Shown: in pieces, positions 1-33,683 of the stretch
Layout of the letters: each line of letters starts with the position of its first letter
Numbering within the stretch: the first letter of the stretch is position 1
Assembly: GCA_016787295.1 (NCBI GenBank)
Contig: JAEUUX010000035.1
Coordinates: 1 to 33,683 of the forward strand
Direction of reading: 5' to 3'
Length of the DNA: 33,683 nt
Origin: Chitinophagales bacterium
GTDB taxonomy: Bacteria > Bacteroidota > Bacteroidia > Chitinophagales > UBA2359
Position numbers and translations under genes: made by a program
The notes under the pieces: generated by a model
The model's input: only the letters and a program-made list of their open reading frames with translations
Told to the model about the DNA's origin: nothing
Database searches by the model: none

Positions 1-130
1 GTGTGGAGGCCATTTGGTTAACAATAATAGGGTTTCGCACAGTGTGTGGAGGGCATTTGGTTAACAATAATAGGGTTTCGCACAGTGTGTGGAGGGCATT
101 TGGTTAACAATAATAGGGTTTCGCACAGTG
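1..130. repeat. 43-bp tandem repeat, three copies, cut by window edge
   Basis: Three head-to-tail copies of a 43-bp unit at 1-41 (short by two bases at the edge), 42-84 and 85-127, followed by the first three bases of a further copy. Copies 2 and 3 are identical; the first differs by one base (GGAGGCC versus GGAGGGC). The unit contains GGTTAACAATAATAGGG and TTTCGCACA. The array probably continues to the left of the window. It carries no coding signal. Confidence 0.95.
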
Positions 131-489
131 TAAAATCCCCACCCCCAACAAAAAAACAATTAACAATTAACCATTAACAATTAACAATTAAAAAAAGTCC
201 TGAAAGGGTGACAAGTTTATAGAAAAGGTATACAAAGAAAAATCGCCTAAACCCTGAAAGGGTGACACCAATCCACCACCCACCAATCCACCACAACAAA
301 ATATTGACCATTATTTTTGGGGCAAAAACAACATTCCACACAATGCCCAACATACCTTTCATTCACCCAAATAACATTCCACACAACGCCCAACATACCT
401 TTCATTCACCCAAACAACATTCCGCACAACACAAACCCCACACCCCCAAAAAACAATTAACAATTGACAATTAACAATTAACAATTAAA
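131..489. repeat. Left part of the composite repeat region, with inverted palindromes and two 43-bp sub-repeats
   Basis: A heptamer block (156-191) is followed by two copies of CCTGAAAGGGTGACA at about 199-213 and 254-266. These are the reverse complement of the TGTCACCCTTTCAGGG motif used in the downstream units, so the motif switches orientation here. From about 325 there are two 43-bp sub-repeats (AACAACATTCCACACAATG...TTTCATTCACCCA) and a truncated third, then ACACAAACCCCACACCCCC and a second heptamer block (453-489). Short open frames across it are repeat artefacts: 43 is not a multiple of three. Confidence 0.85.
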
Positions 490-2003
490 AAACCCCTCTT
501 CATCACACAACAATGTTAATGTCACCCTTTCAGGGTTTTATAAAATGATGGGACAATGGCTGATGGCTACAAACTTGTCACCCCGTTGGGGTTAGCAATG
601 CGATAATAATATTGGTTGCCAACAAAAACAACATTCCACATAATGAGCAGGCTACGTTTCATTCACCCAAACAATATTCCACACAATGCGCGGGATACCT
701 TTCATTCACCCAAACAATATTCCACATAATGCGCGGGCTATGTTTCATTCACCCAAACAACATTCCGCACAACACAAACCCCACACCCCCAAAAAAACAA
801 TTAACAATTAACAATTGACAATTAACAATTAAAAAACCCCTTTTCATCACACAACAATGCTAATATCACCCTTTCAGGGTTTTATAAAATAATAGGATAA
901 TTGTCGGTGGCTATAAACTTGTCACCCCGTTGGGGTTAGCAATGCGATAATAATATTGGTTGCCAACAAAAACAACATTCCACATAATGAGCAGGCTACG
1001 TTTCATTCACCCAAACAATATTCCACACAACACAAACCCCACACCTCCAAAAAAAACAATTAACCATTAACCATTAACAATTAACAATTAAAAAACCCCT
1101 TTTCATCACACAACAATGTTAATATCACCCTTTCAGGGTTTTATAAAATAATAGGATAATTGTCGGTGGCTATAAACTTATCACCCCGTTGGGGTTAGCA
1201 ATGCGATAATAATATTGTTTGCCAACAAAAACAACATTCCACATAATGCGCGGGCTATGTTTCATTCACCCAAATAACATTTCACATAATGCCCAACATA
1301 CCTTTCATTCACCCAAACAATATTCCACATAATGCGCGGGCTATGTTTCATTCATCCAAACAACATTCCGCACAACACAAACCCCACACCTCCAAAAAAA
1401 ACAATTAACAATTAACCATTAACAATTAACAATTAAAAACCCCCTTTTCATCACACAACAATGTTAATATCACCCTTTCAGGGTTTTATAAAATGATGGG
1501 ACAATGGCTGATGGCTATAAACTTGTCACCCCGTTGGGGTTAGCAATGCGATAATAATACTGTCTGCCAACAAAAACAACATTCCACACAATGCGCGGGC
1601 TATTTTTCATTCACCCAAACAATATTCCACACAACACAAACCCCACACCTCCAAAAAAAACAATTAACAATTAACAATTAACAATTAACCATTAACAATT
1701 AAAAACCCCTCTTCATCACACAACAATGTTAATGTCACCCTTTCAGGGTTTTATAAAATAATGGGATAATTGTCGGTGGCTATAAACTTGTCACCCCGTT
1801 GGGGTTAGCAATGCGATAATAATACTGTCTGCCAACAAAAACAACATTCCACATAATGCGCGGGTTATGTTTCATTCACCCAAACAACATTCCACACAAT
1901 GCGCGGGCTATGTTTCATTCACCCAAACAACATTCCACACAACGCAAACCCTACACCCCCAAAAAAAGCATTAACAATTAACAATTGATAATTAACAATT
2001 AAA
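490..2003. repeat. Five-unit nested tandem repeat array upstream of the hydrolase gene
   Basis: Five consecutive units: 490-833, 834-1092, 1093-1437, 1438-1703 and 1704-2003. Each contains, in order, TTCATCACACAACAATG, the palindrome CACCCTTTCAGGGTTTTATA, a linker, the palindrome TCACCCCGTTGGGGTTAGCA, AATGCGATAATAATA, one to three 43-bp sub-repeats, ACACAAACCCCACACC and an AACAATT heptamer run. Unit lengths (344, 259, 345, 266, 300) are explained by 3, 1, 3, 1 and 2 full 43-bp sub-repeats plus single heptamer gains or losses. No protein-coding pattern is seen. Function unknown; it lies directly against the start of the next gene. Confidence 0.9.
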
Positions 2004-2037
2004 AAACCCTCTCTTTCCACCTAAAATTTCTCAAGCT

Positions 2038-2823
2038 ATGTATTACCTATCCGTATTTCCGCTTCTGCTCTTGCTCGTTGCTTGCCGTTCCAACACCAAC
2101 ACCTCACGAACACCCGCACCACTATTGTTGAACGATTCCATTAGCATTACTGCTGGACAGCACACATTTAATTTTTTGTCCAAAGATAGCCTGCCCATCA
2201 CAGGCACACTATACCACATTGCACCCGATTTACCCATTATATTGTTGTGCCACCAAGCTGGCTCAAGCAAAGACGAATACAGCACCATTGCGCCTCGCCT
2301 CAACGAATTGGGATATAACTGCCTCGCCATTGACCAACGTTCAGGTGGCAAAAAATTAGGAGGCAACAACCCCACCGCTATTGCCGCCCAGAAAGCCAAC
2401 AAGCCTACCGACTATTTGTCTGCCGAACAAGATATTTTGGCAGCTATAGATACTATATGCAACCTTTATCATAAATCTGTCGTCTTATTAGGTAGCTCCT
2501 ATTCTGCCTCCCTTGCCATGAAAATCGGAGCCAGCTCGCCCAAAGTGAAAAGCGTTATTGCGTTTAGCCCCGGAGAGTATTTCTCGGAGCAAAGCGATAC
2601 TTATTTGTCCCAATATGTACGCCAATTAAAAAAACCTCTATTTATTACGTCCTCCAAATCGGAGGCAGAAGCGTGCAAAACCTTATTTAACTTTGCCTGT
2701 TCTCGCACCAAAGTTCAGTTTATTCCCAGCGGCGAAGGCATACATGGCGCCCGCGCTTTGTGGCAACAAACCCCCAACCATGCCGAATACTGGGACGCAT
2801 TGGTAGATTTTTTGAAAATGTAG
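2038..2823 (+). CDS. Alpha/beta-hydrolase family lipoprotein
   Basis: A 261-aa protein with a lipoprotein signal peptide: hydrophobic residues 4-15, then LLVAC with Cys16 as the predicted lipidation site. The rest resembles the dienelactone-hydrolase/peptidase-S9-like alpha/beta-hydrolase fold. HQAGSSKDEY (72-81) is a typical first strand-loop with oxyanion residues, GSSYS (152-156) is the nucleophile elbow with Ser154, and His236 in GIHGARAL is a good catalytic His. The elbow ends in Ser rather than the usual Gly, and I cannot place the acid residue. The substrate is unknown. The protein is probably membrane-anchored. The ATG start follows the repeat array by about 35 bases, and no promoter of the usual type was seen between. 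It is followed after 87 bases by another exported protein in the same direction. Confidence 0.8.
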   Translation: MYYLSVFPLLLLLVACRSNTNTSRTPAPLLLNDSISITAGQHTFNFLSKDSLPITGTLYHIAPDLPIILLCHQAGSSKDEYSTIAPRLNELGYNCLAIDQRSGGKKLGGNNPTAIAAQKANKPTDYLSAEQDILAAIDTICNLYHKSVVLLGSSYSASLAMKIGASSPKVKSVIAFSPGEYFSEQSDTYLSQYVRQLKKPLFITSSKSEAEACKTLFNFACSRTKVQFIPSGEGIHGARALWQQTPNHAEYWDALVDFLKM

Positions 2824-2910
2824 CGCAATAAAATACATTGCCATACGTTTATACACCGCACCACCTATCCAATACCCCTTATTCCACCTGCCAACACCGC
2901 TGCTTTGCTT

Positions 2911-4344
2911 ATGAAAACAAACATATTAGGGTGCTTGATAGCCTTTTGCAGTCTCATAGCCCTCTTTGTATATGGACAGTCCTTTATGCTTTGGGCTAAT
3001 ATAGCACCAGCTACCATTGAGACCATAGCATTTATCGCTCCATTTTCTTCTCCTACAAATGCACAGGATAGCCTTCCGCCCATCGTCTCCACCTACAAAA
3101 CATATCCCGAAATCAAAGCTACCAAGGAATCGGTGCGCTATATTTGTGTGAAGGAGTTGGAAGACTTATACGACCAACATAAAAAACTATTCGTCGATAC
3201 AGTTTGGATATATGACCAAGACCAAGACGATATGTATATCCATATTAAGTATAGTTATTACAACTTTTCTCATACCGACACGTCTCGTATACGCTCGTGC
3301 GGAAAACCCATTGCAGTGCCAATATACCTCGATTTGGATGCTAACTATCCCTTATCCGAAGTGTATGAGTCTGGTGGTTCAAATAGATTAGAGATTATGG
3401 TGGCTAATAAAACCATTAAATACAACAGAACAGTATCCTATGACTTTGTTTTGATACGCGATGGCAATGAGTTTGGCATTCCTTGCGGAGCGGATAAGAT
3501 GCCTCCGCTCAAAAATTGTAATTTAGCCTCTTTGATAGATGGGGCTGCAGTCGGGTGTAATGGGAGGGAACAAGTTGGTCATGCCCATATAAGGGCAGCA
3601 ATAGATTGCTATACCTTTCTTCGCTACAAAATTTCTGCTACCAATAATCCACCTAAGCACCATAAGACACCTTATTTAGATGATATATGGCTACCCAGTG
3701 GCAATTATTTCATAGATATTTACTACAAAGGCTATCGTATATTCACACAATATCCTGTGACTATACCCAAAACAATGCATAGAGTAATAAATGCGCAACT
3801 CACTGGCATACCCTCTATAGCTACTCATCCCGACTATTGTAATGGCAGTATGCACCTAACTATGGTAGGCGGAACTAGGCACCATGGATTTCAGTGGAGC
3901 AATGAAACCGCTGATCATTATTTTAACGGTAATAAATTGTGTCCAGGTGTGTATACGCTAACAATAACAGATGAATTCTGGTGTCAAACAACTGTCAGCG
4001 CAGAAGTAACACTTGCTCCTGATAGCCCTTGTACTTGCCAAGCATTTATGCAGTCAGAATACTATACTTTTCAATTTACTGATACCATTAAAGTGGAATT
4101 TAGTTTACGAAACATAGGAACTTGCCCGCTCGGCACCAAGACACCTGTTCGCGTTGAACTATTAGATATTAACACTAAGAAAAACTACTTGACTCTGTTA
4201 GAAGATAGTCTTATGCTCGACCAACAGTATTTCTTCAATTTCTATAAACCGCACTACGACACCATACCGGCTGCTTCTTATTACCTGAAAATCACTGCTT
4301 GTACACAGTATCCCATAGACTACGGTATTTACAAACCCGAATAA
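2911..4344 (+). CDS. Exported protein with one SprB-like repeat domain
   Basis: A 477-aa protein starting at the ATG (an in-frame TTG six bases upstream is less likely). Residues 1-24 look like a signal peptide (hydrophobic LIAFCSLIALFVYG). Residues of about 60-300 are not recognised; they contain many aromatic beta-strand-like segments and several Cys. Residues of about 309-368 fit a SprB-type repeat: CNGSMHLTMVGG, then FQWSNE, then LCPGVYTLTITDEFWC, matching the family pattern of a W-S-N turn followed by G-x-Y-x-x-x-x-x-D-x-x-x-C. The C-terminal 100 residues look like another beta-sandwich, possibly CARDB-like. No T9SS sorting tail is evident. The neighbouring giant gene uses the same kind of fold, so both may belong to one surface structure. 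Function unknown. Confidence 0.7.
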   Translation: MKTNILGCLIAFCSLIALFVYGQSFMLWANIAPATIETIAFIAPFSSPTNAQDSLPPIVSTYKTYPEIKATKESVRYICVKELEDLYDQHKKLFVDTVWIYDQDQDDMYIHIKYSYYNFSHTDTSRIRSCGKPIAVPIYLDLDANYPLSEVYESGGSNRLEIMVANKTIKYNRTVSYDFVLIRDGNEFGIPCGADKMPPLKNCNLASLIDGAAVGCNGREQVGHAHIRAAIDCYTFLRYKISATNNPPKHHKTPYLDDIWLPSGNYFIDIYYKGYRIFTQYPVTIPKTMHRVINAQLTGIPSIATHPDYCNGSMHLTMVGGTRHHGFQWSNETADHYFNGNKLCPGVYTLTITDEFWCQTTVSAEVTLAPDSPCTCQAFMQSEYYTFQFTDTIKVEFSLRNIGTCPLGTKTPVRVELLDINTKKNYLTLLEDSLMLDQQYFFNFYKPHYDTIPAASYYLKITACTQYPIDYGIYKPE

Positions 4345-4433
4345 CACTGTTTCTTATAGGATAGGTCATTACACGTAATGAGTTATAAACCACTTAAATT
4401 TTTATTACCACTATTAAAAAAAACCTTTTGCAC

Positions 4434-7400
4434 ATGAAAAAAATTCTACTTTGCTTCGCAATTTTATCCCTGCCTTTTGTGCCGACCTTAGACGCACACC
4501 CCAATGCCTTTCATCGGCTTTTTGCGTTACCCTTTGGCGCACGCCCCAATCCCACTCCTCCCATTGCGGCTCTCCCTCCCTACACCGATGCAGACCTCTG
4601 CCCATTCATCAATGCAGGACCCGACCAAAGCAACTGCGCTGCGGGATGTGTGACCTTGACGGCTGATTTTGCCGAAATCAATAACACATCTAACTACCAG
4701 ATACAAGATATTGCTTATGCCCCTTATCCTTTCAATTCGCCTACAGCAACAAATGTTATCGTAGACTTAGATGATATTTGGTCGGGAGTAGTGAATATGC
4801 CTTTTTCTTTCTGCTTCTACGGGTCTGTATACAATCAATTGGTTATTGGAGCCAACGGTGTCATTACTTTCAACACCAATTACGCCAATACTTATTGTGT
4901 TTGGCCCATTAACAACGGCTTGCCGTCACCCACGATGAGTGGTAATCCGTTTACCAATGTTATTTGCGCCCCCTTTCATGACATAGACCCAAGTGTCGGC
5001 TTTGACCCTAACCGTATAAGATGGCACTTAGAAGGTTCGGCGCCCTGCCGTAAGATGGTCATTACTTGGCGCAACGTTCCGATGTATAGTGGTGCGTGTA
5101 ACAGTCAATTAGCCACGCAACAAATCGTATTGCATGAAACGAGCAACGCTATAGATACCTACATTCAGAACAAACCTATTTGTGGTTCGTGGAATGGTGG
5201 TCAAGCAATACACGGTATCCAAAACGCAGCGGGAACTGTAGCTCGAATTGTACCGGGGCGTAATAATAACTCCCAATGGTCTACCTCTAACGAAGGTAAA
5301 AGGTTTATTCCGACGGGTACGCCTGCTTATGCCATTACCTGGACGGCTAATGGCGCTACGGTAGGTAATGGTGCTTCGATTAACGTATGTCCTACCCAAA
5401 CCACCAACTATATTGCGCAAATCACCTATACCAAATGTAATGGTAACACTTTAACAGTAAGCGATACGGTGCGTGTCAATGTGGCGGGTCTTGCCAATGC
5501 TGCTATCAATGGCAATACTACCATTTGTAACGGGCAAGCCACCACGCTCACTGCCACAGGTGGCGGTACCTACCAATGGAGTACGGGCAGCGCAGCGACG
5601 AGCATATCTGTCAATAGTGCGAATACCTATACGGTGACTGTGACGGGTGCCAACGGCTGCACCGCAACGGCAACCACCATTGTCACGGTAGCTGCCAACC
5701 TTAGCCCAAGCATCAGCGGCACAACGGCTATCTGCCAAGGCACTAACACAATACTATCTGCCAATGCGGGCTTTAGTACTTATTCTTGGTCAAATGGCAT
5801 GAATGGACAAAGCATATCAGTCGGCGGAGCAGGCACCTATACCGTTACCGTATCGAGCGCCAGCGGTTGTACAGGTACAGCCTCCGTTAGTGTGAGTGTC
5901 AATCCCAATCCTTCGCCCTCGATTAGTGGTACGCCAACATTCTGTCAGGGTAGTTCGACCACTATCACTGCCTCCAACGGATTTAATAGCTATACTTGGT
6001 CAAATGGTGGTAATAGCCAGAGCATTAGCGTTAGCAATACCGGCACCTATACTGTCACCGTCTCCAATGCAGCAGGCTGTACAGGGACTGCCCAGTACAG
6101 CGTGACCGCCAATCCACTGCCTTCGCCAAGTATCAGCGGCAACAATGCCATTTGTGCGGGAGCTAATACCACTTTGGTGGCAATGGGTGGTGGCACTTAT
6201 CTGTGGAGTTCGGGACAAGCCACCAATAGCATCAACGTTTCGCCCAATAGTAATACCGTATACATTGTTACGGTCACATCGCCGCAAGGCTGTACTGCCA
6301 CTGCCCAAACTACTGTTACCGTCAATGCACCTCCCGCAGCTTCGGCAAGCGGTGGGGGTAATGTTTGTTCGGGTGGTATTATTTCGCTTACGGCATCAGG
6401 GGGCGGCACCTACGTTTGGCAGGGTGCGGGCATCACGCCAGTTACTGCCAACCAACAAAACCCAGCTATCCCGAATGCTGTGGCAGGTATGAGCGGAACG
6501 TATACCGTCACCGTCACAAGCCCCGAAGGTTGCACAGCCACTGCACAGGTCAGTGTGAACGTGAGCGACTGTGCCTGCCCCAATCCTCCAACCGTTAGCA
6601 CGTCGGGCGGCGGGCAGATTTGCGCAGCGACAAGTTTTGATATTACAGCCACCATAGGCGGCGGCGCTACTACCGTTACTTGGACAAGTTCGGGCAGCGG
6701 TACTTTCTCCAATGGTGGAACAGGTACTACTGTTAGCTATACGCCTGCTGCCAACGAGACGGGTAGCATCACCATCACCGCAACAACAGACGACCCCGAT
6801 GGCGCAGGGCTATTGTGTTCGCCCGCTACCACCACCCTCACCTTAGTCATCAATCCTATTCCACAACCCAATGCCTCCAACGATGGTCCTGTGTGTAATG
6901 ATGGAACTGCCAACCTCAATGCCAGCGGTGGTACGAGCTATTTGTGGAGTGGTAATGGTATTGATGCCACTAACGAGTCCCTACAAAATCCTACCATTAA
7001 TAATATTACAACCAATGCCACCTATATTGTTACTGTGACAAATAATGGTTGTACAGCCACTGCCAGCACTACTGTCAATGTATTGCCCCCTCCTTCCCCA
7101 AGTATTACAGGAGATACCGAACTCTGTCAAGGCGAAAGTACCACTTTAACGGCTAATGGCGGACTGTCATATTTATGGTCAAACGGTGCTACCACTACCA
7201 CTATAGATACAGATATTTCGGGTAACTATGGTGTAACGGTGACTGACGCATCTGGTTGTACAGCTACTACCGAAACCACACTACAAATTAATCCGCTGCC
7301 TACACCCAGCATCGATGGTCCCGACCAAGTGTGTGAAGGCGAAACAGCTACTTTCGCTGTGAGCGGCTTTGCTACTTATAGCTGGAGCAATAGTGCTAAT

Positions 7401-10400
7401 ACTGCAAGCATAGATATTACGGCGAGCGGCACCTATACCGTCACTGTGACCGATGCCATAGGTTGTAGCGGAACAGCCTCCAAAACATTAGTAATTAATC
7501 CAAATCCACCGACAACTATCATCGGCGACACCCAACTGTGCGACGGTGAACAAAGCACCTTAGACGCTGGCGCTGGTTACATAGCGTATAATTGGAGCAA
7601 TGGCGCACAAATACAATTGGCTACAGTCAATACCACCGACACCTATACAGTAACAGTAACAAGCAATGGTGGTTGTACACAAACAGCCTCTATACAAGTC
7701 GTTGTGAATCCACCACTTACGCCTTCCATAGATGGTCCCACCGGTATTTGTGAAGGGGCTTCTGCCAACTTAACTATAGTAGGCGGTAATTTCACACAAT
7801 ATCAATGGTCAGACGGCAGCAATACTGCCAGCATTAACACCAGTGTTGGCGGCACCTATATAGTAACCGTGACCAATGCAGCGGGTTGTTCTGCCACCAC
7901 CGAAACCAACCTTGTCATTAATCCAATACCAATTATTGTTATAGAAGGAGCTACGGGCTTTTGTGCGGGCGGCTTCTCCCAACTCACAGCCACACCCAGC
8001 GGTTATGCGCAATATAGTTGGTCAAACTTTGAGATTAGCCAAGTCATTAATGCTTTTGTAGGTGGAGATTATAGCGTTACGGTTACCGATCAGTTTGGTT
8101 GTACAAATAACACCCAAGTATCTGTTGCCGAAATTGTATTAATACCAACCATCGAAGGCAGTACCTTATTGTGCAATGGTAATGACACAGATTTGAGCGT
8201 GGCAGCAGGCTTTAGCAGTTATGAATGGTCTACGGGTAGTAATAGCAATACCATCAACGTGAATGAACCTGATATGTATGCGGTAACGGTGACTGATGCG
8301 CTCGGTTGCACAGGCTCGGCTAATGTAAATGTAGATGTAGTACCCACATTGCCCGCTACGGTGACTGCTGAACCATATTTGTGTGCGAATGATACTGCCT
8401 ATATTGATTTGGTACAAGAATATACCTCCTACTTGTGGAATACAGGCGATACGATACAAAACATTACCTCTACCATTCCCGGCACCTATACCGTGACTGT
8501 GAGTGACGATAATGGCTGTACGGGTGAAGGTGCTGTGACTATCGAGGGAGTGGTGCTTACACCGGTGATTACGGGTAATACGACCTTTTGCATATCCACC
8601 ACATTGAGCGCAACAGGTGGTGCGTTTACCAACTATTTGTGGTCTACTGGCGCTGTATCTCCCAGCATTACCACCAACTTTACCGGTACTTATACTGTAA
8701 CCGTCACCAACATCAATTTGTGTACTGCTACAGCTTCGATAAGTGTTACACAAAACGCCAATCTATCGCCAAGCATAACGGGTAACACAGCTTTTTGCGA
8801 CGGACAGAACAGCGTGCTGTCTACCACCACCCCTTTTAATACTTACGCATGGAGCAACGCCGTCAACACACCTACCACAACGGTTAGCAATACAGGTACA
8901 TACACTGTGACGGTAACAGATTTGCAAGGCTGTGTGGGTACCGCTACCTATAGCGTGACCGAAAATCCCAATCCAACACCAACTATTACAGGTGACAATA
9001 GCATTTGTCCCAACGAAACCAGCACCTTGTCCACCACGCAAAGCTATACTTCCTACGCATGGAGCAGCGGTGACAATACGCAGAGCATCAATGTAGGCGG
9101 CGGAACTTATACCGTGACCGTTACGAATCAAAATGGTTGTACAGGCACTACTATTTTTACAGTAGTTGCCAACACCCCTCCAACACCCAATATTATAGGT
9201 GACAATACGATTTGTTATAACGAAACGAGCAATTTATCTACCGCGCAATCTTATGCGGCTTATAGCTGGAGTTTCAACAATAGCAATAGCGCGAGCATTA
9301 CTGTAGGTGGCGGAACGTATAGCATCACGGTCACAGACAACAATGGCTGTACGGGTACCGATGATTATGTAGTGACACAAAACCCAGCTCCACAACCGAC
9401 CATCAATGGCAGCACCACTTTTTGCGCCAATGGTAGTTCGGTATTGAGTGGTGGTAACTTCGCAAGCTATAGTTGGTCTACGGGTGAAAATACGGCTAAT
9501 ATTACCGTTACAAATGGTGGTACGTATACCCTCACCGTCACCGATTCCAATGCTTGTACTGCCACTGCCACCGTTGTCATCACCGTTACCAATCAGTTAA
9601 GCCCCAGTATTGTGGGTACACCTAATATCTGTACAGGTAATACGACCATTATCGACGCAGGGATCTTCCCCAACTACACTTGGAGCAATGGTGCTAACAC
9701 GGCTACCATAACCGTTGGCGCAGGTACATATAGCGTTACGGTATCTGATGCAGGGGGCTGTTCAGGAACAGATAGCTTTACGGTGGTAGAAAACCCTAAC
9801 CCGACACCTAATATTACAGGTGATGATGCAATATGCGCAGGGCAAAGCTCAATGCTCAATGCCGGTAATTATAGCAATTATACATGGTCAAACACTGCCA
9901 CTACTGCCACTATCAACGTGGGAGGTGGTACTTACACTGTGACCGTAACAGACAATAATGGTTGTACAGGTATCGATACGTTTGTAGTGACCGAAAACCC
10001 CAATCCCACGCCCAACATTACAGGCGATGATGCCGTATGCGTGGGACAAAACTCCACTTTGAGCGCAGGTAATTATAGCAGTTATACTTGGTCAAATGGT
10101 TTGGGTAGCAATGCTACAGCAACCGTTACGCAAAGCAATACCTATACCGTCACAGTGACAGATACGAATACTTGTACAGGAACAGATAGCTTTACATTTA
10201 CCGCTAATCCCAATCCAACACCCACTATAGGCGGTGACGATGCAATATGTGCAGGTCAAATTAGCGTATTGAGCCTCAACGGTTTTGCGACCTATAGTTG
10301 GAGTAGCGGAGAGAATAGTGCCAGCATTAATGCGATAGGAGGTACGTATACTGTAACCGTAACTGACAATGGTTGTACGGGTACAGATACTTTTGTAGTG

Positions 10401-12299
10401 ACTCAAAACAATAATCCTATCCCTACCATTACGGGAGATGATGCCATCTGCGCCGGTCAAAGTTCCACTTTGAACGCAGGAAGCTATAGTAGCTATGTGT
10501 GGAACAATGTTGCCAATTCCGCTACTATTAATGTGGGAGGTGGTACGTATAGTGTAACGGTGACGGATAGCAACGGTTGCACGGGTACAGATAGTTTTGT
10601 AGTAACAGAAAACCCTAACCCCACACCGACCATAACGGGCGATGATGCTGTATGTGCAGGACAAAACTCTGTGTTAGATGCAGGTGCTTATAACGCTTAT
10701 ACTTGGTCAAATGGTTTGGGTAGCAATGCAACAGTTATTGTTACGCAAAGCAATACGTATACCGTCACAGTGACAGATACGAATGGTTGTACGGGTACTG
10801 ATAACTTTGTATTTACGGCTAATCCTAACCCCTTGCCAACCATAGATGGAGCTTCTGTGATTTGTGTGGGCGAAAGTAGCACATTGTCAGCAGGTAACTA
10901 TAGTAGTTATACTTGGTCAAATGCAATGAATACCCCTACTATTAGTGTTTCAGTTGCTGGTAGCTACAGTGTTACAGTGACTGATGCGAATGGTTGCACA
11001 GGTACAGACGATTTTGCAGTAACGGTAAATGCTCCGCCGATAGCTACGGTTATCACTTGCACAGAAACAACATACACTTCAGTTACCTTCAGTTGGAATG
11101 CTGTGGCAGGTGTTACGGAATATTTGGTGAGCATCAACAATGAGCCAGCCCAAACAATTGCAGGTACAACTACCATTGTGGACGGTCTCTCACAAGGACA
11201 AACCGTGACGATTAGTGTCGTTGCAATAGGTACGAATGATTGTGGGAATAGCCCCGAAGCTACCCAAACCTGTACGACCGATGTGTTTGTTTGTCCTGAA
11301 GCAAGTTTTACTATTAACAACCTCGATGATACTTATTGCATAGACTTTGGTACAGTAAACCTCGATTTTGTTCCTAATGGTGGAACCTTTAGCATCGATG
11401 GTAGCGAAATTGTTGGCAGTAGTTTTGATACTAACGAACAGGGTGTAGGGGAGCATACGATTTTATATGAATACATTAATCCCGCTAATGGGTGCTTCTA
11501 TGACACAATGGTAGTTGTCAATATCGTTCCGTTACCAGCGCCTTTGTTTACTTTGCCCGAAGGTGTGTGTATTGCTGAACCCTTTGCTCCGACCTATACA
11601 GGCAGTTCTGTAGTGGAATATACTTGGGATTTTGGGGAAGCAGGTAGCCAAAACGTTGCGCAACCTATTCCTATCAGCTATACGACCAACGGTACAAAAG
11701 TGATAAACTTGGAGGTTGTTGATGTTAATGGTTGTGAAAACAATGTATCTAATACGCTTATTGTATCATCGGCAACAGCAAACATTACGGCGAATCCCGA
11801 TTCTGTTTTGTTTGGCAATGCGGCACTATTGCAGGCTATTGGCACATCGAGTTCGGGTGGTAGTGTGAACTATGTTTGGTCGGTATCTGATTCAACTTGT
11901 GCCAACGTCACCTGTTCGAACATTAGCGTTAGCCCTACCAACGAAACCCTATATACCGTGACGGTGACAGATAGTTTTGGTTGCACAGCTACGGCGCAAC
12001 AAGCCATTGGTGTATATTATGAAAATTTGGTCATTATCCCAAGTGCGTTTTCACCCAATGGTGACTCCCAAAACGACCAATTCCAAATATTCGGACGTAA
12101 TATTAGCGAAGTAGAATTGGCAATATATGACCGTTGGGGACAAAAAATGTATGAAGGACAAGGGAATAGCACTTTGAACTGGGACGGTACTTATAAGGGT
12201 AAAGTCATGGAAATCAATGTGTTTGTCTATTATGCCACTGTTACTTTTATCGATGGCAAGCGCGAGTTCTTTAAAGGTAATGTTACTTTGGTGCGCTAA
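4434..12299 (+). CDS. Giant T9SS-secreted adhesin-like protein with about 26 Ig-like repeats and a type B sorting domain
   Basis: A 2621-aa protein. The ATG at 4434 gives a proper signal peptide (MKKILLCFAILSLPFVPTLDA); a TTG six bases earlier was not used. Residues of about 55-350 form a Cys-rich head. Residues of about 355-2200 are about 26 tandem units of about 71 aa with consensus PSISG-x-x-x-x-C-x-G, Y-x-WSNG, GTYTVTVTDxxGCTGT. These resemble bacterial Ig-like/SprB-type repeats. Then come a fibronectin-III-like segment (about 2203-2285), a PKD-like domain (YTWDFGEAGS) and, from about residue 2532, a CHU_C gliding-associated C-terminal domain (IIPSAFSPNGDSQNDQF, YDRWGQKMYEG), the type B T9SS signal. 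Likely role: surface adhesin exported by T9SS. The last repeats are the most alike, with a three-repeat unit duplicated at an offset of 615 bp. It ends before strong hairpins. Confidence 0.9.
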   Translation: MKKILLCFAILSLPFVPTLDAHPNAFHRLFALPFGARPNPTPPIAALPPYTDADLCPFINAGPDQSNCAAGCVTLTADFAEINNTSNYQIQDIAYAPYPFNSPTATNVIVDLDDIWSGVVNMPFSFCFYGSVYNQLVIGANGVITFNTNYANTYCVWPINNGLPSPTMSGNPFTNVICAPFHDIDPSVGFDPNRIRWHLEGSAPCRKMVITWRNVPMYSGACNSQLATQQIVLHETSNAIDTYIQNKPICGSWNGGQAIHGIQNAAGTVARIVPGRNNNSQWSTSNEGKRFIPTGTPAYAITWTANGATVGNGASINVCPTQTTNYIAQITYTKCNGNTLTVSDTVRVNVAGLANAAINGNTTICNGQATTLTATGGGTYQWSTGSAATSISVNSANTYTVTVTGANGCTATATTIVTVAANLSPSISGTTAICQGTNTILSANAGFSTYSWSNGMNGQSISVGGAGTYTVTVSSASGCTGTASVSVSVNPNPSPSISGTPTFCQGSSTTITASNGFNSYTWSNGGNSQSISVSNTGTYTVTVSNAAGCTGTAQYSVTANPLPSPSISGNNAICAGANTTLVAMGGGTYLWSSGQATNSINVSPNSNTVYIVTVTSPQGCTATAQTTVTVNAPPAASASGGGNVCSGGIISLTASGGGTYVWQGAGITPVTANQQNPAIPNAVAGMSGTYTVTVTSPEGCTATAQVSVNVSDCACPNPPTVSTSGGGQICAATSFDITATIGGGATTVTWTSSGSGTFSNGGTGTTVSYTPAANETGSITITATTDDPDGAGLLCSPATTTLTLVINPIPQPNASNDGPVCNDGTANLNASGGTSYLWSGNGIDATNESLQNPTINNITTNATYIVTVTNNGCTATASTTVNVLPPPSPSITGDTELCQGESTTLTANGGLSYLWSNGATTTTIDTDISGNYGVTVTDASGCTATTETTLQINPLPTPSIDGPDQVCEGETATFAVSGFATYSWSNSANTASIDITASGTYTVTVTDAIGCSGTASKTLVINPNPPTTIIGDTQLCDGEQSTLDAGAGYIAYNWSNGAQIQLATVNTTDTYTVTVTSNGGCTQTASIQVVVNPPLTPSIDGPTGICEGASANLTIVGGNFTQYQWSDGSNTASINTSVGGTYIVTVTNAAGCSATTETNLVINPIPIIVIEGATGFCAGGFSQLTATPSGYAQYSWSNFEISQVINAFVGGDYSVTVTDQFGCTNNTQVSVAEIVLIPTIEGSTLLCNGNDTDLSVAAGFSSYEWSTGSNSNTINVNEPDMYAVTVTDALGCTGSANVNVDVVPTLPATVTAEPYLCANDTAYIDLVQEYTSYLWNTGDTIQNITSTIPGTYTVTVSDDNGCTGEGAVTIEGVVLTPVITGNTTFCISTTLSATGGAFTNYLWSTGAVSPSITTNFTGTYTVTVTNINLCTATASISVTQNANLSPSITGNTAFCDGQNSVLSTTTPFNTYAWSNAVNTPTTTVSNTGTYTVTVTDLQGCVGTATYSVTENPNPTPTITGDNSICPNETSTLSTTQSYTSYAWSSGDNTQSINVGGGTYTVTVTNQNGCTGTTIFTVVANTPPTPNIIGDNTICYNETSNLSTAQSYAAYSWSFNNSNSASITVGGGTYSITVTDNNGCTGTDDYVVTQNPAPQPTINGSTTFCANGSSVLSGGNFASYSWSTGENTANITVTNGGTYTLTVTDSNACTATATVVITVTNQLSPSIVGTPNICTGNTTIIDAGIFPNYTWSNGANTATITVGAGTYSVTVSDAGGCSGTDSFTVVENPNPTPNITGDDAICAGQSSMLNAGNYSNYTWSNTATTATINVGGGTYTVTVTDNNGCTGIDTFVVTENPNPTPNITGDDAVCVGQNSTLSAGNYSSYTWSNGLGSNATATVTQSNTYTVTVTDTNTCTGTDSFTFTANPNPTPTIGGDDAICAGQISVLSLNGFATYSWSSGENSASINAIGGTYTVTVTDNGCTGTDTFVVTQNNNPIPTITGDDAICAGQSSTLNAGSYSSYVWNNVANSATINVGGGTYSVTVTDSNGCTGTDSFVVTENPNPTPTITGDDAVCAGQNSVLDAGAYNAYTWSNGLGSNATVIVTQSNTYTVTVTDTNGCTGTDNFVFTANPNPLPTIDGASVICVGESSTLSAGNYSSYTWSNAMNTPTISVSVAGSYSVTVTDANGCTGTDDFAVTVNAPPIATVITCTETTYTSVTFSWNAVAGVTEYLVSINNEPAQTIAGTTTIVDGLSQGQTVTISVVAIGTNDCGNSPEATQTCTTDVFVCPEASFTINNLDDTYCIDFGTVNLDFVPNGGTFSIDGSEIVGSSFDTNEQGVGEHTILYEYINPANGCFYDTMVVVNIVPLPAPLFTLPEGVCIAEPFAPTYTGSSVVEYTWDFGEAGSQNVAQPIPISYTTNGTKVINLEVVDVNGCENNVSNTLIVSSATANITANPDSVLFGNAALLQAIGTSSSGGSVNYVWSVSDSTCANVTCSNISVSPTNETLYTVTVTDSFGCTATAQQAIGVYYENLVIIPSAFSPNGDSQNDQFQIFGRNISEVELAIYDRWGQKMYEGQGNSTLNWDGTYKGKVMEINVFVYYATVTFIDGKREFFKGNVTLVR

Positions 12300-12341
12300 A
12301 GCAAGATGATAGTCATTTTTGCATAGTAGCATAGTTACAAA

Positions 12342-12385
12342 ACAATAGCCTCGACATAGGTTTTTGACCCTGTCGAGGCTATTGT
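12342..12385. terminator. Hairpin downstream of the giant gene
   Basis: Perfect 15-bp inverted repeat, ACAATAGCCTCGACA at 12342-12356 and its complement at 12371-12385, with a 14-base loop. It lies 43 bases after the giant gene's stop. There is no long T-run, so termination strength is uncertain. Confidence 0.6.
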
Positions 12386-12466
12386 ATATCGAGTGAAATA
12401 ATGGTTTTATAAACAATAAATCTTCCTGTTTTTGGAAAACAAACAGTTTGGGTCTTGATTATATTC

Positions 12467-12521
12467 TCTTACTAAAGAAAACGGTCTGGGAGTCATTTCC
12501 AGACCGTTTTCTTTAGTAAGA
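12467..12521. terminator. Bidirectional terminator between convergent genes
   Basis: Perfect 23-bp stem (12467-12489 with 12499-12521) around a 9-base loop, GC-rich near the loop and A/T-rich at the base. It sits between the giant plus-strand gene and the minus-strand carboxyltransferase gene, where a terminator serving both is expected. Confidence 0.8.
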
Positions 12522-12541
12522 ATATTGCTGCGATAAAAAAA

Positions 12542-14146
12542 TTACATTCGGAACACACCATAGCGGTTGTCGCTCTGAATAGGTGTATTATTGACTGTTG
12601 CTAAACAAAAAGCCAATACATTGCGGGTTTCGCGCGGGTCTATAATACCGTCGTCCCAAATTTGGGCGGTGGCATGATAGGCATTCGATTCTTTTTGCAC
12701 TTCTTTTATCATGTATTCGCGCATTTGGCGAGCTTGCTCTTCGTCTACGGTCACGCCCATTTTATTGGCACTTTCGCGCTGTACCAATTCCATGACACCT
12801 GCTAATTGTTCGGGACCCATGACGGCTATTTGGTGGTTTGGATAGCTGAACAAGAAGCGCGGTTCGTAGGCTCGACCACTCATGCCATAGTTGCCTGCTC
12901 CATACGAAGCGCCCATCATTATGGTAATGGCTGGCACTTCGCTATTCGAAACGGCATTGATGAGTTTTGCGCCATGTTTAATGATTCCCTCTTGTTCATA
13001 CTGTTTGCCCACCATAAAACCTGTAATATTCTGCAAATAGATGATAGGTTTGTTATTGCGGTTGCACAGTTGAATGAAGTGTGCGCCTTTGTTGGACGAA
13101 TCGGAAAACAAAACACCGTTGTTTGCCAAAATACCTACGGGATAGCCGTGGATATGTGCATAGCCACACACCAAAGTTGTGCCGTAATCGGGTTTAAATT
13201 CTGAAAATTCGGAACCGTCGACAATGCGTGCAATGACTTCGCGCGCATCGAAAGGTTTGCGAACATCTGCCGACACAATGCCCAATAGTTCTTCTATATG
13301 ATATAAAGGTTCGGCGAAGGAGATGTCAACAGGGTTTTGGTGCGGATTAGCAGGGCGGAAATGGCGAACAATTTCGCGTGCTTTTTCTATGGCAGACCTT
13401 TCGTCGGGAGCTAAGTAGTCGGACACACCCGATATTTTGCTGTGCATATCAGCTCCTCCGAGTGTTTCGTCGTCGACAATTTCGTTCGTTGCCATTTTGA
13501 CCAAAGGTGGTCCTGCCAAAAACACTTTGGCGCGTTCTTTGACCATAATGATATAATCGGACATGCCGGGAATATAAGCGCCACCAGCAGTGCTGTTACC
13601 AAAGACAATGGAAATGCTTGGAATACCTTGTTTAGAACGGCGCGTTATTTCGCGAAAATTAACGCCACCTTGAATAAAAATTTTGGCTTGTTCGGGAAGG
13701 TTAGCTCCAGCCGATTCCACGAGGTTAATCATTGGCAAATCGTTTTCGGCGGCAATTTGTCCCATGCGCAGGGCTTTTTGCAGGGTAAAATAGTCTATAG
13801 CACCGCCTTTGTTGGTGCCAACATTAGCAGAAACCGCACACAAACGTCCTTCGACAAGACCGATGCCGCAAACGATGGTGCCGCCGGCTCCAAAACCGCC
13901 TTGATTCAAACCCGCTAAGGGCATCAGTTCGAGGAATGGTGAATCGGGGTCTAACAAAAGTTCTATCCGTTCACGCGCCAATAGTTTGTCTTGTTTTCGA
14001 GCTTTTGCAATGTGTTTTTCCTCGCCTTGGTAAAGTGATTTTTGCAAAGTTTCGCGCAAGCGTTCTACCATAGTGGTCATTTGTACCAAGTTGTCTTGGT
14101 AGGTAGCTGATTTAGGATTAATTTTTGAACGTATAATGGCACACAT
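12542..14146 (-). CDS. Acyl-CoA carboxylase carboxyltransferase, methylcrotonyl-CoA carboxylase beta type
   Basis: A 534-aa protein, the usual length for biotin-dependent carboxyltransferase beta subunits, which move CO2 from carboxybiotin to an acyl-CoA. The N-terminal crotonase half has ESAGANLPEQ (144-153), STAGGAYIPGMSD (185-197) and FLAGPPLVK (209-217). The C-terminal half has LQNITGFMVG and GASYGAGNYGMSGRAY, which supply the second oxyanion hole. The FLAGPPLVK motif and the C-terminal YGVFRM are closer to methylcrotonyl- or geranyl-CoA carboxylases than to propionyl-CoA carboxylase. The exact substrate is inferred only. The ATG was chosen over a TTG 21 bases upstream because a promoter -7 box (TACCTTG) overlaps that TTG. 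No biotin carboxylase or biotin-carrier subunit is adjacent. Confidence 0.9.
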   Translation of the reverse strand: MCAIIRSKINPKSATYQDNLVQMTTMVERLRETLQKSLYQGEEKHIAKARKQDKLLARERIELLLDPDSPFLELMPLAGLNQGGFGAGGTIVCGIGLVEGRLCAVSANVGTNKGGAIDYFTLQKALRMGQIAAENDLPMINLVESAGANLPEQAKIFIQGGVNFREITRRSKQGIPSISIVFGNSTAGGAYIPGMSDYIIMVKERAKVFLAGPPLVKMATNEIVDDETLGGADMHSKISGVSDYLAPDERSAIEKAREIVRHFRPANPHQNPVDISFAEPLYHIEELLGIVSADVRKPFDAREVIARIVDGSEFSEFKPDYGTTLVCGYAHIHGYPVGILANNGVLFSDSSNKGAHFIQLCNRNNKPIIYLQNITGFMVGKQYEQEGIIKHGAKLINAVSNSEVPAITIMMGASYGAGNYGMSGRAYEPRFLFSYPNHQIAVMGPEQLAGVMELVQRESANKMGVTVDEEQARQMREYMIKEVQKESNAYHATAQIWDDGIIDPRETRNVLAFCLATVNNTPIQSDNRYGVFRM

Positions 14147-14164
14147 AGTATCGATTTTGGGCTG

Positions 14165-14195
14165 CAAGGTACGACTTTTGAGGGAAATTTACAAA
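14165..14195 (-). promoter_or_regulatory. Promoter of the carboxyltransferase gene
   Basis: On the minus strand TTTG (14195-14192), 20 bases, then TACCTTG (14171-14165). This fits the Bacteroidota TTTG / TAnnTTTG promoter except for one missing T. Transcription would start about 10 bases before the ATG at 14146, which supports that start. Confidence 0.55.
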
Positions 14196-14385
14196 TGGTG
14201 CTTATCATTATGTTGCTGGTGTTTGGAAAAAATACTTAATGATGTGTGTGTGATGCTTGATATTTTTATAGACTAATGTGGTTGTTTTGTGCAAATACCA
14301 TGCCCACTTCAATGGCTAAAACTTATTTGCATAAAAAAATGAATGCTTTTTGAGGTAGTATATCACAATTGTTCAAAATTTATAC

Positions 14386-14393
14386 TACTTTTG
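14386..14393 (+). promoter_or_regulatory. Promoter -7 box of the propeller gene
   Basis: TACTTTTG matches the Bacteroidota -7 consensus TAnnTTTG, 54 bases before the ATG. A clear -33 TTTG at the right distance is not seen; the nearest TTG is at 14369-14371. Confidence 0.5.
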
Positions 14394-14447
14394 CATTCAA
14401 ATCAAAACTTTAACTAAATAGCAACCACTATCAAAAATCCAAATTAA

Positions 14448-17126
14448 ATGAGTATGACTCAATTGTTTACGAAATTGATTTTTTTTGCAACCTCTGTATT
14501 ATTGTTAAGTGTAGTTGGGAAGGGCATTTATCAGCATTATTTCCCAAATGCGACACCGCAAAAGCGAGAGCGCGGTTTTGACCAAGCCATTGCTCGCGCT
14601 CAACGCATGAAACAACACCAAGACAATCATACCTACAGCTTGAACGACGTTTTTGTCGCCCAAAAAGCTGCTGACCAACAACTACAGTTGCGCGATGCAT
14701 GTGTGGCTTCGTTGGCTTGGCAGGATTTGGGACCGAACAACGTAGGCGGACGCTCGCGCACGCTTTTAGTTGACCGCAACAATACAAATCGTCTTTATGC
14801 GGGTAGTGTGGCAGGTGGTATTTGGATATCCGACGATGTAGGCATGAATTGGCATCGCTATGCAGGTTCCGATACCATGACAACATTATCTATTAGCCAT
14901 ATTGTGCAGGGCATAGATGGTACGATCTATGTTGGGACAGGCGAATACTACGAAAATGGCTATGCTTATGGGCTTGATGCCTCGAAAGTGCCGGGATATG
15001 GCATGTATCGTTCTACTGATGGCGGACAAACGTTTCATTTTTTGGAAGCGACACGTCCCAATAATTATGATGCGCAGCCAAATAACTATGATTGGGCGTT
15101 TGTGAATGCCTTAGCTGTTGATCCTACCAATGCTAACCGCCTTTATGCAGCTACCCAGCGTGGTGTGTGGGTATCGAACGATAAAGGTTTAACTTGGCAG
15201 CGTCCCGCAGGTTTGTCAGGTACGGCTTTGGCATGGGATATTCAGGTTGCACCCAATGGAAAGGTGTATGTAGCCTATAGCAATGGTATTTATGTGTCTG
15301 AAAATGGTGGATCTTTTGTCAATATAAGCAATAACTTAGCAGGCAATATTCCCTATACTGGCTCGCGCCGCAAAATAGCAGTATCGCCTTCCGATACCAA
15401 TTATGTATATGTGGTAACGACCAACAGTGGCTGTATTGACCATGTATACCAAAGTAGCAACGGTGGACAATTGTGGGTAGAAATTGGTGAGGGAGATGAT
15501 TTTTTCAGTCCTTGTAGCAGTTATTGCCAGTGTTGGTATGACTTGACGATAGCCGTTAATCCCTATAATCCACAAAATATTTATTTGGGCGGGGTTACTT
15601 TGTGGGCATGGCACGGAGAGATAGGTTGGTCACAGATAGACAATTTGGACGAAAATGCTGCTAATCCCTACTATGTTCATGCCGATAAACATGGTATTAC
15701 GTTTGATAGCAACACACCCAATAGAGCCTATATTGCCTGTGATGGTGGTATTTTTCGCTCCAACAATGCAGGTAGTTATGAACCACATTTTTTGGAAGTT
15801 AATAAAGGTTATAATGTCACCCAATTTTATTCGATGTCGGCGGGTTATGAGGGCAATGTTATTGCAGGTGCGCAAGACAATGGCACACAATTGATTAACT
15901 ATAACTTCAATTCTATTGCCACTTCGCGCGAAGTGATGGGTGGTGACGGTGGTTATTGCGAAATTTCTCACATCAATCCCAACATCGTTTTTGCAGAATA
16001 TCAAGAGGGGTATATGTCGCGCTCGGTGAGTGGCGGCGATGGTTTTGCTTCTTTTTTTGATGAAAATATAGACGAAGACCATGATGGTGCGCCCGATGCA
16101 GGCGCTCCTTTCATAACGCCTTTCTTTTTGTGGGAAAACGAACAACGCTATTTCAATGGTGATGGTGTGGTTGATGCCAAATTTTTTACAGGTGACAATG
16201 CTCGCCGTATTTGGATGGTTAGTGAGCCTTTGACGACCAGCATTATCCCTGAATGGAAAATTATTGGTACTTTTACGAATGGTGAATTGGCTTCTTTGTG
16301 TGCCAATAGTACAGGTAATACTGTTTTTGCCACTTCTACCAACGGTAAATGTATGCGCCTCAACAACCTCAATAGCATCCTTGTCAAAAAAGATTTAAAC
16401 GACCCGATGTTCCAAAATCGCTTTTTATCAGGTGTAGCGGTAGAGAGCGGCGACCCTAATAAATTGGTAGTGGTAGCAGGCAACTATGGCAATGACGACT
16501 ATGTGTTTTTCTCCCAAAATGCCATGTCCAATACACCAACTTTTGTTTCCTTACAACACAATTTGCCCAAAATGCCCGTTTATGATGTGGTTATTAATCC
16601 TGCTAATCCTGATTATTACCTTATTATTGGCACCGAATTGGGAGTGTGGTCATATAGCCTGAACCAACAATGCTGGACGGAACAAAATGTAGGTGTTGGA
16701 CGCGTGCCGGTGTATCGGGTACGTTTGCAAAATATGCGGACAGTAGGTTGTGAGGTGTTGTACATTGGTACACACGGTCGTGGTATGTTGCGTTCTACTT
16801 CGCTCACCTATGAAGGCTGCGATACACACATTGCATTTGAGAATGTGGTAGGACAAAATGCCATCACGCCCAACCATCTCGACCTCAAAGTTGTACCCAC
16901 TATTTTGCAACAACAAGCAACAGTACAATATCATTTGCCCGACAATGTTATGCAAGGACAATTGCAAGTCTACAATGCTCAAGGTGGTTTGGTGTATCAA
17001 CAAGATATTCGCAGTAATGAACCACAAATAAGTTTGCTACGTAGCAATTTTCCTGCTTCTGGCTTATATTTTGTGACAATTGTGGCAAATAATCGGTCAA
17101 AAGTGGTGAAAATATTGGTACAATAA
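14448..17126 (+). CDS. Secreted beta-propeller (BNR/sortilin-like) protein with T9SS type A sorting tail
   Basis: An 892-aa protein. Residues of about 5-25 are a hydrophobic export signal. From about residue 85 it follows the pattern of T9SS-secreted WD40/YVTN/BNR-repeat proteins, beginning WQDLGPNNVGGRSR and LYAGSVAGGIWISDD. Several Asp-box-like turns are visible: STDGGQTF, SNDKGLTW, SENGGSF and SSNGGQLW. The final 75 or so residues form a Por-type sorting domain: VVPTILQQQATVQYHLP, VYNAQGGLVYQQ, ASGLYFVTI and the basic end KVVKILVQ. It is expected to be exported by T9SS and either released or attached at the surface. Glycan binding or hydrolysis is possible for this fold, but no catalytic residues can be assigned. 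ATGs at 14448 and 14454 are both usable starts. Confidence 0.85.
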   Translation: MSMTQLFTKLIFFATSVLLLSVVGKGIYQHYFPNATPQKRERGFDQAIARAQRMKQHQDNHTYSLNDVFVAQKAADQQLQLRDACVASLAWQDLGPNNVGGRSRTLLVDRNNTNRLYAGSVAGGIWISDDVGMNWHRYAGSDTMTTLSISHIVQGIDGTIYVGTGEYYENGYAYGLDASKVPGYGMYRSTDGGQTFHFLEATRPNNYDAQPNNYDWAFVNALAVDPTNANRLYAATQRGVWVSNDKGLTWQRPAGLSGTALAWDIQVAPNGKVYVAYSNGIYVSENGGSFVNISNNLAGNIPYTGSRRKIAVSPSDTNYVYVVTTNSGCIDHVYQSSNGGQLWVEIGEGDDFFSPCSSYCQCWYDLTIAVNPYNPQNIYLGGVTLWAWHGEIGWSQIDNLDENAANPYYVHADKHGITFDSNTPNRAYIACDGGIFRSNNAGSYEPHFLEVNKGYNVTQFYSMSAGYEGNVIAGAQDNGTQLINYNFNSIATSREVMGGDGGYCEISHINPNIVFAEYQEGYMSRSVSGGDGFASFFDENIDEDHDGAPDAGAPFITPFFLWENEQRYFNGDGVVDAKFFTGDNARRIWMVSEPLTTSIIPEWKIIGTFTNGELASLCANSTGNTVFATSTNGKCMRLNNLNSILVKKDLNDPMFQNRFLSGVAVESGDPNKLVVVAGNYGNDDYVFFSQNAMSNTPTFVSLQHNLPKMPVYDVVINPANPDYYLIIGTELGVWSYSLNQQCWTEQNVGVGRVPVYRVRLQNMRTVGCEVLYIGTHGRGMLRSTSLTYEGCDTHIAFENVVGQNAITPNHLDLKVVPTILQQQATVQYHLPDNVMQGQLQVYNAQGGLVYQQDIRSNEPQISLLRSNFPASGLYFVTIVANNRSKVVKILVQ

Positions 17127-17173
17127 ACGAAAAAGAAGTATTGAAGCAAATTAAAGTTGTGTTTGTTGAAAAT

Positions 17174-17208
17174 AAAAAAGCGGTCTCTTATGCAGAGACC
17201 GCTTTTTT
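17174..17208. terminator. Bidirectional intrinsic terminator between the propeller gene and gldJ
   Basis: Perfect 15-bp stem (17174-17188 with 17194-17208), GC-rich core GCGGTCTCT, five-base loop. It is flanked by A6 on one side and T6 on the other, so it works in both directions between convergent genes. Confidence 0.9.
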
Positions 17209-17230
17209 GATTGTGCTTGTTAGAAAAAAT

Positions 17231-18703
17231 CTACCAAGGTTTTTTGGTTTTCTTAACTTTGGGACCTTTCATTTCTTTACCGTCGGGGCTACCTACGCGA
17301 ATCATTGCGCAACGGAAACCGATAGTAGAAGAAGCCAAATCTTCGTCCATATAACGACGTGTACCGGGAGACAAATAATATGCCAAGTCTTTCCAAGAAC
17401 CACCTTTTACCACGCGCGATTTGTCGCTGATAAGGGTTGTTTTGTCATCATATACAGTAATATCTTCGTCACCATCACGATAGTTGATTACGTTCGATTT
17501 ACGGAAGTTGGAACGATTACCAATTTTGTCTTCGTCCAATTCTTTGTACTGAATACGACCTAAACTGTCTTTGGGGGCAACATTACCTTCGGCATCTTTA
17601 GCAACGGTTTTGAAGACGTTACCACGGAAAGGATTAAAATCTTCTGAATCGTAGTTGGTCAATGGACGATAAACATCTAAACACCATTCGCTCACGTTAC
17701 CTGCCATATTATACAAACCAAAATTGTTGGGCATATAAGATTTTACAGGGGCTGTGATTTCGGCTTTATCGTTCAAGTTACCTGCGATACCCGCATAGTC
17801 ACCTTGACCACGACGGAAGTTAGCCATCAAATCACCTTGCCATTTACCATGTTCAGGATTACGAACAGATGAGCCTTTCCAAGGATAAATTTGGCGGTCA
17901 TCATAGCGTTCTTCATCAGGAGCAGATACTACTGCCAAAGCAGCGTATTCCCATTCTGCTTCTGTAGGAAGGCGATAGTCGGGCAATAAGATACCGTCAT
18001 CAAAACGAACACGACGCGTAGGTTCGCCATTGGGGTCTAAGTTAGGCATACCTTTTTTCTCCATCGCCTCGTATTGTCCCAACAAATATGCTTCTGTATT
18101 GAAGTTGTCGGCACCATATTGGTTAGGGTTGAACTCGATAACACCTTCTTGAATAAGCATACTTTCGTTCACACGGTCGGAACGCCATTTGCAATATTCA
18201 TTAGCCTGCAACCAACTCACGCCCACCACAGGATAGTCGTTGTAAGCGGGGTGACGGAAATAGTATTTCACAAATTGCTCGTTATAAGCCAATTCCTCGT
18301 TCCAGACTAAGGTATCAGGTGTGGCTTTTTCGACTAATTGTGGATAAGTTTCGCCAAATGTACGACCTAACCAGTGTAGGTATTCGCGATAGTGTACGTT
18401 GGCAACTTCTGTTTCATCTATGTAAAAAGAAGATACAGAAGCACGTTTAGGAATGTTGTCAAATTCGTAGGTTACGTCTTCTTCCACGTTGCCCATAACG
18501 AATGTTCCTCCCGGTACCAACACTAAACCGGGTCCTGTTTTTTGCTCTTTGTTTTTGGCAACTTCAAAGCCTCCCATATTTGGGTCATTGTAGTTCCAGC
18601 CAGTAGCAGAAGATTGCTCCGTTTTTTTGGATTTGCACGAAAACATCGTGAGAGTTAGCAAAGCCAATAGGAGCATCGGAGAGGTTCTAACCACGTTCTT
18701 CAT
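17231..18703 (-). CDS. gldJ: Gliding motility lipoprotein GldJ
   Basis: A 490-aa lipoprotein. The signal peptide ends TMFSC with Cys23 as the lipid site. After TGWNYNDPNMGGFEV (a typical GldJ opening) comes a full FGE/SUMF1-type domain: LVPGGTFVMGN (62-72), VVGVSWLQANEYCKWRSDR, RLPTEAEWEYAAL, NMAGNVSEWCLDVYRP and VVKGGSWKDLAYYLSPGTRR ending in IGFRCAM. In gliding Bacteroidota GldJ is an outer-membrane-associated lipoprotein needed for the gliding machinery and for stability of GldK and T9SS function. It is not known to be an enzyme. The presence of T9SS cargo genes on both sides fits. No other gld genes are adjacent. The segment from ELDEDKIGNRSNF to KTTLISDKS is a GldJ-like insertion before the last motif. 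Confidence 0.92.
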   Translation of the reverse strand: MKNVVRTSPMLLLALLTLTMFSCKSKKTEQSSATGWNYNDPNMGGFEVAKNKEQKTGPGLVLVPGGTFVMGNVEEDVTYEFDNIPKRASVSSFYIDETEVANVHYREYLHWLGRTFGETYPQLVEKATPDTLVWNEELAYNEQFVKYYFRHPAYNDYPVVGVSWLQANEYCKWRSDRVNESMLIQEGVIEFNPNQYGADNFNTEAYLLGQYEAMEKKGMPNLDPNGEPTRRVRFDDGILLPDYRLPTEAEWEYAALAVVSAPDEERYDDRQIYPWKGSSVRNPEHGKWQGDLMANFRRGQGDYAGIAGNLNDKAEITAPVKSYMPNNFGLYNMAGNVSEWCLDVYRPLTNYDSEDFNPFRGNVFKTVAKDAEGNVAPKDSLGRIQYKELDEDKIGNRSNFRKSNVINYRDGDEDITVYDDKTTLISDKSRVVKGGSWKDLAYYLSPGTRRYMDEDLASSTIGFRCAMIRVGSPDGKEMKGPKVKKTKKPW

Positions 18704-18823
18704 GTCTATTTGCGTTTGTTCGGTTTTTTAATAAGAATTTTTCGATGTAATTGTAAAACGCTTGTAAAAAGGTTTTATTGTATCAACCCAAGAAAATAAT
18801 GTATTTTCTTGAAGATTCTATGA

Positions 18824-19255
18824 TTATTGTTTTGTAAAGTGTAAAATATCGGTGCCCCCATTGCCACCACTTACGTCTTCCAGCTCGATTTTAGTGGCTG
18901 TTTGAGACAAAACATGCCAATCATCGTTCAGTTCATCAAAAGGAGTAGTAGTGCCAAAGTTAAGGATAAACTTACTTTGACTATCATCAGTTCCAGTTGT
19001 CCAAGTGCCATTGATAGTACTACCGTTGTGTGTTGTGGTGACTGTACCATTACTATTAAACACAAATACGTTGTTCGTAAAATAGTAGGTTTCGTCGTCT
19101 CCATCTTCACTAAATAAGGTTATTTTCCAATTTCCTGTCAATTGCGAAGTATTGATTGGAGAATTATCATCGGACGAATCATCGTCATTGGTGCAAGAAG
19201 AAAAGGAAAAAGTAAAACTCAATACAGTTGCTAACAATAAAAAAAGATTTTTCAT
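18824..19255 (-). CDS. Lipocalin-like lipoprotein
   Basis: A 143-aa lipoprotein. The signal peptide ends FSFSSC with Cys21, followed by TNDDDSSDD, an acidic stretch like the surface-export signals of Bacteroidota lipoproteins. The mature part starts LTGNWKITLFS and continues with strands such as FVFNSNGTVTTT, GTWTTG, FILNF and KIELED, the pattern of the small lipocalin-like domains common in Bacteroidota. Ligand and role are unknown. It lies 120 bases upstream of gldJ in the same direction and may share transcripts with it, although no link in function is known. Confidence 0.75.
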   Translation of the reverse strand: MKNLFLLLATVLSFTFSFSSCTNDDDSSDDNSPINTSQLTGNWKITLFSEDGDDETYYFTNNVFVFNSNGTVTTTHNGSTINGTWTTGTDDSQSKFILNFGTTTPFDELNDDWHVLSQTATKIELEDVSGGNGGTDILHFTKQ

Positions 19256-19548
19256 GTTTTGTGGGTTATTGGGTTAATCGTAAAACACTCCATAAACGCT
19301 CGTCATTATTTTTTATTGTGTGAAAAGGTATTTTTTTTTAAATTTTTTTTTATTTTTTTTAAAAAAAGCCAAATAATGGCTTAGGAACGTGCAAAGTTAG
19401 CAGTTTTTCTTTAGATTTTCATAAATTTAGGAGGTAATTGCGAATTATTTTTATCTATTCGCAAAGCAGCGATGCCAAATAGTTGCTTTTTTTTGACCCA
19501 ATAGTTTGCAAAATGTCACTTTGTTGTTTTTGAGCAGTTATTGGGATA
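19256..19548. other. AT-rich gap between trmN6 and the lipocalin gene
   Basis: About 290 bases without a gene. At 19329-19368 there is a run made almost only of T and then A, which may act as an AT-rich upstream or terminator-like element. No clear promoter box or hairpin was identified. Confidence 0.5.
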
Positions 19549-20274
19549 CTAAAAAATGGTATGAAAATCTTGTGTCAGTTGTCTATATTCGGCGCTGTGT
19601 AATTGAGTTTGGCTATCTCTGATACTTAATAGATTAAGCTGTGGCGTTTGTGGCGGAGTTTGTTTGCCAAGCGATAGCAAGATGCGGTGAGGTGTTTTTT
19701 GTTCGTTTTCCTGTATGTATAATAGTTGATGTAGGTGCCATTGTGGAGCATTGTTGAGCAAAAGGGTGGCTTCTGAAATGGGCAAAACCAGAGCTAACTG
19801 TCCATGTGGCTTGAGCAAAGTTTGGGCGGCTTCGAGCAGGAAAGGCAAAGGCAAAGTGTCGGTATGGCGTGCCAAGTTGCGCTTTGGGTGGGGGCTTTTT
19901 AGGGAACGTGTAAAAAAAGGTGGATTGCTCACAATGGTATCAAAACTATTCGGTTGGGCAGCAAAAAGCAAATAATCCTGCAACGAAATAGCCTGCACTT
20001 TCACCTTATCTGCAAAAGGTGAAGTGGCTACATTGATGGCGGCTTGTTGCGCAGCCAGTGGGTCTAATTCTATGGCGGTGATGCGGGCTTTGGGGAAGCG
20101 TTGTGCCATCATCAGCGCGATTAACCCCGTGCCTGTACCAACGTCCAAAATGCGGCAGGGTAGGATAGAGGCTGGTGCCCATGCACCCAACAAAAGTCCA
20201 TCGGTATTGACTTTCATGGCACATTGATCTTGGTGTAGGCTAAATTGTTTGCAGTGAAAAACGGTCTTTGCCAT
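19549..20274 (-). CDS. trmN6: tRNA1(Val) (adenine37-N6)-methyltransferase TrmN6 (YfiC family)
   Basis: A 241-aa class I SAM-dependent methyltransferase. The N-terminal FHCKQFSLHQDQCAMKVNTD followed by GLLLGAW is characteristic of the YfiC/TrmN6 family. SAM motif I is LDVGTGTG (43-50), the acidic loop AIELD (67-71), and the N6-adenine catalytic motif NPPF (117-120) followed by RHTD. The family methylates A37 of a valine tRNA in E. coli; the same role here is inferred from similarity. It is divergent from the CoA-binding protein gene, with only 79 bases between. Confidence 0.9.
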   Translation of the reverse strand: MAKTVFHCKQFSLHQDQCAMKVNTDGLLLGAWAPASILPCRILDVGTGTGLIALMMAQRFPKARITAIELDPLAAQQAAINVATSPFADKVKVQAISLQDYLLFAAQPNSFDTIVSNPPFFTRSLKSPHPKRNLARHTDTLPLPFLLEAAQTLLKPHGQLALVLPISEATLLLNNAPQWHLHQLLYIQENEQKTPHRILLSLGKQTPPQTPQLNLLSIRDSQTQLHSAEYRQLTQDFHTIF

Positions 20275-20294
20275 CGGATACTTATAAAATCGGG

Positions 20295-20302
20295 CAAAGG
20301 TA
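20295..20302 (-). promoter_or_regulatory. Promoter -7 box of trmN6
   Basis: TACCTTTG on the minus strand, a perfect match to the Bacteroidota -7 consensus, 20 bases before the ATG. No matching -33 box is obvious. It overlaps the region used by the divergent promoter. Confidence 0.5.
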
Positions 20303-20333
20303 TTGGAATTTTAGGAAAAATATAGTATCTTTG
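20303..20333 (+). promoter_or_regulatory. Promoter of the CoA-binding protein gene
   Basis: TTG at 20303-20305, 20 bases, then TATCTTTG at 20326-20333. Both boxes and the spacing fit the Bacteroidota promoter pattern, and the ATG follows 20 bases later. Confidence 0.65.
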
Positions 20334-20353
20334 TCAAAAAAAACCGCAAAGAT

Positions 20354-20710
20354 ATGAAAACATTGGTCTTAGGAGCTTCTACAAAACCCTATCGCTATGC
20401 TTATTTGGCTGCCAAAAGCCTATTAGCCCATCAACATGAGATAGTTTTAATTGGTAAATCGAGTGGTGAAGTGGGTGGTGTATCCATTCACACTACGATG
20501 GTCAAAGCAGAGGGAGTTGATACTGTTACGATGTATCTACGACCCGAACACCAAAAGGAATACTACCACTATATTATGCAACTTGCTCCACGCCGAATCA
20601 TCTTTAACCCCGGTACAGAAAACAACGAATTGGCGCGCCTCGCTCAACAACAGGGTGTCTTGACCGAAGAGGCTTGTACATTGGTTTTGTTGAATAGCGG
20701 ACAATATTAA
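20354..20710 (+). CDS. Small CoA-binding-domain protein (YccU-like)
   Basis: A 118-aa single-domain protein of the CoA_binding_2 type. It begins KTLVLGASTKPYRYAYLAAKSL, the Rossmann-like nucleotide-binding loop (GAST, 7-10) followed by a helix. Later it has VLIGKSSGEVGG (31-42) and RRIIFNPGTENNEL (80-93), where the NPG turn is a family hallmark. The length is normal for stand-alone members. Stand-alone members have no firmly assigned reaction. It is transcribed alone from its own promoter and followed by a hairpin. Confidence 0.8.
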   Translation: MKTLVLGASTKPYRYAYLAAKSLLAHQHEIVLIGKSSGEVGGVSIHTTMVKAEGVDTVTMYLRPEHQKEYYHYIMQLAPRRIIFNPGTENNELARLAQQQGVLTEEACTLVLLNSGQY

Positions 20711-20773
20711 TGTCCCCATTATGGACGGAGCATGAGGCAGTAGAATCTAATGGCGATGATGTGTCTATGATAT

Positions 20774-20807
20774 ATACCGCAGTCAAGAATCATCTTGGCT
20801 GCGGTAT
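20774..20807. terminator. Terminator between the CoA-binding gene and the LRR genes
   Basis: 15-bp stem with one G-T pair (20774-20788 with 20793-20807), loop ATCA, then TATTTTACT. It lies between convergent genes. Confidence 0.75.
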
Positions 20808-20910
20808 TATTTTACTATCCATGCAGGCTAATGCCAAATGTTACATGAGCTATCTCTTCTCGAACAAGTATTATTTTTGGGTGTTTTTGTTTTGCAAATT
20901 CGTAATCCAA

Positions 20911-22737
20911 CTAAAACAAACTCACCCGCAAAGTACGATGTTGTGTAGGTGTATGGATTTGAAGCAGATAAACACCCGCTGTCACTTGTCCACTAAAAGG
21001 CATGGTGATTTCATTTTCTCCCATACTTACAACATTAGACATTTGCTCAACCATTTGCCCCATGCTGTTGTACAGTTGCAAAGTGGCAGTTTCTTCGGTG
21101 TCGGTAGTGTATTGTATTTTCAAAGCATCGCCGATTTGTTGGGCTGTTAGGTTTGTGGGCATTTCCAAGTCCGTCGTTTTACCCGAATTGCCACAACCTG
21201 TGGTAGTGAAACTTCCTGTAGTACTGAAAGATGTATAACCATTGTTGCTAAATCTGCCACAGACTTTGTATTGATAGGTTGTACAGGGTTGTAATGTACT
21301 AAATGTTTGGGTAGTTCCATTCGCGTTAATTGTTTGCCAATTGCTCGAACCTGCCACACGTCCTTTGATAACATAACTCACTGCATCAGGTACGCTTGTC
21401 CAGCTAAGGGTAGCACTTTGGTTGGTGATATTGCTCACCGTAACAGTAGGAGGAGCAGGAGTAGCAGTATCTACACAAGAAGTAAAATCGGCAGAACTAA
21501 ATGTTCTGTAGGGGGAACAATACTGAAAAGTTGGAATAGCACCCACAAAATTATTAGGGCAAGCACTAAAATACTTTAATTTGGGTAATTGCGTAAATTC
21601 GGGTATAGCACCTATAAGCCCGTTGGATTTTAAATATAGTGCATACAACTTTGGTAGGTTTAAGTTAGGTATACTTCCACTTAGTGCATTGTGGTGTAAA
21701 TGAAGATAACGCAAATTAGGCAGATTAAAATTAGGTATACCACCACTTAGTTGATTGTTATTTAAAACTAATTTTTCCAAATTGGGCAGATTAAAATTGG
21801 GAATACTACCGCTTAATTGATTATTATTTAAATATAGGTCGTTTAACTGTGGTAGATTAAAATTAGGTATACTACCACTTAGTTGATTGTTAGATAAACT
21901 AAACCAATATAAATTGGGCAGATTAAAATTGGGAATACTACCGCTTAACAGATTGTCATTTAAATATAGATATCTCAAACTGGGCAGATTAAAATTAGGA
22001 ATACTACCGCTTAACAGATTGTCATTTAAATATAGTTGTCTCAAATTGGGCAGATTAAAATTAGGTATACTACCACTTAGTTGATTGTTATTTAAAACTA
22101 ATTTTTCCAAATTGGGCAGATTAAAATTAGGTATACTACCGCTTAGTTGATTGTTAGATAAACTAAACCAATATAAACTGGGCATATTAAAATTGGGAAT
22201 ACTACCGCTTAGTTGATTGGCAGATAAATCAATCCATTGTAAACTGGGCATATTAAAATTGGGAATACTACCGCTTAGTTGATTGTTAGATAAACTAAAC
22301 CATTGTAAACTAGGCGTATTAAAATTGGGAATACTACCGCTTAACAGATTGTCATTTAAATATAGATAGCTCAAACTGGGCATATTAAAATTAGGTATAT
22401 TACCGCTTAGTTGATTGTGGTCTAAATGTAGACTTTGCAAATTAGGGAACTCAAGATTAGGAAGGCTACCAGATAGATTATTTAACGCTAGAGCTACACC
22501 TATAATTGAACAATTTGATACTGCTACACCATACCAATCACCAACAGGCACGTTAGGATTGTTCCAATTGCCTTTGTGATCCCAGTTATCGCCATTGGTA
22601 GCATTGTACAAAGCTGTAAGATTTTGCTGCTCAACAAGCGGCAAGTCTGCAAAATAACATTGCCCCATAAGGTTGGTGGAGAAGAATGTAAGAAAAAACG
22701 CCATAATAGGCACGAAAAGAATAGAAATCTGTTTCAT
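20911..22737 (-). CDS. Secreted leucine-rich-repeat protein, T9SS type A (copy 1)
   Basis: A 608-aa protein. The signal peptide is MKQISILFVPIMAFFLTFF up to MGQ. An LRR N-cap (LYNATNGDNWDHKGNW, as in plant-type LRR N-terminal domains) precedes 13 full 22-aa repeats with consensus LPNLxxLxLxxNQLSGSIPNFN, flanked by degenerate ones. A fibronectin-III-like domain follows (VTVSNITNQSATLSWTSVPD, then YQYKVCGRFSNNGY). The end is a type A sorting tail (LQLYNSMGQMVEQ, GVYLLQIHTPTQHRTLRVSLF). The repeat scaffold is nearly identical at DNA level with a 66-bp period; only the residues on the likely concave face change. Probably a surface or secreted binding protein; the ligand is unknown. It is the last of three paralogous genes. 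Confidence 0.9.
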   Translation of the reverse strand: MKQISILFVPIMAFFLTFFSTNLMGQCYFADLPLVEQQNLTALYNATNGDNWDHKGNWNNPNVPVGDWYGVAVSNCSIIGVALALNNLSGSLPNLEFPNLQSLHLDHNQLSGNIPNFNMPSLSYLYLNDNLLSGSIPNFNTPSLQWFSLSNNQLSGSIPNFNMPSLQWIDLSANQLSGSIPNFNMPSLYWFSLSNNQLSGSIPNFNLPNLEKLVLNNNQLSGSIPNFNLPNLRQLYLNDNLLSGSIPNFNLPSLRYLYLNDNLLSGSIPNFNLPNLYWFSLSNNQLSGSIPNFNLPQLNDLYLNNNQLSGSIPNFNLPNLEKLVLNNNQLSGGIPNFNLPNLRYLHLHHNALSGSIPNLNLPKLYALYLKSNGLIGAIPEFTQLPKLKYFSACPNNFVGAIPTFQYCSPYRTFSSADFTSCVDTATPAPPTVTVSNITNQSATLSWTSVPDAVSYVIKGRVAGSSNWQTINANGTTQTFSTLQPCTTYQYKVCGRFSNNGYTSFSTTGSFTTTGCGNSGKTTDLEMPTNLTAQQIGDALKIQYTTDTEETATLQLYNSMGQMVEQMSNVVSMGENEITMPFSGQVTAGVYLLQIHTPTQHRTLRVSLF

Positions 22738-22811
22738 AGGAAATGATTTTTTTAAGTTTAAAAAAGATAGATGGAGTTGTATTTTGGAGTATGGAATAAT
22801 GAAATGCTGGG
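22738..22811. repeat. Duplicated intergenic spacer, copy A
   Basis: The 74 bases between LRR copies 1 and 2 appear identical by eye to those at 24642-24715 between copies 2 and 3. The duplication unit therefore included the spacer. No terminator is seen, so the LRR genes could be cotranscribed. Confidence 0.85.
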
Positions 22812-24641
22812 TTAAAACAAACTAACGTGCAAAGTACGATGTTGTGTAGGTGTATGGATTTGGAGTAGATAAACACCCGCTGTCACTTGCCCATTCAAAG
22901 GCATAGTGAAGTCGTTTTCTCCTATGCTTACAGCGTTAGACGTTTGCTCAACCATTTGCCCCATGCTGTTGTACAGTTGCAAAGTGACGGTTTCTTCTTT
23001 ATCCGTGTTGAATTGTATTTGCAAAGCATTGCCGATTTGTTGTGCTGTTAGGTTTGTGGGTATTTCCAAGTCTGTTGTTTTACCCGAATTGCCACAACCT
23101 GTGGTAGTGAAATTCCCTACGGCACTAAAAGTTGTATAACCATTATTACTAAAAACGCTACAAACCTTGTATTGATAGGTTGTACAGGGTTGTAATGTAC
23201 TAAATGTTTGGGTAGTTCCATTCGCGTTAATTGTTTGCCAATTGCTCGAACCTACCACACGTCCTTTGATAACGTAACTCACTGCATCAGGTACGCTTGT
23301 CCAGCTAAGAGTAGCACTTTGGTTGGTGATATTGCTCACTGTAACAGTAGGTGGTGTAGGCATGGCAGTATTAACACAAACGGTAAAATCGGAAGAACTA
23401 AATGTTTTGATAGGAGAACAGTATTGAAAAGTCGGAATAGCCCCCGCAAAATTATTGGGGCAAGCTGTAAAATGGTTTAAGTTTGGTAAGTTTGTAAACT
23501 CAGGTATAGCACCTGTGAGTTGGTTATTGTGTAAACTTAGTGTGTATAAATTAGGCAGATTAAAGTTGGGTATGCTGCCACTTAGTGCATTGCGATGTAA
23601 ATGAAGGTAACGCAAATTAGGTAGATTAAAATTTGGTATGCTACCGCTTAGTTGGTTGAAATATAAATATAGTCGTTCCAAATTAGGCAGATTGAAGTTG
23701 GGTATACTGTCACTCAGTTGATTGTGGTGTAAATGAAGATATCGCAAATTGGGCAGGTTAAAATTGGGTATGCTACCGTTTAACTGATTTTTATGTAAAG
23801 ATAACCATTCTAAATTAGGCAGGTTAAAATTGGGTATGCTGCCGCTTAATTGATTGTTGTATAAACCGATACTTATTAAATTGGGCAGATTAAAATTGGG
23901 TATGCTACCGCTTAATTGATTGTTGGCTAAATCCATGCCTATCAAATTGGGCAGATTAAAATTGGGAATGGTATCTGTGAGGTAATTGTTCCCTAAAAAT
24001 AGATCTATCAAATTGGGCATACTAAAATTGGGTATACTTCCGCTTAATTGATTACCATATAGATGTAGAGTTTGCAAATTGGGCATACTAAAATTGGGTA
24101 TACTTCCGCTTAATTGATTATCAGATAGATGTAGAGTTTGCAAATTGGGCATATTGAAATCAGGTATACTACCACTTAGTTGATTTTCAGATAAATCCAT
24201 GCCTATCAAATTGGGCATATTGAAATCAGGTATACTACCGCTTAGTTGGTTGTTGCTTAAAATCATTATTTGCAAATTGGGCAGGTTAAAATTGGGTATA
24301 TTGCTACTTATGTGATTATTATATAAATATAGCTCTCTCAAATTCGGCATATCAAGATTAGGAAGACTACCTGATAGATTATTGCCATTTGAGGATAGTG
24401 TTACAACCGAACAATTTTCTACGGTTACACCCCACCACTCGCTTATGGGTACACTATAATTACCCCAGTTGTCGTTAAAATACCAATTATTACCATGGGT
24501 AGCGGTATACAAATCCGTAAGACTTTGTTGCTCAACAAGCGGCAAGTCTGCAAAATAACATTGCTGCCCCATAAGGTTGGTGGAGAAGAATGTAAGAAAA
24601 AACGCCATAATAGGCACGAAAAAAAGAGAAATCTGTTTCAT
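22812..24641 (-). CDS. Secreted leucine-rich-repeat protein, T9SS type A (copy 2)
   Basis: A 609-aa paralogue of the flanking LRR genes: same signal peptide, N-cap (LYTATHGNNWYFNDNW), 13 full 22-aa repeats, fibronectin-III-like domain almost identical to copy 1 and type A sorting tail ending HRTLHVSLF. Its repeats are more diverse than those of copy 1, with variants such as NYLTDTIPNF and NHISSNIPNF. The C-terminal half is close to copy 1 while the first residues match copy 3, which suggests gene conversion or stepwise tandem duplication. Function inferred only as surface binding. Confidence 0.9.
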   Translation of the reverse strand: MKQISLFFVPIMAFFLTFFSTNLMGQQCYFADLPLVEQQSLTDLYTATHGNNWYFNDNWGNYSVPISEWWGVTVENCSVVTLSSNGNNLSGSLPNLDMPNLRELYLYNNHISSNIPNFNLPNLQIMILSNNQLSGSIPDFNMPNLIGMDLSENQLSGSIPDFNMPNLQTLHLSDNQLSGSIPNFSMPNLQTLHLYGNQLSGSIPNFSMPNLIDLFLGNNYLTDTIPNFNLPNLIGMDLANNQLSGSIPNFNLPNLISIGLYNNQLSGSIPNFNLPNLEWLSLHKNQLNGSIPNFNLPNLRYLHLHHNQLSDSIPNFNLPNLERLYLYFNQLSGSIPNFNLPNLRYLHLHRNALSGSIPNFNLPNLYTLSLHNNQLTGAIPEFTNLPNLNHFTACPNNFAGAIPTFQYCSPIKTFSSSDFTVCVNTAMPTPPTVTVSNITNQSATLSWTSVPDAVSYVIKGRVVGSSNWQTINANGTTQTFSTLQPCTTYQYKVCSVFSNNGYTTFSAVGNFTTTGCGNSGKTTDLEIPTNLTAQQIGNALQIQFNTDKEETVTLQLYNSMGQMVEQTSNAVSIGENDFTMPLNGQVTAGVYLLQIHTPTQHRTLHVSLF

Positions 24642-24715
24642 AGGAAATGATTTTTTTAAGTTTAAAAAAGATAGATGGAGTTGTATTTTGGAGTATGGAA
24701 TAATGAAATGCTGGG
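24642..24715. repeat. Duplicated intergenic spacer, copy B
   Basis: Matches 22738-22811 base for base as far as I can compare by eye. It also shares its gene-proximal 45 or so bases with the leader of LRR copy 3 (from 26795), where the sequence then diverges. Confidence 0.85.
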
Positions 24716-26794
24716 TTAAAACAAACTAACCCGCGCAGTACGATGTTGTGTAGGTGTACGGATTTGAAGCAGATAAACACCCGCTGTCACTTGCCCACTA
24801 AAAGGCATGGTGATGTCGTTTTCTCCTATGCTTACAGCATTAGACATTTGCTCAACCATTTGTCCCGTGCTGTTGTACAGTTGCAAAGTGGCAGTTTCTT
24901 CTTTATCCGTGTTGAATTGTATTTGTAGGGCGTTGCCGATTTGTTGGGCTATAAAAACATTAGTCATAATAATAGTCTCGTTAGGACAACCTCTTGTCAT
25001 ACAAGTTCCCATTTCGCTGAAGGTCGTATAACCATTATTACTAAATACGCCACAGACTTTGTATTCATAATTAGTACAAGGCAGCAAATTATCAAATACT
25101 GTGCTATTGGTAGCCGAATCAAAAAATTGCCAACCCTCTTCGCCCGCAATACGTCCTTTGATGACATAACCCGTAACATCAGGCACGGCTGTCCAGTTAA
25201 GGGTGACTCTTTGGTCGGTAATATCAAACACCGTAACAACAATTAAATTTGGGTCGCTATCAACACAAGAAGCGAAATCGGAAGAACTAAATGTTTTATT
25301 GGGATGACAATACTGAAAAGTTGGAATAAAGCCCACAAAATTATTAGGACAAACAGCAAAAGACTCTAATTTAGGCAATTGCATAAACTCAGGTATAGCA
25401 CCTGTGAGTTGATTATTATCTAGGCGTAGTTCTTCTAGCATTGGTAGATTAAAATTAGGTATATTGCCACTAAGTTGATTGATATGTAAATGTAGTACGA
25501 TCAAATTGGGCAGATTAAGATTGGGTATACTGCCGTTTAATTGATTTTCCTCCAAATGTAGATGACGTAAATTAGGCAGATTAAAATTGGGTATACTGCC
25601 ACTTAGATGATTGTCTTCTAAATATATCCATTTCAAATTAGGCAGATTAAAATTAGGTATACCGCCACTTAGTTGATTGTCGTACAAGTATAATTGTTGC
25701 AAATTGGGCAGATTAAAATTGGGTATACTGCCACTTAATTGATTATTGCCTAAACCCATACTTTGCAAATTAGGTAGATTAAAATTGGGTATACTGCCAC
25801 TTAATTGATTATTGCCTAAACCCATACTTTGCAAATTAGGTAGATTAAAATTGGGTACGTCGCCATTTAATTCATTGTTCCATAAAAGCATATCTTGCAA
25901 ATTAGGCATACTAAAGTTGGGTATATTACCACTCAGTTGATTACAAAATAGGTGTAATTGTTGCAAATTAGGTAGGTTAAAATTGGGTATGCTACCGTTT
26001 AGTTGATTGGTATTTAAAATTAAACCTTGCAAATTGGGCATATTGAAATTAGGTATGCTACCACTTAATTTATTACTGCTTAAATTTAGACCTTGCAAAT
26101 TAGGTAGATCAAAATTGGGTATACTACCACTTAGTTGATTGTTCCATAAAGATAGTACTTGCAAATTGGGCATATCAAGATTAGGTATGCTGCCACTTAA
26201 TTGATTATTGCCTAAACCCATGCTTTGCAAATTGGGTAGATCAAAATTGGGTATACCACCACTTAGTTGATTGTTCCATAAAGATAGTACTTGCAAATTG
26301 GGCATATCAAGATTAGGTATGCTGCCACTTAATTGATTGTTGGCTAAATATAGCTCTTGCAAATTAGGCAGATTAAAATTGGGTATGTTGCCGCTTAGTT
26401 GGTTGGTAATTACATTTAGTTGTCTCAAATTAGGCATACTAAAGTTAGGTATACTACCACTTAGTTGATTGTTCCATAAAGATAGTTCTGTCAAATTGGG
26501 GAAATCAAGATTAGGAAGGTTGCCTGATAGATAGTTGGAACTAAGTGATAGTTTCACAATTGAGCAGTTTTCTACCGTTATGCCATACCAATCATCTACA
26601 GCTACACTATAATTATTCCAATTAGTTTTGTTTGTCCAATTACTACCATTAGTAGCATTGTACAAATCTGTAAGACTTTGCTGCTCAACAAGCGGCAAGT
26701 CTGCAAAATAACATTGCTGCCCCATAAGGTTGGTAGAGAAGAATGTAAGAAAGAACGCCATAATAGGCATGAAAAAAAGAGAAATCTGTTTCAT
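24716..26794 (-). CDS. Secreted leucine-rich-repeat protein, T9SS type A (copy 3, longest)
   Basis: A 692-aa protein starting at the ATG whose product begins MKQISLFFMPIMAFFLTFF; the open frame continues upstream into the transporter gene but that part is not coding. It has an N-cap (LYNATNGSNWTNKTNW), 17 full 22-aa LRRs, a diverged fibronectin-III-like domain (VTVFDITDQRVTLNWTAVPD) and a sorting tail ending HRTARVSLF. Two adjacent repeats around 25720-25860 are identical at DNA level (the NLQSMGLGNNQLSGSIPNF unit twice), a sign of recent 66-bp slippage or unequal exchange. It is the first gene of the trio and probably the oldest lineage. Ligand unknown. Confidence 0.9.
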   Translation of the reverse strand: MKQISLFFMPIMAFFLTFFSTNLMGQQCYFADLPLVEQQSLTDLYNATNGSNWTNKTNWNNYSVAVDDWYGITVENCSIVKLSLSSNYLSGNLPNLDFPNLTELSLWNNQLSGSIPNFSMPNLRQLNVITNQLSGNIPNFNLPNLQELYLANNQLSGSIPNLDMPNLQVLSLWNNQLSGGIPNFDLPNLQSMGLGNNQLSGSIPNLDMPNLQVLSLWNNQLSGSIPNFDLPNLQGLNLSSNKLSGSIPNFNMPNLQGLILNTNQLNGSIPNFNLPNLQQLHLFCNQLSGNIPNFSMPNLQDMLLWNNELNGDVPNFNLPNLQSMGLGNNQLSGSIPNFNLPNLQSMGLGNNQLSGSIPNFNLPNLQQLYLYDNQLSGGIPNFNLPNLKWIYLEDNHLSGSIPNFNLPNLRHLHLEENQLNGSIPNLNLPNLIVLHLHINQLSGNIPNFNLPMLEELRLDNNQLTGAIPEFMQLPKLESFAVCPNNFVGFIPTFQYCHPNKTFSSSDFASCVDSDPNLIVVTVFDITDQRVTLNWTAVPDVTGYVIKGRIAGEEGWQFFDSATNSTVFDNLLPCTNYEYKVCGVFSNNGYTTFSEMGTCMTRGCPNETIIMTNVFIAQQIGNALQIQFNTDKEETATLQLYNSTGQMVEQMSNAVSIGENDITMPFSGQVTAGVYLLQIRTPTQHRTARVSLF

Positions 26795-26876
26795 TGGAAA
26801 TGAATTTTTTAAGTTTAAAAAAGATAGATGGATTTGTATTGGAGAACGAAATAAATGCACTTTATATTGTGCCGTT

Positions 26877-26911
26877 AGCAGCCTGTGGAGCGATATTGCT
26901 TGCAGGCTGCT
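26877..26911. terminator. Hairpin between the nucleoside transporter and the LRR genes
   Basis: Perfect 9-bp stem AGCAGCCTG / CAGGCTGCT (26877-26885 with 26903-26911), 30 bases after the transporter's stop on the minus strand. The T-run is on the plus-strand side only, so its use as a terminator for the transporter is uncertain. Confidence 0.4.
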
Positions 26912-26940
26912 TTTCTCACGACACGAAATATCATACTTTT

Positions 26941-28206
26941 TTAGAACAATATGCCCGCAATGGTAGCAGACAGATAAGAAGCCAAAGTACCGCAAATCAA
27001 GGCACGAAAACCTAAGGAAGCTAAATCGGCACGGCGTTCGGGGGCTAACTCGCCAATACCGCCAATTTGGATACCAATAGACCCAAAGTTGGCAAAACCA
27101 CACAAAGCAATGCTCACAATAGCTAAGGTCTTGGCTTGCAAAGCGTTTTGTACAATAAGGTCTTTGAGGTTGGAGTAGGCAACAAACTCGTTAGCCACCA
27201 TTTTTGTTCCCATCAAAGAGCCAGCAGTCATGATGTCTTGTGACGGAACACCCATCGCCCAAGCAAAACCCGAAAAAACGAAACCCAGAATGGTGGTCAA
27301 GCTAAATTTGCTCGCATCTACATTCATGCCTGCGTTGGCTAACAAAGTCCCAATGCCACCTAAAGCGCCATCGATAAGGGCAATAAGTGCCAAAAAGCCA
27401 ATCAACATAGCCGCTACATTCAAAGACACTTTGAGACCGTCACTCGCGCCGTGCGAAATGGCATCTACCAAATTGGAGTACTGTTGTTTGACTTCCAATT
27501 TGATTTCGCCTTTTGTTTGCGACTCCTCTGTTTCGGGATACACGATTTTGGCGATGACCAAAGCAGCAGGTGCCGCCATGATGCTCGCCGCCAGCAGGTA
27601 TTCGGCAGGCACACCAAAACTGATATAGACCGCCATCACACCGCCCGCAATGCACGCCATACTGCCTGCCATGGAAGCCAACAATTCTGATTTGGTCATC
27701 GTATTGAGGTAGGGTTTAATCATGATTTGCGCCTCCACTTGTCCTACAAACGCACTCGCCGCATTGGACAAAGCCTCGCTACCACTCACGCCCATAATGG
27801 CATGAACAACTTTTGCCACCACCACAATAAATTTTTGCATAATACCCAAATGATAGGCAATATTGACCAACACGGCTACAAAAATGATGGTTGGCGTAAT
27901 CTTGAAAAAGAAAATAAAACCCCATTGCGCACCCAAACTATTGCCCAAAACATCAGATTTCGTCAATACACCGAACACAAACTCACCGCCTTTGTCGCCA
28001 TATTCCAATACTTTGGTAATGAAATCACCGATGGCTTTAAAGATGATTTTTCCGGGAGGCGTTTTGAGGATAAACACCGCCAAAGCGATTTGTAATGCCA
28101 AACCAGAGGCTACTAAGCGATAGTTAATAGCTTTTCGGTTGTTGGAAAGGGCAAACGCAATGCCCAAGATAAGTACAAAGCCCAATAGCCCTGTTAGTCT
28201 TTCCAT
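26941..28206 (-). CDS. nupC: Concentrative nucleoside transporter (CNT/NupC family)
   Basis: A 421-aa, very hydrophobic protein with about ten membrane segments. These transporters bring nucleosides across the inner membrane with H+ or Na+. Family signatures are visible: GQVEAQIMIKPYL (155-167), where the G-Q-x-E element binds the nucleoside, SIMAAPAALVIAK (208-220), SDGLKVSLNVAAMLIGFLAL, and CGFANFGSIGIQIGGIG near the C-terminus. The length is typical of bacterial members. Ion and substrate specificity cannot be read from the sequence. The start is the ATG at 28206, about 40 bases after a good -7 box. Confidence 0.92.
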   Translation of the reverse strand: MERLTGLLGFVLILGIAFALSNNRKAINYRLVASGLALQIALAVFILKTPPGKIIFKAIGDFITKVLEYGDKGGEFVFGVLTKSDVLGNSLGAQWGFIFFFKITPTIIFVAVLVNIAYHLGIMQKFIVVVAKVVHAIMGVSGSEALSNAASAFVGQVEAQIMIKPYLNTMTKSELLASMAGSMACIAGGVMAVYISFGVPAEYLLAASIMAAPAALVIAKIVYPETEESQTKGEIKLEVKQQYSNLVDAISHGASDGLKVSLNVAAMLIGFLALIALIDGALGGIGTLLANAGMNVDASKFSLTTILGFVFSGFAWAMGVPSQDIMTAGSLMGTKMVANEFVAYSNLKDLIVQNALQAKTLAIVSIALCGFANFGSIGIQIGGIGELAPERRADLASLGFRALICGTLASYLSATIAGILF

Positions 28207-28245
28207 GTTGTTGCTATTTTTTTGTTTATTAAAAAATTATTGGTG

Positions 28246-28253
28246 CAAATGTA
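28246..28253 (-). promoter_or_regulatory. Promoter -7 box of the nucleoside transporter
   Basis: TACATTTG on the minus strand fits TAnnTTTG, 39 bases before the ATG. A -33 box is not clear. Confidence 0.5.
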
Positions 28254-28377
28254 ATACTGTTTTTTCATAAAAGCATCTTTTTGCACAAAAAATATCCGTA
28301 TCTTTTCGGCATTATACCGAATATTTAGCAGACAAACAGAACAATACCTCCAACTTTGTAGCTTTGTAATCATTTGA

Positions 28378-28404
28378 GCATAAGAAAAACGGGGTTTCTT
28401 ATGC
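28378..28404. other. Hairpin in the divergent region upstream of the TIR gene
   Basis: Perfect 10-bp inverted repeat GCATAAGAAA / TTTCTTATGC with a 7-base loop, about 75 bases before the promoter of the TIR gene. It could be a protein-binding site or an old terminator; neither is shown. Confidence 0.5.
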
Positions 28405-28478
28405 TATTGTGTAATCCTACGCTTGCGAAAAAAAACAAACAAAAACACCCTAAACTTTCTATTATAGCACAAAAAAAC

Positions 28479-28486
28479 TACCTTTG
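28479..28486 (+). promoter_or_regulatory. Promoter -7 box of the TIR-FGE gene
   Basis: TACCTTTG, a perfect Bacteroidota -7 box. A TTT at about 28456 lies 20 bases upstream as a weak -33 box. The start codon is 19 bases downstream, so the leader would be very short. Confidence 0.6.
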
Positions 28487-28502
28487 CACCCAAATACCTT
28501 AA

Positions 28503-28531
28503 CTATGGCACACGCGGCTACACCGATACGG
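28503..28531 (+). repeat. 29-bp direct repeat, copy 1 (start of the TIR-FGE gene)
   Basis: The 29 bases beginning CTATGGCACACGCGGCTACA and ending CCGATACGG, which include the start codon and the first nine codons of the gene, recur without mismatch at 30017-30045. Confidence 0.95.
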
Positions 28532-29884
28532 GTTTTTATGGCATATTCCCGAAGAGATGCCGACTACCTAAACGAAATACGAACCGCCCTAAACCCGCTG
28601 GAACGGCGCGGCGATATTAAACTATGGTACGACGGAGTCATTGTAGCAGGACAAACATGGGACGAAGCCATAAAAGAAAACCTGCACCAAGCCGATATTG
28701 TTTTGCTGCTTTTGAGCAACGACTCTCTCGCCTCCGACTATTTCTACGAACAAGAAGTAGCCAATGCCCTTGTGCGCCACCACAAAGGCGAATGCAAGGT
28801 AGTCCCTATTATAGTGCGCGACTGCCTGTGGGAAGAAACCCAATTGGCAGACCTACAGGCGCTGCCACAAGATGCCAAACCCATTGTGGCATGGACTAAC
28901 CCCAATGCAGCCTACCTAAGTATTGCAGTGGGGGTGAAAAAAATAGTAGAAGAAATACAACATAATCCCAAACAACAATACGATGGCGAAGCGGGACAAG
29001 AGAATATAATCCAAGAAAGCAAACAAAGCACTCAACAGTGGTTGAAAAGGGGTAGTGTATTACTTTTGTGTTTTTTCTTCGCGGTTTGGGGAGTAAGCAA
29101 ATTTATAGATAATACCCTCGCCACTGTCAAGAGCAGAATAATACCTGGCTTCTGGGGAAGACAAGGAGGAGGATTTCCTCCCCTACCTCCAATTGGGGAA
29201 CCCGACCCTTTCGCCGACCAAATGGTCTTAGTACAAGGCGGCACTTTCACCATGGGCTGCACCGCCGAACAAGTCGGTAACTGTTGGGACTGGGAAAAAC
29301 CCATCCATCAAGTAACGCTAAGTAGTTTTTATATAAGCCAATACGAAGTAACCCAAGCACAGTGGCGCGCCATAATGGGCAATAATCTCAACTATTTTAA
29401 AGGCTGTCAGCAATGCCCTAAATCGGAAAGTTGGGATAAGATTCAAACGTTTTTGGAAAAACTAAACGCCCAAACGGGTAAAAATTACTGCCTACCGACC
29501 GAAGCCGAATGGGAATATGCCGCTCGTGGAGGCAATAAGAGCAAGGGCTACAAATATGCAGGCAGTAATGATATAGATAAAGTAGCTTGGTATGACGGCA
29601 ATAGTAACGGCAAAACTCATCCCGTAGGACAAAAACAAGCCAATGAATTAGGACTGTACGATATGAGCGGTAATGTATATGAATGGTGTGGTGATTGGTA
29701 TCGCAACGATTATTATGCAAATAACTCTGCTAATAACCCCAAAGGTCCCAGCATGGGTTCTAACCGTGTGATGCGCGGTGGGGCGTGGTACTTCAATACA
29801 GAACACTGCCGTTTGTCCTATCGTTTCTTCTGCCGTCCGTACGAAAACTTTGGCATCATCGGCTTTCGTCTCGCAGTGAGGTAG
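28505..29884 (+). CDS. TIR - transmembrane - FGE/C-type-lectin-like protein, candidate DGR target
   Basis: A 459-aa protein from the ATG at 28505; an upstream TTG would fall in the promoter. Residues 8-150 are a TIR domain: RVFMAYSRRDADYLNEIRTAL, WYDGVIVAGQTW, ADIVLLLLSNDSLASDYFYEQE with Glu82 or Glu84 as the likely NAD-hydrolase Glu. Residues of about 184-200 are one membrane segment, then a Pro/Gly linker. Residues 238-459 are an FGE-sulfatase fold: MVLVQGGTFTMG, CLPTEAEWEYAARGG, LYDMSGNVYEWCGDWY, RVMRGGAW. The last part (424-455) has the fixed frame RGGAW...TE.CR.S.R...RP.E....GFR, with Y, F, H, Y, F, F, C, Y, N, F, G, I at the intervening places, mostly NNC/NNT codons, as in DGR variable regions. 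The TIR probably faces the cytoplasm. The enzyme residues of true FGE were not found, so the C-terminal part is likely a ligand-binding module. Confidence 0.85.
   Translation: MAHAATPIRVFMAYSRRDADYLNEIRTALNPLERRGDIKLWYDGVIVAGQTWDEAIKENLHQADIVLLLLSNDSLASDYFYEQEVANALVRHHKGECKVVPIIVRDCLWEETQLADLQALPQDAKPIVAWTNPNAAYLSIAVGVKKIVEEIQHNPKQQYDGEAGQENIIQESKQSTQQWLKRGSVLLLCFFFAVWGVSKFIDNTLATVKSRIIPGFWGRQGGGFPPLPPIGEPDPFADQMVLVQGGTFTMGCTAEQVGNCWDWEKPIHQVTLSSFYISQYEVTQAQWRAIMGNNLNYFKGCQQCPKSESWDKIQTFLEKLNAQTGKNYCLPTEAEWEYAARGGNKSKGYKYAGSNDIDKVAWYDGNSNGKTHPVGQKQANELGLYDMSGNVYEWCGDWYRNDYYANNSANNPKGPSMGSNRVMRGGAWYFNTEHCRLSYRFFCRPYENFGIIGFRLAVR
29774..29869 (+). other. Putative DGR variable region (VR) at the 3' end of the TIR-FGE gene
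   Basis: Codons 424-455. TAC, TTC, AAT, CAC, TAT, TTC, TTC, TGC, TAC, AAC, TTT, GGC and ATC occupy places where template repeats of FGE-type DGR targets usually carry AAC or AAT; the codons between (CGT, ACA, GAA, CCG, GGC TTT CGT) encode conserved frame residues. This is the pattern left by adenine-directed mutagenesis. No template repeat or reverse transcriptase gene is in the window, so this is inference. Confidence 0.5.
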
Positions 29885-29921
29885 TTCTGTTCATTTGGCA
29901 TTTTCCATTGAGCAAACAAAC

Positions 29922-29994
29922 AAGTGTTGTGGTAGCGGTTGCGTAGTCTGCCTAAGCGGAGCAGGCAGCAAGCTACCGCTGTACTACAACACTT
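29922..29994. other. Large imperfect hairpin/cruciform downstream of the TIR-FGE gene
   Basis: Outer arms 29922-29939 and 29975-29994 pair over about 18 bp with a two-base bulge and one G-T pair. An inner stem CTGCC/GGCAG (29948-29952 with 29964-29968) adds to it. It begins 37 bases after the stop codon. It may terminate transcription, be a REP-like element, or be the stem-loop that often lies just after DGR variable regions. No T-run follows. Confidence 0.6.
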
Positions 29995-30016
29995 TACAAA
30001 GAATGGGTGCATCGGT

Positions 30017-30045
30017 CTATGGCACACGCGGCTACACCGATACGG
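30017..30045 (+). repeat. 29-bp direct repeat, copy 2 (orphan start of a TIR-FGE gene)
   Basis: Perfect copy of 28503-28531. Here the ATG and the same nine codons (MAHAATPIR) are followed at once by TGA and AT-rich DNA. It looks like the remnant of a deleted paralogous gene or a footprint of recombination. The preceding GCATCGGT and the ACCGAT inside the repeat form a short inverted repeat. Confidence 0.9.
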
Positions 30046-30135
30046 TGAGATTAAAAAAAAGCATAAATACCGACCTATTAAAACAAAAAAATGACAACCC
30101 CAAAACAATATAAAGTTTAACCAAAACCAAATACC

Positions 30136-30357
30136 ATGCAAGTTGTATTAAACATTAACAACGAAGCCGATTGGCTCGCTTTATTGCCATTACTTAGTCG
30201 TTTGCAAATTTCGTATACTGCCCACACAGAAACGATAGACTATATTGATGAACAAACCTATCAACATACTATAGCCCAACATAGTTTGGCGGCAGCTTAT
30301 GGTAATAACGAACCCGATTATAACCTAAACGATATACCTCTGTCGCAGGTGCAATAG
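30136..30357 (+). CDS. Small hypothetical protein
   Basis: A 73-aa open frame with a good start context (AATACC before ATG). It begins MQVVLNINNEADWLALLPLLSRLQISY, an amphipathic pattern often seen in short Bacteroidota proteins that precede toxin-like genes. The C-terminal half (TYQHTIAQHSLAAAYGNNEP) is not recognised. No toxin gene follows: the next 190 bases are non-coding and contain repeat-like fragments. It may be a lone antitoxin-like or remnant gene. Function is not assigned. Confidence 0.5.
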   Translation: MQVVLNINNEADWLALLPLLSRLQISYTAHTETIDYIDEQTYQHTIAQHSLAAAYGNNEPDYNLNDIPLSQVQ

Positions 30358-30549
30358 GCAGCATTAATCCCGCATTGCATACGACATTATTACAGCGTTT
30401 GAGCCATTATTTAATTGCCACAAAAAGTGAGTAATCAAACAGCTTTGCTTTTGGCGCATCGGTCTTCGCAGCCCGCAATAAAAAACACAAGCCTTGCTCA
30501 CGTTCCAAACGCTGGCAAGGGTTCACACAAAATCTTCCCCAAAAAAAAC
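30358..30549. other. Non-coding gap with repeat-like fragments
   Basis: Contains GCATCGGTCT (about 30456), which also occurs just before the second copy of the 29-bp repeat, and TCCAAACGCTGGCAA (30504-30518), which recurs at 31502-31516. No promoter or open frame is convincing. The stretch can be read in frame with the next gene but lacks its family features. Confidence 0.5.
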
Positions 30550-31269
30550 ATGAAGACAGCCATCATCACCCAAGCCCGCATGGGCAGCAGCCGGCTACCT
30601 GCCAAAATCCTCAAAACTTGTGCAGGCAAGCCGCTTTTGGATTACCACATAGCGCGGCTACAAAAGGCGCAAATGCCTATTTATTTGGCAACCACCACCG
30701 CCGAGCAAGACGATGTGTTGGAACAATATGCCATCGCTCACCAACTGCCCTGCTACAGGGGTAGCGAAAACGATGTGTTGGCGCGTTTCTATGAATGTGC
30801 TACTCAATATGGCATTGAGGTAGTGGTGCGCGTCACGTCTGATTGTCCTTTGATAGATGGGGCTTTGTTGCAGCAAATGGTGGCAGATTTTGTGGCATTG
30901 CAAGACAAAAAAGCCTATTTGTCCAACGGTATGGTGCGCACTTTTCCGCGCGGTTTTGATATGGAGGTGTTCCACTACGAAGCCTTGCAAACTGCCTACC
31001 AAAATGCCCAAACCGCCAGCCAACGCGAACACGTTACGCCCTACATCTACCAAAATCCACAGCTATTTAAGCTGCACCATTTTACACAAAGGACAGATAA
31101 AAGCAATTATCGCATCACCTTAGACACGCCCGAAGACTATGAATTGATTAGGATTTTGATAGAAGACTACGCCGCCGACCAACTGAACCACAGCGAAATC
31201 ACCCAAATCTTGGACGAACATCTCGAATTGGTAGCCATTAATGCAGCTATTGAGCAAAAGAAAGTGTGA
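30550..31269 (+). CDS. spsF: SpsF-type cytidylyltransferase family protein (glycan biosynthesis)
   Basis: A 239-aa protein of the CMP-Kdo-synthetase-like nucleotidyltransferase family. The ATG at 30550 places the signature IITQARMGSSRLPAKIL (5-21) at the N-terminus as expected; an in-frame extension of 45 codons upstream matches nothing. GSENDVLARF (71-80) and RVTSDCPLID (94-103) are further family motifs; the Asp residues probably bind the metal and nucleotide. SpsF homologues act in making polysaccharides of spore coats, capsules or flagellin glycans by activating a sugar with CTP. The sugar here is unknown. No other glycan genes are adjacent, which is unusual because these genes often sit in large sugar clusters. 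Confidence 0.85.
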   Translation: MKTAIITQARMGSSRLPAKILKTCAGKPLLDYHIARLQKAQMPIYLATTTAEQDDVLEQYAIAHQLPCYRGSENDVLARFYECATQYGIEVVVRVTSDCPLIDGALLQQMVADFVALQDKKAYLSNGMVRTFPRGFDMEVFHYEALQTAYQNAQTASQREHVTPYIYQNPQLFKLHHFTQRTDKSNYRITLDTPEDYELIRILIEDYAADQLNHSEITQILDEHLELVAINAAIEQKKV

Positions 31270-31333
31270 AAGATGCGAAAGCTTGTAGTGTTGCGTTTTA
31301 TCTATTGTGTCGTAAAAAAATAAGGATATAAAT

Positions 31334-31447
31334 GTTCGAGTGGCGAAGCGCGTTAGGGATGCGGAGGGTGGCGTTAGCCAGTGCGGAGAGCAACGCAGCA
31401 CCGAGCGTAGCGAAGCCCGTAGCAGCCCGACCCGTAGGGAAACGCCC
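31334..31447. repeat. GC-rich dispersed-type intergenic repeat
   Basis: About 114 bases of clearly higher GC than the surroundings, with GCGTTAGGGATGCGG near one end and AGCCCGACCCGTAGGG then AACGCCC at the other. GCGTT and AACGC can pair, and GGCGTTAGCC inside is self-complementary. It fits GC-rich structured repeats found between genes in many Bacteroidota. No coding potential. Confidence 0.6.
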
Positions 31448-31537
31448 AAAAAAATAAGTGTTTTATTATCGGATTATTGATGCAAAATGGGACACTATCA
31501 GTCCAAACGCTGGCAATGTTTGTTAGTTAATCAGCAT

Positions 31538-31584
31538 AAAAATAGACCATCACCTAAGCAAAAGTTTAGTGACGGTCTATTTTT
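31538..31584 (+). terminator. Intrinsic terminator before the MFS gene
   Basis: Stem AAAAATAGACC / GGTCTATTTTT (31538-31548 with 31574-31584), extended by TCAC/GTGA after one mismatch, ending in a T-run. It lies about 270 bases after the SpsF gene and just before the MFS promoter. The other strand also carries a T-run. Confidence 0.75.
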
Positions 31585-31596
31585 GTTGGTGGAGCG

Positions 31597-31625
31597 TTGT
31601 CAATGACAAAAAAATTGTACCTTTG
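31597..31625 (+). promoter_or_regulatory. Promoter of the MFS transporter
   Basis: TTG at 31597-31599, 18 bases, then TACCTTTG at 31618-31625, a good Bacteroidota promoter. The ATG at 31662 follows after 36 bases. An in-frame TTG-type start upstream of this promoter is ruled out by it. Confidence 0.7.
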
Positions 31626-31661
31626 CGCATTAAACCATTTGAATCAAAAATTTTTGGGCTT

Positions 31662-32906
31662 ATGAATCAGTCTCCGCATCATGCCAGTACGGCTGCCATT
31701 GTTGCCATTGTCGTTGTAGCGGCTTTGGGTTATTTTGTTGATATCTATGACTTAATTTTGTTTAGTGTTGTTCGCATCAAAAGTTTAAAAGACTTGGGCG
31801 TTACCGATGTGACCAATGTTGGCATGTCACTCATCAGTTGGCAGATGTGGGGCATGTTGATAGGTGGTTTGTTGTGGGGTATTTGGGGAGACAAGCGGGG
31901 GCGTTTATCTGTGCTTTTCGGATCTATTTTGCTCTATTCGCTTGCCAATATTGTCAATGCTTATGTAGGACAATTTGGCTTTGGCGACCCTGTGGTGCAA
32001 TACAAAATATTGCGTTTTATTGCAGGTATTGGTTTGGCGGGCGAATTGGGAGCGGGTATTACCTTAGTCAATGAAGTGATGTCGAAAGAATTGCGGGGTT
32101 ATGGCGTGACGATTGTGGCAACAGTTGGTTTGACGGGTGCTATTGCTGCCTATTGGGTGAATGCCACTTTTGATTGGCGAACGGCTTATTTGGTAGGTGG
32201 AGGCTTGGGTCTATTGTTGTTGATATTGCGTATTTCGGTGGCGGAATCGGGTATGTTTCGCCATGCAGAACAAACCTCCGTTTCGCGCGGCAATTTGTTG
32301 ATGTTATTACAAAATCCTCAAAGGGCGTGGCGTTATTTGTGCTGCATTCTGATTGGTTTGCCAACGTGGTTTGTCATTGGCATTTTAGCTTCTTTTTCAC
32401 CCGAATTTGGCAAAGCCTTTGGCATGACCGAGCCTATTGAGGCGGGAAAAGTAGTGATGTGGGCGTATGTAGGTTTGGTGCTGGGCGATTTGATGAGTGG
32501 CGTTTTAAGTCAGTGGTTACAAAGCCGCAAAAAAGTCATGTTGCTATTCCACACCTTATCGCTGCTTAGTATTGTTTATTTTCTTTCGTCGGGCAACATT
32601 TCGCTACAAAATCTCTATTTCAAAGCGGTTTTGCTGGGCTTGGGTGTGGGATATTGGGCGATTTTTGTCACCATAGCCTCCGAACAGTTTGGCACTAATG
32701 TGCGTGCCTTAGTCACCACGACCGTCCCCAATTTTGTGCGTGGCGCTTTACCGCTTATTACGCTATTGTTTAAGTTTTTTAGTGGTACACAAGGCGTTAT
32801 ATCGGCGGGTTTTATGGTGGGAGGCATTACTTTGGCGATTGCCATGACCGCTCTCTATTTTGTGCCTGAAACCTTTGGTAAAGATTTGAATTATATCGAG
32901 AAATAA
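31662..32906 (+). CDS. MFS transporter
   Basis: A 414-aa inner-membrane protein with 10-12 predicted membrane segments. The first segment leads into GYFVDIYDLILFSVVR (23-38), common to MFS carriers of organic acids and sugars. The loop after segment 2 has GIWGDKRGRLS (73-83), the MFS motif A (G-x-x-x-D-R/K-x-G-R). RFIAGIGLAGELGAGITLVNEVM is the segment-4 signature. The second half starts after a cytoplasmic loop at about residue 205. The final residues VPETFGKDLNYIEK match sugar/metabolite-type MFS ends. The substrate cannot be named. It stands alone, with its own promoter and a terminator after it. Confidence 0.9.
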   Translation: MNQSPHHASTAAIVAIVVVAALGYFVDIYDLILFSVVRIKSLKDLGVTDVTNVGMSLISWQMWGMLIGGLLWGIWGDKRGRLSVLFGSILLYSLANIVNAYVGQFGFGDPVVQYKILRFIAGIGLAGELGAGITLVNEVMSKELRGYGVTIVATVGLTGAIAAYWVNATFDWRTAYLVGGGLGLLLLILRISVAESGMFRHAEQTSVSRGNLLMLLQNPQRAWRYLCCILIGLPTWFVIGILASFSPEFGKAFGMTEPIEAGKVVMWAYVGLVLGDLMSGVLSQWLQSRKKVMLLFHTLSLLSIVYFLSSGNISLQNLYFKAVLLGLGVGYWAIFVTIASEQFGTNVRALVTTTVPNFVRGALPLITLLFKFFSGTQGVISAGFMVGGITLAIAMTALYFVPETFGKDLNYIEK

Positions 32907-32989
32907 AGCACCAGCGTTTCAGAGGCTAATAAAATGCGTATAAGCTAAGAATTTGGAGCAGCTTAAAAATTTTGTGCGAGAACAAATAT

Positions 32990-33028
32990 AAACCCCCTTT
33001 TGGAGACAAGACTTCCAAAAGGGGGTTT
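32990..33028. terminator. Terminator after the MFS gene
   Basis: Perfect 15-bp stem AAACCCCCTTTTGGA / TCCAAAAGGGGGTTT (32990-33004 with 33014-33028), nine-base loop, TTTT at the end. It lies 83 bases after the stop codon. Confidence 0.85.
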
Positions 33029-33611
33029 TGTGTGGGAGTGTGGGGTTGTGTAAAAAATCTTTTGTGCAACTTTACTAAGCAGACCTTTGGTGTATAATAT
33101 TGTTAATGTGGACAATATTAGTAATGTACCAATGAAAAATTAGGTATGACTAATAAAAATGGGGTTTAATCCCTACCTTATAAAGAAATATCACCAACCC
33201 CAAAGGGCTAAAATGCTTATAGCAAGAGCAGCTTTGCAAAATAATATTGCAGCGGCTGTAATGTGCAATATATCACCCCTTCGGGCTTTTTGTTTTTTGC
33301 TAATGCTTATCATTGCTACAATAGTTACACCCTTTTAGGATTTTTCAGACTGTTGGTTTTGGGAACAAAATTTTGGTCAACTGCTATTATACAGCAATTA
33401 GCCCAAACTATATAGCAATGAATTTGTAATGATAATAATACCAAACCAAATCCAAACCAATAAAACAGTTAAGATTAGCACAAAATTGAGATAAAACACT
33501 ATATATACACTGTTGTGTACAATCGCCATTTTTGACACTTAGTAGTTCTTCAATTTAATACTGTCGGGTATAAACTTAGTTTGGGTCAAAGCGTATAAAT
33601 ACCGTTTATTC
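33029..33611. other. Long non-coding stretch with palindromic dispersed repeats
   Basis: No gene. It holds TGTGGGAGTGTGGGGTTGTG (33031-33050), close to the reverse complement of the ACACAAACCCCACACC element of the left array. A 9-bp inverted repeat TAATATTGT/ACAATATTA lies at 33095-33120. Three TCACC/TTACAC-led palindromes with CCCAAAGGG, CCCCTTCGGG and CCCTTTTAGG cores are at about 33191, 33272 and 33325. The rest is AT-rich. Confidence 0.6.
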
Positions 33612-33642
33612 TTGCCTATATGAGTTGAAAGTTGTACCTTTG
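33612..33642 (+). promoter_or_regulatory. Promoter of the gene at the right edge
   Basis: TTG at 33612-33614, 20 bases, then TACCTTTG at 33635-33642. It is a strong match to the Bacteroidota promoter, followed after about 30 bases by an ATG. Confidence 0.65.
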
Positions 33643-33673
33643 CACTAGACAATAACCGATTAAAAATAATTGT

Positions 33674-33683
33674 ATGGCAAAGG
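33674..33683 (+). CDS. Start of a gene cut by the window edge
   Basis: ATG GCA AAG G at the end of the window, placed correctly behind a good promoter. Only Met-Ala-Lys is visible, so the product cannot be named. Confidence 0.5.

Follow-up and report, generated by a model that had tools for sequence, protein, structure and literature searches.

A TIR–FGE receptor gene of a Chitinophagales bacterium with the codon imprint of a probable former diversity-generating retroelement target

The window, meaning the whole stretch of 33,683 nucleotides that was analysed, carries a gene that probably encodes a membrane-anchored TIR receptor from a lineage of diversity-generating retroelement (DGR) targets, with a sensor tip that would have been diversified formerly and is now fixed. 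This DGR ancestry is drawn from the NNY imprint of the tip (codons ending in C or T), the conserved 3' flank with its motif, the presence of DGRs in sister genera and TvpA as the nearest solved structure. The traces of mutagenesis appear to stem from the gene's past and not from an ongoing process, unless the machinery sits in a gap of the assembly.

Domain architecture and relatives in the genome

The original prediction of a fusion of TIR domain, membrane segment and FGE-type domain was borne out by an open frame with Pfam TIR_2 and FGE-sulfatase matches and a hydrophobic stretch between them (Table 1). The ATG start is the one at which paralogue starts align (MTPPSTPIRIF against MAHAATPIRVF).

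Table 1. Features of the gene and its 3' flank (positions in the window)
Feature	Position	Strand	Basis
TIR / membrane segment / FGE gene	28505–29884	+	Open frame, 459 aa; start backed by paralogues
TIR domain, residues 10–119	28532–28861	+	Pfam TIR_2, E 1.1e-14
Hydrophobic, membrane-like segment, residues 183–201	29051–29107	+	Hydropathy mean 1.94, most hydrophobic 19-mer
FGE / C-type-lectin-like domain, residues 238–457	29216–29875	+	Pfam FGE-sulfatase, E 3.4e-46
Variable-region-like tip RGGAW...IIGFR, 32 codons	29774–29869	+	Register matches family DGR templates; 11/12 template-Asn columns NNY
Conserved 3' flank (gene end, stop codon, non-coding)	29861–30010	+	Near-identity to C71 and C151
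GTTCAT	29889–29894	+	Same offset as in 6/9 verified DGR targets examined
TGAGCAAA, second motif common to some other FGE flanks	29909–29916	+	TGAGC[AT]AA, 10/74 flanks
Imperfect inverted repeat (hairpin) 3' of stop	29922–29994	+	C71 has one too

The TIR part is matched by the PADLOC ThsB model over residues 10–169 (E 2.4e-40). A weak alignment to Cat1 (E 0.0011) pairs its E84 with the EL-motif Glu of that protein, which we take to be a catalytic residue; the Glu position is kept, and the domain is a putative NADase effector. Positive charges flank the membrane-like segment on either side, so the topology with TIR inside and FGE outside is a presumed one.

The FGE/C-type-lectin fold with its variable tip at the C terminus is present according to Pfam, sequence and fold matches. 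The closest solved structure by sequence is TvpA (PDB 2y3c), at 4.4e-36, compared with 1e-21 for the best FGE enzyme. The structure prediction proposed earlier for the FGE part also agreed, since TvpA, which we take to be a DGR variable protein, ranks first in the fold search (7.6e-16), by a small margin over PvdO (1.6e-14) and FGE (3e-14). The AlphaFold model has a mean pLDDT of 74.3 and a pTM of 0.53, and with such modest scores the fold match to TvpA is supportive only.

Eleven FGE matches occur in the genome of the window (G000; 5.42 Mb, 296 contigs, 98.3% complete). Besides the window gene they comprise the TIR-FGE genes C71 and C151, the kinase-FGE gene C282, a 1190-aa open frame in C174, a shorter gene in C33, GldK at C238:26967, a gliding-type gene at window 17231–18703 which we take to be GldJ-like, and one broken gene at C238:10919–11557, which accounts for three of the matches (within 10922–11557). 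TIR (C71 and C151) and protein kinase (C282) were assigned by Pfam, and the PADLOC ThsB model matches both C71 and C151. By the same hydropathy measure, a membrane-like segment is found in C151 and none in C71. A tree of 46 FGE bodies places the window gene in a group with genes from other genera (support 0.90), away from C71 and C151; verified DGR targets are spread through the tree among genes with no known template.

Several features were observed around the gene. An exact 29-base direct repeat lies at window 28503–28531 and 30017–30045, so that the beginning of the TIR gene is found again 1.5 kb further on, past the gene; by pattern search its core (up to two mismatches) occurs in these two places only in the genome, and the repeat may have been left behind by a lost tandem copy. 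An ORF of about 73 aa at window 30136–30357 has no Pfam match and no evident partner, and gives the impression of an antitoxin. Upstream, window 20911–27103 holds three adjacent leucine-rich-repeat genes with near-identical repeats and signal-peptide-like starts.

The variable tip and its 3' flank

The DGR-type variable frame claimed for the last 32 codons was recovered: the 32 codons from position 29774 (RGGAWYFNTEHCRLSYRFFCRPYENFGIIGFR) are in register with the translations of DGR templates from the same family. Twelve columns were used for testing, namely those with AAY in at least four of five family templates; a sixth template, found later, has AAY at all 12. At these columns the gene reads TAC, TTC, AAT, CAC, TAT, TTC, TTC, TGC, GAA, TTT, GGC and ATC. 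As the original prediction had it for the places of template AAC or AAT, 11 of the 12 end in C or T, with GAA as the single exception (binomial p of about 0.008 for this gene alone, against a share of 0.55 at variable codons elsewhere in the domain).

When only tips of 96 bases are taken in, NNY codons make up 47 of the 48 pooled columns of four G000 tips (the window gene, C71, C151 and C282), 95/96 in eight verified DGR targets and 12/12 in a ninth. The corresponding counts are 123/228 in 19 GldK genes of the family genomes, a main control that represents one conserved lineage, 20/36 in three GldJ/K-like tips (two of them also among the 19 GldK) and 9/12 in the C174 tip. Tips with no known template reach 195/228 (19 tips of the family) and 236/276 (23 tips of other taxa). 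Since these are also rich in NNY, part of the signal may come from a residue preference of the FGE fold.

Within the four G000 tips, the eight other variable columns are NNY in 18 of 32 cases, that is, NNR in 14/32 versus 1/48 at the template-Asn columns. At the 12 columns the differences among the four genes are 0.71 at the first codon position, 0.65 at the second and 0.28 at the third; variable codons outside the tip give 0.45, 0.41 and 0.56 in the same order. A permutation test on the third base gave p 0.0017 against variable codons outside and p 0.09 against invariant codons outside; the four genes are paralogues and not independent, so these p-values overstate independence. The first and second positions are variable and the third base is C or T, which is the pattern expected of a former DGR target. 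Near-random first and second bases with a retained third base are the expected residue of adenine mutagenesis in AAY codons.

Direct comparison with templates gave a different result from the adenine-confined mismatches that had been predicted. The window tip differs from six family templates at non-adenine positions too (21–26 mismatches of 63–67), and it is therefore not a present copy of any of the six. Eight true target–template pairs show 0–2 non-adenine mismatches of 63–66 and 11–18 adenine mismatches of 29–32, compared over 95 bases and with the G019 target left out because its tip is one codon shorter. The four intact G000 tips also differ mutually at non-adenine positions, so that no single present template explains all of them. 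A TIR-FGE gene of a relative, G003:C569, was considered as a present target of the G003 DGR and rejected, with 16/64 non-adenine mismatches to the G003 template.

Starting at the GFR codons, the window gene matches C71 in 96 of 100 aligned bases and in 47 of the following 50, compared with 369/543 (68%) in the domain body and 40/87 (46%) in the tip. For C151 the values are 90/100 and then 10/17 in the flank, 391/540 in the body and 43/87 in the tip. A genome search with the flank returned three copies only, those of the window gene, C71 and C151. Near-identity despite a diverged body indicates either that the flanks share a more recent ancestor than the bodies do or that they are under stronger constraint.

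The GTTCAT motif, picked post hoc after inspection of the flanks, occurs at a like offset after GFR in nine of 74 distinct flanks (six templates included), namely in six of the nine verified targets and in the three TIR-FGE genes; these nine carriers represent four lineages. Two nulls of 300 random draws each gave means of 0.08 and 0.29, with a maximum of 2. The motif is present in targets of G002, G003 and one of two G016 loci, and absent from those of G010 (one of two examined), G019 and G016:C131, as well as from the kinase-FGE gene C282 and the 19 GldK flanks. The count for the second motif stands against a null mean of about 0.1. The hairpin was rejected as a published DGR cruciform, being longer, more distant and differently built than the hairpin rule used for comparison, as given in the portion of the source drawn on (PMC3240598).

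Reverse transcriptase and template searches

The original prediction placed the retroelement at another locus, and this part found no backing in the assembly, where neither a DGR reverse transcriptase (RT) nor a near-identical adenine-rich template was detected. An RVT_1 profile search of G000 gave no match, and BLAST with one family DGR RT and a profile built from five family DGR RTs both returned nothing at E up to 10. Because RVT_1 does detect these five RTs (E 5.7e-15 to 5.6e-27), its lack of matches in G000 is informative for the assembled part.

RVT_1 matches occur in 12 of the 20 family genomes (G000 is one of the 20), and five have complete DGRs (G002, G003, G010, G016 and G019), which consist of one RT type, a template and FGE targets; G003 has four such targets. 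Near one of these, the G016:C131 locus, a TIR-iSTAND gene and an ATPase gene, MoxR-like by impression, were observed. The claim that the window gene is a DGR target was upheld as regards frame, codon chemistry and sister-genus FGE targets with templates and RTs, and not as regards current activity.

Templates were searched with a model built from five templates and run over the 20 family genomes; 150 of 2296 first-look G000 candidates were scored. The model recovers the sixth template, which lay outside its training set (G016:C18, 73 bits). This template adjoins a caspase-FGE target with 0/64 non-adenine and 13/32 adenine mismatches, and no RT lies in the 11 kb around it, an arrangement that would need trans action. 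No template resembling those of the relatives was found in assembled G000. The best-scoring G000 sequence among the matches listed, at 41 bits, comes from the tip of the broken C238 gene; the list does not include the window tip. A pattern search of G000 gave 60 matches with two or three mismatches versus 33 in the reversed control, and none with zero or one.

Two template candidates were discarded. A pattern match in C281, tip-like at first, belongs to an unrelated region and was taken as chance. The broken C238 gene was considered as the missing template, but its homology spans the whole FGE domain and the other G000 tips show 17–37 non-adenine mismatches to its tip; no RT fragment lies within the surrounding 13 kb. 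The C238 tip retains NNNT and NNY and is the most template-like G000 sequence among the matches listed. Finally, no RT was found at E 1e-3 in the examined stretches of 30 public loci retrieved with the protein.

Origin of the tip and comparison with known systems

Related bacterial TIR proteins cleave NAD+ or produce a signal nucleotide. By analogy, the C-terminal FGE/lectin domain of the window protein would bind a ligand, ligand binding would gather the TIR domains in the cytosol, and the gathered domains would cleave NAD+ or make a signal nucleotide. The tip would once have been rewritten through adenine-directed DGR mutagenesis, as the codon and flank evidence suggests, and the DGR machinery would since have been lost or, less likely, be unassembled. 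Three TIR-FGE genes, one kinase-FGE gene and one broken FGE gene would then remain as a fixed set.

The tip may also be read as a natural FGE/lectin binding loop of an ordinary sensor, shaped by point mutation under positive selection and with no DGR past, which we regard as unlikely. The RGG..W..CR..R..GFR frame is general to the FGE fold, GldK included, tips of other taxa with no known template reach an NNY share of 0.86, and the lack of DGR machinery found in G000 fits this reading. However, point mutation under selection accounts poorly for first and second positions that are near random beside a third position that is the slowest of the variable codons, for the scarcity of NNR at the template-Asn columns compared with other variable columns of the same tips, and for a flank motif common to verified DGR targets. 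Less probable still is a live DGR target in trans, whose tip would go on being rewritten by an RT and a template that the assembly has missed. It is favoured by an incomplete assembly in many contigs, by a flank that is near-identical between diverged paralogues with identity breaking at the tip, and by the family template in G016:C18 that has no RT in the surrounding 11 kb. Against it stand the three empty RT searches, made with an RVT_1 profile that does find the five family RTs as one of the three, the absence of a relative-like template from G000 and the non-adenine differences among the four tips, which would require several templates. We are just as doubtful that the tip belongs to a live, or very recently live, hypervariable TIR immune receptor whose flank stays near-identical between paralogues with long-diverged bodies because an RT on unassembled or accessory DNA still acts on it.

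A membrane-tethered formylglycine-generating enzyme is very improbable. The Pfam name FGE-sulfatase and the matches of solved FGE enzymes, at 1e-21 and weaker, point to it, but TvpA is far better by sequence and slightly better by fold. We take the enzyme's cysteine pair to be C336 and C341 in human FGE. The window protein has Phe in place of the first, where its paralogues vary, and keeps only the second Cys (placed by eye in the tip alignment).

A fixed former DGR target would offer a testable case for the fate of hypervariable immune-type receptors after the loss of their mutator, with TIR and kinase sensors fixed in a genome and still marked in their codons by the earlier mutagenesis. An imprint test built on template-Asn columns, NNY share and slow third bases could reveal former DGR targets in genomes that retain no retroelement. 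In sister genera of the same family, DGRs diversify FGE sensors that are joined to caspase, STAND-like and other parts.

Among known systems, TvpA, the Treponema denticola variable protein 1, differs from the window gene in having no TIR domain, and the window tip in being without a template match. The TIR domain that matches Thoeris ThsB (PADLOC PDLC00420) here shares its protein with a membrane-like segment and an FGE domain, and the gene is not filed as Thoeris. The DGR targets of the five relatives (G002, G003, G010, G016 and G019) share the FGE lineage, register and NNY tips of the window gene; those scanned, in G002, G003 and G016, bear M48-like, nSTAND3-like, caspase or Pfam-less long or short regions, and none of the verified ones is itself a TIR-FGE gene.

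In the excerpts drawn on, cyanobacterial DGR variable proteins carry, as here, a C-terminal lectin/FGE-type domain on signalling or death domains, their N-terminal parts being kinase, caspase-like or TIR-like; RT-distant paralogues exist, and it has been proposed that diversification parts may be removed after a good variant has been selected (PMC7517822). In comparison with the proteins of those excerpts, the assembly studied here has no detected RT, the TIR gene has its own membrane-like segment, and the host is a Bacteroidota-type bacterium, as its gliding genes and Saprospiraceae hits suggest. The sections consulted on Thiohalocapsa PB-PSB1 and clade 5 DGRs describe putative antigen sensors diversified by DGR: FGE/CLec sensors are fused to TIR, caspase-like, kinase, STAND and MoxR parts or lie close to them, degenerate loci and trans action occur, and one target bears both CHAT and TIR domains (PMC10907252). 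Targets described there have matching templates, whereas none was found for the window tip. FGS domains are reported to occur with DGRs in ternary conflict systems in a partial text of another study (PMC7159879), and the portion of the main text of a global DGR survey that was drawn on contains no word starting with TIR or FGE (PMC8144416). TIR-like domains on DGR targets, dispersed paralogues and the idea of loss after selection are already in print, and the window gene joins this known type.
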